DNA of 42,082 nt from a virus. Both the position numbers and the translations under genes were made by a program. The notes beneath the pieces are model-generated. The model worked only from the letters and a program-made list of their open reading frames with translations, was not told where the DNA came from and did not search any database. Of the stretch, positions 1 through 42,082 are shown in pieces (position 1 is the first letter of the stretch; each line of letters starts with the position of its first letter). Location: the IMG/VR virus record IMGVR_UViG_3300048996_000004, positions 1 through 42,082 of that record; one strand, given 5' to 3'.

Positions 1-317
1 CCGACACCCGAATGACCTACGTCCAGATCGATGACAAGCAACGCCCGTACGGCTACTTCACGTTCAACCTCGAAAGGATCGAAACAGTGACGAATCTCGT
101 CGGCCCCAAGCCCGAACCGGTCAAGGAACCCACCCACCCGACCCCGTGGAAGGCCCAGGGCAAGGTTATCCTTGACGCCAACGGCGTCCAGGTCCTGAAG
201 GTCCAGATGCGCTCCGAGTACAACAACATCCCCCTGTACGTCGCCGTTGAACTCGCGGACGTGATCACCAAGGCCGTGAACAAGTCCTTCGAGAAGGACA
301 CCCCGAGCCCTTTTTGA
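1..317 (+). CDS. KOW/SH3-like small protein, 3' part (gene crosses the circular junction)
   Basis: This is the continuation of the reading frame that starts with ATG at 41820. Because 41956-42082 equals 1-127, the two pieces join in frame to give a protein of about 150 aa. The portion here holds the middle and the C-terminus (ends PSPF, then TGA). The N-terminal part carries a KOW-like motif (GTRVKVIKG..GGLLGTVV), seen in proteins that bind RNA or ribosomes. Function is unknown. It is the last sizeable rightward gene before the convergent terminator. ATG at 12 is an internal Met and not the true start. Confidence 0.8.
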   Translation, partial: DTRMTYVQIDDKQRPYGYFTFNLERIETVTNLVGPKPEPVKEPTHPTPWKAQGKVILDANGVQVLKVQMRSEYNNIPLYVAVELADVITKAVNKSFEKDTPSPF

Positions 318-400
318 GGAGTAAGCCCCGAGACCCCGAGGTGGAGGCTATTCGCCAACTGTTGATCCGGCACTCCAAGGGAACCATCTTCAACCCGTAA
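314..400 (+). CDS. possible 28-aa peptide coupled to the KOW gene
   Basis: A TTG at 314 overlaps the stop of the upstream gene. It opens a frame of 28 codons ending in TAA at 398, just before the terminator. The peptide (RSKPRDPEVEAIRQLLIRH..) has a plausible amphipathic helix. There is no independent Shine-Dalgarno sequence, so it would depend on coupling. It could equally be chance. Confidence 0.25.
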   Translation: MRSKPRDPEVEAIRQLLIRHSKGTIFNP

Positions 401-406
401 ACAGAG

Positions 407-452
407 ATAAGCCCCCGAACCAATCCCGAAAGGGAAAGGCCCGGGGGCTTAT
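407..452. terminator. bidirectional terminator between the convergent arms
   Basis: Inverted repeat ATAAGCCCCCG (407-417) / CGGGGGCTTAT (442-452), followed by T residues on the plus strand. The matching A-run on the left gives a U-rich tail on the minus-strand transcript. It lies exactly between the end of the rightward early arm and the end of the leftward late arm. Confidence 0.8.
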
Positions 453-454
453 TT

Positions 455-658
455 TCAGTTATCCAGGTACGTGCGGTTAGCGGTAGCCGGGGGCACCTGC
501 GTGTCATCCACGTTCTTGGGCGAGACCACGGTTCCGATCACGGTCAGAAGACCGGTGAGCGAAGCCGCCCACGCAGGATCGATACCCGGGATGAGGACGC
601 TTACGCCCACGCCCAGAACAGCGGCCACAAGGGCGCCTACAGCCTTGGCATACTTCAT
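455..658 (-). CDS. small membrane protein, holin-like
   Basis: A 67-aa protein with an N-terminal hydrophobic stretch (AVGALVAAVLGVGVSVLIPG), a short loop, and a second hydrophobic segment (AASLTGLLTVIGTVV). The two candidate membrane helices and short polar C-terminus fit a small holin or a phage-type membrane protein. It is the last gene of the late transcript and lies directly after the predicted lysin, which supports a lysis role. Function is inferred from topology and position only. Confidence 0.6.
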   Translation of the reverse strand: MKYAKAVGALVAAVLGVGVSVLIPGIDPAWAASLTGLLTVIGTVVSPKNVDDTQVPPATANRTYLDN

Positions 659-670
659 CTGGTGTTCTCC

Positions 671-1492
671 TTAGCTATTAACCTGTGCGCCCTGCACAAC
701 GGCTGTGAGGGCCAGGATAGCCTTGTTCAGGGTGTCGAGCTGGCCCTGAATTCCGAGCAGGCTTCCGGTCTGCTGCTTCTCGTCGTCGACCAGGTTACGG
801 CCGTCCGGGTACCTGTAGTACTCGAAGTCCTGTAGGGCTCCCAGAACACCGGCTCGTACAGCGGCCTGTACCTCTTCCTTGGTTGCCATATCAATCCAAT
901 CTCCACCCGGGACATAGTCCCGAATGACCTTGTTGACGTCTGCTTCCAGGCCATCGATATACGTACGGCCGTTGTTCCACTGGTAGTAGTTCGCGTGATC
1001 TACCAGCTGGGATTCCGCACCGGCCTGCCAGAACGCGGACGCGTGCCCCTGCGCGGCTGTGAGCGCGTTCCGGAACCCGTACGCGCCTACGCGGGCTCGG
1101 CCCAGGACCGAGGCTGCCCCGTCTAGGTATGCCTGCCACGTACGCGGGTCGGGTACCTCGGTCCGGTCGTTCGTGAAGAAGATCACGCCCGTGTACCCGA
1201 GATAGTCAGCACCGGCCTTGGCACGCTTCGCGTACTCCACACCTCGGTTGTATCCGCCATCGGCATCCGTGGTGTTGACCTGCATGACTAGTCGGACCTT
1301 GAGTCCCGCATTGATCAGCGAGTCGTACTCGGTCTTGTTCGTGTGCTTCGTGCCCAGATTATTCGGGGCGTCGATATACCGAATAGCGCCCGTGATGAAC
1401 GGGCCGTTTGCCCACGCGCGCGTGTTCTTTACCTGGGCTCCGGTGCGCTTAGCGCCCGAGTAGTCTACCCAGTATTCCGTGTAGATTGCCAT
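671..1492 (-). CDS. DUF1906 (Rv2525c-like) glycoside-hydrolase-like protein, probable endolysin
   Basis: About 273 aa. The first roughly 200 residues resemble the DUF1906/Rv2525c TIM-barrel family: an N-terminal YWVDYSG strand, IRYIDAPNN, LVMQVNTT, a GADYLGYTGVIFFTND segment and a late VDHANYYQW motif. This family is related to GH25-like hydrolases and is widespread in actinobacteria and their phages. The C-terminal 70 residues form a helical tail with a coiled-coil-like end (GIQGQLDTLNKAILAL). The second of two adjacent ATGs is chosen because its spacing from AGGAGG (4 nt) is better than the first (1 nt). It is flanked by small membrane proteins, which suggests peptidoglycan cleavage at lysis. 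A tail-associated hydrolase is the alternative. Confidence 0.7.
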   Translation of the reverse strand: MAIYTEYWVDYSGAKRTGAQVKNTRAWANGPFITGAIRYIDAPNNLGTKHTNKTEYDSLINAGLKVRLVMQVNTTDADGGYNRGVEYAKRAKAGADYLGYTGVIFFTNDRTEVPDPRTWQAYLDGAASVLGRARVGAYGFRNALTAAQGHASAFWQAGAESQLVDHANYYQWNNGRTYIDGLEADVNKVIRDYVPGGDWIDMATKEEVQAAVRAGVLGALQDFEYYRYPDGRNLVDDEKQQTGSLLGIQGQLDTLNKAILALTAVVQGAQVNS

Positions 1493-1794
1493 CATTCCTC
1501 CTGGTACTTGGGTCGGCGTAGCATGATTACCAGACGCCACACCACGCACGCGACCACAAGGGCGAAGGCCGGGGTACGAATCCACGCGAAGATGTCGGGA
1601 TCGATGAACGGCCTAGCCAGGTAGAGCCAGAACACGGCGGTCAGGGACGCGGTGAAGACCCCGATATGGCGCCTGTACTCGTCCGTGCCGCGCGACCACC
1701 ACCTGACCCGGTACCCGTACACCACCGAGGTCCACAGGCCTGCTACAGCGCCGATCAGAAGCACCCCGAACGTGATCCAGTTAGCTAGGTCCAT
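1492..1794 (-). CDS. membrane protein in lysis cassette, holin candidate
   Basis: 100 aa. It has three hydrophobic stretches: WITFGVLLIGAVAGLWTSVV near the N-terminus, VFTASLTAVFWLYLA in the middle and FALVVACVVWRLVIML near the C-terminus, with a charged tail (RRPKYQEE). ATG 1794 overlaps the previous stop (TGATG) and has a GGAG upstream. Its own stop overlaps the lysin start. Topology and coupling to the lysin make it the better holin candidate of the cassette, but no family signature was recognised. Confidence 0.6.
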   Translation of the reverse strand: MDLANWITFGVLLIGAVAGLWTSVVYGYRVRWWSRGTDEYRRHIGVFTASLTAVFWLYLARPFIDPDIFAWIRTPAFALVVACVVWRLVIMLRRPKYQEE

Positions 1795-2015
1795 CACTTC
1801 TCCCTACGCCTGTGTTCCTGCGCTGCCTCGAAAGCCAGCTTGAACCCCTCTCCTACATGGTTACGGGCTAGGCGCTGACGCTGCATAGGTCCCACAACTT
1901 CCGCGTGGGCCCGTACAGCCCTAGAGATCGCTACATCCTCACATGCCTGGCGGTTCTCCTCGTCTAGGTCGCCGGTTCGCACCGCGCCTAGGATCCATTC
2001 GATAAGCTTGATCAT
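1794..2015 (-). CDS. small hypothetical protein in lysis cassette
   Basis: 73 aa. A short hydrophobic N-terminus (IKLIEWILGAV) is followed by a charged helical region rich in Arg, Glu and His. Its start overlaps the upstream stop by 4 nt (ATGA). It resembles the small conserved proteins found beside lysins in actinophages. No function can be assigned. Confidence 0.55.
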   Translation of the reverse strand: MIKLIEWILGAVRTGDLDEENRQACEDVAISRAVRAHAEVVGPMQRQRLARNHVGEGFKLAFEAAQEHRRREK

Positions 2016-2254
2016 GACGGGTTCCCGTCCGGTTGCGGAATGGGAAGCGACGACAAAGTCTTGTTTACAGCCTCTGCCGTCGACCCAAGCTGAATAAGCG
2101 CGAACCGGTAATTGAGATTCGCTTCACGCAACTTTTCAATCGTGTCATTCTTGCGGTTCAGCACTGAAAGCAGAACGGTAACCACGATTCCTAGGCCCGT
2201 GATGAGCAAACCCGAGAGAACTCCGAATAGAGTCAGTAGGTTAGCTGCATTCAC
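2012..2254 (-). CDS. single-pass membrane protein, possible second holin or spanin-like
   Basis: 80 aa from GTG 2254, preceded by GGAG at 7-nt spacing. There is one long N-terminal transmembrane helix (LLTLFGVLSGLLITGLGIVV), then a polar helical region and a Pro-rich C-terminus. A membrane anchor with a helical cytoplasmic or periplasmic tail fits accessory holins. Assignment rests on topology and position. Confidence 0.55.
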   Translation of the reverse strand: MNAANLLTLFGVLSGLLITGLGIVVTVLLSVLNRKNDTIEKLREANLNYRFALIQLGSTAEAVNKTLSSLPIPQPDGNPS

Positions 2255-2256
2255 GG

Positions 2257-2832
2257 TCAGACTCCAATATCCTCAACGAGTAGTTCCCAGTTGCTATCCG
2301 CGTCACCGTAGATACCACCGGCGGCGGACAGCATTCGAACCGTGAATGAGGCCGCGTACGTACCCGAGGACGGAGCAACCCAAGTCCCGGTCAGCGTTCC
2401 CGGCTCAACCAGGAACAGCGCGTCACGGGAACAGTTGGGCGTCTTTCCACGGACCACGGTTCCAGCCGTAGCCGTAGGCGTAGCACCGGCGATAACACGG
2501 ATCTTCTGGTACATGGTGTCGCCCATCGGTGCACCACCGGACGACTGGTAGTAAACAAAATCGGCGGTGAACTTGTACCTACGTCCGGCCACGGCCGTGA
2601 ACGTGCACGAGAACACAACCGATTCCGTGGTGGTTACACCGATGTTCGCGTTGCCGGTGACGTTACCAACCTTGCCTCGGGCCAGGGGTGCCGTGTTCGC
2701 GGTTAGCGCTGCGTCATTCGTAATGAACTTAGCCTCGATAGCCGTAGCCAAGGACTGCATCTGCGTATGTCCGGCCGGAGTATCCGAGGCGGTCGGGTAC
2801 GGAAACCCGTACGTGGGTGTGGTTCCTGCCAT
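2257..2832 (-). CDS. minor tail / tail-tip protein
   Basis: 191 aa. The N-terminus (TTPTYGFPYPTASDTPAGHTQ) is a motif common to phage tail-fibre and tail-tip proteins. The following region is beta-rich and Gly/Ala/Thr-rich, typical of a receptor-binding or jelly-roll domain. It lies at the distal end of the tail-gene series, just before the lysis genes. Start ATG 2832. Confidence 0.6.
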   Translation of the reverse strand: MAGTTPTYGFPYPTASDTPAGHTQMQSLATAIEAKFITNDAALTANTAPLARGKVGNVTGNANIGVTTTESVVFSCTFTAVAGRRYKFTADFVYYQSSGGAPMGDTMYQKIRVIAGATPTATAGTVVRGKTPNCSRDALFLVEPGTLTGTWVAPSSGTYAASFTVRMLSAAGGIYGDADSNWELLVEDIGV

Positions 2833-2845
2833 GAGGAAACTCCGA

Positions 2846-3607
2846 TCAGAAAGGAAGAGCTAGGATCCAGGGATTAGATACGGTGCACTGCGGAGTGCCC
2901 GCCCCGGCTGCCCCGGACTCAACAAAGAACTTGTACTTGATAGACGCGACATTCGTGCCCGGCATAACTTGGCTCTGAGAAGGAACCGCGTTGGCCGCAG
3001 CAGCCTTCGTAAAAAAGGTCTTAAATCCCGCCACAAGAATACTGTTGGAAAGGCTGATCTGGTTTCCAACCAGCCAGGTCTGGCCATTGAAGTACTTCGG
3101 CGTGGCGATCTGGTTCAATCCCCCGGGGCTGGTCACCACTAGAGAGGCCTCTACCGAGGCACCCCAGCATCGGACCTGGGAAGCGCCCCACATAAACAGG
3201 CACCGCTGGAACGGGGACAGCTTGACAGAAATGGTAGGGCTGACCGAGGCGCCTCCGTCAAGGTCCCGCCACACACCTGTGGTTCCCGTCAGCGGACCGC
3301 CACCTCCATCAACCTGGGTGGGAGGGGTCGAACCCAAAGCGCCGGGCACCTGAACAGGGCCCAGGATGAAATACTGGGTCTGCTTGCGCACGATCAGCAC
3401 GGACTGCCCAGGCGTGTACTCCGTCCCCAGAGAGGGGGTGAGTGCCTTCAGGTTGGTGAGTACAGCGTTATTCACGCGTACCGAATTCAACCCTGTGGAC
3501 GCGTCCCACGTAAGGACCTGCCCAAGGTGCCAACCCGAATCGTCAGCGCCCTGGGGGCCCATGACTCCGGCGGTAATCAGATCCGCAATCTCAGCGGCTG
3601 TAGCCAT
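2846..3607 (-). CDS. minor tail protein
   Basis: 253 aa starting at ATG 3607 with GGGAG 7 nt upstream. The N-terminal 100 aa include a segment describing an OB-like or baseplate-type fold (WHLGQVLTWDASTGLNSVRV, VLIVRKQTQYFILGPV). The C-terminal part is beta-rich and ends in PWILALPF. It sits between the DUF5047-like protein and the tail-tip protein, so it is probably part of the tail-tip complex. No enzymatic motif seen. Confidence 0.55.
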   Translation of the reverse strand: MATAAEIADLITAGVMGPQGADDSGWHLGQVLTWDASTGLNSVRVNNAVLTNLKALTPSLGTEYTPGQSVLIVRKQTQYFILGPVQVPGALGSTPPTQVDGGGGPLTGTTGVWRDLDGGASVSPTISVKLSPFQRCLFMWGASQVRCWGASVEASLVVTSPGGLNQIATPKYFNGQTWLVGNQISLSNSILVAGFKTFFTKAAAANAVPSQSQVMPGTNVASIKYKFFVESGAAGAGTPQCTVSNPWILALPF

Positions 3608-3617
3608 TTCAACTCCC

Positions 3618-4745
3618 TCAGTACAGGTACTGCTTGCGGGTCGCGATGGACATTTCGTCATCCACGGACATCGTGTACCGAATGGTGTCGATGATATGAA
3701 CCTCGGACGTGCCCTCGCTGTACGTCACTGAAATGACGTCCCAAGCCTCCAGGGCCGGGTTAGGGACCAGGCCCAGGGTTACCGAGTACGGGAACCCGTG
3801 CGACGCGTTCAGGAGGTTCTGAGCCGCCGTTCCGCACTGGGAATCGGTGGTCAGGAACGAGGACGAGAAGAACTTGGGGACCTTGCCGAACGTCCCACCC
3901 CAGAAGGTCGGGGAGTTAGGGTCGCTATCGTACGCGATACCATAGACCGGGGCCGAGTTTCCGACCGGCTCACCGGTAGCCACGACTGCGTTGTAGACCC
4001 CGTCCCTGGAGATCGAGCGGCTCGCCTTGACGAGCACGCCGTTAGCTCCAGCATTGATATCGAAGACAGCGCGGCCCGTGGTATTGGGTACATCCTTGAC
4101 TACGAAACGGCCCGCGTAATCGAAGTAACAGATCTTGCCGTACGCCTTGACGAGTTCCTCAATGAAAGCCAGTCGATCCTGGTCTACGAAATGATCCGAA
4201 CCCAGCGTAGTCGTGGCGGCGGTGCCGCCCGGCCAGTTCGTAGAATCGTAGACCGTGGTAACGCCCGGCATCACATCCGTGATCAGGAAGTCGATGACCG
4301 AGGCAACAGAAGCTGAGGCCCCAAACTGAAGAGGGCTGATCACGCGCCCGTCCCGCAGGTTAGACTTACGGTCTTCGCCTGTGATTCGGGTAGCGGACCC
4401 ACTGAACTTCTTGCTGCGGATCACGGTGTCTTCTACAGAGTTCACGCGGAAGTACCCGAGACCCACGTACTCTGTAATTCCATTAGCGTACTGAACTCCG
4501 CGCTCTAGATAGATCTCGTGCGCGTACGAATTGATGTTCTCGAATGGCTCGGCTAGCGTGACGTCCATCGTGCCATTGACATCCGAGTTGACATCCACGG
4601 TCACGTCCCCAGCGATGACCTGGAGAGGAGGACCGGCACTGGCCGGATTGACCCCGACTGCCCAGGGCCAAACCAGCCGTGCACGGAATACCGCCTTGTG
4701 AGGGCCCCGAACCGTGTTCAGGAATGAATCAGTTACGGGGCGCAT
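3618..4745 (-). CDS. DUF5047-like minor tail protein (baseplate hub type)
   Basis: 375 aa. ATG 4745 is preferred over the nearby GTG because AAGGAG lies 8 nt upstream. The opening MRPVTDSFLNTVRGPHKA, the ERGVQYANGITEYVGLGYFR segment and the long beta-rich C-terminus match the DUF5047 family of actinophage minor tail proteins. These sit after the tape measure and distal-tail genes and are thought to form the tail tip. Gene order here agrees. Confidence 0.65.
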   Translation of the reverse strand: MRPVTDSFLNTVRGPHKAVFRARLVWPWAVGVNPASAGPPLQVIAGDVTVDVNSDVNGTMDVTLAEPFENINSYAHEIYLERGVQYANGITEYVGLGYFRVNSVEDTVIRSKKFSGSATRITGEDRKSNLRDGRVISPLQFGASASVASVIDFLITDVMPGVTTVYDSTNWPGGTAATTTLGSDHFVDQDRLAFIEELVKAYGKICYFDYAGRFVVKDVPNTTGRAVFDINAGANGVLVKASRSISRDGVYNAVVATGEPVGNSAPVYGIAYDSDPNSPTFWGGTFGKVPKFFSSSFLTTDSQCGTAAQNLLNASHGFPYSVTLGLVPNPALEAWDVISVTYSEGTSEVHIIDTIRYTMSVDDEMSIATRKQYLY

Positions 4746-4757
4746 CCTCACAACTCC

Positions 4758-6185
4758 TTACGGTACGATAATCACGGTCGAAGAGATCTTGTCAACCAGG
4801 TTCGACCAAGACGTATTCTGCGGATCGGCCAGAACAGCGGTCCACGAAGCGTAGTTCGTGGTCACGTCATTCCAGATGTACGTAGATCCATAGACTGCCG
4901 GAGCAGGCTGGGAAACCTCGCGCGCTGAAACCGTAACTGACCACGAACCCAAAGGCGCATCTAGGGTGCGCTTCAGAGAAAGAGCCGTGAAGTAAAACGT
5001 ATCGATGTCCGCGTTCGGGTCCCCGACCAGAAGGTACATAGGATCTCCGAGCGCGATACGCGCCGCGAGTTCCTTAGCGGCCTGCTTGTTAGCAGCATCG
5101 ATCGTAAACTCGTACGCAGCCGACTTCATGATGTCCGAGACGATGACAGGCGCGGAGCGCCCCACAACCTCGAACACCCCGGTACGTCCGTCCTGGGTAA
5201 TCTCTGTGAATCCGGTAATCTCTACCCGGATGTTCTGGCCCGGCCTGCCCGGGTTCATCAGCCAGTACGGCTTCGTGTTCGCGTTCGGAAGAACGGGCGT
5301 GGTCGAAGTCGTGCCCTGGTCCGTGAATGCACGGACCGGAAGCTGAATGATACGAGCCTTGGATACGTCAGCCACACCACCGGTGTACAGCACCGTGCCC
5401 AGGGGAATGGTTCCCGGACTCGGAGTGGTGTGGTAGTAGAGCTGGGATTCGTCATTGGAACCGGCGGTGTTGTTACCGCCACCAGCCGCAGCCCCCACGT
5501 ACTGAGAGGGCAGCCCTGACACACCGGTGAATACCGAGGCCTTCCACAGGTGTAGGACACCCAGGCCGGTCGGAACCGACGAGGCCGGGTAATCGATGTT
5601 CTGAGCCGATGCGTTAGCCTGGTAAGCCACGTGGACTGGGTCAGCTACGTTCGTGTATGCGCGGATCTGAGCCGAGCAGGAATCCCCGGCCGCTCCGCCC
5701 GCGAAGGTCACAGCCGGAGCTGTAACCCCAGCGGCATAATCACGGTAGAAGATGGCCTGATTGGTCCCACCACCGGCCAGACGAGTCCAACCAGCCGGGG
5801 TTCCGATCGTAGCCGCTGGGTTAGCGTGCGTCACGAACAGAGCCAGCTTGGCGCCGGTAGGAATGGAGCCCACCGGAAGGGCGGGGTTGAGGGTCGCGTT
5901 GTTCGCGGTAGCGAAGGACCCGGTACCGAACACACCCGGGACAGCGGCATCGACAGCCGTTACCCGGTAGTAGTTCGTGGCCCCGAACAGATACCCATCG
6001 TAGTGGTCTACGTGGCCAGCACCACCCGAGACGGGAACAGCGTCCCCGCCCCGGATGGTCGACCACGTGATCTGATCACGAGAGTATTCTACCTTCGCGT
6101 AATCCGCGTCAGTGTTGGCACCGGTAAACGAAATCTGCACTCGGCCGAAATCGTCATTATAGGTTGCCGTGATGGCGAGTGCCAT
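4758..6185 (-). CDS. minor tail protein with Fn3-like and lectin-like regions
   Basis: 475 aa. The first 90 residues look like a fibronectin III or Ig-like domain (VEYSRDQITWSTIRGG.., NYYRVTAVDAAVPG). Residues of about 95-270 are a Gly/Ala-rich beta-sandwich candidate that could bind carbohydrate. The remainder (NIRVEITGFTEI.., PMYLLVGDPNADIDTFYF) resembles tail proteins of the distal-tail type. It follows the tape measure directly with a 1-nt stop/start overlap. A role in host-surface recognition is likely but inferred. Confidence 0.6.
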   Translation of the reverse strand: MALAITATYNDDFGRVQISFTGANTDADYAKVEYSRDQITWSTIRGGDAVPVSGGAGHVDHYDGYLFGATNYYRVTAVDAAVPGVFGTGSFATANNATLNPALPVGSIPTGAKLALFVTHANPAATIGTPAGWTRLAGGGTNQAIFYRDYAAGVTAPAVTFAGGAAGDSCSAQIRAYTNVADPVHVAYQANASAQNIDYPASSVPTGLGVLHLWKASVFTGVSGLPSQYVGAAAGGGNNTAGSNDESQLYYHTTPSPGTIPLGTVLYTGGVADVSKARIIQLPVRAFTDQGTTSTTPVLPNANTKPYWLMNPGRPGQNIRVEITGFTEITQDGRTGVFEVVGRSAPVIVSDIMKSAAYEFTIDAANKQAAKELAARIALGDPMYLLVGDPNADIDTFYFTALSLKRTLDAPLGSWSVTVSAREVSQPAPAVYGSTYIWNDVTTNYASWTAVLADPQNTSWSNLVDKISSTVIIVP

Positions 6186-8740
6186 TACGCTCCCTTCCGT
6201 GCCTGTACAAATCGACGGGTCTGACGGTTGCCCTCTTCGATATGAGCCGTGACGAACTGGGCCATACCATCGGCGTCGCCCTCGACAACAACCGTCACGG
6301 GCTGACCCGTGAACTCAGCGGCTGCGTTGACGGAGTTCGAGACAGCGGCGTTAACCGAGGAGGCAAATGCCGGGGCCGAGGTGACACCAGCAACCGCTGA
6401 CATGGTCTTCTCCATGGCCGACACCGCGAGCCCTCCTCGATCCTCGATACCCTGTGCTAGAGCCTCAGAGATCGAACGACCCGAGTAGAGCGACCATCCC
6501 TTGCCCGAGAACGGGCCTTCCTTTGCAGGCGAGAACGGAAGCAGATTACGGGCAGCGGAGAGCACCCCACCAATAGCGTTGGTTACGGCGCCGATCTTTG
6601 CCTTGATACCGTCTACCAGACCCTGGATGATCGAGGAACCGGCACGGAAGAGCATTCCGCCCAGATCCCCGAGAGCACCCAGGATACGGCCCGGGATGCT
6701 GGAAACAAAGTCAACAGCCGAGTTGAATCCTCGGACGATACCGTCCCTGGCACGATCTACTGCGCCCGAGATAGACGACGTGATCGAAGCCCAGATTGAA
6801 CTGACCCGGCTCAGAAGACCCGAGAACAGGCCCGTAATGGCGCCCACCACCGTGGCGATCACGTTATTGATCGAGGTCATCGAGGCGCCGACAACCGAGG
6901 TTACGACACCGAAGATCTTGATCAGAGGCGTGAGACCGTTAGCGATGAATCCGATCGTGGCCGCAAGGATCTGCGCCATTAGAGAAATGATCGGGGTCAA
7001 GATGTTGATCGTGGACGTCACTACCGGGATCAGCGGGATAAACGCCTGGACCAGGGCAACGACTACCTGAACAAGCGCCGGTAGGATCGGGGCTAGAGCC
7101 TGGAAGATCTGCACCAATGCCTGACCCAGGGCGCCCGCGAGGGGCGCCAGGGCCTGACCCAGCGCCACGAAGGCAGCGGACAGGGGCGGAATCACAGGCT
7201 GCATAGCCTTGAGCACGGCCTGAACCAGCTGAGTGAACGGCGGAATCAGGGCCTGAATCACAGCCAGGATGGGCGTGAGCGCAGCCGCCACAAGCTGAAT
7301 CAGGGGCGGGATCAGAGGGGCTACAGCCGTAAGGATCTGACCGACGATCTGTACCAACTGCGTGATGATCGGGATCAGCGGCGGGATCGCCTGAGCCAGG
7401 GCCCCGGCCAGAACCGTGGCGAGCTGTCCGAGAACCGGACCAAGAGCCTTAGCTACAGCTCCGAGCCCGCTTCCGAGGACGGAGGCAAGCTGGCCTACGG
7501 CCGGGAGAGCCGGAGCCACACCCTTGATCAGTTCCCCGAGTCCCTGAACTAGGGCCGAGACACCTGGTGCTGCGGCCTGGAGGCCCTGTGACAGCAACGG
7601 GAGTACCGTCTGTAGTACCGGGCCCAGAGTCGAGCCTACGGCCTGTCCTACGGTAGCTAGAGCGTTACCGATGCCACCTAGAGCCTTCTGCATTCCCTCG
7701 GACCCGAGCGCCTTGTTGACGGCGGTCAGGGCCGGAAGCAGGGTCCCTGCGAGGCCACCGGCTCCGGAACTGAGTCCGGTGAACACGTTGGCCGCGATAC
7801 CGGCGACCTGCTTAATGATGTCGAAAAGCGTCTTGAACGCCTGGATAGCCACGGTGATCGTGTTACTGATAGCCGTGCCACCAGCCGCCGACGCGGTCCA
7901 AGCATTGAACTTCTGAGCAGCCGCTCCGATACCCGAAGTCAGTTGCTTCAGAACCGGGATACCGATCTCACCGATATTGATCAGGCCGGACAGGAACGGG
8001 GCAATAGCCTTGCCGATGTTCTGCACAACCTGCGAGGTCACAATGAAAATGCTGTTCAACTGCTGGGTCTTCTCACCCGACTTGAGCATTGCCGTTACCT
8101 GAGTAACGACTCCACCCATGGCCGTGGCGATAGACTGAAATCCGGTCTTGAGACCCGGGAGAACCGTCTTCAGGTTCTGCACTGCGGGTGCAAGCGACGA
8201 CTGGAACGAAGACGAAACAGCAGCCTTCAGGTTGTCCAGCGTGGGCGTCAGACCCTCGAAAGCCTTCTTGATGCCATCGGCACCCAGCTTGAGAGTGAGC
8301 ATGGCCCCGGCGCCAGCCAGCAGGGCAGCGGGGATTAGAGCCGCCGCACCAGCGGCGTCAATCAGAGTGGGGCCAAGGGTCGAAGCCGCCGACTGTACTA
8401 CAGCGAATGCGGCTCCGGCCTTGGCGAACGTGAGCATCTTCGAGGTGGCGGACTGGATGCCATTTCCCAGCGAGTTGAACAGGGACTTGACATCCAGTTC
8501 AGCCTTGAGCTTGGCAACCGATACGCGGGCCTTGGTGGTATCCAGGTCCAGGTTTGCGCTCAGGTCCTTGCCGTTAACCGAGGCCTTGAATCGATCGAGG
8601 GTCTCACGGGCCTTGGTCGTGTCCAGCTTGAGCTGAACCGACACCTCAGCCTTGATTGCCTTGAGCCCCGCGTTCAGTTCCTTGCGGAACTCGCTCAGGT
8701 CTGGCTTGATACGGACGGACGCTACACCTACGATTGCCAT
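6185..8740 (-). CDS. tape measure protein
   Basis: 851 aa, the longest protein in the genome. A charged helical N-terminus contains two similar segments (KLDTTKARETLDRFKAS and NLDLDTTKARVSVAKLKAE). A very long Ala/Gly/Pro/Gln/Ile-rich central region follows, with repeating hydrophobic blocks such as PLIPIITQLVQIVGQIL. Position between the chaperone pair and the minor tail genes is diagnostic. At the usual roughly 1.5 angstrom per residue the tail would be about 125 nm long. No lytic transglycosylase or peptidase motif was evident. Confidence 0.95.
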   Translation of the reverse strand: MAIVGVASVRIKPDLSEFRKELNAGLKAIKAEVSVQLKLDTTKARETLDRFKASVNGKDLSANLDLDTTKARVSVAKLKAELDVKSLFNSLGNGIQSATSKMLTFAKAGAAFAVVQSAASTLGPTLIDAAGAAALIPAALLAGAGAMLTLKLGADGIKKAFEGLTPTLDNLKAAVSSSFQSSLAPAVQNLKTVLPGLKTGFQSIATAMGGVVTQVTAMLKSGEKTQQLNSIFIVTSQVVQNIGKAIAPFLSGLINIGEIGIPVLKQLTSGIGAAAQKFNAWTASAAGGTAISNTITVAIQAFKTLFDIIKQVAGIAANVFTGLSSGAGGLAGTLLPALTAVNKALGSEGMQKALGGIGNALATVGQAVGSTLGPVLQTVLPLLSQGLQAAAPGVSALVQGLGELIKGVAPALPAVGQLASVLGSGLGAVAKALGPVLGQLATVLAGALAQAIPPLIPIITQLVQIVGQILTAVAPLIPPLIQLVAAALTPILAVIQALIPPFTQLVQAVLKAMQPVIPPLSAAFVALGQALAPLAGALGQALVQIFQALAPILPALVQVVVALVQAFIPLIPVVTSTINILTPIISLMAQILAATIGFIANGLTPLIKIFGVVTSVVGASMTSINNVIATVVGAITGLFSGLLSRVSSIWASITSSISGAVDRARDGIVRGFNSAVDFVSSIPGRILGALGDLGGMLFRAGSSIIQGLVDGIKAKIGAVTNAIGGVLSAARNLLPFSPAKEGPFSGKGWSLYSGRSISEALAQGIEDRGGLAVSAMEKTMSAVAGVTSAPAFASSVNAAVSNSVNAAAEFTGQPVTVVVEGDADGMAQFVTAHIEEGNRQTRRFVQARKGA

Positions 8741-8743
8741 CGG

Positions 8744-9133
8744 CTAGCCTTTCTGGGCGTCCAGGAATCCGCGTGCGATAGCGTTCATATCCTGGCGATC
8801 ACCGGTGGTCTTATCTCCACGCGGGGAAGGAATCGGCTTGGGAACCTTGATCTTCTTGGTACTCTGGGATTGCGCCGTGACGTACGTGTTGTTCAACACC
8901 AGGTTGGCGATTCCCAAGAGAAGATCCTCGGTCGGGGTCCACAGAAGCAGACCCGGCTTACCGGAGCGTGACGCGTGAAGCGCACTACCCGGGGGAAGCC
9001 ACTTGACCAGGCTCAAGATCTCGTCTACTTCCCGGTCCCGGACAGCGTCCTCCAGTCGAAGTCCGTAGACCCGCTGGAAATCCGCCGTCAACGGGTCTTC
9101 GAACTCGGAGAGGAGATCACTCAGCGCCTTCAC
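8744..9133 (-). CDS. tail assembly chaperone, downstream partner
   Basis: 129 aa from GTG 9133. It overlaps the end of the first chaperone gene by 17 nt, in the +1 (equivalently -2) frame. A GAGG about 9 nt upstream could allow separate initiation. In most siphophages this pair is expressed with a programmed frameshift to give a minor fusion (the lambda G/GT arrangement). Here the frames do not fit the usual -1 shift. The position immediately before the tape measure supports the assignment. Confidence 0.75.
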   Translation of the reverse strand: MKALSDLLSEFEDPLTADFQRVYGLRLEDAVRDREVDEILSLVKWLPPGSALHASRSGKPGLLLWTPTEDLLLGIANLVLNNTYVTAQSQSTKKIKVPKPIPSPRGDKTTGDRQDMNAIARGFLDAQKG

Positions 9134-9461
9134 TTTTCGTGGCCTCAGCCAGGGTTGCGCCGTAGTCCTCGAACACGACCATCAAGAATGCGATCGACTC
9201 GCCGGACAGAAGCTTACGAGCCTGGCGCTTGTCGGCTGCCACCGAAACCAGGCAGTCGACGAACTGCTTGCGCAGAACCTCGACATCCGTGGTCTCGTCG
9301 TCCAGCTCGACTAGGCTCTTCTGAGCCTTGTTGAAGGCTGCGGTCTCCTTCTCATCCATGGAGAGAAGACTCTTCAAAACAACGGTGCCGGTCTCCAGCT
9401 CAAGGGTATACCCATCGAACTTCTCAGCGGCCTTCTTGCGCAGTTCAGCAATTGCGGTCAT
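9117..9461 (-). CDS. tail assembly chaperone, upstream partner
   Basis: 114 aa, acidic and helical (ELRKKAAEKFDGYTLE.., LLSMDEKETAAFNKAQKS). Size, composition and position between the major tail protein and the tape measure are those of a gpG-like chaperone that coats the tape measure during tail assembly. The 3' end reads GCC ACG AAA AGT GAA and the partner frame opens at the internal GTG. Confidence 0.8.
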   Translation of the reverse strand: MTAIAELRKKAAEKFDGYTLELETGTVVLKSLLSMDEKETAAFNKAQKSLVELDDETTDVEVLRKQFVDCLVSVAADKRQARKLLSGESIAFLMVVFEDYGATLAEATKSEGAE

Positions 9462-9491
9462 GTCATTTACTCCTTGATAGCGTCATGGAAA

Positions 9492-9534
9492 TCCCCCGGG
9501 CCTCAACTGCCATGACTCAGCGAGGCCCGGGGGA
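9492..9534 (-). terminator. strong hairpin between major tail protein and chaperone genes
   Basis: Perfect 13-bp inverted repeat TCCCCCGGGCCTC (9492-9504) / GAGGCCCGGGGGA (9522-9534) in the 87-nt gap between the two genes. The minus-strand transcript continues with ATTTCC, so the U-tract is weak. It is probably a partial terminator or 3'-end stabiliser that lets the major tail protein be made in excess over downstream tail genes. Confidence 0.65.
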
Positions 9535-9548
9535 GCTTAGGGGCTAGA

Positions 9549-10139
9549 TCAGCTCAGGGGCATGAGCGTCGGGGAGATCCAGTCGTAACGGAGCGGCTTG
9601 CCCGTAGGTCCAAGCACCGTGTTCGAGTCCAGGAATGCCGCGTGCAGAGGCACGACGATTGCATCCTCGATCGAATCCGTGGTGATGTTGTCTCGGCCCG
9701 TCCAGGAAACACGCGGCGCGTACAGAGCCACGCGCTTCGTGCCGTCTTCCCAGACAACCAGGGCAGCGGTCTCGGTAGCCACACCATCCGAGGCACCCTC
9801 TACCTGGAACACGCCGAACGTGGTTCCGCCGGAGGTGCCGACGTACAGGGCCATTACCTCGCGCGTGAACTGTGAAACATCCACGTCGAAGCCGGTCGCG
9901 GTGGGCTGAACCACCTGGCGAATAGCCTTCTTGGTGATGGAACCCTTGGTGGTTACGTCCCCGCCGTCACGGGTGAAGGCCACGTTTCCCTGTGCGGTCT
10001 CATCACCGATGTGACCCAGGATCGTCCAGGCCGCGCCCGGGGAATCCAGGCTTCCAGTTGCCGGTGCTACGGTGTCCACGGGGGCCGTGTACAGCACGGT
10101 GCGGGATACAAGGAAGTATCCATTATCGTTGAGAGCCAT
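9549..10139 (-). CDS. major tail protein
   Basis: 196 aa from ATG 10139, with GTGGAG 7 nt upstream. The beta-rich sequence (YFLVSRTVLYTAPVDTVAP.., GDVTTKGSITKKAIRQ.., EDGTKRVALYAPRVSW) matches the composition of actinophage tail-tube proteins. It lies between the tail terminator and the chaperones. The adjacent downstream hairpin fits a gene that must be highly expressed. Confidence 0.85.
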   Translation of the reverse strand: MALNDNGYFLVSRTVLYTAPVDTVAPATGSLDSPGAAWTILGHIGDETAQGNVAFTRDGGDVTTKGSITKKAIRQVVQPTATGFDVDVSQFTREVMALYVGTSGGTTFGVFQVEGASDGVATETAALVVWEDGTKRVALYAPRVSWTGRDNITTDSIEDAIVVPLHAAFLDSNTVLGPTGKPLRYDWISPTLMPLS

Positions 10140-10141
10140 GC

Positions 10142-10564
10142 TCAACTCCACTTCTCTTCAGTCGAAAGAACCAGTTCATATTGGGCTACGGTTCGTCCGA
10201 CGCCCGGAGGGAGCCCCGGCAGATCCTGACGGCTAGGGCGAATGAGTGTGAGCACACGGTGAATTCCCCCGGCAGGGAACACAGATCCTACAGAATCAAG
10301 AAGATCTGTCGAGATCTTACGGCCGAGCCGGGTAGCTTCGAAGATACCAGCGTTGCTGTACACCACGATCTGAACGGTGGGCCGATCAGAGTATCGAATA
10401 TGCGGGGTCTGACCTGAAGGCATCTCTTCGACCCACACGTACGCGGGGCTGGAGATGGCACTCTTGGAGATGTTGGAGGCTTCTGCCTCAGTCTCCGGGT
10501 GCACGTCCCAACCCTTGGCCTTCAGAGCCTGTACGGCGATCTGAACAGCGTCAATGAGGGTCAC
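10142..10564 (-). CDS. tail terminator / tail completion protein
   Basis: 140 aa. An N-terminal helix (DAVQIAVQALKAKGWDVHPE) is followed by an alpha/beta core with RYSDRPTVQIVVYSN and a C-terminal RTVAQYELVLSTEEKW, as in tail-terminator proteins. It sits directly upstream of the major tail protein in transcription order. Its start overlaps the previous gene by 4 nt. Confidence 0.65.
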   Translation of the reverse strand: MTLIDAVQIAVQALKAKGWDVHPETEAEASNISKSAISSPAYVWVEEMPSGQTPHIRYSDRPTVQIVVYSNAGIFEATRLGRKISTDLLDSVGSVFPAGGIHRVLTLIRPSRQDLPGLPPGVGRTVAQYELVLSTEEKWS

Positions 10565-10845
10565 AGGATGGCCCCCTTCACGATGTTCAGGCCTCGAACG
10601 AACTCGCCATCCTTCTTGTGCCAGCCGTTCTCTACGGCCAAGGCAGCCGGGCCTTCCAGGTTCACGAAGTGGTCAACTCGACCCTTGTCCTGCGTGACCT
10701 TGTGAGTTCCCTGCTTGTGGTGCCGGGCCAAGTTAGCGCGAGCCCGACCCAGGATCTCGAACCCGAAGTCACCAAGAATTCCATCAACCTCGTCCGAATG
10801 AGCGATGGTACGTTCCAGGCTCTTGAATAGCGTGACCTTTTCCAT
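10561..10845 (-). CDS. DUF5403-like head-tail connector / neck protein
   Basis: 94 aa starting at ATG 10845, which overlaps the upstream stop (TGATG) behind a GAGGGG. The sequence has RARANLARHHKQGTHKV.. followed by VDHFVNLEGPAALAVENGW, a pattern seen in DUF5403 and related gp10-like connector proteins of actinophages. The predicted role is joining head and tail. Confidence 0.6.
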   Translation of the reverse strand: MEKVTLFKSLERTIAHSDEVDGILGDFGFEILGRARANLARHHKQGTHKVTQDKGRVDHFVNLEGPAALAVENGWHKKDGEFVRGLNIVKGAIL

Positions 10846-11279
10846 CAGTCGATCCCCTCTACCCACCAGGGCCCCCACCCCGGATTCATGTCCGGGAAGA
10901 ATCCCGGGGGCAGAACATCCAGATTCGGGCCGAGGGTGAACGACGTGTACCAGGTCAGGCCTAGCTTGCGCCACTCGGAATCCAGGACCGTGACATTGGC
11001 GCGGGAATACCCGGGCTGCGTCTGCCAGTCCTCAGTGTTAGGATACGCGGCCTGAACCGCGTCCGTGAGTCGAGCCGCACGAAGCGTAATCGAGATCTCC
11101 ACAGACTTCAGATTCTGCGCGTAAACCGTGTCGGTTCCAGCCTTGACCAGCGCGTTCGGAAGCTTACCCAGAATGGCCGATTCGGCATCCTCAAGGTAGG
11201 CACTTACCTGATCCTGTTCCAGCGGATTCAGTTCACGACCTACCCGAACCTGTACATCGGTTACCGTAGCAAGACTCAT
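10845..11279 (-). CDS. head-tail connector (gp6/Gp19-Gp15-like adaptor)
   Basis: 144 aa. The N-terminal VTDVQVRVGRELNPLEQDQV plus helical AYLEDAESAILGKLP and a Leu/Arg-rich segment is the typical head-tail adaptor pattern. The C-terminus is Pro/Gly/Trp-rich (DMNPGWGPWWVEGID). It would normally follow the capsid gene directly. Here a glycosyltransferase gene is inserted between them. Confidence 0.75.
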   Translation of the reverse strand: MSLATVTDVQVRVGRELNPLEQDQVSAYLEDAESAILGKLPNALVKAGTDTVYAQNLKSVEISITLRAARLTDAVQAAYPNTEDWQTQPGYSRANVTVLDSEWRKLGLTWYTSFTLGPNLDVLPPGFFPDMNPGWGPWWVEGID

Positions 11280-12373
11280 GACAGACCCCGCATTTCGTGA
11301 ATGAACCGGGTCAGTTCCCGTTCCGTCTGTGCCTGAAGTTCAACGCCTCGGAGACGAGCCGTGTCAGAACGCTCCTGGTAATGCTTCTTGTCCTCGATCA
11401 GGAGACGAATTGCACGCTCATAATCGGCGATATTGTCGCGGGGAATGTAGATACCTGCATGGCCTAGGCACTCTTGCAGGCCAAAGGTCGGATTGGCGAT
11501 TACAGGGATTCCGTTCACCTGCGCCTCAGCCGCAACCATGCCGTACGACTCGTACGCGGAAGGCATGAGCACGACCCGGCTCTTTCGCCACACGTCGCGC
11601 ATGTCCTGTGTCACAGGCATGTACTCAACGTTCGGGATCTTCGGCTTCTCCTGGGTGCCGTGCGTGCCCTCCACGCCCAGGAACCGAATGTCCGGCATAC
11701 GTCGGGCCAGCTCCTGGAATACGCGTACGCCCTTGTTCTCCTGGAGATTGACCAGGGTTACAGCCGATCCGGTTTCCTCAACCAGATGACGTTCCGCTTC
11801 CAGCGGGGGGTGCACGACCATCTTATGCCCGCCACCGGGTTCAGGACCAAGCACAGACTTGGCAACCCATTCGGTGTTGAACACTTCAAGCTCCGCGTTC
11901 AGAGCCTGAATATCGTCAATGTCGTACCGCTCGTTGTGATAGACCGCGACGATCCTGGCCTCAGGGAAGTCCTGGGCCAACGCCTGCACCACCCGGGCAC
12001 CCGGCCCGTGATGCGTAACGATGATGTCCGGAACTACCGGGGCCGAGTAGCCCACGTAGACCGGGGTGCCCTGGTAAACGTAGGGCGTCGGCTGGTATCG
12101 GCCATCCGAATATCCCAGCGAAAGAACTGTAACTTCGAACTCCTCGCGCGGGAGCGCGTCCAACATATGTTGGACCATGCGCTCTGAACCAGCGGCAAGG
12201 TAAGGCATCCAGCCATGGACCACGGCCAGGACCTGGACCTTTCGACCCAGGTCCTGGCGTGGATTTACATGCTTCTCACGGAGCTTGGCCGGACGCGCAC
12301 CTTGGGCGATCATTCGCAACATGACCTCAGTGGGGCCACTCATGAGAGTGCCGCCCTTAGCGCGTACCTGCAT
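11276..12373 (-). CDS. GT4-like (GT-B fold) glycosyltransferase in the capsid region
   Basis: 365 aa. It has the GT-B donor-side features: a Rossmann-type N-terminal half (VQVLAVVHGWMPYLAAGSER), LVNLQENKGVRVFQELARR, PSAYESYGMVAAEAQVNGIP with an E-x7-E motif (ESYGMVAAE), and IYIPRDNIADYERAI. GT4 enzymes transfer a sugar from a nucleotide-sugar donor. The start at ATG 12373 has GGAG 5 nt upstream, and the gene overlaps the connector by 4 nt. Its position between the major capsid and connector genes suggests glycosylation of a virion protein or of the host surface. This is inferred. Confidence 0.85.
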   Translation of the reverse strand: MQVRAKGGTLMSGPTEVMLRMIAQGARPAKLREKHVNPRQDLGRKVQVLAVVHGWMPYLAAGSERMVQHMLDALPREEFEVTVLSLGYSDGRYQPTPYVYQGTPVYVGYSAPVVPDIIVTHHGPGARVVQALAQDFPEARIVAVYHNERYDIDDIQALNAELEVFNTEWVAKSVLGPEPGGGHKMVVHPPLEAERHLVEETGSAVTLVNLQENKGVRVFQELARRMPDIRFLGVEGTHGTQEKPKIPNVEYMPVTQDMRDVWRKSRVVLMPSAYESYGMVAAEAQVNGIPVIANPTFGLQECLGHAGIYIPRDNIADYERAIRLLIEDKKHYQERSDTARLRGVELQAQTERELTRFIHEMRGLS

Positions 12374-12389
12374 TTCAGCTCCAGTCAGA

Positions 12390-13298
12390 TCAGCTGTTCG
12401 GAACGGCGTCCGTGAACTTCACGAAGTCCTCGGGGTCCGCCACGAGAACACCAACACGGGCCTCGATACGGACCAGGACCAGGTTATCCTGGAAAGCGGA
12501 AATCGTGGTACCCGAACGAACGATCGTGGCACGGTTGTCGTAGTCGACACGAATGTCACCGATCAGGCCGTAGAACACGCGGCTCCAGTCACCGGCCCAG
12601 CCGACCGTGGTTCCCTGCTTCACCTGGGTGAGCAGAGCGGACGGACGACCCAGAAGACGGCCGTAACGCTGAACCGTCTCCGTCTCGCCGACCATGGTGT
12701 CCGTGAACAGAGGACGCCCGTTCAGGTCCACGGCCTCGTTGAACACGGGCTCGGTTACAGCGTCGAACGTCGATCCGGTCCACGCGCGGGGCGAACCCGT
12801 GCTCGTGTCGTTGACGAGGAGCTTGAGGCCCTCGTTCAGGTCACGCCAGATTCCACCCTGAGCCGGGAGCGTCGAACCAAGCTCGATAGCCTTGGTGGTC
12901 TGGTTGATGTACGACTGGCCCGCGAGTCCGCCGCCCGTGATGGCCAGAAGGTCGACTGCGCGACCGAAACCACCCTGAGCGTTGGCAACGATCTCGGCCA
13001 GAAGGTTCATGCTGTTCTGGTCGGTCACAGCCTCCTCGGAGACCGGGACGATCGTGGCCCACTTGCGAACAGACATCGTCTTATTCGTGATTACGGCGTC
13101 GTTGATGGGCTTCGAGGTACCCTCGTTAACCCATCCGCCACCGATGTCGGTGGTGAAGACCGGGACCGTAGCACCCGATCCACTTACGGCTACACGCGTA
13201 GCGTTGCGCAGGACGAAAGAGTCCTTACGAGAACGCGTGAGCAGGGGGGCAGCCTCTTCCTGAGGGATGACGAAGCTACCCGAAGTCAGCATGGCCAT
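12390..13298 (-). CDS. major capsid protein, HK97 fold
   Basis: 302 aa. Typical opening (FVIPQEEAAPLLTRSRKDSF), then TDIGGGWVNEGTSKPINDAV and KWATIVPVSEEAVTDQNSMN, the E-loop and spine-helix region of HK97-type capsids. A late VDYDNRATIVRSGTT and a C-terminal KFTDAV also fit. It lies directly after the scaffold gene. No separate protease gene is present, so maturation may use a host or undetected protease, or none. Confidence 0.9.
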   Translation of the reverse strand: MAMLTSGSFVIPQEEAAPLLTRSRKDSFVLRNATRVAVSGSGATVPVFTTDIGGGWVNEGTSKPINDAVITNKTMSVRKWATIVPVSEEAVTDQNSMNLLAEIVANAQGGFGRAVDLLAITGGGLAGQSYINQTTKAIELGSTLPAQGGIWRDLNEGLKLLVNDTSTGSPRAWTGSTFDAVTEPVFNEAVDLNGRPLFTDTMVGETETVQRYGRLLGRPSALLTQVKQGTTVGWAGDWSRVFYGLIGDIRVDYDNRATIVRSGTTISAFQDNLVLVRIEARVGVLVADPEDFVKFTDAVPNS

Positions 13299-13304
13299 GC
13301 TGAA

Positions 13305-13814
13305 TCACTCTCCTAGTTCTGCGAAATGGCGAGCGATGGCCTTGGTGAGGCCTTCGTGCTCCGTCATCGGAGCCGACGCGCCGGTTGTATTCGTACGGTC
13401 CCCGGTCGCCGGGCCTACACCCGAACCACCAAGGGACTGCTTGAACTTCTCGGCGTCTGCCTTGAGTTCATCCGGGGAATCGCCCTTGAGGCGTTCCGCG
13501 AAGCTGATATCCAGCTTTGCAGCCTGAGCCGCGTAGATACGGTTCAGTTCAAGCTGGGTCTTTGCATGAGCCGCCGAAGTCTGGGCGTACTCATCCTGAA
13601 GGGTGGAGAACTTGGTAGCAATCTCCGTGCCCTGGGCAACCTTGCCGTTCAGTTCGTCCAGCTTCTGGTTAGCCTGAGCTACCAGGCTGTCCCGCTCCTG
13701 AATCTTGGTGTTCAGGTCGGACACTTCCAGGCGCCGGGTCTTGGCCTCCTCGCGCAGTTCCTTGATGTAGTTCTGCGTGTCGGCGTCAAGATTGGAGATA
13801 TCGCGATCAGTCAT
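13305..13814 (-). CDS. capsid scaffolding protein
   Basis: 169 aa from ATG 13814. It is highly charged with a long predicted coiled coil (KELREEAKTRRLEVSDLNTK.., QANQKLDELNGKVAQGTEIA), then a flexible Gly/Thr/Ala linker and a short C-terminal helix (GLTKAIARHFAEL) that would bind the capsid protein. Gene order immediately upstream of the capsid gene supports this. Confidence 0.8.
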   Translation of the reverse strand: MTDRDISNLDADTQNYIKELREEAKTRRLEVSDLNTKIQERDSLVAQANQKLDELNGKVAQGTEIATKFSTLQDEYAQTSAAHAKTQLELNRIYAAQAAKLDISFAERLKGDSPDELKADAEKFKQSLGGSGVGPATGDRTNTTGASAPMTEHEGLTKAIARHFAELGE

Positions 13815-13816
13815 GA

Positions 13817-14524
13817 TCAATTCTGCCCTTCAGGGTCAATGGTCTTAAGATGCCTGACGAGGCCAGCCAAATCGGTCTTTCCACCGTTAGCCTTCACAGC
13901 CTTCTCGTACTTGGCCTTGGCTTCAGCAACCTGATCCGACCCCTCGTACTCCGTGGCACCCTTGGGAACCAGGACTACTTCACACGTGTCCCCGGCATGA
14001 AAATGCGCCTTAGTGGGGTCGGTGCGCATCGGCCCAATAGAGATCAGGACCGTGCAAAAGGGGCACGTCGGAGGCTGAGGATCGATACGGGCCCAGCCAT
14101 CGAAACGCTTATCGCGCATCGCATAGTCGATCAGGGTCCCGCGCTCCGCGTCCAGCGCCCAATGTTCTCCGGCGCGCTGAATCTCGGAAACGTGGTCCTC
14201 GGTCACCGTGACTTCTACTGAGTCCAGACCCTCCGGGAGGATCTTCTTTTCCAGTGACTGAAGCCAGACCTTCTCATCGAACCGGGTCAGCTTCGTGGGC
14301 TTGATCGGCTTCTCGCCGTCCAGGGCCGTGATGTACTGGCGCGTGGCCAGTTGGCTCAGCGTGGTTCGGGCCCCAAACACGTACGGCACCGTGCGCTTAC
14401 TCATCTGCCCTACCAGCGCCTTGGATGCCGTCTTCCCGATGAAGGGTCGAAGAGCCTTGGCCAAGGTGTTAGAGAGCGTCTGAGACGCCTTGTTCCGTAC
14501 GTGCCGGGCCTGAACGGGCTTCAC
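13817..14524 (-). CDS. MuF/VG15-like minor head protein
   Basis: 235 aa from GTG 14524, overlapping the portal stop (GTGA). A helical N-terminus is followed by a compact C-terminal motif with PTCPFC, a downstream FHAGDTCE and DPTKAH. This Cys/His pattern (C-x2-C..H..C) is characteristic of MuF-like and VG15 minor capsid proteins encoded after the portal. It is thought to sit inside the head near the portal. Confidence 0.75.
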   Translation of the reverse strand: MKPVQARHVRNKASQTLSNTLAKALRPFIGKTASKALVGQMSKRTVPYVFGARTTLSQLATRQYITALDGEKPIKPTKLTRFDEKVWLQSLEKKILPEGLDSVEVTVTEDHVSEIQRAGEHWALDAERGTLIDYAMRDKRFDGWARIDPQPPTCPFCTVLISIGPMRTDPTKAHFHAGDTCEVVLVPKGATEYEGSDQVAEAKAKYEKAVKANGGKTDLAGLVRHLKTIDPEGQN

Positions 14525-15897
14525 TGGCCCACAACCGGAGACGATCCCGGGGGAGTAGCCGCACGGGGTTCCGGCTGGGTCTGGTCGGCCATGAGCTTCT
14601 TGAACTCGGCCGACTGCTCAAACTCCAGAATACGAGCACGATCCTCAGGCTTGACCCGGAGGATGTTCCAGATCATCTCGCGATCCACGACGATCTGTCC
14701 GTTGATCTGGCCCACCTGAGATAGCTTGAGCGCAGCATCCGCAGCAGCCGCCGGAGTCGGGGTCGAAGGATCAGCCCACTTGGCGGCCTGGCGTCCCGGA
14801 ACTACGTCCAGGATTCCAGCAACCACGACCATGGCCAGAAGCAGGGGCTTTGTGAACTGGTCGCAAATCTCGCGGGAACGAATCTCGACACGAGCGTCAT
14901 TCTCACGAATGGCGTCACCCGAGGCGCCCTGGGCTTCCGAGGAGATCCCCCAATAGCCGAGCGGAATACCCGAGATCTCCGAGGCCTTACGGCCGTACAT
15001 CATTGCGGCCTCTACGAACGGCTGAAGCTGCGCCGCTGCCCACTGATCAAGCTTTACGTCACCCGATAGAGCCAGGACCGAAGTCATGTACGTTTCGAGC
15101 GTCGATAGATCAGAAATGGACTCGGGTAGCGCAGCAATCAAAGCACGCTGAGGCACCGCGAGCTGGTCCGCAGCAATAGAGAGGTTAGTCAGATTTCGGG
15201 AACCCTGATTCTGAATTCCGTACAGATCGGCTGCTTCAGCTCGGCCGTACGGCTCACCAGCGCGACTACGGTTCAAAAATGGCACCATGAGCAGTCCCTT
15301 ATTGGGAACCGTCCCCGCCTTCTCCTCGAACCATCCGCCCAAGGACTTGCCCGTAAACTGGAATCCCTCAGGCGTGTGCGAGAACGTGGCCCACTGGCCA
15401 GGCGTGTACACCGTGACCCGATTAGGGTTGGTGATCGCTTCCTTGTTCTCGTACCAAGGCGGTCGATGGATACGCATGACAGCCGTAACCTGGCCCGTGT
15501 CCGGGTCTTCCAGGAACGCACCATCACGCCCACGGACAGCCTGGAACGTCACCGCGCCGCCCAGATCCACGGTACGCAGGTACCCGGTTCCGGTGGCCAG
15601 AGACTCCAGTACCGTCTGATTCAGAGCACTGGATAGGTCGGTTCGGAATTCGTCCACCCGATCCTGTGCGTCCGGCCACACGATGTCCTCAAGCTTGACC
15701 CGGTCCGCGAACGCGTTGGTAGCGACACGAACAGCGGGCCAAGCCGTACGGAACTTGGCCAAAGCAGGCGGGATTGCGTTTCCGATGTTTACCGAGCTAG
15801 CCTTAGCCTGGAAATATCGGTCGGCTCGCTCAAGGTATACGGACTGGTCACGGTATACCTTCAGAAGCTCGGCTAGAGCTTCGCGGGGCTCTACCAT
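14521..15897 (-). CDS. portal protein
   Basis: 458 aa. It shows the features of SPP1/HK97-type portals of actinophages: N-terminal YLERADRYFQ, AWPAVRVATNAFADRV, a central wing region, and SEAQGASGDAIRENDARVEI preceding a C-terminal helical crown. It overlaps the terminase large subunit by 7 nt. The dodecameric portal is the DNA entry and exit channel and the docking site for terminase. Confidence 0.9.
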   Translation of the reverse strand: MVEPREALAELLKVYRDQSVYLERADRYFQAKASSVNIGNAIPPALAKFRTAWPAVRVATNAFADRVKLEDIVWPDAQDRVDEFRTDLSSALNQTVLESLATGTGYLRTVDLGGAVTFQAVRGRDGAFLEDPDTGQVTAVMRIHRPPWYENKEAITNPNRVTVYTPGQWATFSHTPEGFQFTGKSLGGWFEEKAGTVPNKGLLMVPFLNRSRAGEPYGRAEAADLYGIQNQGSRNLTNLSIAADQLAVPQRALIAALPESISDLSTLETYMTSVLALSGDVKLDQWAAAQLQPFVEAAMMYGRKASEISGIPLGYWGISSEAQGASGDAIRENDARVEIRSREICDQFTKPLLLAMVVVAGILDVVPGRQAAKWADPSTPTPAAAADAALKLSQVGQINGQIVVDREMIWNILRVKPEDRARILEFEQSAEFKKLMADQTQPEPRAATPPGSSPVVGQ

Positions 15898-17525
15898 GAG
15901 TCTGGTCCTCCCTGAAGCTTGTGCACCCTTGCGGGCTTGGGCTTCTTCTTGGGGTTAAAATCCTTGGCGAGTGCCATTGCAGCCGAGTAGGCCATGAGTG
16001 AGGCGGCCACGATATCGACACGCTTAGTACTGGACTTGGTGATCTTACCGAACGAGAAGCCCCAGCGATTGAGCCGACGCTTAGCGTTAGCCCAGTGCAT
16101 ACGCATCGAAAGCGTAGAACTAAACCGAATCTTCTTGGACTCGATTTCGTTCACCAATGCCTCGCACAGATACGTTAGCCCACGCTGATCCGAGCGGTTA
16201 TCCCGGATAAGATTCCCAGCCGGTGAAGCCTTAGCTTCCAGCTTGTCACCGTAATCCTTTTCCCAGGCGTAAACCCAGGACTCGAACGGGTGGACGTCGC
16301 AAGCAGCAGCCACGACGTACAGGGTCTCCATGTACGCACGGAAATGCGCATCGACCATTTCCTCATCGATACGCCACTTCGGCGAATTAGGATCCTGCTT
16401 GGCCGGTGGCTCCCAGTACTCCAGAAGATGGAATGAACGATCTTCCAGGCGGAAAGCCACTAGCGCGGTACCATCACCAGAAAGCGAACCATCGAACCCC
16501 AGCGTAACAGCGTCATCCACTTCCAGGGGTCGTACGTTCTGGCCCAACTCATCGAACAGCGGCATCGAAATAAGCGAGTCATCATCGGACAGGATCTGGT
16601 TCAAGTGCTCGCGACGGAACGTCGTGGGCGAAGTACCAGTATCTCGGGCCTGGTTGACGAGTCGTTCAACGTCGAGCCAGTACGCGTCACCAGCGGCCTG
16701 GCGGATAGCCTCTTCCAGCTCATCCTGATCAGTCAACTTCAGGGCCGGATCAGCCTCAAGGTTGTCGTACAGGATTCGCGAGACTCCGAACGCCTCGATC
16801 TGCTGTGCGTACGCTGCGTAGGTCTGCTCAGCATGAGAGTCTAGGCCGGGCTCGTACGCGTTACAAAACTCGAACAGCCGAGCACGACCACCGGGGTTCT
16901 TGGCCAGGTTCGAGTTAATGCGAATCATGGCGGCATGGCCACCGTTAGACGCAATCCACTCGGAAACCTCGTCCGCGAACACAGCGGTAGGCCTGGGCCC
17001 TCGGAGTGCACGCGGGTTGTTGGCGATTGCAGCCAAGCGTCCCGGGCCTCCGCCATCGACGGGGTGGGCCTTGACGATAGCCTCAATGCCGATGGTCAGA
17101 CCGTACTTATCAATGGCAGCATCCGAGAACGAAGCTCGGGCAATATCCATGATCGGCTTGGTCTGTTCCATCGTGATGGCGATGACCTGAACCCAGGGAG
17201 CGGGCTCCGGAACCCCGATCGGGTAGCCGTTATCGTCCCATCCGCCGAAACGGACTGGACCGCAAAGCTCCGCACACGCTAGAGCGGCGGCCAGTGGGGA
17301 CTTACCGGTTCCTCGGGCACGGCGCAGAGCCGCACGGTCATAAAGCCACCGGCCATTGTCGTCAACGGCGTAGGCGCAGAGAACGAAGTCGATTCCCTCG
17401 TTCGTCAGTTCCAGTGGTTCGCCCGTGACACCGTGGACCAGATGATCGATCATCCATTCCAAGACCTGCCAGCCCAAGGTACGATTGTCGGGCGGCAGAT
17501 CCGGAAGGATGCGAATGGCGGGCAT
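15891..17525 (-). CDS. terL: terminase large subunit
   Basis: 544 aa. The ATPase domain has a Walker A-like RRARGTGKSPLAAAL near residue 70 and a Walker B-like TAVFADEVSEW near residue 180. The nuclease domain has a first acidic motif LGFDGSLSGDGTAL around residue 340 and later AACDVHPFESW. It packages DNA into the prohead. It overlaps the small subunit stop by 1 nt. Confidence 0.93.
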   Translation of the reverse strand: MPAIRILPDLPPDNRTLGWQVLEWMIDHLVHGVTGEPLELTNEGIDFVLCAYAVDDNGRWLYDRAALRRARGTGKSPLAAALACAELCGPVRFGGWDDNGYPIGVPEPAPWVQVIAITMEQTKPIMDIARASFSDAAIDKYGLTIGIEAIVKAHPVDGGGPGRLAAIANNPRALRGPRPTAVFADEVSEWIASNGGHAAMIRINSNLAKNPGGRARLFEFCNAYEPGLDSHAEQTYAAYAQQIEAFGVSRILYDNLEADPALKLTDQDELEEAIRQAAGDAYWLDVERLVNQARDTGTSPTTFRREHLNQILSDDDSLISMPLFDELGQNVRPLEVDDAVTLGFDGSLSGDGTALVAFRLEDRSFHLLEYWEPPAKQDPNSPKWRIDEEMVDAHFRAYMETLYVVAAACDVHPFESWVYAWEKDYGDKLEAKASPAGNLIRDNRSDQRGLTYLCEALVNEIESKKIRFSSTLSMRMHWANAKRRLNRWGFSFGKITKSSTKRVDIVAASLMAYSAAMALAKDFNPKKKPKPARVHKLQGGPDSW

Positions 17526-17992
17526 CAGGCACCCCGCGTGCGGCGGCGCTCTTCCAGACGTTCCTTAGCCACGACCTTCTTAGGATCGGGCTTCTCGGTC
17601 TCGCGCTTGATGGCGATATCCATGGTTCGGCGAGCGCCCTCGGTAAACCCGAGGTCGTTCAGGTACATACGGAGCTGCATAGCCTTGCCAGCCGACATTC
17701 CGTCGTCCAGGCTCCGGTGGATCAGTTCACACGTGACCCAGGCCTGAACGTAGTCCGTCTGCTCATAGAATCGACGTAGAGGGCTCTCATTGAAGCTCTG
17801 CCAGCCCTTGAGGGCTACAGGGTGCCAGTACTCCGCCGGGGCTAGATCAGAGCTTAGAGAGGACTTCAGGGCTTCGATCTCCTCATCGGAAACTACTACC
17901 TCGTCCATCTTGCTCTGCTCAGCCTGGGAGCGGTGCCCTAGTCGATCTTCGGCGCGCTTCTTGGCAGTGGGGCCGGTCTTCGGGGCAGCCAT
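17525..17992 (-). CDS. terS: terminase small subunit
   Basis: 155 aa, directly upstream of terL in transcription. The basic N-terminus (PKTGPTAKKRAEDRLGHRS) could bind DNA. The helical core includes WQSFNESPLRRFYEQTDYVQ and WVTCELIHRSLDDG, as seen in actinophage small terminases. A basic C-terminal tail (RLEERRRTRGA) would contact TerL. Confidence 0.75.
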   Translation of the reverse strand: MAAPKTGPTAKKRAEDRLGHRSQAEQSKMDEVVVSDEEIEALKSSLSSDLAPAEYWHPVALKGWQSFNESPLRRFYEQTDYVQAWVTCELIHRSLDDGMSAGKAMQLRMYLNDLGFTEGARRTMDIAIKRETEKPDPKKVVAKERLEERRRTRGA

Positions 17993-18006
17993 CAGGACTC
18001 CTCCGG

Positions 18007-18309
18007 TCAGGAGGGATTCAGTCCCTCGCTTGGGTGCGCCTCGGTAGGACGCTTGGCCTTGGCCTGACGCTTGCGGTACGCACGGACACGCTCACGCTCG
18101 GACTTGAGCTTGTGGCAGGACTCGCAGATAGGGGCACAGTTCTCGGGGCCGTTGGACCCACCCTCAGTTACAGGGGTAACGTGGTCCTTCTCCAGAGGCA
18201 CACCCACCGCGCCGCACACGTAGCACCGGCGCCCATAGGCCCGGAGCGCGTACGCCCAGGTCGCGGCTGAAAAGGTCGAGTTAGCGGGCCGGTTCCGACT
18301 GTACGACAC
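18007..18309 (-). CDS. HNH endonuclease next to terminase
   Basis: 100 aa from GTG 18309, chosen because GGGAG lies 6 nt upstream. A longer frame from GTG 18342 lacks such a site. It has the HNH/zinc core: C-x2-C (CYVCG), EKDHVTPVTEGG with the catalytic His, then N and C-x2-C (CESCH), and a basic tail. Small HNH proteins beside terL take part in packaging-site cleavage in several phages. The start lies inside the preceding small gene. Confidence 0.85.
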   Translation of the reverse strand: MSYSRNRPANSTFSAATWAYALRAYGRRCYVCGAVGVPLEKDHVTPVTEGGSNGPENCAPICESCHKLKSERERVRAYRKRQAKAKRPTEAHPSEGLNPS

Positions 18310-18436
18310 TGGGGTCTCCCAAGTCCGAGAAAACGATCTCACGGTTCGGATGCGGGTTCCTGATCATGATAGAGCCCAACTCTTCCAGGACAGCACGCAG
18401 TTCCGGCGGCCACTCAAAGGTCTGGATGTCGCTCAC
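18281..18436 (-). CDS. 51-aa hypothetical protein
   Basis: Starts at GTG 18436, overlapping the glycosyltransferase stop (GTGA) with GAGGG upstream, and ends TAA 18281. The protein begins SDIQTFEWPPELRAVLEELG and has an acidic, amphipathic character. It is tightly coupled on both sides, and the HNH start lies inside it. Function unknown. Confidence 0.55.
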   Translation of the reverse strand: MSDIQTFEWPPELRAVLEELGSIMIRNPHPNREIVFSDLGDPSVVQSEPAR

Positions 18437-19131
18437 AAGAAAGACCCTCGCTGATCCAGGTAGGCCCGGGTTGACACAGCCGAGGTCAGGGGGATATAGT
18501 CACGCATGAGCACTTCGTTGGGTGACACGGCAATACGATGATCCACCCTGTGGTGAAGGCAACGGCACGTTGCTGGAATCGCGGGCGGAGCACCGAACAG
18601 ACCAGCTAGCGTCTGTCGGAAAGCAGCATCTTCGTAGCCCCAACCGGAGAACCGCTCATCCATGCCACCGGTGGCGACGTACGCGTCACGGGTGACAGCT
18701 ACGGGTCCCGTGCAAAACGGGAGTTCGTAGTCGAAGGGTTCATCGTCCGGATTCGCGCCTTGGAGAATCCGGGCGGTGGACTCCTCGGAGTAGTACGCGG
18801 TCTTCTCGAACAGCGGGACCCATCCGTGCCCGGCACGGGTGTACACCCACTGAGGCGAAGGGTCCCGGAGGCACGAAGCAGCAGTGCTGACAACGGCAAT
18901 ATCAGGTAGGGTATCGGCACCAACCATGATCAGGATATCCCGGTTAGCGCGCTTGAAGGCGCGGTTCTGAGCCCGAGAGCAGTTGAACGGGCCACCATGG
19001 TCGTCTTCGCCGACGCAGATCTCAAGATCATACTTGTGGGAAAAGACGGCCCATACCGAGACGATGTACTCGAACACGCGTTCGCGCTGGATGTCTCCAC
19101 CACGCCATGGGATCAAAACAGAGACATCCAC
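18433..19131 (-). CDS. GT-A family glycosyltransferase (GT2/GT7C-like)
   Basis: 232 aa. It opens VDVSVLIPWRGGD, typical of GT-A folds. An acidic donor/metal motif follows (VGEDDHGG), then DILIMVGADTLPD, and GGMDERFSGWGYEDAAFRQ, the galactosyltransferase C-terminal (Glyco_transf_7C) motif with the catalytic ED. GTG 19131 is preferred to GTG 19137 because of its spacing from AGGAG. This is the second glycosyltransferase in the late operon. Its acceptor is unknown. Confidence 0.85.
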   Translation of the reverse strand: MDVSVLIPWRGGDIQRERVFEYIVSVWAVFSHKYDLEICVGEDDHGGPFNCSRAQNRAFKRANRDILIMVGADTLPDIAVVSTAASCLRDPSPQWVYTRAGHGWVPLFEKTAYYSEESTARILQGANPDDEPFDYELPFCTGPVAVTRDAYVATGGMDERFSGWGYEDAAFRQTLAGLFGAPPAIPATCRCLHHRVDHRIAVSPNEVLMRDYIPLTSAVSTRAYLDQRGSFL

Positions 19132-19164
19132 GCCCACTCCTAGCTTGCTTGCGCAGGCAAGTAT

Positions 19165-19392
19165 TTACTTCTGGTGGCCGAACTTGTGACCCGGGAACTT
19201 GGCCTGGATCATGTTCGTGGTCAGACCCGCTGCCATGTGGGCCGGAACACCGGCCTCTAGCAGGAGCCGATGAAGCGTGGTCCACTTGTGCGGGCTCGCC
19301 GCCCACTTCGCAAACCCGGCTCCCTCGGTCCAGTACTTCCACAGCTTGGAGCCGGGCCCAAACGGCAGGGTCGAACCTCCGGTACCTGCCAT
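19165..19392 (-). CDS. conserved small actinophage protein
   Basis: 75 aa from ATG 19392, with AGGAG 7 nt upstream. The motif KLWKYWTEGAGFAKWAASPH followed by KWTTLHRLLLE and a C-terminal AKFPGHKFG resembles a family of small hypothetical proteins found near the terminase and portal genes of actinophages. Function unknown. Confidence 0.7.
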   Translation of the reverse strand: MAGTGGSTLPFGPGSKLWKYWTEGAGFAKWAASPHKWTTLHRLLLEAGVPAHMAAGLTTNMIQAKFPGHKFGHQK

Positions 19393-19396
19393 ACGA

Positions 19397-19675
19397 TCAC
19401 TCCTCGTTATACGCCGTCTTGATCTGTTCCTTGATCGACTCAACGGCGACCAAGCCACGACCGATAGCACGGCTCACAGCCTCGAACCAGCTAGACCCCG
19501 AACCCTTGGCAAGGATCGTGTCACCGGCCACTACAGAGGCCCGATAGGTACCGTCCTGGTCCCCCATGACAACGAGGGCGAACTCCTCGACGGCATCGAA
19601 CTCGGTCACTCGCTTGTAGAAGTCGGTGAGGATCTCTCCCATGAACCGGTCTTCGATCTCGGGTGCGTCGGTCAT
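19397..19675 (-). CDS. hypothetical protein
   Basis: 92 aa, acidic, alpha/beta (FDAVEEFALVVMGDQDGTYR.., SSWFEAVSRAIGRGL). It is 4 nt upstream of the next gene in the late operon. No family recognised. Confidence 0.7.
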   Translation of the reverse strand: MTDAPEIEDRFMGEILTDFYKRVTEFDAVEEFALVVMGDQDGTYRASVVAGDTILAKGSGSSWFEAVSRAIGRGLVAVESIKEQIKTAYNEE

Positions 19676-19686
19676 AGCGGTTCCTC

Positions 19687-19971
19687 TCAGGAAATGGCAC
19701 GTCCGTCTAGGTCGTACCAGGTTTGCCCGTTCCAGTAGATCCAGCCACGAGGGGACGGATACCAGCCGTGAGGCAAGGAGCGAGCCTGTTCGGTGTTCGA
19801 TCGTGACCGAACGGTGAACAGCTTAGCCAAACCCCTGAAGATCAGCTCAAGGGGCTTGACGATGAACCAGATCAGAACCGAGGTCAGCGGGCCGGGCTTC
19901 TTGCCCTTGCGCCTGATCGGCCTGGAGTAGGCCACAGGGCCCGGGAGGTTAACGTGCCAGCGAAGCGGCAT
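19687..19971 (-). CDS. DUF2510-like membrane protein
   Basis: 94 aa from ATG 19971 with GGAGG upstream. A basic N-terminus is followed by one hydrophobic segment (LTSVLIWFIVKPLELIFRGL) and a C-terminal HGWYPSPRGWIYWNGQTWYD, which matches the aromatic GWYPDP..W-G..W-D pattern of DUF2510, a short domain of actinobacterial membrane proteins. Role unknown. Confidence 0.65.
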   Translation of the reverse strand: MPLRWHVNLPGPVAYSRPIRRKGKKPGPLTSVLIWFIVKPLELIFRGLAKLFTVRSRSNTEQARSLPHGWYPSPRGWIYWNGQTWYDLDGRAIS

Positions 19972-20170
19972 CGAGCACCTCCGTAGCCTGGGCCACGTAC
20001 CCGGGGTGTCGTTCCAGCCAGTACAGGTGTTGAGCCTGCTGCCCGACTCGAACCAGGACACACACGAGGTACGCCATGAAGATGAGGACCGGCGCCGCGA
20101 GCGGGGACCCGTTCAGGACCCCGGCCACGACGGCGGAGAAGATGAGGCTGAGTCGGTACAAGTTCGTCAT
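19949..20170 (-). CDS. small two-helix membrane protein
   Basis: 73 aa. It has hydrophobic segments LSLIFSAVVAGVLNGSPLAA and VLIFMAYLVCVLVRVG, then a polar C-terminus. It overlaps the downstream DUF2510-like gene by 23 nt and the upstream microprotein by 4 nt. Function unknown. Confidence 0.6.
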   Translation of the reverse strand: MTNLYRLSLIFSAVVAGVLNGSPLAAPVLIFMAYLVCVLVRVGQQAQHLYWLERHPGYVAQATEVLDAASLAR

Positions 20171-20256
20171 GCCAGGAACAGTACCAGAACCACAGACACG
20201 ATGGCAAGCCAGCAGGCCATGATCAGGAGAAAGAACCTGAACTCACGCTCGTTCAC
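20167..20256 (-). CDS. 29-aa membrane microprotein
   Basis: Starts at GTG 20256 behind GAGGTG at about 7 nt and stops at TGA 20167, overlapping the next ATG (ATGA). The peptide is NEREFRFF followed by one transmembrane helix (LLIMACWLAIVSVVLVLFLA). It is the first gene downstream of the predicted late promoter. Confidence 0.55.
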   Translation of the reverse strand: MNEREFRFFLLIMACWLAIVSVVLVLFLA

Positions 20257-20362
20257 GGTGGCACCTCACACAGCGTAGTCAGGGGTCACAGAGAGGGAGC
20301 ATAGGGCTTTGGGGCCAAGCGTGCCGGGAGAACACCACGGGCTACGTCCAAAGACCCGGGGG

Positions 20363-20391
20363 AGGGTATACCCCCTGGGGTCCTGTGTCAA
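20363..20391 (-). promoter_or_regulatory. predicted late promoter
   Basis: On the minus strand, TTGACA (20391-20386), a 17-nt spacer and TACCCT (20368-20363). This is the best sigma70-like match on this strand, about 100 nt upstream of the first late gene (GTG 20256). The -35 overlaps the stop of the zinc-ribbon gene. The leader (20257-20356) has no obvious gene. Confidence 0.7.
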
Positions 20392-20543
20392 GCCTTGCGC
20401 CACCAGCGCTTTGACTTTGTGGTCTTGATGACGCTCTGACAATTTGTGCACACGGTCTGTGTTCGGATCAGCTTCCCTGTGTCAGGGTGCCGAATCGCTT
20501 GCACCTGGATCTTGCGGAACCCGCACTGAGGACACTTCTGCAT
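20388..20543 (-). CDS. zinc-ribbon microprotein
   Basis: 51 aa from ATG 20543 with GAGGG 5 nt upstream. Two Cys pairs, CPQCGFRK and CTNCQS, separated by about 25 residues form a zinc ribbon. The C-terminus is strongly basic (KTTKSKRWWRKA). Likely nucleic-acid binding; the target is unknown. Confidence 0.65.
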   Translation of the reverse strand: MQKCPQCGFRKIQVQAIRHPDTGKLIRTQTVCTNCQSVIKTTKSKRWWRKA

Positions 20544-20661
20544 GGCTGCCCTCAACATCCGATAGCCGACGCATAGCGTCCTGGTTCTCATCAGCCCTGG
20601 CCTCAAGCCACGACTTCAGACCATTGTCAGTGCACGGGCACACATCATCGTACCAACACAT
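20482..20661 (-). CDS. 59-aa hypothetical protein overlapping the zinc-ribbon gene
   Basis: ATG 20661 to TGA 20482. The N-terminal half (CWYDDVCPCTDNGLKSWLE..) looks coding and has three Cys. The last 20 codons overlap the zinc-ribbon gene in another frame (62 nt), which is long for this genome. AAGGG lies upstream. Real expression is uncertain. Confidence 0.4.
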   Translation of the reverse strand: MCWYDDVCPCTDNGLKSWLEARADENQDAMRRLSDVEGSHAEVSSVRVPQDPGASDSAP

Positions 20662-20663
20662 GG

Positions 20664-20795
20664 TCAGCCCTTGTTGTGGGAACCGGGCTTGGGGCCTGGC
20701 TTCTTGCCACCATTGCCACTGAGCCGCTTGTCAGCGGCAGTACCCCTGCTCGGGGTGTTCCTGCTCGGAGCCTTACCACGCCCACTGGTAGCCAT
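20664..20795 (-). CDS. 43-aa basic AT-hook-like peptide
   Basis: ATG 20795 to TGA 20664, with GGAGG about 10 nt upstream. Rich in Lys, Arg, Gly and Ser, ending KKPGPKPGSHNKG, which resembles an AT-hook. It is the first protein gene after the tRNA array in the direction of transcription. It could bind DNA or RNA. Confidence 0.5.
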   Translation of the reverse strand: MATSGRGKAPSRNTPSRGTAADKRLSGNGGKKPGPKPGSHNKG

Positions 20796-20859
20796 ATTAG
20801 TAAGACCTCCGAATTAGTAAAAGCCGCCCCAGTGCCGGAGCACGGGACGGAATTAGTAA
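20796..20859. repeat. three copies of ATTAGTAA
   Basis: The octamer ATTAGTAA occurs at 20796, 20813 and 20852, between the last tRNA and the AT-hook-like gene. On the minus strand it reads TTACTAAT. It could be a binding site or chance in a small AT-rich patch. Confidence 0.35.
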
Positions 20860-20860
20860 G

Positions 20861-20934
20861 AGGGACATACGGGATTCGAACCCGTACGTTCAGTTTGGAA
20901 GACTGACATGCTTGCCGTTAAACATCAATGTCCC
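20861..20934 (-). tRNA. tRNA-Gly(TCC)
   Basis: Cloverleaf with perfect acceptor GGGACAT/ATGTCCC, anticodon loop CTTCCAA (anticodon TCC) on a 5-bp stem, and T-arm GGGTTCGAATCCC. No encoded CCA. Confidence 0.9.
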
Positions 20935-20939
20935 ATTGT

Positions 20940-20982
20940 GGAAAGCTCAGAGTGTCGGTTTCCTGTTACCTCTGAGCTTTCC
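20940..20982. repeat. 13-bp perfect inverted repeat between tRNA-Ala and tRNA-Gly
   Basis: GGAAAGCTCAGAG (20940-20952) and CTCTGAGCTTTCC (20970-20982) with a 17-nt loop fill almost the whole spacer. It is the strongest of several spacer hairpins in the array. A processing signal is plausible; it has no U-tract. Confidence 0.8.
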
Positions 20983-20985
20983 AAG

Positions 20986-21057
20986 TGGAGAAGACGGGAA
21001 TCGAACCCGTTCACCCGGTATGCAACGCCGGTGCTCTACCATTTGAGCTACAACCCC
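20986..21057 (-). tRNA. tRNA-Ala(TGC) with mismatched acceptor stem
   Basis: Anticodon loop GTTGCAT (TGC) and D-arm GCTC..GAGC are regular, and the Ala identity element G3-U70 is present. The acceptor GGGGTTG/CTTCTCC has two adjacent T-T oppositions at 5-68 and 6-67. Confidence 0.85.
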
Positions 21058-21149
21058 ATTGAATCCGGTTCCTAAAATAACGAGTCAAAGGGGAGAAACC
21101 GGCAAGCCGCCCGCATGACAAGTCCAGAAGTAAGGGATCTGGCTCCCAG

Positions 21150-21221
21150 CGATCCGTACGGGATTTGAACCCGCACCGTCCATCTTGACAGAATGGTGCT
21201 CTACCGTTGAGCTAACGGACC
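21150..21221 (-). tRNA. tRNA-Asp(GTC)
   Basis: Acceptor GGTCCGT/ACGGATC, D-arm GCTC..GAGC, anticodon loop CTGTCAA on CCATT/GATGG, T-loop TTCAAAT, discriminator G. Confidence 0.9.
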
Positions 21222-21289
21222 ATAAGAGCCGACTTTAAATGTTTCGGGGTGTCGACTATCCATCCCCGCCCGAGGATCACCCGGGACAG

Positions 21290-21362
21290 TACTGCTCCTA
21301 GGAGTTGAACCTAGCACAAGTTCCTTATCAGAGAACTTCGGTCAACCGGACACGCGAACAGC
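21290..21362 (-). tRNA. tRNA-Ile(GAT)
   Basis: Acceptor GCTGTTC/GAGCAGT (with G-U pairs), anticodon loop CTGATAA (GAT), T-arm CTAGG..CCTAG, discriminator A. The D-arm (GTGTCCGGTTGACC) is unusual. Confidence 0.8.
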
Positions 21363-21367
21363 ATGGG

Positions 21368-21440
21368 GTGTACGACGGGATTCGAACCCGCATCCTCCGG
21401 AGTCACAACCCGGTGCTCTACCTGTTAAGCTACATACAAC
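21368..21440 (-). tRNA. tRNA-His(GTG)
   Basis: Anticodon loop TTGTGAC on CCGGG/TCCGG, T-loop TTCGAAT. An extra 5' G (G-1) faces C73, the His identity pair. The 1-72 pair is T-C mismatched. Confidence 0.85.
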
Positions 21441-21442
21441 GC

Positions 21443-21511
21443 TACCGGCCAAGGGGTCGAACCTCGGTTGCTTGGTTCAGAGCCAAGTCTCTTGCCATTA
21501 GAGGAGCCGGT
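21443..21511 (-). tRNA. tRNA-Gln(CTG)
   Basis: Acceptor ACCGGCT/GGCCGGT, anticodon loop CTCTGAA on CTTGG/CCAAG, T-loop TTCGACC. Slightly short, with a small D-arm. Confidence 0.88.
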
Positions 21512-21517
21512 ATTGGT

Positions 21518-21587
21518 CTGGTACCAGGGAGTCGAACCCTGTATTTCCTATTCCCGAAATAGGCGGCTTGCCGTCTGCCTCGTACCA
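21518..21587 (-). tRNA. tRNA-Pro(CGG)
   Basis: Acceptor TGGTACG/GGTACCA, anticodon loop TTCGGGA on CCTAT/ATAGG, T-arm CAGGG TTCGACT CCCTG. Confidence 0.88.
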
Positions 21588-21592
21588 TATGG

Positions 21593-21664
21593 TGGCGGGG
21601 GCGGGACTCGAACCCGCATCTCCGAGCGTATGAAACTCGTGTGTTACCGTTACACTACCCCGGC
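21593..21664 (-). tRNA. tRNA with CAT anticodon (elongator Met or Ile2)
   Basis: Anticodon loop TTCATAC, T-loop TTCGAGT. The anticodon stem CGAGT/GCTCG lacks the three G-C pairs of an initiator, so it is not fMet. It could be elongator Met, or Ile(AUA) after lysidine modification. Acceptor GCCGGGG/CCCCGCC has a C-C opposition at 2-71. Confidence 0.82.
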
Positions 21665-21710
21665 ACGTGAAGAGAGCTTTTGGTACAGCAGATGCTCTCA
21701 GAACTGCCTG

Positions 21711-21784
21711 TAGGCCCACCAGGACTCGAACCTGGATCTCACGGATTAAGAGTCCGGGGTTTTTGCCATTGAAACTATAGGCCC
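21711..21784 (-). tRNA. tRNA-Lys(CTT)
   Basis: Acceptor GGGCCTA/TGGGCCT, anticodon loop CTCTTAA (CTT) on CGGA/TCCG, T-arm CCAGG TTCGAGT CCTGG, discriminator A. Confidence 0.88.
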
Positions 21785-21839
21785 ATGTACTGCGCGTCCG
21801 GTTCCTGCGCTGGAGTTTACCGGCAACTATGTTCTACAG

Positions 21840-21912
21840 TACCCTCGGTAGGATTCGAACCTACGGCATCCGGTTTAGGAAACCGGTGTTCTGTCCGCTG
21901 AACTACGAAGGT
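21840..21912 (-). tRNA. tRNA-Arg(CCT)
   Basis: Acceptor ACCTTCG/CGAGGGT, anticodon loop TTCCTAA on CCGGT/ACCGG, T-arm GTAGG TTCGAAT CCTAC, discriminator A. Confidence 0.9.
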
Positions 21913-21979
21913 AAACGGGAAGGCCGGTGGCCGAATCCACCACGTGTTTAAGCCCCGGTACAAGAGGGCACTTCCCTAG

Positions 21980-22053
21980 AACCCGATGCGGGACTCGAAC
22001 CCACGACCGCGCTGGTTCGTAGCCAGCGGCTCTATCCTCTGAGCTAATCGGGT
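21980..22053 (-). tRNA. tRNA-Arg(ACG)
   Basis: Acceptor ACCCGAT/ATCGGGT, D-arm GCTC..GAGC, anticodon loop CTACGAA on GCTGG/CCAGC, T-loop TTCGAGT. A34 would need deamination to inosine by host TadA to read CGU, CGC and CGA. Confidence 0.9.
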
Positions 22054-22058
22054 ATGAA

Positions 22059-22097
22059 AGCCCCGGGGTTCCAGCTTGGTGACTGGATCATGGGGCT
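22059..22097. repeat. spacer hairpin between tRNA-Val and tRNA-Arg(ACG)
   Basis: AGCCCC (22059-22064) / GGGGCT (22092-22097), with an inner CCAG/CTGG pair (22071-22074 and 22083-22086). It occupies the whole inter-tRNA gap. Confidence 0.65.
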
Positions 22098-22099
22098 AG

Positions 22100-22172
22100 T
22101 TGGCACGGAGGGAATCGAACCCACGACACCCTGGGTGTAAACCAGGTGCTACTTCCGCTGAGCTACGCGCCA
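22100..22172 (-). tRNA. tRNA-Val(TAC)
   Basis: Acceptor TGGCGCG/CGTGCCA, D-arm GCTC..TAGC, anticodon loop TTTACAC on CCTGG/CCAGG, T-loop TTCGATT, discriminator A. Confidence 0.9.
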
Positions 22173-22176
22173 TTGG

Positions 22177-22242
22177 CAAGGGGGCCGAGAGTCGAACTCG
22201 ATAGCGTCCGGTTTTGGAGACCAGACTCGCACCATGCGCCCC
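22177..22242 (-). tRNA. tRNA-Trp(CCA), compact with reduced D-arm
   Basis: The anticodon arm CTGGT CTCCAAA ACCGG and T-arm TCGAG TTCGACT CTCGG are clear Trp features. The D-arm is reduced to a 3-bp stem around CGCATGGTGCG, and the acceptor pairs only partly (GGGG with CCCCC). It begins about 10 nt after the SGNH hydrolase stop. It may be degenerate or simply divergent. Confidence 0.6.
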
Positions 22243-22249
22243 GATACGA

Positions 22250-22951
22250 TCAGCACATCCCGAGTAGGTAACCCCGGATCGCTGAGTAGAACACCCACTG
22301 ACCGAGCGCAGTCATGTGCACGCCGTCAGAAGTCTTGAAGAGGAACGGGTCATCGCCCGGGAAGTACCATTCGGCACCGAAGAACCGAGCCCCGTTAGCC
22401 TGAGCTAGTTCCTTCTCAGCCTGAAGGTAATCGCCCTGATCGCCTCGGGTAGAGGTCAGGCTCTGATTGTACACCCAGGGCATGTGAATGATCAGCAACG
22501 TGGAATCCGGGCTAAGCGCCTTGATCCTGGTGATGATCTGCTGGTACTGCGCCTTGAACACCTGGGGGTTGATCCCACCGGCCCAGTCGTTGGTGCCCCA
22601 GCCCAGAGTGATCAGGTTAGGCTGGTGCGACGTGAACTCGATATGACCCGAGTACTTGGCGCCGGAGACGTAGTCGGCGGTAGCCGACCCTGGGATAGCT
22701 CCTCCGGTCCAAATCTGCGTACCCGGGTACCCACCCGATCGGAGCGAGGCGCCTAGTTCGGAGGTCCAGCGCTGATCCACGGCCGAGACGGAGCCACCAT
22801 CGGTCAGAGAGTCGCCTAGAGCGTCGATAACAGGCGCTCCGGTACTCAGACCCTGGCACCACCCTCCGGTGCCCGCAGAGGCCGTCTGAGCCCCGGGAAT
22901 GGCCATCGTCGACATGAGCACCACGGCTAGGAAGAGTCGAAGCGCTCGCAC
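22250..22951 (-). CDS. secreted SGNH/GDSL-family hydrolase inside the tRNA array
   Basis: 233 aa from GTG 22951, with GAGAGG 7 nt upstream. The N-terminus is a Sec signal peptide: basic RALRLF, hydrophobic LAVVLMSTMAIPGA, cleavage near TASAG. The mature part has SGNH block I (IDALGDSLTDGG, nucleophile Ser), block III (LGWGTNDW, Asn) and block V (SDGVHMT, Asp and His). Such enzymes are esterases, lipases or O-deacetylases. It lies between tRNA-Glu and tRNA-Trp on the same strand, so it may be co-transcribed. A role on the host envelope is inferred. Confidence 0.88.
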   Translation of the reverse strand: MRALRLFLAVVLMSTMAIPGAQTASAGTGGWCQGLSTGAPVIDALGDSLTDGGSVSAVDQRWTSELGASLRSGGYPGTQIWTGGAIPGSATADYVSGAKYSGHIEFTSHQPNLITLGWGTNDWAGGINPQVFKAQYQQIITRIKALSPDSTLLIIHMPWVYNQSLTSTRGDQGDYLQAEKELAQANGARFFGAEWYFPGDDPFLFKTSDGVHMTALGQWVFYSAIRGYLLGMC

Positions 22952-22973
22952 AGGCCTACCTCTCTAGGTTTAA

Positions 22974-23046
22974 GTGATCCATCCCGGACTCGAACCGAGG
23001 ACATCTGCTTGAGGGGCAGATGAGTTACCACTACTCCAATGGACCA
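22974..23046 (-). tRNA. tRNA-Glu(CTC) with C33
   Basis: Acceptor TGGTCCA/TGGATCA. A 6-bp anticodon stem ATCTGC/GCAGAT encloses loop CCCTCAA, giving anticodon CTC with C instead of the near-universal U at position 33. T-loop TTCGAGT. Confidence 0.82.
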
Positions 23047-23049
23047 GGG

Positions 23050-23076
23050 GCCTGGTAACGCGGAGGGCTACCAGGC
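23050..23076. repeat. spacer hairpin between tRNA-Thr and tRNA-Glu
   Basis: Perfect 8-bp inverted repeat GCCTGGTA (23050-23057) / TACCAGGC (23069-23076), filling most of the gap. Confidence 0.75.
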
Positions 23077-23080
23077 TGAG

Positions 23081-23151
23081 AGCCAACGGCCGGAGTCGAA
23101 CCGACATTTAGGGGATACGACGCCCTAGTCTTACCGTTAGACGACGGAGGC
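23081..23151 (-). tRNA. tRNA-Thr(CGT) with mismatched acceptor stem
   Basis: Anticodon loop GTCGTAT (CGT), D-arm GTC..GAC, T-arm GTCGG TTCGACT CCGGC. Acceptor GCCTCCG/CGTTGGC has T-T at 4-69 and C-T at 5-68. Confidence 0.82.
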
Positions 23152-23248
23152 AAAAGTCCCTGTTTCAGACCACCCGGGTGGGCCCTCCACTTAAGCGCGA
23201 GGGATTCGCGCAGACAGCTCCGTGTTCCTATGTGACCGTGCCGTCTAG

Positions 23249-23321
23249 TACTCCCCCAGGGATTCGAACCCTGACTGGACCGGGTCTGAGCCGGACGCCT
23301 CTTCCGTTGGGCTAGAGGAGC
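23249..23321 (-). tRNA. tRNA with CAG anticodon (Leu), short variable arm
   Basis: Acceptor GCTCCTC/GGGGAGT pairs over 7 bp. D-stem GCC/GGC, anticodon loop CTCAGAC on CCGG/CCGG, T-arm CAGGG TTCGAAT CCCTG. Bacterial Leu tRNAs normally have a long class II variable arm; this one has only about 6 nt. Confidence 0.8.
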
Positions 23322-23392
23322 ATAAGAGAGCTATGTCGGGCTCATCCCGCCTAGGCACCACGTTAGCCCTAGGGACCCTCGTCAGGGCCAAG

Positions 23393-23461
23393 TGCCTCCA
23401 CCAGGAATCGAACCTGACTCAGTAGCGGTTTACAGCCGCGCTGCTTCCCAGAAGTGTAGGC
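23393..23461 (-). tRNA. tRNA-Tyr(GTA), short variable arm
   Basis: Anticodon loop CTGTAAA (GTA) on GCGG/CCGC, T-arm TCAGG TTCGATT CCTGG, acceptor GCCTACA/TGGAGGC with one A-G opposition. Bacterial Tyr tRNAs are usually class II; here the variable region is short and the D-arm small. Confidence 0.8.
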
Positions 23462-23465
23462 TTGG

Positions 23466-23537
23466 ACACTCAGGCCGGATTCAAACCGGCGTAGACCTGG
23501 GTTGCAACCAGGCACCTAGTCTCTCGGTCACTGAGCG
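23466..23537 (-). tRNA. tRNA-Cys(GCA)
   Basis: Acceptor CGCTCAG/CTGAGTG, anticodon loop TTGCAAC on CCTGG/CCAGG, T-arm GCCGG TTTGAAT CCGGC. Confidence 0.85.
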
Positions 23538-23541
23538 TTGG

Positions 23542-23611
23542 ATGGGGCAAGGGTCGATACCACCCTATGGCGTAAAACCCACTGTCCGGCTCACACCGGC
23601 TTGAACCCCAT
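23542..23611 (-). other. degenerate tRNA-like element
   Basis: A 70-nt segment lies exactly between tRNA-Ser(GCT) and tRNA-Cys with a strong acceptor-like stem ATGGGGT/GCCCCAT. It has a 5-bp T-arm-like stem AGGGT/ACCCT whose loop is GGTATCG, not TTCRANY. The candidate anticodon arm has an 8-nt loop, GTTTTACG. If functional the anticodon would be TTT or shifted. It could be a decayed tRNA-Lys. Confidence 0.5.
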
Positions 23612-23613
23612 TG

Positions 23614-23696
23614 CGGAAAGGAGAGGAATCGAACCTCTGAGCCCCGAGAGGCTACGCGGGTAGCAGCCGCGTTGTGGATCCCAGCCACACCAATCC
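23614..23696 (-). tRNA. tRNA-Ser(GCT), class II, mismatched acceptor stem
   Basis: Anticodon loop CTGCTAC on GCGG/CCGC, a long variable arm (GCCTCTCGGGGC), T-arm AGAGG TTCGATT CCTCT, and discriminator G73, which is typical of Ser. Acceptor GGATTGG/CCTTTCC has T-T at 4-69 and 5-68. Confidence 0.88.
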
Positions 23697-23704
23697 AAGA
23701 TTAA

Positions 23705-23773
23705 GGATCTAGACCTCGCTCTTACCGGAGTCGATGTCGGCTATCCAGCGCCCTGCGGGGCGCGCCTAGATCC
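23705..23773. repeat. tRNA-sized spacer closed by an 8-bp inverted repeat
   Basis: GGATCTAG (23705-23712) and CTAGATCC (23766-23773) close a 69-nt element. It contains an inner GCGCCC/GGGCGC hairpin (23748-23753 and 23758-23763). There is no T-loop or anticodon loop, so it is not a tRNA. Confidence 0.65.
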
Positions 23774-23775
23774 AG

Positions 23776-23862
23776 CGGAGAGTGGAGGAGTCGAACCCCT
23801 AGGTCAATGCCTACCATCCCGGGTTTCGAAGCCGGTGCCCAGCCACCCGGGCGGCACAATCC
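23776..23862 (-). tRNA. tRNA-Ser(CGA), class II, mismatched acceptor stem
   Basis: Loop TTCGAAA (CGA), D-arm GCCC..GGGC, long variable arm, T-loop TTCGACT, discriminator G. Acceptor GGATTGT/ACTCTCC has T-C at 4-69 and T-T at 5-68. Its first five bases are shared with the half-tRNA upstream. Confidence 0.82.
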
Positions 23863-23900
23863 ATAACTTGGAGTGTTCTATCCATTTGAACTACGCTAGC
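23858..23900 (-). pseudogene. 5' half of a tRNA (Asn-like) fused to tRNA-Ser
   Basis: The minus strand reads GCTAGCG-TA-GTTC..GAAC followed by ACTCC AAGTTAT GGATT. This is a good acceptor-5', D-arm and anticodon arm with GTT as possible anticodon. No T-arm or 3' acceptor follows, because tRNA-Ser(CGA) starts inside the 3' anticodon stem. Probably a recombination relic. Confidence 0.55.
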
Positions 23901-23944
23901 TTCTCAACTAGTCGCCGAGTGCTGGACCCCGGATCTCTCCAACG

Positions 23945-24016
23945 CCGAAGATGTAGGAATCGAACCTACGCGCCTCGGGCTTCAACCGAGTGCTCTTCCA
24001 ACTGAGCTAATCTCCG
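23945..24016 (-). tRNA. tRNA-Phe(GAA)
   Basis: Acceptor CGGAGAT/ATCTTCG, D-arm GCTC..GAGC, anticodon loop TTGAAGC on CTCGG/CCGAG, T-arm GTAGG TTCGATT CCTAC. Confidence 0.9.
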
Positions 24017-24019
24017 ATA

Positions 24020-24071
24020 GCTAGGAATTTGATTTCAGGGGGTTTCATATCCCCAAGGGCAGAGACCTAGC
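24020..24071. repeat. spacer hairpin between tRNA-Asn and tRNA-Phe
   Basis: GCTAGG (24020-24025) / CCTAGC (24066-24071), with an inner GGGG/CCCC stem. Confidence 0.6.
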
Positions 24072-24083
24072 ACTACTGCCGAG

Positions 24084-24155
24084 CTGACCGGGCAGGATTC
24101 GAACCTACATTGGAGACGTTAACAGCATCTGGTCTTACCGTTAGACGACCGGCCA
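24084..24155 (-). tRNA. tRNA-Asn(GTT), first in the array
   Basis: Acceptor TGGCCGG/CCGGTCA, D-arm GTC..GAC, anticodon loop CTGTTAA on AGATG/CGTCT, T-loop TTCGAAT, discriminator G. Confidence 0.9.
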
Positions 24156-24162
24156 ATATGAC

Positions 24163-24221
24163 CCTCGGGGAGCCGGAGGCTCCGGAGAGGAGGAACAGAA
24201 CCTCAACGGCTCTACCCGAGG
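24163..24221. repeat. leader hairpin upstream of the tRNA array
   Basis: CCTCGGG (24163-24169) / CCCGAGG (24215-24221), enclosing GGAGCC-GGA-GGCTCC and GAGG..CCTC hairpins. It lies at the 5' side of the array transcript and continues the pattern of structured spacers. Confidence 0.6.
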
Positions 24222-24470
24222 ATCTGGTGTAAGGATCATGTTCAGGTCCACGCTTATACGTGTACGTGCGCTGGACTCGTGTAACTTGTCCCTACCCTGG
24301 TGGGTAATCGAGACTTTTCCCAGGTCAGAGGATTTTGGGGGCCCTCCGGGGGCCCTCTCATCCCTAGACTCCTTAGATCCTTGTTTCCTAGGTCTAAGTT
24401 CTTAACCCATATACCTAGGTGGGCAACCATGACTTTTTCCAGGTCGGGGCTGTGTGGTACAGTCTGAGCC
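24222..24470. promoter_or_regulatory. divergent control region between tRNA array and early arm
   Basis: There is no gene here. It contains a 33-bp imperfect direct repeat (24299-24331 and 24418-24450, 25 of 33 identical, core GACTTTTYCCAGGTC), two CCTAGG palindromes (24388, 24413) and a tandem GGGGGCCC element near 24337-24355. For the leftward array a -10-like TATAAG is at 24258-24253. The rightward promoter is listed separately. The repeats look like operator sites. Confidence 0.6.
24435..24463 (+). promoter_or_regulatory. early rightward promoter, probably leaderless
   Basis: TTTTCC (24435-24440), 17 nt, TACAGT (24458-24463). The expected start site falls on or next to ATG 24471, which has no Shine-Dalgarno sequence. 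This suggests a leaderless mRNA, common in actinobacteria. The -35 is poor, and repeat copy B covers it. Confidence 0.5.
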
Positions 24471-25043
24471 ATGCCCAAACTCAAGCGTGAAGACCGGTAC
24501 TTTGTACCAGATGGCCGGTGGTTCTATGATGGACTCCCCGGCAGACCGACCATAGAGCCCCTGCTAGGCCACCACCAGGGTATGGTCACTTACCGCCTAG
24601 GCGTGTGTGCGGTGTGTAGTCGACCCTGCTTCCCTGAAGAGGCCTCTGAGTGGTGGGGCGTGCAACCAGTTTGTAACGACTGCGTAACGGACTTCTACTG
24701 GTGGTGCGAGCGGAGAGATCGAGCGCGGGGGATCACCTTGCGAGTCCGTAGAGACGCTCGGCTTGACAATCTGCCCCGGGTGCCGTACCGTCGCTCTGAC
24801 GTCTACCGGAGGGACCAGGGAATCTGCCACCTTTGCGGCAAGCCTGTACGCGGGGCTTGGTCACTTGATCACTTGGTTCCTGTAAGCCTGAAAACCGAGA
24901 GGCTCCACCCCGGAGATGTAATCGCCAACGCAGCAGTCTCACATGTCGGGTGCAACTCCAAAAAGGGGAACCGTCGTGCGGATTGGGGCAAGTATGACGC
25001 CCTGTTGGCCAGCCCTGAAGCTCCGTGTCCCCGAGACGTTTGA
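24471..25043 (+). CDS. HNH endonuclease with extra zinc finger
   Basis: 190 aa. An N-terminal Cys cluster (CAVCSRPC.., CNDC) precedes a C-terminal HNH domain: CHLCGKPV, SLDHLVPVSL with the catalytic His, then N and CNSKKGNR. It is the first early gene. Possible roles are host DNA degradation, packaging or a free-standing homing nuclease. No intron or intein flanks were seen. Confidence 0.85.
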   Translation: MPKLKREDRYFVPDGRWFYDGLPGRPTIEPLLGHHQGMVTYRLGVCAVCSRPCFPEEASEWWGVQPVCNDCVTDFYWWCERRDRARGITLRVRRDARLDNLPRVPYRRSDVYRRDQGICHLCGKPVRGAWSLDHLVPVSLKTERLHPGDVIANAAVSHVGCNSKKGNRRADWGKYDALLASPEAPCPRDV

Positions 25044-25086
25044 CACCCCGTACTAGACTGGAAGTACGACCCAGAGAGGACGAGAC

Positions 25087-25305
25087 ATGACTATGCCCGC
25101 TGAAGATCCGATCAGGCCGGTGGCCTGGCCGGTCCGAACCATGAGAGACGAGAAGAAACTCCGGCTTTGGCTCTCCGTGGATTCGATCATGGAGTTCCGA
25201 AACCGAGCTGGCCAGGCTGGATGGCCGCACCCGTTCTTGACCTTGCTCGATCACCTCGTCGCTGAATCCCAGAAGGCCGATCGTTATGGAAAGGATATCG
25301 AATGA
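25087..25305 (+). CDS. hypothetical protein
   Basis: 72 aa, start ATG 25087 with GAGAGGA upstream; a second ATG lies 2 codons on. The C-terminal half is helical (EFRNRAGQAGW.., LLDHLVAESQKAD). Overlaps the next gene by 4 nt. A TTGACA at 25040 lacks a well-placed -10. Function unknown. Confidence 0.65.
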   Translation: MTMPAEDPIRPVAWPVRTMRDEKKLRLWLSVDSIMEFRNRAGQAGWPHPFLTLLDHLVAESQKADRYGKDIE

Positions 25306-25748
25306 TCAACCTGCGCCTGGCCTGGGCACAGGCCCACGAGATCCACGGCACCCCCTGGGAAGCGATGTGCCTGACCAAGGGCCTGGACCCTAGCTCAGCG
25401 ACCGCTGACGACGTTCTGGGCCCCGTGTCCCGGACCGGTCTATGGGATGCGACCGGGAATCGGGTCCTCGAATACCGGGATGAAACGGACATCATTGAGA
25501 CCCTTGTGGAACCTGAAGTAGTGGTCTACGATGATCCTCGGAAGTTCGTGGAAGAGGTCACGGAGATCGCGGGGTTGACCCGGGGAGAGAGCAGGCTCGT
25601 CTACGCCATCGTGGACGGGGCTCCTATCCCGGACGGCAAGGACTACACCGCGCCTCTGGCCAAGCGATTCAGGACTACCCCCGCCGCCATCCGGAAGCGA
25701 TGGAGTAACGCTAAGCGCAAGCTTCGTGACACCTGGGCAGCAGAGTAG
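25302..25748 (+). CDS. HTH protein, sigma region 4-like C-terminus
   Basis: 148 aa. The first 90 residues are unassigned. The C-terminal segment GLTRGESRLVYAIVDG..LAKRFRTTPAAIRKRWSNA has the spacing of a sigma70 region 4 or LuxR-type helix-turn-helix. As an early gene it may regulate phage or host transcription. No region 2 is present, so it is not a complete sigma factor. Confidence 0.55.
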   Translation: MINLRLAWAQAHEIHGTPWEAMCLTKGLDPSSATADDVLGPVSRTGLWDATGNRVLEYRDETDIIETLVEPEVVVYDDPRKFVEEVTEIAGLTRGESRLVYAIVDGAPIPDGKDYTAPLAKRFRTTPAAIRKRWSNAKRKLRDTWAAE

Positions 25749-25759
25749 AGGAGAGAGGC

Positions 25760-26404
25760 ATGAAAGACGGCACCGAAGTGATGTACGGCAAGCACGGTAC
25801 CACCGTGTACAAGGCCTACCAGCAAGGCGGTGACTGGAACTACAAGTACACCCTGGTCCCGGTCAACGGCGGCCGGAAACGGTACCGTGTCCCGTCCCAC
25901 GAGATCCGCCCGGTCGTAGAGGCCTCACGGCGGGTTTCGGCTCGTACTTCAGCGGGTCTGGTCGACCGGCCCAAGTCGTTCCGGTCCCGGTACCCGGAGT
26001 ATTCCGGCTGCACTCGCCGCGCCTACGTGGGCAAGGAGTGGGTGTTCAAGGTGGCCAAGTACCCCGGGGACAACTACAAGAACCGAGTCGAAGCCGCACA
26101 GTATGCGGTTCAGACCGGGATGGACCTGGACAAGGCTCGACAGACGTTCGGAACAGACGCCGTGCACGCGCTTCGACGCTGGGAGGGCGTCCCGATCGCG
26201 GAGTGCCACCTGCTCCCGGACGGGGTTCTGATGATGGAACGTGTGAAGTCCGTGAACAACTTGAACGCGGATGAAGGTGCGGACGAGATCAACTATGACG
26301 AACAGCGCAAGCTGGGGTACCGGCGCCCGGCCTGGGCCGGTGCCGTAGACTGTGAGCAGATCGGGTACAACCGCAAAGGCGAGCTTGTCGCCTACGATCT
26401 CTAG
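25760..26404 (+). CDS. possible reduced protein-kinase-like-fold protein
   Basis: 214 aa with GAGAGGAG upstream. The N-terminal 70 aa are basic. The segment CTRRAYVGKEWVFKVAKYPG resembles a beta3 lysine region, HLLPDGVLMMERVKS a hinge, and CEQIGYNRKGELVAYDL the end of a kinase-like catalytic core. The canonical HRD loop is absent. The kinase-fold call is a tentative pattern match; no activity can be claimed. Confidence 0.45.
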   Translation: MKDGTEVMYGKHGTTVYKAYQQGGDWNYKYTLVPVNGGRKRYRVPSHEIRPVVEASRRVSARTSAGLVDRPKSFRSRYPEYSGCTRRAYVGKEWVFKVAKYPGDNYKNRVEAAQYAVQTGMDLDKARQTFGTDAVHALRRWEGVPIAECHLLPDGVLMMERVKSVNNLNADEGADEINYDEQRKLGYRRPAWAGAVDCEQIGYNRKGELVAYDL

Positions 26405-26414
26405 AGAGGAAGAC

Positions 26415-26717
26415 ATGAGCAGGATTTACGATATCGACCTGGAACCGAAACACCCGCCCAAGTTCACCGACATGCTGGGCCAGGAAGTTCGGATCGGAGA
26501 CACAGTCGCGTATGCGATCCGCGATGGGAACCTTCCGGCCCTCAAGGTCGGCACCCTGACTCAACTCTGGTGGGTCGAAGGCGCGGGGTGGGACTTCCGA
26601 GTCGTGGCTACGTTCCAGTCAGGCCACAACGACGTGGCTCGGGTCTTGACCGGGCGTAAGCCCTCCCAGCCGTCCCGGGGTCGCATGGTCCGGATCGCCA
26701 AGGGTGGCAACTGGTGA
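26415..26717 (+). CDS. hypothetical protein, beta-rich
   Basis: 100 aa from ATG 26415, with GAGAGGA upstream. The region DMLGQEVRIGDTVAYAIRDG followed by LKVGTLTQLWWVEGAGW looks like an SH3-like or KOW-type beta barrel found in several phage accessory proteins. The C-terminus is basic. Function unknown. Confidence 0.65.
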   Translation: MSRIYDIDLEPKHPPKFTDMLGQEVRIGDTVAYAIRDGNLPALKVGTLTQLWWVEGAGWDFRVVATFQSGHNDVARVLTGRKPSQPSRGRMVRIAKGGNW

Positions 26718-26721
26718 CGCC

Positions 26722-27018
26722 ATGAGTGAGCGCCGGTCCACGATCCTCCGAGTGGCCCGGGAGACAGGCGCCTACTGGAGGATGAGCGATCGGGCCCGGA
26801 GCGTGCTAGAGATCGAAGCTCCGGGCCTGTATCGTGTACTTGAGGAACTATCAGACCTGACCGAGGAGGCACCGCGTGCACGTTCACACGGAGGCATGTG
26901 TTTGGAAGGTTTACCCGAGCGGTCAGCAGTCGTGCACAACGGCCAAGAACGAGCGGGAACAAGCCAAGCGAGCAGCAGGCACCCTGATCAAGACCGGAGA
27001 CCCGTACCGAGGCCGTAG
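26722..27018 (+). CDS. hypothetical protein with long 3' overlap
   Basis: 98 aa from ATG 26722. The first 55 residues (SERRSTILRVARETGAYWRM.., LYRVLEELSDLTEEAPRA) look coding. The rest is low-quality sequence overlapping the next gene by 143 nt. Either the proteins truly overlap or the frames are joined by a frameshift. Confidence 0.5.
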   Translation: MSERRSTILRVARETGAYWRMSDRARSVLEIEAPGLYRVLEELSDLTEEAPRARSHGGMCLEGLPERSAVVHNGQERAGTSQASSRHPDQDRRPVPRP

Positions 27019-27265
27019 GCAGCCGCCGGACGGCTGGGAGGACGAGTTCGGACCTGCGCCGATCCGCGCCTTGGATCGCGAGTGGTATGACGAGGTGATC
27101 GTTACCCGAGCCTTGAACCGGGAACGATGCGGTAGGCGCCCGTACCGGCTCGAATGGGCCGAGATCACGCGTCGGATGGACAACTCGCGTGTTACGGAGG
27201 AGGATGTTGCCTTATCGACCGGGGTCACGATCAGCTACGTATCCGATCGGAGGCGGTTCGCATGA
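26876..27265 (+). CDS. HTH-like protein
   Basis: 129 aa from GTG 26876, with GGAGG 6 nt upstream. The C-terminus (EWAEITRRMDNSRVTEEDVA, then LSTGVTISYVSDRRR) has a helix-turn-helix look. The N-terminus has two Cys (EACVWKVYPSGQQSC). It overlaps the Cas4-like nuclease start (ATGA). Probably DNA-binding. Confidence 0.55.
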   Translation: MHVHTEACVWKVYPSGQQSCTTAKNEREQAKRAAGTLIKTGDPYRGRRQPPDGWEDEFGPAPIRALDREWYDEVIVTRALNRERCGRRPYRLEWAEITRRMDNSRVTEEDVALSTGVTISYVSDRRRFA

Positions 27266-28056
27266 CCGATGTCCGCTCGTACTCCCAGCTCAACAGTTAC
27301 GAACGGTGCCCGTACATGTACTACCTGGAACGGGTCGAACAGGTCTGGCAGAGGCCTGCCGCCTGGCTTCCGATGGGAACAGCCGTTCATTCGGCCGCTG
27401 AGGCGTGGGAACTGTCCGATAGGGTGATGACACCGGAGGAGGCATTACAGGTCTTCAGGGACCAGTACAGGGCCAGCACGGACCTGTTGCTGGAGACTAC
27501 GCCCAACCCGAAGTTCTGGTTCTCGTCTGGGCCGTACAAGGGCCCCGAAGACATCGCCCGGCGGTACAAGATCGGGCAAGAGCACGTCGAGAGGTACATA
27601 GCCTGGTACAAGAAGCACCCAGACGAGAAACCTTTCGTCCCGAGCACGTTCGGTGAGCCCGGCAAGCCGATGATCGAGTTCCCGTTCGAGATCGAGATCG
27701 GAGGTGTTCGGGTCCGGGGGTTCATCGACTGGGTAGGCTGGGATGAAGATGACAACATCATCGTCCGAGACAACAAGACCGGACGCTTGCCCGGAGGCCC
27801 CGAGCAGTTGGCGACGTACGCCTTGGCCGTAGAAGCCCTGGGCTCTTGGATGCACGTCGAGTCTGGAGACTTCTTCATGACACGAACCGGCAAGCCGACA
27901 ATTCCCTATCAGTTGACCCGGGTCGTTAAGCAGCAACTAGCCGAGGACTTCCAGGCCCTGGACGAGGGTGTCAAGGCGGGTAACTTCCCGGCCAAGCCCG
28001 AAGCATCGAAGTGCATGTTCTGCTCGGTACAATCGAGCTGCAAGTACCGTGTCTAG
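27262..28056 (+). CDS. Cas4/RecB-family PD-(D/E)XK exonuclease
   Basis: 264 aa from ATG 27262. It opens YSQLNSYERCPYMYYLERV with the first conserved Cys. The nuclease motif is GFIDWVGWDEDDNIIVRDNK-TG (D..D-N-K), followed by QLATYALA, the RecB QxxxY-like motif. The C-terminal CMFCSVQSSC completes a four-Cys iron-sulphur cluster. This is a Cas4-type 5'-3' exonuclease or recombination nuclease. No CRISPR array is present. Confidence 0.85.
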   Translation: MTDVRSYSQLNSYERCPYMYYLERVEQVWQRPAAWLPMGTAVHSAAEAWELSDRVMTPEEALQVFRDQYRASTDLLLETTPNPKFWFSSGPYKGPEDIARRYKIGQEHVERYIAWYKKHPDEKPFVPSTFGEPGKPMIEFPFEIEIGGVRVRGFIDWVGWDEDDNIIVRDNKTGRLPGGPEQLATYALAVEALGSWMHVESGDFFMTRTGKPTIPYQLTRVVKQQLAEDFQALDEGVKAGNFPAKPEASKCMFCSVQSSCKYRV

Positions 28057-28300
28057 GGCTTGGGGGACGTGCGTCAAGTGCGGGGAGTACACGCTTCATT
28101 ACATCCGCACTATTCGGAAATTCCAGGATGTTACCAAGCCCTGGCTTGAACCGATCTACTCGAACATGTTCGAAGATCCGCAGTGCGAAATGCGTTGGCA
28201 TCCCGGGAAGCGAACCACGGGGCGCAGAATGTTGCGCGAATGCCGAGATTGTGGTAAACAGCGGTGGGAGATACTCGAACAGAAAACGGAGGACGCATGA
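28049..28300 (+). CDS. zinc-ribbon protein
   Basis: 83 aa from GTG 28049, overlapping the nuclease stop by 8 nt. Cys pairs CVKCGEY and CRDCGKQ are separated by about 55 residues, with an extra PQCEMRW. Likely metal and nucleic-acid binding. Confidence 0.6.
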   Translation: MSRAWGTCVKCGEYTLHYIRTIRKFQDVTKPWLEPIYSNMFEDPQCEMRWHPGKRTTGRRMLRECRDCGKQRWEILEQKTEDA

Positions 28301-28366
28301 ATGGGAAAGAAAGAAGTATGCCCGAGGTGCAAGCAGTACCGGTGCAAGTGCCCTAAGAAGAGGTGA
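28301..28366 (+). CDS. 21-aa Cys-rich microprotein
   Basis: ATG 28301 to TGA 28366, peptide GKKEVCPRCKQYRCKCPKKR with four Cys (C-x2-C-x4-C-x-C) and many Lys/Arg. GGAGG lies 8 nt upstream. It could be a minimal zinc knuckle. Short, but well placed between coupled genes. Confidence 0.5.
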   Translation: MGKKEVCPRCKQYRCKCPKKR

Positions 28367-28367
28367 T

Positions 28368-28529
28368 ATGAGTAACCTGAACGAATTGCCAGAGTTTCGA
28401 TACGACCCGGACACAGAGACCATGTATCGCAAGCACGGGGACGGGTGGGTAGAGCTGGGGTGCTCGGAGTGTGACTGGACCACGGCGTATCCGGTTAATA
28501 CTATTGCCGTGTTATCGATCGACGAATAG
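28368..28529 (+). CDS. 53-aa hypothetical protein
   Basis: ATG 28368, with GAGGTG upstream, to TAG 28529. It has an RYDPDTETMYRKHGDGWVEL segment and a CSEC pair, then DWTTAYPVNTIAV. Function unknown. Confidence 0.6.
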   Translation: MSNLNELPEFRYDPDTETMYRKHGDGWVELGCSECDWTTAYPVNTIAVLSIDE

Positions 28530-28540
28530 AAAGAGGTGAT

Positions 28541-29425
28541 ATGTACTCGATCGTTCAGGCACGCAGGATTCGAGGCGCGGCCGGAGATCCGCTGCCCACC
28601 GTGTTCCAGTCATTCGAAGACATGAAGATCGTGTTTCGGCGCGGGCAACTGTGCCTGATCTGCGCGGGCCCCGGCACGGGCAAATCGGCCCTGGCTCTGA
28701 CCCAAGCGGTTCGATCCCGGGTTCCTACGCTGTACATGTCTGCTGACTCGGACGCATTCACCCAGGTGTCCCGGTCATTCTCGATCCATACCGGGATCAC
28801 GATGGACGAGACCGAGCGTTACGCCCGAGGAGAGGAAGTACTGCCGAGTACCCTGGTCAAGGCCGAGGAATTGAAACAAATCCCGATCCGGTTCAATTTC
28901 TTGGCCGCGCCGAAGCTCTCGAATATCGAGAAGAGCATGGAAGCCTTCGATGAGTTGTACGGAGAGTACCCGGCTCTTACCGTTGTGGATAACATCACCA
29001 ACGTCCGGAACGGTACTGAGGACAACGCGGAGAATCCGTTCGGCGGCCTGGAAGTCTTCTTGGATTATGCCAACGAAATGGCCCGAGAGACCCAGTCTTG
29101 TGTCATCGGACTACACCATGTGAACGGCCCGTACAACGACCAGAACCGACCGATCCCGATGTCGGGGGTCAAGGGCCAGATCGGGCGCGTGCCCCAGATG
29201 ATCCTGACCCTGTTCCGCGCGGGCCCAGGGTCGGTGGGTGTGTCCCCGGTCAAGCTCCGAGGCGCCAAGTTCGATCCCTCGGGCGAGTACTACACGGAAC
29301 TGGATTTCGAAGGCTCTACCATGACGTTCTCGGATCAGACTTCGGCGATGCCATTGGCAATCCCAGGGGCACCAGGTACAGTCGATCCGTACGCCAGAGA
29401 CCCACGACGAGAGGACGGATACTGA
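28541..29425 (+). CDS. RecA/DnaB-superfamily ATPase (replicative helicase or recombinase)
   Basis: 294 aa. Walker A CAGPGTGKSALALTQA near residue 45 and Walker B ALTVVDNITN near residue 145. A DnaB-like IGLHHVNGPYNDQNRPIPMS sensor loop and GQIGRVPQMILTLFR follow. No N-terminal DnaB domain is present. Placement with primase and polymerase genes suggests the replicative helicase; a RecA-like recombinase remains possible. GAGGTG lies 6 nt upstream. Confidence 0.85.
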   Translation: MYSIVQARRIRGAAGDPLPTVFQSFEDMKIVFRRGQLCLICAGPGTGKSALALTQAVRSRVPTLYMSADSDAFTQVSRSFSIHTGITMDETERYARGEEVLPSTLVKAEELKQIPIRFNFLAAPKLSNIEKSMEAFDELYGEYPALTVVDNITNVRNGTEDNAENPFGGLEVFLDYANEMARETQSCVIGLHHVNGPYNDQNRPIPMSGVKGQIGRVPQMILTLFRAGPGSVGVSPVKLRGAKFDPSGEYYTELDFEGSTMTFSDQTSAMPLAIPGAPGTVDPYARDPRREDGY

Positions 29426-29613
29426 TGCGAGGCTCACCTAACTACGTGATGCAAGTCGCGGACAGCGCACGCAAGGCTGTGACCGACGCGATCAAAGCGG
29501 AGAACCTGGCCTGCTACTACGATGGGAACCAGGAGCTTCGTCGGCAGGCCACAGAGGTCAAGGAAACGGCGATGGATTTGATCACCGAACTCGAAAGGAT
29601 AGCGAAGTCATGA
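29425..29613 (+). CDS. small helical hypothetical protein
   Basis: 62 aa, ATG overlapping the upstream stop (TGATG). Mostly helical and charged (DSARKAVTDAIKAENLACYY.., VKETAMDLITELERIAKS). Overlaps the next gene by 4 nt. Function unknown. Confidence 0.65.
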   Translation: MRGSPNYVMQVADSARKAVTDAIKAENLACYYDGNQELRRQATEVKETAMDLITELERIAKS

Positions 29614-29846
29614 AGGACGAAGTGTACCGCGTGACCGAAAGCGGAACCCCCGACGACCGGATCGGCGGTTGGAACAACGCCACCAAGCTGTTCAACACAA
29701 TTCAGGGTGCGCGGCAGGCCCGGAACGGTCGTGTCCAGCACCAAGCCGCCAACAAGCTGTGCCGGGAACGGGCCGGTAAGGACCAAATCGAGTACCCGGC
29801 CGTCAAGATCCAGAAGTCGGCTCTCGTCTGGGAGGACGTAGAGTGA
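29610..29846 (+). CDS. hypothetical protein
   Basis: 78 aa, basic (GGWNNATKLFNTIQGARQAR.., HQAANKLCRERAGKD). Overlaps endonuclease VII by 4 nt at its end. Function unknown. Confidence 0.65.
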   Translation: MKDEVYRVTESGTPDDRIGGWNNATKLFNTIQGARQARNGRVQHQAANKLCRERAGKDQIEYPAVKIQKSALVWEDVE

Positions 29847-30271
29847 CCAGGGCCCGCCAGGTCTCGGGTGGGTGTAAAGATTGCCCGCCCGGGACTAGGC
29901 GTCCCGTTACGGCTCCTGGGCCACGGTGCGCCACACATCAGCGAGCCCGCAAGAAGGCCATCGCGGACAAGAAGCACGGTGAATGGATCTTCAAGACGTA
30001 CGGGATCACGGCTGAACAGTATTGGTCTCTGTTCCGGTACCAAGGCGGCAAGTGTTTCATCTGCCAGCGAGCCACCGGCAAGCGACGGCGGCTGTCCGTG
30101 GACCACGACCACAAGACCGGGAAGGTGCGGGGTCTGTTGTGCAACCCGTGTAACCGGGACGTGCTCGGGCACCTCCGGGACTCGGTTGCGGCGCTGGAAC
30201 GGGCCGTTACCTACCTGAAACATCCTCCGGCGGATCAGGTGTTGACACCGATCCAGGTTCGTGTAATGTAG
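29843..30271 (+). CDS. recombination endonuclease VII-like HNH nuclease
   Basis: 142 aa from GTG 29843. The core YQGGKCFICQ..LSVDHDHKTGKVRG..LLCNPCNRDVLGHLRD is the endonuclease VII signature, with zinc Cys pairs and catalytic DHDH/N. An N-terminal CKDCPPGTRR adds another Cys pair. In T4 the homologue resolves branched DNA before packaging. Confidence 0.92.
   Translation: MTRARQVSGGCKDCPPGTRRPVTAPGPRCATHQRARKKAIADKKHGEWIFKTYGITAEQYWSLFRYQGGKCFICQRATGKRRRLSVDHDHKTGKVRGLLCNPCNRDVLGHLRDSVAALERAVTYLKHPPADQVLTPIQVRVM
30242..30269 (+). promoter_or_regulatory. promoter overlapping a palindrome
   Basis: TTGACA (30242-30247), 16 nt, TAATGT (30264-30269). The -35 sits at the centre of the palindrome GGATC-A-GGTGT-TG-ACACC-GATCC (30232-30254), which could be an operator or terminator. 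It drives the gene at 30301. Confidence 0.65.
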
Positions 30272-30300
30272 CTCCTATCAGCACGGACAAGGGAGCGAAC

Positions 30301-30507
30301 ATGGCGCAGCACACCGGGACCATCGAGAGGTACAGCTTCGAAACCGGCGAGTTCGTCCACGTCGAGACCGTGGAGTTCAACGAAAGCATGGGCGCAATCC
30401 ACGAGGCGTGGCGGATGTACCAGCGCCAGGGCGAGGGATTCTACCGGGCCCGCTGGGACGGGTACACGCTGTTCGGGCTTGACCACCCCGAGGACTCCGG
30501 GCACTAG
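30301..30507 (+). CDS. hypothetical protein
   Basis: 68 aa with AAGGGAG upstream. Acidic and aromatic (GTIERYSFETGEFVHVETVE.., WRMYQRQGEGFYRARWDGYT). It is alone between two promoters. Function unknown. Confidence 0.7.
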   Translation: MAQHTGTIERYSFETGEFVHVETVEFNESMGAIHEAWRMYQRQGEGFYRARWDGYTLFGLDHPEDSGH

Positions 30508-30514
30508 CCCGAAC

Positions 30515-30555
30515 GGGTGACCCTGGTTGACTGGGCCGGGGTCACCCCGTAGCGT
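30515..30555 (+). promoter_or_regulatory. promoter with -35 inside an inverted repeat loop
   Basis: TTGACT (30527-30532), 17 nt, TAGCGT (30550-30555). GGGTGACCC (30515-30523) and GGGTCACCC (30538-30546) flank the -35, so the element can end transcription from upstream and start it downstream, or bind a repressor. Confidence 0.7.
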
Positions 30556-30597
30556 AGCTCTCAGACAAGAACGAGTACCACAACAGAGGAGTAAGAC

Positions 30598-31056
30598 ATG
30601 CGGAAGAACGAAGCGGGCCTGACCGTCCTGGAGATCGGTGACGTCATTCGCAAGAATAAGGGCAAGGTCGAGTACACGGTCACCTGGGTCCCGGAAGAGC
30701 ACCTGTACGGTGTGGTGCAGATCGAAGTGCAGTCCCACAACACCGGTGTCCTGTCCCGCACCAACGTGGAGACCGCCGTCCTGGTCCGCGACATCCGGGA
30801 CTCCGAGGACTGGAAGGCTGCCCGGGAGCTGGAGAAGATCTGGGGTGTGGGCTCGACACCCGAGCCCACGGACACCGACGACGCAGACGAGGAAGAGGCT
30901 CCGGTCGTCGAGACCTCGGCCTACGCCAAGGCCGTGCTGTTCGCCCTGAACAAGCTGGAGAAGCACGTGTACGCGGGTACCGTGCGCAAGAACGTCAAGG
31001 CCAAGCGTCGCGGTCTCAACGCCCGTCAGAAGGCTTCGCGCAAGGCGAACCGGTGA
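30598..31056 (+). CDS. hypothetical protein with acidic linker and basic tail
   Basis: 152 aa. The N-terminal 75 residues are beta-rich (VIRKNKGKVEYTVTWVPEEH), then an acidic linker (PTDTDDADEEEAP) and a very basic C-terminus (VRKNVKAKRRGLNARQKASR), suggesting nucleic-acid binding. GAGGAG lies upstream. Overlaps the lipoprotein gene by 4 nt. Confidence 0.7.
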   Translation: MRKNEAGLTVLEIGDVIRKNKGKVEYTVTWVPEEHLYGVVQIEVQSHNTGVLSRTNVETAVLVRDIRDSEDWKAARELEKIWGVGSTPEPTDTDDADEEEAPVVETSAYAKAVLFALNKLEKHVYAGTVRKNVKAKRRGLNARQKASRKANR

Positions 31057-31307
31057 AGCACCTTGCCATGGTCCTAGGCCTGGCGCTAGTGGTTCTGGTC
31101 GGGTGTGGGGCTTCGGCCCCCGCTCCGGCTCAGAGTCCCGGCACCTACCCTCCGGGCCTGACCAAGTTCGACATGCCGGACGGTCTCCCGGCCGTGTACA
31201 CCTGGTGCGTGCACGGGACTCGGGTGTTCATGTCGTACACCCGGGACGGCGGCTCTTCGGGGCGTCCGTCCCCGGCCCTGGCGTCAAGCCCGGGATGCCT
31301 GGAATGA
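31053..31307 (+). CDS. putative lipoprotein
   Basis: 84 aa from GTG 31053. The signal peptide KHLAMVLGLALVVLVGCGAS has a lipobox (VLVG-C), predicting lipidation of the Cys and anchoring outside the membrane. The mature part is small with a Pro-rich N-terminus. Early phage lipoproteins often block superinfection; that role is inferred. Confidence 0.7.
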   Translation: MKHLAMVLGLALVVLVGCGASAPAPAQSPGTYPPGLTKFDMPDGLPAVYTWCVHGTRVFMSYTRDGGSSGRPSPALASSPGCLE

Positions 31308-31420
31308 AGTGCCAGTGCGGGGCGTCGGGTTTCAGAGGCCACATGCTGATGGTCCGACGCCACGCGTGTCCCCCGCATCCGTACACACCCCAACCACCCA
31401 AGAAAGAGGAGAAGAAATGA
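31304..31420 (+). CDS. 38-aa basic microprotein
   Basis: ATG 31304 overlaps the lipoprotein stop (ATGA). Peptide KCQCGASGFRGHMLMVRRHA.. ending PPKKEEKK, with three Cys and two His, a possible zinc-binding set. Function unknown. Confidence 0.5.
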   Translation: MKCQCGASGFRGHMLMVRRHACPPHPYTPQPPKKEEKK

Positions 31421-31857
31421 GTAGCATCGACGATCGTTACATCCGTCTCCAGGCCCTGGAACGGGCCATCAAGTGGACCTCGAAGGATTGGGCTGGGACA
31501 CCGGACGACTTGATGGATCTGGCCGAGAAGTTCCGGGTTTTCCTCGCCGGAGAGAAGGCCGAAGAGCCCAAGGTCGAACTTCCGAAGTTCAAGCTCCCGC
31601 GCATCGGTGACGGGTACGTGTACTACCAGTTCAACGGTGCCGATCACATCCTGTACCGGTCCGACCTCTCGTACGGGGCACTGGCTCCGAGCGTGCAGCG
31701 GATCAGCCTGCTCCACCAACGGGAATGGAAGACGGTCAACGGCGAACTCTCGACTCGGCAAGGGTTGCGCGCCGCGACCGATGACTACACCTGCGTTCTT
31801 GCTTCGCGGGCCCGGGAACTGGCGGAGAAGTACATCAAGGGCTCCGAGTTGGTGTGA
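31417..31857 (+). CDS. hypothetical protein
   Basis: 146 aa from ATG 31417, with AGAGGAGA upstream. The N-terminus is helical (LQALERAIKWTSKDWAGTPD). Later parts are beta-rich (GDGYVYYQFNGADHILYRSD). It is in the block leading to the primase genes. Function unknown. Confidence 0.65.
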   Translation: MSSIDDRYIRLQALERAIKWTSKDWAGTPDDLMDLAEKFRVFLAGEKAEEPKVELPKFKLPRIGDGYVYYQFNGADHILYRSDLSYGALAPSVQRISLLHQREWKTVNGELSTRQGLRAATDDYTCVLASRARELAEKYIKGSELV

Positions 31858-32183
31858 TGAACGACCCGGTCCAGGGGTGGGAGCGCTCGAACCTAGAAGG
31901 TGCTCCCACCCGGTTGTACGAAGTCTGGTCCTGGCAACGGCGTCGTAAAGACGGAACGGTTCTCTGGCCCGAAGAGCAGTACTGGCAGTTCCACGGGTAT
32001 CGTGTGTTATCGTTGCGCCAAGCCCAGAGATACCTGGACTTCGACTACCACGTCGAGAGGAGCCGGTCCCGTGATCGTAGCGGTACTATGCCACTTTTTC
32101 CCCTCTTGGGATCCACCGGCTCGGGTCAGGCAGACCGGTTGGACGAGGTGTCTGTGCCCGAATCCGGACCATCCGGAAGCTAA
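31857..32183 (+). CDS. hypothetical protein upstream of primase
   Basis: 108 aa from ATG 31857 (TGATG overlap). The first 70 residues (LYEVWSWQRRRKDGTVLWPE.., YRVLSLRQAQRYLDFDYHVE) look genuine. The last 37 codons overlap the CHC2 gene in another frame and are of doubtful quality. Function unknown. Confidence 0.5.
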   Translation: MNDPVQGWERSNLEGAPTRLYEVWSWQRRRKDGTVLWPEEQYWQFHGYRVLSLRQAQRYLDFDYHVERSRSRDRSGTMPLFPLLGSTGSGQADRLDEVSVPESGPSGS

Positions 32184-32445
32184 CCCTTCGTGCTCCATCT
32201 CTTTGGAGCTGGACGCGGTCCGCTGCCAAGCGTGCGACTTCAAGGGCGACGCCATCAAAATCGTGATGCGAGAAAGGAAGGTGGGGTACCGTGAAGCAGT
32301 CCGCTACGCTGAAGAAATCGCTTCAGCAAGCGGTGACCAAGTACCACGCCGCGCTTCCCGAAAGCGTGGCCGCCCAGTATTTGGAGGAGGAACGGGGGCT
32401 TCCCCTGGATCGGATCGAGCGGTTCCGCCTTGGCTTCGTGAGTGA
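32071..32445 (+). CDS. CHC2-type zinc-binding primase component
   Basis: 124 aa from GTG 32071, with GAGAGGAG 8 nt upstream. The zinc module is CLCPNPDHPE..SCSISLELDAVRCQACDFKGD (C-x4-H and C-x2-C spacing of DnaG-type primases), then IKIVMRERKVGYREAVRYAE. The last 50 residues are Arg/Gly-rich and overlap the TOPRIM gene. It would supply template recognition for the split primase. Confidence 0.8.
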   Translation: MIVAVLCHFFPSWDPPARVRQTGWTRCLCPNPDHPEANPSCSISLELDAVRCQACDFKGDAIKIVMRERKVGYREAVRYAEEIASASGDQVPRRASRKRGRPVFGGGTGASPGSDRAVPPWLRE

Positions 32446-32947
32446 GCCCCAGGTCGGGCACGAAATGTTCCGGGGCCGGATGTCCATCCCGTACCTCCGG
32501 CGCTCGGTAGAGGGCACCTGGTCCGTCGTGGACATCAAGTACCGGGTCGTGCCTGGGGTCCCGTGCTTCCGCGAGGACAAGAAGTACCTGTACGCGGCGG
32601 GAGCCAAGCCCCGGCTGTTCAACACGTACGACGCGGTCACGAACGATGACGAGATCTCGATCTCGGAAGGTGAGCTTGACGCCCTGACCGCATCCGCGTA
32701 CGGTATCCCTTGTGTGGGAGCCCCGGGCGCAACCACATGGCAAGACCACTTTACCGAGATCTTCCTCGGGTACGAAACCGTGTACATCCTGTGCGACGGG
32801 GACACGGCCGGAATGCAGTTTGGGAACACAGTCGCGGCGAAGCTCCCGAACGCCCGGGTCATTCCGATGGACCTCGGGGAAGACGTAAATAGCACCGTGC
32901 ACAAGTTCGGTGTTGACAAGATCCTGGAGAGGATGGGCAAGTCATGA
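32291..32947 (+). CDS. TOPRIM-domain primase component
   Basis: 218 aa from GTG 32291. It has the primase core: YHAALPESVAAQYLEEERGL at the N-terminus, then the TOPRIM motifs ISISEGELDALTA (catalytic Glu) and YILCDGDTAGMQ (D-x-D). It makes RNA primers for replication, presumably with the CHC2 partner. It overlaps that gene by 155 nt in the +1 frame and has no helicase domain. Confidence 0.88.
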   Translation: MKQSATLKKSLQQAVTKYHAALPESVAAQYLEEERGLPLDRIERFRLGFVSEPQVGHEMFRGRMSIPYLRRSVEGTWSVVDIKYRVVPGVPCFREDKKYLYAAGAKPRLFNTYDAVTNDDEISISEGELDALTASAYGIPCVGAPGATTWQDHFTEIFLGYETVYILCDGDTAGMQFGNTVAAKLPNARVIPMDLGEDVNSTVHKFGVDKILERMGKS

Positions 32948-33255
32948 AGCTTTTGAAGAACCCGTACGTCATGTTGGCGGGGTGTCTGGCCGGGGTGCTC
33001 ATCATGGGCGCTTCGTGCGAGGGCGACACCAAGCAGTCGAGCCCGGACCCGACGTCCGACCGGATCCAGATGGTAGCCCCGGAGCAGATCATCGGGATGC
33101 CTGAAGGGTTCCGGAACATTTCGATCGTCTGTGACAAGTTCGGCAACCTGTGGGGTGTGACGTCCCGGGGATCGGACTTCGCGGGCGGTCCCAACGGTGG
33201 CGGTCTCGGATCTGGTCTGGCTGTCATCCCCAACTTCGAAGGGTGCAAGCGATGA
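32944..33255 (+). CDS. putative lipoprotein / membrane-anchored protein
   Basis: 103 aa. N-terminal KLLKNPYVMLAGCLAGVLIM then GASCEG, a lipobox-like end. The mature region contains SIVCDKFGNLWGVTS and a Gly-rich stretch. It overlaps a membrane protein gene by 4 nt. It may act at the cell surface; unproven. Confidence 0.65.
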   Translation: MKLLKNPYVMLAGCLAGVLIMGASCEGDTKQSSPDPTSDRIQMVAPEQIIGMPEGFRNISIVCDKFGNLWGVTSRGSDFAGGPNGGGLGSGLAVIPNFEGCKR

Positions 33256-33518
33256 GTGACACACGTAGCAGCAACGGAGGAGTCGGCGTGGCCGGTCTCC
33301 TGGGCGTCCTGTTCATCGGCCTGAAGCTGGGCCACGTCATCGACTGGCCCTGGCTTTGGGTCCTGTCCCCGTTCTGGATCCCGTTCCTTTTCGTGCTGGC
33401 CATCCTGTTGGTCGTGGGCGTGATCACGGGCTTGATCAAGGTCATGGACAACGCAGCCGACAAGAAGGCGCAGGCCCGGCGGGAAGCCCAGCGTCAGGCA
33501 CGGCTCAAGCGGCTCTGA
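33252..33518 (+). CDS. two-helix membrane protein
   Basis: 88 aa from ATG 33252. Hydrophobic segments VAGLLGVLFIGLKLGHVI and FLFVLAILLVVGVITGLI flank a Trp-rich turn. The C-terminus is basic (KKAQARREAQRQARLKRL). Coupled to the lipoprotein gene, so the two may form one envelope function. Confidence 0.7.
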   Translation: MSDTRSSNGGVGVAGLLGVLFIGLKLGHVIDWPWLWVLSPFWIPFLFVLAILLVVGVITGLIKVMDNAADKKAQARREAQRQARLKRL

Positions 33519-33530
33519 GAGCCACCTCAG

Positions 33531-33555
33531 GGGCCCGGATAGCGTGTCCGGGCCC
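33531..33555 (+). terminator. terminator-like hairpin after the membrane gene
   Basis: Perfect 9-bp stem GGGCCCGGA (33531-33539) / TCCGGGCCC (33547-33555) followed by TTT. A weak -10-like TAACAT at 33571 follows before the next gene (GTG 33604). Confidence 0.7.
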
Positions 33556-33603
33556 TTTGGGGTCACCGTGTAACATAGGGATCAACGGAGGGAGCGCACA
33601 CCC

Positions 33604-33801
33604 GTGAATGATGAATTCTTGCTGGAGTCCTTCTCCAAGCGGATCGACACTCCCAGCTACGTCGGGTCGGACGGCATCTACTACGGGAACCCGTGGAGCT
33701 ACTGTGGCGGTGTCCGGGTAAGCGATCTGCGGTCCGGTCGAGATGGCCCAGCCACTGGGCTGGCTGACTACTTGTGCGGGCTACGAAGGGACACTGCATG
33801 A
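33604..33801 (+). CDS. hypothetical protein
   Basis: 65 aa from GTG 33604. Contains SYVGSDGIYYGNPWSYCGG and a polar C-terminus. Overlaps the exonuclease start (ATGA). Function unknown. Confidence 0.6.
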   Translation: MNDEFLLESFSKRIDTPSYVGSDGIYYGNPWSYCGGVRVSDLRSGRDGPATGLADYLCGLRRDTA

Positions 33802-34550
33802 AGCTACTGGCGTGGGACATCGAGATGCGTCCTATCGAAGCGTTCCGCTGGGGGCTCTACGATCAGAGCCCTGTCAGCCTTGGCCAGATCATCAAGCCGG
33901 GCGGCATGATCTCGTTCGCGGCCCGCTGGATCGACGAGCCGAAGTCGAGCATCGTATTCCATCGCGTTGACGGTACCGATGACGACGAGATGCAACAGTC
34001 CCGGGTTAACATGCTTTGGTCCTTGTACGACCTGATGGATCAGGCTGATGGCCTTGTTTCCTGGAACGGTCAGGGATTTGATACTAAGCACGCGAACCGG
34101 GAATTCGTGGAGCTGGGTTGGAGTCCGTATAGCGAGGTTAAGGAAATTGACCTCATGCGGGCCGTGAAGAAGAAGTTCAAGTTCCCCTCGAACAAGCTGG
34201 AATACGTGGCTAATGCTCTTCTCGGGAAGGGAAAGGTCAGCCACGAAGGGTTCGCTCTTTGGGTCAAGTGCATGAACAACGACCCGAAAGCCTGGGCTCG
34301 AATGGAGAAGTACAACAAGCAAGACGTACATCTCCTGATCGAGTTGTATAACTACCTTCTCCCGTGGTTGGACACGGTTCCGAACTGGAATTTGTACGGC
34401 GGTGCCGGATGCTCCAAGTGCGGGTCCGGCAATCTGCACAGCCGGGGATATCGGACCACGCGGGTAGCGAAGTACCAGCAGTTCCAGTGCCAGGACTGCC
34501 GGGGCTGGACCTCGGTAGGCCGGGCCGATTTGACTGTCGAGAAGCGATGA
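33798..34550 (+). CDS. DnaQ/RNase H-like 3'-5' exonuclease with C-terminal zinc ribbon
   Basis: 250 aa from ATG 33798. Exo I is LLAWDIEMRP (D-x-E). Exo II is LVSWNGQGFDTKH. Exo III is YNKQDVHLLIELY (Y-x3-D). The last 50 residues add a zinc ribbon (CSKCGSG..CQDCRGW). Many phages pair such an exonuclease with their polymerase for repair or recombination. The zinc ribbon may direct it to nucleic acid. Confidence 0.85.
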   Translation: MKLLAWDIEMRPIEAFRWGLYDQSPVSLGQIIKPGGMISFAARWIDEPKSSIVFHRVDGTDDDEMQQSRVNMLWSLYDLMDQADGLVSWNGQGFDTKHANREFVELGWSPYSEVKEIDLMRAVKKKFKFPSNKLEYVANALLGKGKVSHEGFALWVKCMNNDPKAWARMEKYNKQDVHLLIELYNYLLPWLDTVPNWNLYGGAGCSKCGSGNLHSRGYRTTRVAKYQQFQCQDCRGWTSVGRADLTVEKR

Positions 34551-35083
34551 CAGCCACCATGATGACAGAAGGGGTTCGAGTGTTCACAGTGTTGGGGCCC
34601 CAGATTCGTGAAGCCGCTGAGCTAGTGGCGGGGGACTGGCCTTCCGTGACCGATACCGACACGCTGACCTCGGATCTGTCACTGTTCCTGTTCGACGGGA
34701 ACCGGATGCCGACCCTTCTGGACATGCCTTCGTACCGGCGCCGGAAGTACCTCGTAGATGCGGCCCGAGGGTTGGTTCTGACCGAGGTGGCCGAGTTCGA
34801 GTATCACACCGGCAACTCGCTGTACTCGGTCGGGGAGGTGACCTACCTTCTCAAGTCGGGAAGCCTGATCAATAGCCGGGACAAGATCACGGCCAATCTC
34901 CCTGACCTGGATGAGGGGTGTCGCTACTTGGCCCGGGTTCTTCCGGTATACTCGCGTCTGATCTACGCAGCGTACGTGTACGGGAGCACAGGGCCCGTCG
35001 ACAAGGATGTGATCCGCGCGGCGGTCCGCGCCTTGACGGATTGCATGAACAACATCAATCAAGGGAGGAAGGTCAATGTCTGA
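34547..35083 (+). CDS. hypothetical protein, weakly sigma-factor-like
   Basis: 178 aa from ATG 34547 (ATGA overlap). Segments IREAAELVAGDWPSVTDTDT and YRRRKYLVDAARGLVLTEVA, then YSVGEVTYLLKSG, recall a family of actinophage early proteins with a sigma region 2-like helical layout. The match is faint. It could be a transcription modulator. Confidence 0.5.
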   Translation: MTATMMTEGVRVFTVLGPQIREAAELVAGDWPSVTDTDTLTSDLSLFLFDGNRMPTLLDMPSYRRRKYLVDAARGLVLTEVAEFEYHTGNSLYSVGEVTYLLKSGSLINSRDKITANLPDLDEGCRYLARVLPVYSRLIYAAYVYGSTGPVDKDVIRAAVRALTDCMNNINQGRKVNV

Positions 35084-35348
35084 GGAACCCGAAATCGAGA
35101 GTGGCTGGGCCGATCTGGAGAACCAGTTCAAAGAAGCCCTGACACCCCCTGAAGAAGCTGGGCGTCTGGTCATCACTGGCCTGAACCTGGTCACCGGTGA
35201 AGCGGACACGGACGTGTTCACGGTTAGCGGCGTAGCCACCCCGAACGAGGCCAAGACCGTGCTTCTCACGGTGCAGTCCGCCACCGGCGAAGAGTACAAG
35301 ATCACTTTCGAAAACCTGAGCCTGGATAAGGAGAACAAGAATGGCTGA
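35076..35348 (+). CDS. hypothetical protein
   Basis: 90 aa with GGGAGG upstream, acidic. After a helical start (WADLENQFKEALTPPEEAGR) it is beta-rich (TVSGVATPNEAKTVLLTVQS). Overlaps the next gene by 8 nt. Function unknown. Confidence 0.7.
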   Translation: MSEEPEIESGWADLENQFKEALTPPEEAGRLVITGLNLVTGEADTDVFTVSGVATPNEAKTVLLTVQSATGEEYKITFENLSLDKENKNG

Positions 35349-35604
35349 GGATCCGTTCGGCCCGCAGGTGGCGTACAAGGCCCTGGAAATCAGTTTGAGC
35401 CTCAAGCCCTCGGGCTCGTACGACGCTTCTCTGATCAACGTCAAGGGCTCGCCCCGAGACCTGGCCGCGCTTCTCAAGATCGAGGTCGGCCCGGAAGCCT
35501 CGGACTTCGATATCCTCTGGAAGGTCTCGCTCCGGTGGAATGACCTGGCCCGCGCAGTGCAGGCCGATGAGGCCAAGAAGCAGGCTTCGGCGGGAAAAGC
35601 GTAA
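35341..35604 (+). CDS. 87-aa protein with -1 frameshift signal at its 3' end
   Basis: Zero-frame product of 87 aa (ALEISLSLKPSGSYDASLIN.., LRWNDLARAVQADEAKKQ) ending at TAA 35602. Codons GCG GGA AAA GCG TAA contain the slippery heptamer G GGA AAA at 35592-35598, two codons before the stop. A -1 shift would extend the protein by about 72 residues. Family members in other actinophages appear to carry the same N-terminal part, linker and zinc-like C-terminus in one frame; this is from memory. Confidence 0.75.
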   Translation: MAEDPFGPQVAYKALEISLSLKPSGSYDASLINVKGSPRDLAALLKIEVGPEASDFDILWKVSLRWNDLARAVQADEAKKQASAGKA

Positions 35605-35629
35605 GCCCTGCGGGTAAACCCCAAGGGGC
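35592..35629 (+). promoter_or_regulatory. programmed -1 ribosomal frameshift element
   Basis: GGGAAAA at 35592-35598 is in the correct X-XXY-YYZ phase. After a 6-nt spacer (GCGTAA) come GC-rich pairing elements: GCCC..GGGGC (35605-35629), with internal CCC-TGC-GGG and CCCC-AA-GGGG possibilities. This could be a stimulatory hairpin or pseudoknot. Confidence 0.7.
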
Positions 35630-35816
35630 GACAGAACCCCCGGCCTGGTTCCCGCAACCGGCGCCGGAATGCCGACACGGGACCAAGGTGTTCCGGTCGA
35701 AGATGAGCGACAACGGCAACCTGTGGTACGCGTGGGCGTGCCCGGGTCCGTACAACGGGGATTCGTGCACCAAGGCTGAGGGTGCATACGAGTTCCACAA
35801 CCCGCCCACCAACTGA
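35598..35816 (+). CDS. zinc-finger-like C-terminal extension made by -1 frameshift
   Basis: The -1 frame continues in frame from the heptamer to TGA 35814 with no start codon near its beginning. It encodes a Pro-rich linker (EPPAWFPQPAPE) and a domain ECRHGTKVFRSKMSDNGNLW..WACPGP..CTKAEGAY. Its C-x2-H..C..C pattern resembles a small zinc-binding domain common in actinophage replication regions. The fusion would total about 158 aa. An internal ATG at 35704 could give only a fragment. Confidence 0.7.
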   Translation, partial: SVSPAGKPQGATEPPAWFPQPAPECRHGTKVFRSKMSDNGNLWYAWACPGPYNGDSCTKAEGAYEFHNPPTN

Positions 35817-35831
35817 AAGAGGTAGGAACAT

Positions 35832-36314
35832 ATGACTAGCGCGTGGAACGGTGCGCCGGAACCCGAGGGCCCTGAGTTCAACTTCGTTTCCCTGAAGAAC
35901 GAGGGTGACGAGTTCGTGGGCCAGGTCAAGTCCGTGGAGCTGATCACGATCCCCAAGGGCACGCTGCCCCAGCAGCCCACAGACCTCCACGACATCCCTC
36001 GGGTGATGTACACGGGCGTCGATGGCCAGGAGTACGAGTTCAAGTACACCACCGCCGTATTCCGGAACGGCATCCTCCGGCTTCGTCCGGAACCGGGCAC
36101 GTGGGTCTATCACCGCCGGGGTGGCAAGAACCCCAAGGGCTACATCGACGGCGTGGTTCGCGAGGCCCGCCCCGAGGAGACCACCCCGGGCGCGCGTACC
36201 ACGTACTCGGCTCCGGCTGAGAGCGTGGGTGCCCGAGAGGTAGCACCGGCACAGGCCAAGACGTTCAACGCTGAGCCCACGGGCCCGGCTACGGACGACG
36301 CGCCTCCGTTCTGA
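35832..36314 (+). CDS. SSB-like protein with acidic C-terminal tip
   Basis: 160 aa, ATG 35832. The N-terminal 110 residues are beta-rich and OB-like (DEFVGQVKSVELITIPKG.., YTGVDGQEYEFKYTTAVF, TWVYHRRGGKNPKGYI). A disordered Pro/Ala/Thr linker follows, ending DDAPPF, very like the SSB C-terminal peptide that recruits replication partners. It lies just upstream of the polymerase. The call rests on the tip and context. Confidence 0.6.
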   Translation: MTSAWNGAPEPEGPEFNFVSLKNEGDEFVGQVKSVELITIPKGTLPQQPTDLHDIPRVMYTGVDGQEYEFKYTTAVFRNGILRLRPEPGTWVYHRRGGKNPKGYIDGVVREARPEETTPGARTTYSAPAESVGAREVAPAQAKTFNAEPTGPATDDAPPF

Positions 36315-36320
36315 TCGACT

Positions 36321-36352
36321 GGCCCCGGGCTCTCATTCGAGGGTCCGGGGCC
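36321..36352 (+). terminator. terminator-like hairpin after the SSB-like gene
   Basis: GGCCCCGG (36321-36328) / CCGGGGCC (36345-36352) with an additional inner CTC/GAG pair, followed by a pyrimidine run CCTTCCCCCC. Rho-independent activity may be partial. Confidence 0.6.
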
Positions 36353-36374
36353 CCTTCCCCCCGTAGGAGGGGCT

Positions 36375-36539
36375 GTGACAGTCTCTGAGCTGATTAGGGA
36401 GCTCGTCGGGTACGAGGACATGGGGATGGGTTCCGAGTCCGTCTACGTGGCCGTGAGGGGGCAATACGGCGAAATCCAGAGGACTGAGCCCGGCGACGGA
36501 ATCGAGGATGTTTACCTCTTGGATAAGGACACGCCGTGA
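36375..36539 (+). CDS. 54-aa hypothetical protein
   Basis: GTG 36375 behind GGAGGGG, ending TGA 36539, which overlaps the polymerase GTG by 4 nt. The acidic protein (TVSELIRELVGYEDMGMGSE.., GQYGEIQRTEPGD) is probably coupled to polymerase translation. Function unknown. Confidence 0.6.
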   Translation: MTVSELIRELVGYEDMGMGSESVYVAVRGQYGEIQRTEPGDGIEDVYLLDKDTP

Positions 36540-38350
36540 AGCTGATCGAAGAACGGGTAGCCGGAGAGCCGGTCAAGATCTACGTTCTTGAACGGCCCGA
36601 GGACCTCGAACAGTTCCGGGACTTCATCAGGGCTAACCTTCGCGGCCTCGCGTTCGACACGGAGACCACGGGCCTGGACATCTATTCTGTGGGTTACAAG
36701 CTCCGGCTTGCTCAGTTCGGAACCCGGGACACCGCGTACGTGATCCCCGTGGAACTGTTCGGGGCCTTCGAGGTCATCCGCGCCCTGAAGGCGCTTCGAG
36801 TTCTGATCATCCAGAACGCAGCCTTCGATCTTCAAGTCGTAGAACGCTGCCTAGGCGTGCCGATGGAAGAGCTTTGGCCCAAGACCAAGGACCTGAAGAT
36901 CTATGCGCACCTGGTCGATTCCAGGGGCCGGGAAGAGGGCGGGACCGGTACCAAGCTGGAAGACATTACCCGGGTCTACATCGATGCTGAGATCGCGGAG
37001 CGCGTCAAGGGTTCCATGGTCGAGATCGCCAAGTCCTTGAAGACCACCAAGGCCAAGGTCTGGAAGGTCGTGCCCCTAGACCACCACGGGTACAACCTGT
37101 ACGCGGGCATGGACCCGATCCTCAACGTCCGAGGCATGGAGGCTTTGGAGCCCCGGGTTCCAGTCGTGTCCCGGCCGCTCATCTCGTTCGAGCATGAACT
37201 AGCCGAAGTACTCTCGTATTACGAGCGTGGCGGATTCCTCCTGGACGAGGAGTACACCCTCGGGCTCCGCGATACGCTGATCGAGCGTGAAGAGAAGGCT
37301 CTCACTTCGGTCCAGATGTTCGGTGGCCTGGAGAACGTGAACTCCACCGAGCAGGTCGCGGACGCGTTCGAAGCGCTGGGCGTTCGGATCAAGGGCCGGA
37401 CCCCCAGCGGCAAACGGAAGGTCGACAAGCATTTCCTTGAGGAACAGCTCAAGGCGGGCAACAAGCCCGGCCAGTTGGCCGAATGGATCACCGAGGCTAA
37501 GAAGGCCCGTAAATGGCGCACCACGTGGGTTGAATCCTTCCTGGACGGGATGGACGCGCAAGGCCGTTGTCACGCGTCTATCAACCCTCTGAGGGCGCGT
37601 ACGGCACGCATGTCCATCACGGGTATCCCGGCTCAGACCTTGCCGTCGAAGGACTGGCTTATCCGCCGGTGCTTTATCGCGGACCCTGGGCACCTCATGG
37701 TGTCGGTCGACTACCAGGCGCAGGAGCTTCGAATCCTGGCCGCGCTGTCCGGCGACCCGACTATGATCCAGGCGTTCGTCAATGGCGATGATCTCCACCT
37801 CATGACGGCGCAAGCCGCGTGGGGGTCCTGGGTCACGAAGGAAGACGTCCAGCGTTCGTACGCGAAGACGGTAAACTTCGGACGGGTGTACGGCGGTGGG
37901 GCCAAGACTGTGGCCGAGCAAACCGGACTCTCGTTCCCCGAGGCTAAGCGCGTCGTGGACGCGTTCGATCTGCGGTACCCCGAGATCCAGAAGTACTCCC
38001 GGCGCCTGATGGCTCAGGCCCAGGGTGACGGGTACGTGGTCTCCCCCTCGGGCCGTGTGATGTACGTGGACCGGGACCGCGCGTACGCGGCGATGAACTA
38101 CATGGTCCAGGGGACTGGACGGGATGTCACGGCCCGTGGTATCTTGAGGTTGCACAAGGCGGGGTTCACCCCGTACATGCGACTCCCGATCCACGACGAG
38201 ACCCTGAGCAGCCTCCCGGCTGGACAGGCCGAGTGGGGCGGTGCTAGGATCGCAGAGCTGATGTCAGAGCCGATGGGTCCTGTGTTCATCGGCACAGATG
38301 CAGAAGTGGGCGGCCGATCGTGGGGCTCACTCTACGGAGCGGAGGTATGA
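36536..38350 (+). CDS. polA: family A DNA polymerase
   Basis: 604 aa from GTG 36536. The 3'-5' exonuclease domain has LAFDTETTGLDIYS (Exo I), IIQNAAFDLQVV (Exo II) and YAGMDPILN (Exo III). The polymerase domain has motif A VSVDYQAQELRILAALSGD, motif B RSYAKTVNFGRVYGGG and motif C PIHDETLSS. There is no 5'-3' exonuclease domain. It is the phage replicative polymerase with intact proofreading residues. Confidence 0.96.
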   Translation: MKLIEERVAGEPVKIYVLERPEDLEQFRDFIRANLRGLAFDTETTGLDIYSVGYKLRLAQFGTRDTAYVIPVELFGAFEVIRALKALRVLIIQNAAFDLQVVERCLGVPMEELWPKTKDLKIYAHLVDSRGREEGGTGTKLEDITRVYIDAEIAERVKGSMVEIAKSLKTTKAKVWKVVPLDHHGYNLYAGMDPILNVRGMEALEPRVPVVSRPLISFEHELAEVLSYYERGGFLLDEEYTLGLRDTLIEREEKALTSVQMFGGLENVNSTEQVADAFEALGVRIKGRTPSGKRKVDKHFLEEQLKAGNKPGQLAEWITEAKKARKWRTTWVESFLDGMDAQGRCHASINPLRARTARMSITGIPAQTLPSKDWLIRRCFIADPGHLMVSVDYQAQELRILAALSGDPTMIQAFVNGDDLHLMTAQAAWGSWVTKEDVQRSYAKTVNFGRVYGGGAKTVAEQTGLSFPEAKRVVDAFDLRYPEIQKYSRRLMAQAQGDGYVVSPSGRVMYVDRDRAYAAMNYMVQGTGRDVTARGILRLHKAGFTPYMRLPIHDETLSSLPAGQAEWGGARIAELMSEPMGPVFIGTDAEVGGRSWGSLYGAEV

Positions 38351-38544
38351 TGCAAATCAAGGGATCGTACGACAACGGCGAACTCAACTTCGAAGATGTG
38401 GATGGGTGCCGTGCTCGGATCAGCCACTTCGACGACGGGCAAACGGTGATCCGAACCGCAAATCCGGGCCAGACCTTCTCGGGGTATGTTACCCTGACCA
38501 AGGAAGACACCGAGGCATTGATCGAACTCCTGAGGGGGGAGTGA
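38350..38544 (+). CDS. hypothetical protein
   Basis: 64 aa. The second of two adjacent ATGs is chosen for spacing from GGAGG; it overlaps the polymerase stop. Beta-rich with a C-terminal helix (YVTLTKEDTEALIELLRG). The next two genes have a similar layout (beta domain then a helix with ELAR), so they may be paralogues. Function unknown. Confidence 0.65.
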   Translation: MQIKGSYDNGELNFEDVDGCRARISHFDDGQTVIRTANPGQTFSGYVTLTKEDTEALIELLRGE

Positions 38545-38741
38545 TGTCGACCATGGCCAAGCAGTTCCGGCGCGAATACACGGATCAGGACGGCGATACC
38601 TTGATCGTGGCCGGATGGCCCGTGATCCCGGGCATCGTGTTCGAGACCAAGCGCAAAGGCGAGAAGCACGGGGACCCGGTCGAGTTGACCGACACGGAAG
38701 CTCGGGAACTGGCCCGGTTCATTCTGGGCCGCACCAAGTGA
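38544..38741 (+). CDS. hypothetical protein, possible paralogue of neighbours
   Basis: 65 aa, ATG 38544 (TGATG overlap) behind GGGGGGAG. DGDTLIVAGWPVIPGIVFET then PVELTDTEARELARFIL. The end resembles the VRELARWLN of the next protein. Confidence 0.65.
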   Translation: MSTMAKQFRREYTDQDGDTLIVAGWPVIPGIVFETKRKGEKHGDPVELTDTEARELARFILGRTK

Positions 38742-38923
38742 GTATGCACAAAGAGTACCGCGACGCGGGGAGCCGGGTTCGATTTACCCGGTCCCCCGTT
38801 GACGGGCATGTAACGGTTCGATCCTGGGATGTTGACACCAACACCTGGGTCGGATACACTGTGATCGGACCGGCCGAAGTTCGAGAGTTGGCCCGATGGC
38901 TGAACAGAGAGGACGGGGAATGA
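38738..38923 (+). CDS. hypothetical protein, possible paralogue of neighbours
   Basis: 61 aa from GTG 38738 (GTGA overlap; ATG 38744 is an alternative). SRVRFTRSPVDGHVTVRSWD then GPAEVRELARWLNRED. Overlaps the next gene by 4 nt. Confidence 0.6.
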   Translation: MSMHKEYRDAGSRVRFTRSPVDGHVTVRSWDVDTNTWVGYTVIGPAEVRELARWLNREDGE

Positions 38924-39438
38924 AGATCTACAAAATCGGGGACCGGATCCGCAAGAACACGGTGGATCCGGGCAACGTAACTCAGTTCGAAGACCGGGAC
39001 TCGCCTATCGCCTACTTGACCAGGGTTGGCACGGATCGGTGGTCGTGGGGCTACGAGAATGACACCAGCTTCTGCGGTGAGAGTTCCTGGGAAGAGACTA
39101 GCCGTGCGGCGTACAACGACTACCTGATCGTGTCCAAGGTGGAAGAGGCACCCGGGCAGACGGTTCGAGCCCGTGTCCTGGACGAGGCCAAGCGGATCAC
39201 GGCCACGGACCGCAACTCCTCGTACGGGGAGCCGGAAGACAACTTCCAGCGGATCGCCGACTTCTGGAACGTGTGGCTCCAGGACAAGCTCAAAGAGGGC
39301 GTCAAGCTCCAGCCCGGGGACACGGCTGCGCTCATGATCCTGGTCAAGATGGCCCGGGAGATGAACGCCCCGACCGAGGACAACAAGGTTGACGGCGCAG
39401 GCTACTTCGCCTGCTGGGCAGAGGTGGACGAGAAGTGA
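38920..39438 (+). CDS. DUF6378-like protein
   Basis: 172 aa from ATG 38920. The N-terminal 85 aa are unassigned. The C-terminal domain starts RVLDEAKRITATDRNSSYGE, then NFQRIADFWNVWL.., DTAALMILVKMAREM and GYFACW, the pattern of DUF6378 proteins widespread in phages. That family's biochemical role is unknown to me; a nucleotide-related function has been suggested from context. Confidence 0.75.
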   Translation: MKIYKIGDRIRKNTVDPGNVTQFEDRDSPIAYLTRVGTDRWSWGYENDTSFCGESSWEETSRAAYNDYLIVSKVEEAPGQTVRARVLDEAKRITATDRNSSYGEPEDNFQRIADFWNVWLQDKLKEGVKLQPGDTAALMILVKMAREMNAPTEDNKVDGAGYFACWAEVDEK

Positions 39439-39608
39439 AGACTTTCGGGCCGAAGCAGAAGAAGCCGGACTACGGCCTCAAGGTCAAGTACACGGACGGG
39501 AAGTGGAAGACGTATTGGTACGGCGATAACCGGAGCCTCCGGGACCGGCGCCACAACGAGTACCACCGGCGCCACGACGTGCTGGTAGTCCAGGACGCTC
39601 AGAAGTAA
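39435..39608 (+). CDS. 57-aa basic hypothetical protein
   Basis: GTG 39435 (GTGA overlap) to TAA 39608. Very basic and aromatic (KTFGPKQKKPDYGLKVKYTD.., NRSLRDRRHNEYHRRHDVLV). A similar KYAVRV..TTKWYS pattern appears in the protein at 41186. Probably nucleic-acid or protein binding. Confidence 0.6.
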   Translation: MKTFGPKQKKPDYGLKVKYTDGKWKTYWYGDNRSLRDRRHNEYHRRHDVLVVQDAQK

Positions 39609-39627
39609 ACCTTCCCCACCATGAACT

Positions 39628-39656
39628 AATCTAGCGCTAGGGTCAACCCCTGTCAA
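39628..39656 (-). promoter_or_regulatory. possible leftward (antisense) promoter
   Basis: On the minus strand TTGACA (39656-39651), 17 nt, TAGATT (39633-39628). It points into the early genes in the antisense direction and has no minus-strand gene downstream. It lies next to the rightward promoter. Confidence 0.4.
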
Positions 39657-39712
39657 GTGTGGCCTGGGTCACAAACGTAGGGGTTGACTTTGGCGTGCCC
39701 TCTGGGTAATCT
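39642..39712 (+). promoter_or_regulatory. rightward promoter with inverted repeat
   Basis: TTGACT (39684-39689), 17 nt, TAATCT (39707-39712). GTCAACCCC (39642-39650) and GGGGTTGAC (39680-39688) form a 9-bp inverted repeat whose right arm includes the -35. It drives the gene at 39749. Confidence 0.7.
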
Positions 39713-39748
39713 TCTTATATCAGCAAGGGACAAGCCCCGGAGGACGAA

Positions 39749-39952
39749 ATGCGAAACGACCACTACGAGTTCCTGACGATCCTCGACACCGAGACTGAAC
39801 GCTACAGCTTGGTCCACCTGTACCGCCGGGGCTGGTTCGCCCAGATGGAGACCTTGATGGGCGACGGCACCTGGCACCGCGCGTGGTACTCGGAGGAGTT
39901 CCCGAACCAGGCCGGTGCCCACCTCGCGATCCGCAACGCTTTCGGACTCTGA
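39749..39952 (+). CDS. hypothetical protein
   Basis: 67 aa with GGAGGA upstream. Aromatic and acidic (HYEFLTILDTETERYSLVHL.., TWHRAWYSEEFPNQAGAHLA). First gene of the right-end cassette region, with its own promoter. Function unknown. Confidence 0.7.
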   Translation: MRNDHYEFLTILDTETERYSLVHLYRRGWFAQMETLMGDGTWHRAWYSEEFPNQAGAHLAIRNAFGL

Positions 39953-39967
39953 GGATTCACCCGGTTG

Positions 39968-40002
39968 GGGGCTTCTGCCCCTGCCGGGGCCCGTGCTAAG
40001 CT
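39968..40002 (+). promoter_or_regulatory. cassette promoter, weak -35
   Basis: -10 TAAGCT (39997-40002), with TTCTGC or TCTGCC at -35 spacing. The hairpin GGGGC-TTCT-GCCCC (39968-39981) overlaps the -35, as in the other right-end promoters. Upstream of the gene at 40030. Confidence 0.5.
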
Positions 40003-40029
40003 GGTTTCACCAACGGAGAGAGGAACCAA

Positions 40030-40173
40030 ATGGACCAGGCCAAGAAGACGGCGAAGGCCCTCAAGAAGCTTCACAGCATGAAGAGCGCCGGGGACGCGCT
40101 CCAGTTCCTCCAGAAGCTCAAGGCCTCGGACCCGGCCACCTACTGGGCCATCCAGGGCGGGCGTAAGCACTAG
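40030..40173 (+). CDS. 47-aa basic microprotein
   Basis: ATG 40030 behind GAGAGAGG, TAG 40173. Lys-rich helical peptide (DQAKKTAKALKKLHSMKSAG.., LQFLQKLKASDPATYW). Own promoter. It could bind nucleic acid. Function unknown. Confidence 0.65.
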   Translation: MDQAKKTAKALKKLHSMKSAGDALQFLQKLKASDPATYWAIQGGRKH

Positions 40174-40178
40174 AACTC

Positions 40179-40221
40179 CCCCGGGCCAGGGCTTGACCGG
40201 TTCTGGCCCGGGGTGTAGTCT
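40179..40221 (+). promoter_or_regulatory. promoter with -35 inside an 11-bp inverted repeat
   Basis: TTGACC (40193-40198), 17 nt, TAGTCT (40216-40221). CCCCGGGCCAG (40179-40189) and CTGGCCCGGGG (40203-40213) are perfect 11-bp arms around the -35. A combined terminator and promoter for adjacent cassettes. Confidence 0.75.
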
Positions 40222-40247
40222 TTAGACACTGGGAGAGGGAGGACCGA

Positions 40248-40469
40248 ATGGGAACCAAGCACGGGTACACCGAGAAGCGATGTTCGATGTGCGGGAAGAT
40301 GAAGCCGCGCTCCGCGTACCCGAAACGCGGGGGCCTGGCGTGTACCGAGTGCCAGAAGCCCCAGCGCCGTAAGGAAGCGGCGGATCGCTGGAAGAACGCA
40401 TCCGAGGCGGAGAAGGAAAAGAACCGGCGCAAGGCCCGTGAGGGTATGCGAAAGAAGCGGGGTAAGTGA
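40248..40469 (+). CDS. zinc-finger microprotein
   Basis: 73 aa with GAGGGAGGA upstream. Cys pairs CSMCGKMK and CTECQKPQ, then a very basic helix (RRKEAADRWKNASEAEKEKN). Resembles the small HNH-like zinc proteins without the catalytic His. Likely nucleic-acid binding. Confidence 0.7.
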   Translation: MGTKHGYTEKRCSMCGKMKPRSAYPKRGGLACTECQKPQRRKEAADRWKNASEAEKEKNRRKAREGMRKKRGK

Positions 40470-40792
40470 TGGGGATTTTCGGAAAGTCGGAAACCGAGTG
40501 GGGCATCCGGTTCGGCGGCAAGGAGAAGTGGGGGTACGGCTCCAAACGGGAGGCTGAGACGGCCTGTAAACGCATGAACAAGAACGTCAAGGCCGGGGGT
40601 ACCCAGGCCAAGGTTATCCAGCGTACGAAGAAGCTGACCGCCGTACGGGGCCGTGAGAAAGACAAGTGCTCGGGCGGCAAGTGCAAGGGCCCGTACACGT
40701 GCCGGAAGCACGCCAAGAAGATCAGCGGCCCGGACTACAACCTGTACGATGAGCGAGGCCGGAACAAGAACACCAAGCGCTGGGACGAGTAA
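40469..40792 (+). CDS. basic hypothetical protein
   Basis: 107 aa from ATG 40469 (TGATG overlap). GIFGKSETEWGIRFGGKEKW then GYGSKREAETACKRM, and a Cys/Lys-rich region CSGGKCKGPYTCRKHAKK. Possible metal binding. Function unknown. Confidence 0.65.
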   Translation: MGIFGKSETEWGIRFGGKEKWGYGSKREAETACKRMNKNVKAGGTQAKVIQRTKKLTAVRGREKDKCSGGKCKGPYTCRKHAKKISGPDYNLYDERGRNKNTKRWDE

Positions 40793-40799
40793 TCAGGGG

Positions 40800-40829
40800 T
40801 TGCGCGGGGCTTCGGCCCCGTGCTATCCT
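40800..40829 (+). promoter_or_regulatory. promoter with hairpin in the spacer
   Basis: TTGCGC (40800-40805), 18 nt, TATCCT (40824-40829). The spacer is GGGGC-TTCG-GCCCC (40806-40819), a stable tetraloop hairpin when transcribed from upstream. Drives the gene at 40856. Confidence 0.65.
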
Positions 40830-40855
40830 GGATTCACACCACGAGAGGAGAGCAA

Positions 40856-40996
40856 GTGACCCAGATCAAGGACCTTTCCCCGGACAACCTGCGGAATCTG
40901 CTCCGGGCCCTGGAGACGCAGAACAGGCGTCAGCCGACCCGGGAGACGATGGCCAAGATCAAGGCTGTCAAGGCTGAGCTGAAGAGGCGGAAGTAA
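40856..40996 (+). CDS. 46-aa basic helical microprotein
   Basis: GTG 40856 behind AGAGGAGA, TAA 40996. TQIKDLSPDNLRNLLRALET..AKIKAVKAELKRRK, amphipathic. Stop and next start overlap (TAATG). Function unknown. Confidence 0.6.
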   Translation: MTQIKDLSPDNLRNLLRALETQNRRQPTRETMAKIKAVKAELKRRK

Positions 40997-41184
40997 TGGG
41001 CGTTCGGATCACGGGCGGAGAGCCGCCCAAGCGCAAGAACCAGCACGACCTGTACCCGGAAATCGAGGTCGGGTGCTTGAACACGCGAGCCCATGTCAAG
41101 CACGATGTTGTCAACTTCAAGATCCCGTCCGGGCACAAGAACGCCAAGTGCCCCGAGTGCGGGCGACGAGCCGGGAGGAAGTAG
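40996..41184 (+). CDS. Cys-containing microprotein
   Basis: 62 aa. Ends KNAKCPECGRRAGRK, with another Cys (EVGCLNTRAHVKH), giving a possible zinc site. Basic. Own start overlaps the previous stop. Function unknown. Confidence 0.6.
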   Translation: MGVRITGGEPPKRKNQHDLYPEIEVGCLNTRAHVKHDVVNFKIPSGHKNAKCPECGRRAGRK

Positions 41185-41185
41185 C

Positions 41186-41368
41186 ATGGTCGCGAGTAAG
41201 AAGGACAAGAACCACGAGTACGGCCTGAAGTACGCGGTTCGCGTCGCCGGTGCCGTGGTGAAGACCACGAAGTGGTATTCGACGCACGGCGAGAGAGCCG
41301 ACGCCATCGCGGAGATCATGAACCGCACCCGGGGGAACCTGATCTCGATTCGCCGGATCGGAAAGTAG
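41186..41368 (+). CDS. 60-aa basic hypothetical protein
   Basis: ATG 41186 with GGGAGGAAG upstream. KKDKNHEYGLKYAVRVAGAV..KWYSTHGERADAIAEIMNRT resembles the layout of the protein at 39435 (K-Y, K-W motifs). Function unknown. Confidence 0.6.
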   Translation: MVASKKDKNHEYGLKYAVRVAGAVVKTTKWYSTHGERADAIAEIMNRTRGNLISIRRIGK

Positions 41369-41370
41369 GG

Positions 41371-41404
41371 TTGCGCCTAGAGCCTGGTTCATGCTAGGCT
41401 CTAG
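41371..41404 (+). promoter_or_regulatory. promoter whose -10 lies in an inverted repeat
   Basis: TTGCGC (41371-41376), 17 nt, TAGGCT (41394-41399). CCTAGAGCCT (41376-41385) / AGGCTCTAGG (41395-41404) is a perfect 10-bp repeat covering the -10. Drives the gene at 41429. Confidence 0.65.
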
Positions 41405-41428
41405 GTACACCAAGAGAGAGGATCCGAA

Positions 41429-41581
41429 GTGGCGAAGCCCGAGAAGATCATGAAGAAATGCCAGGCCTGTAAGGGCAAGGGCGAGATAAGCGGGAAGATG
41501 GTCCACGGCACCGGCAAGAAGTCCATCAAATGCCCGTGGTGCAAGGGCAAAGGCTTCCTTTTTAACCCCCCGAGCAAGTAG
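41429..41581 (+). CDS. DnaJ-type zinc-finger microprotein
   Basis: 50 aa from GTG 41429 with GAGAGAGGA upstream. Two CxxCxGxG motifs, CQACKGKGE and CPWCKGKGF, the repeat of the DnaJ central zinc domain, without a J domain. It may bind unfolded protein or RNA. Known stand-alone versions are poorly understood. Confidence 0.7.
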   Translation: MAKPEKIMKKCQACKGKGEISGKMVHGTGKKSIKCPWCKGKGFLFNPPSK

Positions 41582-41593
41582 CTAGGAGATCCG

Positions 41594-41770
41594 ATGGCGA
41601 AGGCGCCCAGTTTCAAGGGTCACAAACTGAAGATCGGCAAGCCGGGGAAGGACGGCACCCTGACCGGCAAGTGTTCGTGCGGAGGCTGGTCCGGGGCGGG
41701 AAAGACCCGAGAAGAGATCCAGAACAAGTGGAACCGGACCCACATCAACAAGTTTGACACCCTGCGGTAA
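41594..41770 (+). CDS. 58-aa basic microprotein
   Basis: ATG 41594 behind TAGGAGA, TAA 41770. AKAPSFKGHKLKIGKPGKDG..GKCSCGGWSGAGKTREEIQN with a C-x-C pair. Function unknown. Confidence 0.6.
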   Translation: MAKAPSFKGHKLKIGKPGKDGTLTGKCSCGGWSGAGKTREEIQNKWNRTHINKFDTLR

Positions 41771-41776
41771 GAGGCT

Positions 41777-41801
41777 GGGCGGCCCTTCCGGGGGCCGTCC
41801 C
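41777..41801 (+). terminator. hairpin between the last two rightward genes
   Basis: GGGCGGCCC (41777-41785) pairs with GGGCCGTCC around 41792-41800 with one G-U pair. It is followed by a C/T-rich run without a T-tract, so it may be a weak terminator or mRNA stabiliser. Confidence 0.45.
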
Positions 41802-41819
41802 CCTCCAAGAGAGGATGCG

Positions 41820-42082
41820 ATGACAGCATACGAGAAGGATGCCCTGGTCCCACCCGGGACCCGGGTCAAGGTAATCAAGGGGGCTCCATACGGAGGCCTG
41901 CTCGGAACCGTAGTTCAGGTTCCGCCACACAAGAGTGCATGGTCCGTGTCTCTGTCCGACACCCGAATGACCTACGTCCAGATCGATGACAAGCAACGCC
42001 CGTACGGCTACTTCACGTTCAACCTCGAAAGGATCGAAACAGTGACGAATCTCGTCGGCCCCAAGCCCGAACCGGTCAAGGA
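41820..42082 (+). CDS. KOW/SH3-like small protein, 5' part (continues at position 1)
   Basis: Starts ATG 41820 behind AGAGAGGA. First residues TAYEKDALVPPGTRVKVIKG then APYGGLLGTVVQVP form a KOW-like motif. The frame runs off the end and continues in frame at 1-317, giving about 150 aa in total. This supports circular closure of the sequence. Confidence 0.8.
   Translation, partial: MTAYEKDALVPPGTRVKVIKGAPYGGLLGTVVQVPPHKSAWSVSLSDTRMTYVQIDDKQRPYGYFTFNLERIETVTNLVGPKPEPVK
41956..42082. repeat. 127-bp terminal redundancy (copy of 1-127)
   Basis: Positions 41956-42082 are identical to 1-127. The length of exactly 127 equals a common maximum assembler k-mer, so it most likely marks a circularly closing contig and not a biological terminal repeat. 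Confidence 0.9.

Follow-up and report, generated by a model that had tools for sequence, protein, structure and literature searches.

A tRNA gene set covering all 20 amino acids, with one gene per codon box, in a 42-kb phage genome

Near-complete isotype sets of tRNA genes are described in actinophages for the mycobacteriophage clusters C1 and M, where they have been proposed to counteract anticodon nucleases (PMC10264068, PMC6409571). In a 2019 survey, the clusters with at least 15 tRNAs had genomes of 72 kb or more (PMC6409571). The Beephvirinae (Immanueltrevirus, Flowerpowervirus and Manuelvirus; 45-46.5 kb) likewise carry tRNA arrays, with about 19-22 genes in 2-3 kb. Annotated sets of 22 tRNAs representing all 20 amino acids are found in Immanueltrevirus JPandJE, ZooBear, Percastrophe and Treat (46.0-46.4 kb), and in Dennebes (46.2 kb). 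The first-pass annotation of the DNA analysed here held that complete sets usually occur only in much larger phages, a view not supported in light of these Streptomyces phages of 46.0-46.4 kb. Full tRNA sets in small phages are already known, and the array described below is a well-selected further example, not the first.

The window, by which we mean the whole stretch of viral DNA analysed (42,082 nucleotides), looks like a complete genome, because it has an exact 127-bp direct terminal repeat; the same repeat disfavours a fragment of a larger genome. Genes for head and packaging, tail, lysis and replication were all found in it. A search by DNA similarity found no close cultured relative. 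At the protein level, terminase (~38% identity) and portal (26%) are related to those of actinophages, and the polymerase (60%) to that of mycobacteriophages. Viral contigs searched with two pattern scans yielded a single close relative bearing the array, a 43.7-kb contig (L006), and scans via the HNH gene and via the terminase of genome contigs added none. With the Beephvirinae there is no DNA similarity beyond single tRNAs, and gene order is different.

Gene content and conservation of the array

Twenty-two tRNA genes, all on the minus strand, lie within 20860-24155. The array lies upstream of the structural genes, on the same strand and oriented leftward. Its features are as follows.

20824-20850, minus: hairpin followed by a T-run directly past the last tRNA, a probable terminator; also in L006
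20860-20934, minus: tRNA-Gly(TCC), ARAGORN
20985-21057, minus: tRNA-Ala(TGC), ARAGORN; 100% identical to the L006 copy
21149-21221, minus: tRNA-Asp(GTC), ARAGORN
21289-21362, minus: tRNA-Ile(GAT), ARAGORN; 100% identical to the L006 copy
21364-21439, minus: tRNA-His(GTG), CCA encoded, ARAGORN and L006 comparison
21441-21512, minus: tRNA-Gln(CTG), ARAGORN and focused Rfam scan
21518-21587, minus: tRNA-Pro(CGG), weak D-arm, ARAGORN; 5 compensatory pairs relative to L006
21590-21664, minus: tRNA-Met(CAT), CCA encoded, ARAGORN
21710-21784, minus: tRNA-Lys(CTT), ARAGORN
21839-21912, minus: tRNA-Arg(CCT), ARAGORN
21979-22053, minus: tRNA-Arg(ACG), ARAGORN
22099-22172, minus: tRNA-Val(TAC), ARAGORN
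22174-22243, minus: tRNA-Trp(CCA), D-arm CGCA-TGG-TGCG with 3-nt loop, CCA encoded; from sequence, fold and pairing kept in L006, no ARAGORN call
22250-22951, minus: GDSL/SGNH hydrolase gene within the array (PF13472, E 7.6e-20); same position in L006
22974-23045, minus: tRNA-Glu(CTC), ARAGORN
23080-23151, minus: tRNA-Thr(CGT), ARAGORN
23248-23321, minus: tRNA-Leu(CAG), short (class I) variable region, ARAGORN; similar tRNA-Leu in many phages
23393-23461, minus: tRNA-Tyr(GTA), short D-arm CTTC-TGG-GAAG, no long variable arm; from sequence and L006 alignment, no ARAGORN call
23463-23537, minus: tRNA-Cys(GCA), CCA encoded, ARAGORN and focused Rfam scan
23613-23696, minus: tRNA-Ser(GCT), type II, ARAGORN
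23775-23862, minus: tRNA-Ser(CGA), type II, ARAGORN
23863-23943, minus: permuted tRNA-shaped element, unannotated, between the Ser and Phe genes; fold and L006 homologue
23944-24016, minus: tRNA-Phe(GAA), ARAGORN
24083-24155, minus: tRNA-Asn(GTT), ARAGORN
24471-25043: HNH endonuclease gene adjoining the array

The cluster of about 23 tRNA genes announced by the first-pass annotation is thus present, with a count of 22; the 23rd member is the tRNA-shaped element, which we do not count. ARAGORN called 20 genes, all on the minus strand and with the anticodons listed beforehand, and the genes for Trp and Tyr were recognised by fold and conservation, so that each of the 20 amino acids has at least one tRNA gene, as had been claimed. 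Of the 20 ARAGORN genes, 16 passed the RF00005 gathering score when a focused scan with Rfam was made; Ser(GCT), Ser(CGA), Ile and Pro fell below it, and the two type-II Ser genes gave weak matches to tRNA-Sec.

The Leu gene is called by ARAGORN, and its short variable region is no anomaly, being common among phages. Trp(CCA) (~22174-22243) and Tyr(GTA) (~23393-23461), which have non-canonical D-arms with 3-nt loops, were found by neither ARAGORN nor RF00005, yet both are present in L006 with pairing preserved. JPandJE also has a short Trp gene, of 67 nt. The Trp, Tyr, Leu and Pro tRNAs differ in form from canonical bacterial ones, and their charging may be poor.

L006 carries all 20 ARAGORN genes, in the same order and with identical anticodons. 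Among their stem pairs, 332 are unchanged between the two phages, 44 show compensatory changes, 19 one-sided changes and 9 are broken. Judged from this comparison, the tRNA genes are under selection for their fold, because compensatory changes far outnumber broken pairs; chance is excluded by these changes together with the 20 genes of same order and anticodon.

A permuted tRNA-shaped element inside the array

The element at 23863-23943 consists of a T-arm, a closed acceptor-like hairpin and a D-arm, in that order, enclosed by a 6-bp anticodon-like stem (TTGGAG...CTCCAA). This permuted shape is the minimum-free-energy fold in both the window and the L006 copies, with a shifted T-arm in L006 and with fold z-scores that alone are not significant. 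The enclosing stem pairs in both copies, with three double changes, and the T-loop is degenerate in the window and canonical in L006. On a rotated-tRNA covariance model the L006 homologue scores 40.2 bits, but we set this score aside, because junctions of ordinary adjacent tRNAs score as high; for the same reason the model does not prove a new RNA class.

Beephvirinae arrays also contain the element. Their copies covary strongly in the anticodon-like and acceptor-like helices, which disfavours remnants of two adjacent ordinary tRNAs. The same architecture is present in Gordonia, Arthrobacter and Rhodococcus phages. A scanner for the element, relied on together with covariation in place of the model score, gave in its controls, at a score of 21 or more, no hit in 417 kb of non-tRNA phage DNA (both strands counted) and one hit in 2.1 Mb of shuffled DNA. 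It missed both the window copy and the L006 copy, in which the acceptor-like stems are imperfect.

The tRNA-mimic module of the bacterial Y RNA YrlA (RF02553) has the same order of T-arm, closed acceptor-like hairpin and D-arm within one stem. Because of this resemblance, a Y-RNA-like mimic seems likelier to us than a 23rd decoding tRNA. In a focused scan, the Percastrophe copy matched the full YrlA model (E 1.6e-6), and the Beephvirinae, Gordonia and Arthrobacter copies gave small E-values, all below gathering; the L006 copy reached 15.6 bits (E 0.47), and the window copy had no match to the Rfam YrlA model. No long Ro-binding basal stem was seen, the element being flanked directly by the Phe and Ser genes, nor was a TROVE/Ro60 gene found in the records of the window, L006, JPandJE and Stella.

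Could the element instead be a circularly permuted tRNA gene proper, whose product matures by end-joining in the anticodon loop? In algae and Thermofilum, permuted tRNA genes likewise have the 3' half ahead of the 5' half, joined via the acceptor end (PMC3978253, PMC4033280). Those transcripts mature to decoding tRNAs after splicing at a BHB motif; no circularly permuted tRNA gene is listed in bacteria (PMC4033280). The covariation of the permuted cloverleaf in Beephvirinae would fit such a gene, as would a discriminator base plus CCA, which is encoded between the acceptor strands in some of the copies from Gordonia, Arthrobacter and Rhodococcus phages. However, the anticodon-loop sequence is not conserved (GTTAT versus GTTTAGCAT), the acceptor strands of the L063 copy are capped by a 4-nt loop that has no space for CCA, and the T-loop motif is lost in several copies. 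No RtcB-like ligase was found in the window or JPandJE, and the architecture is that of YrlA. We therefore consider this explanation unlikely, and the match to YrlA in Rfam makes it less likely that these are the first permuted tRNA genes known from phages. Tentatively, selection may keep the permuted RNA beside the decoding tRNAs in phage arrays, the present one included; it would compete for tRNA-cleaving enzymes or serve them as a decoy, or it would be a real permuted tRNA gene where CCA is encoded. YrlA itself has been suggested to act as a nuclease competitor (PMC7790460). If true, the CCA-encoding copies would be the first reported permuted tRNA genes outside archaea and algae. The tRNA-mimic elements within such arrays tie phage tRNA arrays to the field of Y RNA and tRNA repair.

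Codon reading and the role of the array

Under strict wobble, the 22 anticodons read 35 of the 61 codons, that is 64.6% of codon occurrences in 31 phage genes. Allowing U34 super-wobble, the proportion rises to 81.3%, with ACC, GAA, CTC, TCC, CCC and CGG still unreadable. The near independence from host tRNA pools initially proposed is not supported by these figures; as far as codon content tells, the array reduces the dependence of the phage on host tRNAs without abolishing it. Nine anticodons do carry C34, and they serve the dominant codons of Gln (CAG, 91%) and Lys (AAG, 94%), but the suggested match to G-ending codons fails for Thr, whose anticodon CGT reads ACG (38%) whereas ACC is commonest (46%).

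The set follows codon boxes: there is one tRNA per box, none is doubled, and only Leu-UUR (TTR) is empty. This differs from mycobacteriophage ScoobyDoobyDoo, which has several tRNAs per box. The boxes served in JPandJE (46.4 kb) are those of the window, again with only Leu TTR empty and no box doubled. Eighteen of the 22 anticodons are common to both; in four boxes the window has C34 where JPandJE has U34 or A34. With super-wobble, the JPandJE set reads 99.2% of its own codons, versus 81.3% for the window set.

We think it probable that the window is a complete ~42-kb actinophage and its array an insurance, one tRNA per box bar Leu-UUR, against a general loss of host tRNAs. The array would be transcribed as one unit, matured by the host's RNase P and 3' enzymes, completed with CCA by the host for most of the tRNAs, and charged by host synthetases. 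The phage tRNAs would then sustain translation when host tRNAs drop during infection, a drop that could result from anticodon nucleases or from general decay of host RNA. Phage tRNAs and defences targeting tRNA have been reported (PMC10264068, PMC11555353), and the tRNA-nuclease idea is already published for mycobacteriophages (PMC10264068); for the window array such an explanation is plausible. Insurance is favoured because a 46-kb Streptomyces phage has the same box set without DNA similarity beyond single tRNAs.

Codon compensation, in which the tRNAs boost supply for codons used more by the phage than by its host, is the less probable alternative. The C34 anticodons and Met CAT agree with it, as do, besides the Gln and Lys codons, the dominant codons served for Phe (TTC, 87%) and Tyr (TAC, 84%). 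However, nearly all boxes are covered, including AGG, which makes up 6% of Arg codons and yet has its own tRNA; strict wobble leaves the most frequent codons of Gly, Ala, Val and Thr unread; and in JPandJE the box pattern is unchanged although the anticodons of four boxes differ. Insurance fits better than rare-codon correction because coverage goes by box, regardless of box usage. In four four-codon boxes (Pro, Thr, Leu and Ser-UCN), the C34 tRNAs leave most of each box unreadable, which is odd for a pure insurance. The possibly poor charging of the Trp, Tyr, Leu and Pro tRNAs speaks against insurance as well.

A mobile cassette of little benefit, persisting through easy recombination beside homing functions, would accord with the adjoining HNH gene and with the gains and losses of members in arrays of other small phages, but is very improbable given the 44 compensatory versus 9 broken stem changes and given that none of the 20 ARAGORN genes differs in anticodon from its L006 counterpart, which together show selection on the tRNAs.

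A full amino-acid set thus fits into 42 kb, and none of the other complete-set phages compared has so small a genome. Having every isotype does not amount to reading every codon. The one-tRNA-per-codon-box set is common to distant small actinophages, a pattern that supports insurance against general tRNA loss and yields a testable prediction.

The tRNA array and its conservation

The window is an entire IMG/VR virus record. It carries an exact 127-bp direct terminal repeat, which a complete, circularised assembly (~41,955 unique bases) would be expected to show. Leftward of the tRNA array lie genes for endolysin, tail proteins, tape measure, capsid, protease, portal and large terminase, and rightward those for HNH endonuclease, exonuclease, DnaB-type helicase, Toprim protein, endonuclease VII and DNA polymerase. 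Judged by relatives of its terminase, portal and polymerase, the virus probably belongs among phages of Actinomycetota.

ARAGORN located 20 tRNA genes at 20860-24155, all of them minus-strand. Two more were recognised by reading gaps by eye and folding them, and a permuted element was found by its fold.

Additional features of the array
~22174-22243, minus strand, Trp(CCA)
~23393-23461, minus strand, Tyr(GTA)
23863-23943, minus strand, permuted tRNA-shaped element between Phe and Ser(CGA)

The first-pass annotation had listed anticodons and amino acids correctly, and its full 20-amino-acid set stands; its "about 23" genes become 22, one fewer, with Arg and Ser present twice. The D-arms of Trp and Tyr are non-canonical, having loops of just 3 nt, and tRNA-Leu lacks a long variable arm, a frequent form among phages.

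The single array-bearing close relative found, the 43.7-kb IMG/VR contig L006 (terminase 87% identical), keeps 20 of the 20 ARAGORN genes with order and anticodons unchanged, as well as Trp and Tyr genes with pairing preserved. Between the two phages, 332 stem pairs are unchanged, 44 are changed on both sides and 19 on one side while still pairing, and 9 are broken. The ~70 nt between Tyr and Leu (23322-23392, minus strand), which had no Rfam match, are near-identical in L006 and better conserved than many of the tRNAs. A GDSL/SGNH hydrolase gene sits within the array (22250-22951) and at the same position in L006 (74%); a homologue (54%) in the 101.7-kb contig L042 has no tRNA array alongside. 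The 35-kb contig L044 (IMGVR_UViG_3300023269_000003) carries a related DNA polymerase (58%) and packs 13 or more tRNA genes into 1.6 kb.

Full sets in other small phages

A 2019 survey recorded clusters of 15 or more tRNAs only in viruses with genomes of 72-617 kb, and eight had all 20 isotypes (PMC6409571). The first-pass view that complete sets are usual only in much larger phages is, however, not supported: Streptomyces Beephvirinae phages of 45-46.5 kb have ~19-22 annotated tRNAs, and the sets of JPandJE, ZooBear, Percastrophe, Treat and Dennebes cover all 20 amino acids. Another Streptomyces phage, Shaeky (45.6 kb), carries 16. The phenomenon is therefore already present in public data; within our partial coverage of the literature, no paper treating full tRNA sets of such small phages was found.

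JPandJE and the window phage each devote a single tRNA to every codon box except Leu-UUR, which has none, and share 18 of 22 anticodons; the JPandJE Trp gene is also unusually short (67 nt). They differ in four four-codon boxes, where the window has C34 and JPandJE U34 or A34. By strict wobble, the 22 window anticodons would decode 35 codons, which account for 64.6% of codon use across 31 phage genes; U34 super-wobble raises this to 81.3%, against 99.2% for the JPandJE set with super-wobble if A34 there also reads all four codons; these percentages are computed, not measured, and depend on our choice of ORFs and wobble rules. On these figures the set does not free the window phage from its host, and near independence from the host tRNA pool, as first proposed, is thus a claim that suits JPandJE better.

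A permuted tRNA-shaped element

The element at 23863-23943 folds as a cloverleaf in permuted order, with T-arm, hairpin and D-arm inside a 6-bp stem. Its single-sequence fold z-scores were not significant. In the L006 counterpart the T-loop is canonical, and three double changes separate the two enclosing stems (TTGGAG/CTCCAA in the window, GGTGAG/CTCACC in L006). The same architecture occupies the Pro-Gly gap of Beephvirinae, where seven distinct sequences have 92.6% of cells paired and show double changes at 11 of 22 pairs, versus 0-3 with partners slid; both helices separating the permutation from two tRNA remnants covary. A scanner revealed more copies, none carrying RNA annotation, in Gordonia phages Phendrix and GodonK, Arthrobacter phage Racecar, Rhodococcus phage NiceHouse and virus Rctr197k; matches of at least 21 numbered zero in 417 kb of non-tRNA phage DNA (both strands) and one in 2.1 Mb of shuffled sequence. 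Several permuted copies encode the discriminator base and CCA within the acceptor hairpin.

Between the two Ser genes (23705-23773, minus strand) lies a predicted 4-way-junction RNA, with fold z-scores of ~-2 in window and L006 and a closing stem GGATCTAG/CTAGATCC in the window and GGAACTAG/CTAGTTCC in L006 (~3758-3824), where it is placed differently, after Ser(GCT). It is possibly another such element.

A DUF7873 (PF25283) gene lies directly upstream of the permuted elements in Racecar (record L081:792-1526), NiceHouse (L082:113-844) and GodonK (L075:5809-6543), and its product is a possible partner protein. Elsewhere, the array of Mycobacterium prophage prophiGD54-2 ends with genes for an RtcB-like RNA ligase and an RF-1-like protein (L074:4037-5362 and L074:3484-3822); RtcB relatives occur in 653 phage records. 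Two genes lie at the array end of Gordonia phage Sixama (L076).

Genes at the end of the Sixama array
L076:8708-9129, unannotated tmRNA gene (RF00023, 88 bits)
L076:9507-11138, Ro60/TROVE gene

Possible identity of the element and proposed role of the array

YrlA, a bacterial Y RNA in Rfam that includes a tRNA-mimic module and whose tRNA-like domain has been described (PMC8394870, PMC7790460), has the same arm order. In a focused scan the YrlA model gives a full-length match to the Percastrophe copy (E 1.6e-6, under the gathering score), and it also matches the Phendrix and Racecar copies. Below the cut-off, ordinary-tRNA junctions match too and 13 of 14 control genomes give matches, so that a YrlA match alone is weak evidence. 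Chen et al. reportedly noted Y RNAs in phages in 2014. Since the model did not match the window copy, and its match to the L006 copy was insignificant, we call the window element Y-RNA-like or permuted tRNA-shaped, a name for its form rather than for a proven function.

Two papers (PMC10264068, PMC11555353) tie phage tRNAs to escape from tRNA-targeting defences. Coverage of nearly all codon boxes, the little-used AGG included, fits better with insurance against general host tRNA loss than with codon supply alone, and the tRNAs of the window phage may serve to evade such defences. A nuclease-competitor role has been proposed for YrlA in Salmonella (PMC7790460); speculatively, a role of that kind would suit a tRNA-insurance array.

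Follow-up and report, generated by a model that had tools for sequence, protein, structure and literature searches.

The 42,082-nt stretch of DNA from an actinobacterial-type phage analyzed here (positions 1 to 42,082 of IMG/VR record IMGVR_UViG_3300048996_000004, hereafter the window) very probably contains a genuine -1 programmed ribosomal frameshift in a gene similar to gp49 of mycobacteriophage L5, which would give rise to a short and a long form of the encoded protein. The slip site and its phase, the homology of the two gene halves, their conservation, the purifying selection acting on the -1 frame, and a predicted hairpin at a defined spacing can all be read from the sequence. A first-pass annotation had described an in-phase heptamer two codons before a UAA stop, a -1 frame open for about 72 codons into a Cys/His domain, and products of 87 and roughly 158 aa. 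These features were recovered at the positions given below, and the interpretation as a -1 frameshift is supported by the comparisons presented here. The features of the locus and its surroundings are:

35341..35604, + strand: 0-frame open reading frame for the 87-aa short product, which comprises the N-terminal domain of a gp49-like protein and the beginning of the linker and is homologous to the N-terminal half of single-frame relatives
35573..35614, + strand: invariant run of 42 nt, the longest in the ~5.1-kb three-way alignment of the split-gene phages
35592..35598, + strand: slippery heptamer G GGA AAA, in the X XXY YYZ phase of the 0 frame
35598..35816, + strand: -1 frame after the slip, 72 codons (35598-35813) plus UGA (35814-35816)
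within 35598..35816, + strand: linker and C-x-H-G...C...C zinc module, with third-position-biased substitutions
35602..35604, + strand: 0-frame stop UAA, two codons past the heptamer and conserved in all three split-gene phages
35605..35630, + strand: predicted stimulatory hairpin, 26 nt, GC-rich, starting 6 nt past the heptamer
35832..36314, + strand: next gene, encoding a 160-aa protein whose C-terminal tip DDAPPF is conserved in all three split-gene phages
36536..38350, + strand: DNA polymerase I-like gene, 60% identical over its full length to mycobacteriophage pol I, a marker of the replication-arm context

The 0-frame open reading frame ends in GCG GGA AAA GCG TAA, and a -1 shift on the heptamer would change the P-site codon from GGA to GGG and leave AAA in the A-site. 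The strongest related motif in Escherichia coli ends in G (G GGA AAG) rather than A (PMC4066793). Between stops, the -1 frame extends from 35571 to the TGA at 35814-35816; its translation (...GKSVSPAGKPQGATEPPAWFPQPAPECRHGTKVFRSKMSDNGNLWYAWACPGPYNGDSCTKAEGAYEFHNPPTN) reaches CRHG...ACPGPYNGDSC, resulting in a fused 0/-1 product of 158 aa. Markov simulations of the GC-rich window yielded a chance expectation of ~1.1 heptamers with an open -1 frame (extension of at least 55 codons) per 42 kb. As this combination is not rare by chance, the case for the frameshift rests on comparison with other phages. What goes beyond chance is the conservation in two diverged relatives, the homology of both halves to a single family, and the use of the rare AAA codon, which accounts for 2.4% of the Lys codons across the genes sampled from this phage and is invariant at the slip site. 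Automated annotation of this gene would report an orphan of 87 aa and overlook the half with the zinc module.

The fused product matches the Pfam family Phage_gp49 (PF25690), which includes gp49 of mycobacteriophages L5 and D29 and gp43 of Bxb1, with 33.6 bits (curated cut-off 27) over residues 13-143, covering both halves, and it also matches phrog_364 (3.6e-14); the C-terminal part alone reaches 24 bits against PF25690 (cut-off 27). The closest isolated relative is orf6 of Thermobifida phage P318, a single-frame gene located directly before the DNA polymerase, and a search with this protein retrieved 546 phage records, mainly from phages of Mycobacterium, Rhodococcus, and Gordonia, of which all 60 listed are one-piece matches. 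Single-frame homologues are also found in loci L002 and L011-L014. A pol I-guided scan of viral contigs added at least 16 gp49-like genes from other clades (L008, L009, L021, L024-L028, L031-L035, L039, L041, and L042), every one of them in a single frame. Near the linker, none of these other-clade genes carries a slippery heptamer in phase; in-phase heptamers occur in L034 and L035 only, in both cases in the N-terminal part. Single-frame relatives without the heptamer had been named beforehand as a finding that would count against the frameshift. Such relatives do exist, but they are distant, with at most 38% identity to the window in the C-terminal part, and by showing that the two halves constitute one protein they strengthen the frameshift reading.

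Several database entries carry the label 'ribonucleoside reductase class II' for this family, including phrog_364 and several RefSeq records (e.g. NC_002656.1 gp43, L014). In L002, L011, L012, and L013, the ribonucleotide reductase (RNR) is a separate gene upstream, which is why we consider the label mis-transferred; the name was probably carried over to gp49-like proteins from the neighboring RNR gene.

The only two close relatives found, IMGVR 3300012961_000002 and 3300028380_000180, come from other metagenomes. A scan of viral contigs with the SSB-like gene returned the same two relatives and no more, megablast of the region against phage records gave no match, and no members of the split clade were detected in cultured-genome contigs or, by DNA similarity, in plasmids. 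An exact-pattern scan of viral contigs recovered one of the two known carrier contigs, and its negatives were set aside. Conservation in relatives had been proposed as a check, and both phages retain the split, the heptamer GGGAAAA, and the UAA stop identically in place (3/3). Together with the window they form a monophyletic clade with 100/100 support in the gp49 and pol I trees, within which pol I is 86-88% identical. Since every gp49-like gene found in other clades is uninterrupted and the three split-gene phages fall into one clade with the same site, this comparison indicates that the split is derived in the window clade, irrespective of whether an indel or another event started it. The 42-nt invariant run spans the approach to the slip site, the heptamer, the stop, and the 5' hairpin arm. 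The longest run without a synonymous change, counting only codons with a conserved, degenerate amino acid, is 17 codons long and lies over the slip site (shuffle p 0.017), a modest result because it is based on three sequences.

The location of the slip within the protein was examined with an AlphaFold2 model of the single-frame relative L009, which has an N-terminal strand-strand-helix-helix domain (residues 55-105), a disordered linker (residues 106-126), and, modeled with confidence (block pLDDT 83-95), a C-terminal module that contains a beta hairpin (residues 131-180). A structure model of the window part had low confidence (pLDDT 60). In the alignment, the window slip maps to the L009 linker, between the two folded parts, and the short form would thus consist of the N-terminal domain, to which the long form would add the zinc module.

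The alternative that survives best is one about function and is compatible with frameshifting itself: the slip may be real and merely patch an indel in the linker, with the long protein as the only functional product and the short form as a by-product. In its favor, all other family members examined make the full-length form alone. Against it, there is no variation in the entire 42-nt block or in the UAA two codons past the slip, none of the three phages has reverted to one frame, and the slip falls at a domain boundary, observations that fit a role for the short form and stop short of proving one. We regard a functional long form alone as possible, if rather doubtful.

It is very unlikely that a one-base indel simply broke the gene, leaving the C-terminal half as a decaying relic beside a coincidental heptamer. 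A frame-changing event in the linker at the origin of the clade is indeed required by the single-frame state of all more distant relatives, and a heptamer followed by an open -1 frame is expected by chance about once in a sequence of this length. Yet the two relatives share 92-95% protein identity with the window in the C-terminal part encoded by the -1 frame, and the nucleotide changes are concentrated at third codon positions (23/30, 14/21, and 17/22 in the pairwise comparisons; 54/73 in sum). The ligand positions C, H, C, and C are kept in the alignment, and the split and heptamer persist across three diverged phages. By these measures, the -1 frame is a gene under purifying selection, which largely refutes decay.

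The two halves of the gene differ in their divergence. Protein identity between the window and 3300012961 leaps from ~54% (35341-35540), the value for the N-terminal half, to ~95% (35560-35816) near position 35530, a pattern that suggests intragenic recombination in which slip site and zinc half were transferred together as a unit.

Separate translation of the C-terminal module, with ribosomes restarting past the UAA or initiating internally, would yield two independent small proteins, and the overlap of the -1 frame with the end of the 0 frame resembles the arrangement of translationally coupled genes. However, the -1 frame had been described as lacking a good start, and this was borne out: none of the codons ATG, GTG, TTG, CTG, ATT, ATC, and ATA precedes the first Cys/His pair (CRHG) in the window, where the first start-like codon is a GTG at 35688, behind that pair. 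The -1 frame of L020 likewise lacks a start codon ahead of the zinc module, and the one GTG found just ahead of the Cys in L019 is not conserved. Separate translation would also leave untranslated a conserved linker segment (PQGATE.P) that is homologous to gp49 and directly follows the slip. We therefore consider this explanation highly improbable.

The GC-rich pairing that had been noted 6 nt after the heptamer corresponds to a predicted 26-nt hairpin of -14.7 kcal/mol in the window, compared to a local mean of -4.8 for windows of the same size, and of -16.0 and -17.5 kcal/mol in the two relatives, with local means of ~-5 in all three. No more than 0.3% of the 26-nt windows nearby reach this stability, and the hairpin is at or near the most stable position in all three phages. 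Its spacing is exactly 6 nt in each of them, in agreement with the rule that downstream structures start 5-8 or 4-10 nt after the heptamer, and its stability (-0.57 to -0.67 kcal/mol/nt) exceeds the average of 0.45 kcal/mol/nt for stimulators of the IS3 family (PMC4066793). The two relatives have a 3' arm different from that of the window, and a hairpin is still predicted in each phage. RNAalifold, whose result was set aside as evidence, found no covariation in the shallow alignment of three sequences and preferred pairing across the slip site itself. No upstream Shine-Dalgarno-like stimulator stood out above background, as the best anti-Shine-Dalgarno pairing was matched by 11-13% of background 9-mers.

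Slippage of the RNA polymerase instead of the ribosome would be expected to give the same two products, but the in-phase heptamer and the spaced predicted hairpin fit ribosomes. The only homopolymers at the slip site are G3 and A4, which are shorter than the runs known to give efficient slippage of bacterial RNA polymerase, leaving transcriptional slippage with scant probability. Finally, although single-frame homologues exist, the loss or gain of one base in the G/A run by assembly or sequencing error, which had been raised as a check, is refuted by the identical site in three diverged contigs assembled separately from different metagenomes.

For the programmed ribosomal frameshift, we envisage that most ribosomes would read 35341-35604 and stop at the UAA, releasing an 87-aa protein made up of the folded N-terminal domain and a linker stub. 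A fraction would pause at the hairpin 6 nt downstream with tRNA-Gly and tRNA-Lys on GGA AAA and then move back by one base, onto GGG AAA, so that the UAA is no longer in frame and 72 further codons are read. The resulting 158-aa protein, with linker and zinc module, would correspond to the complete gp49 that related phages encode in a single frame. Slippage in the host, its efficiency, the ratio of the products and the importance of this ratio, and a separate role of the short form are what we infer from the features described above.

The genomic context offers a lead to the function of the protein. The placement in a replication arm, as originally assigned, agrees with the pol I gene downstream, whose identity to mycobacteriophage pol I marks the surroundings as an L5-like replication arm; the same neighborhood is found in L011, L013, and L014. 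The 160-aa protein encoded by the intervening gene had no family match above cut-off and is probably a divergent phage SSB, judging from its acidic tip and its position. The gp49-like protein is likely an accessory protein of DNA replication that acts alongside the SSB and pol I of the phage. Its zinc module probably provides an additional contact to nucleic acid (ssDNA), and the slip would therefore set the ratio of the forms with and without the module. Contact with ssDNA is regarded here as a lead, not a result. On this basis we tentatively propose, while stopping short of calling it probable, that one clade has turned a widely conserved accessory protein of replication, encoded in a single frame elsewhere, into a regulated system of two forms, in which the slip in the linker doses an ssDNA-contacting Zf-GRF-like module against the bare N-terminal domain. 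A zinc module next to SSB and pol I would also provide a functional lead for a family labeled 'ribonucleoside reductase class II' without apparent support here.

The proposed contact with ssDNA draws on a weak resemblance of the C-x-H-G...C...C module to the Zf-GRF fingers of NEIL3, ZCCHC4, APE2, and Top3A, which are described as DNA-binding modules (PMC9369019). The motif is shared, and NEIL3 ranks first by profile and by structure. These matches are weak: the top hit of the zinc module in a profile search of the PDB was the mouse NEIL3 Zf-GRF (E 0.033), and structural re-alignment of the L009 model gave Z 3.4 for NEIL3 (45 residues, 2.5 Å) and Z 3.1 for ZCCHC4. In contrast to these fingers, the window module has no match to the Zf-GRF Pfam model, and none was obtained among 16 members at E<=10 with HMMER filters that drop most weak matches. 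A PDB profile search with the full family gave chance-level matches only, and Foldseek found no confident PDB match for either structure model. The ligand set C-x-H...C...C is present in the alignment of the window protein. The Cys ligands of this module are lost, with the rest kept, in L014 (Bxb1, 2495-2986), L039 (2150-2692), and L041 (2460-2981), and the set is therefore not strictly defining for Phage_gp49.

Compared to the other members of Phage_gp49, the window protein shares the N-terminal domain, the Gly/Pro/Gln linker, the C-x-H-G...C...C module, and the replication-arm position near DNA polymerase I. It differs in its much shorter N-terminal acidic/low-complexity region and in the -1 shift that splits its gene in the linker, as the other members examined are single-frame. 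Because the single-frame form occurs in hundreds of phages, versions of this protein with and without programmed splitting are available for comparison, and the split gene allows the roles of the short and long forms to be tested directly.

Sites of this kind had been thought rarely described in actinophages outside tail chaperones, consistent with the 3679 SEA-PHAGES genomes, in which the 2476 annotated joined genes comprise 2397 tail chaperones and 79 hypothetical genes (PMC10885494). Annotated actinophage frameshifts are thus nearly all in tail chaperones, and the one proposed here lies in a gene of DNA metabolism. The literature searched, which included few subscription journals, yielded no account of frameshifting in a gp49-like gene. 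With tail chaperones such as lambda G/GT (GGGAAAG), the window gene shares a near-identical -1 heptamer and a long form that needs the slip, but it is a different gene in a different module and on the other strand. A function of the gp49-like gene as tail assembly chaperone is ruled out by its location, and the window has a separate pair before the tape measure gene:

9461-9117 and 9181-8744, - strand: pair of tail assembly chaperone frames preceding the tape measure gene, the first half matching phrog_330
6185-8740, - strand: tape measure gene

The second frame of this pair is offset by +1 (or -2) around GCC ACG AAA AGT GAA, without a canonical heptamer. Because this offset is not -1 and no canonical heptamer is present, the window phage seems to rely on frameshifts of two distinct kinds.

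In dnaX, which encodes tau and gamma, a -1 slip yields a replication protein in two versions, distinguished by their C-terminal domains, as would be the case for the window gene. The heptamer and the protein are unrelated to those of the window, and frameshifting gives the shorter form in dnaX and the longer form here. Under the tentative two-form proposal, the slip would nevertheless set the dose of a C-terminal module somewhat as it does in dnaX for the clamp loader.
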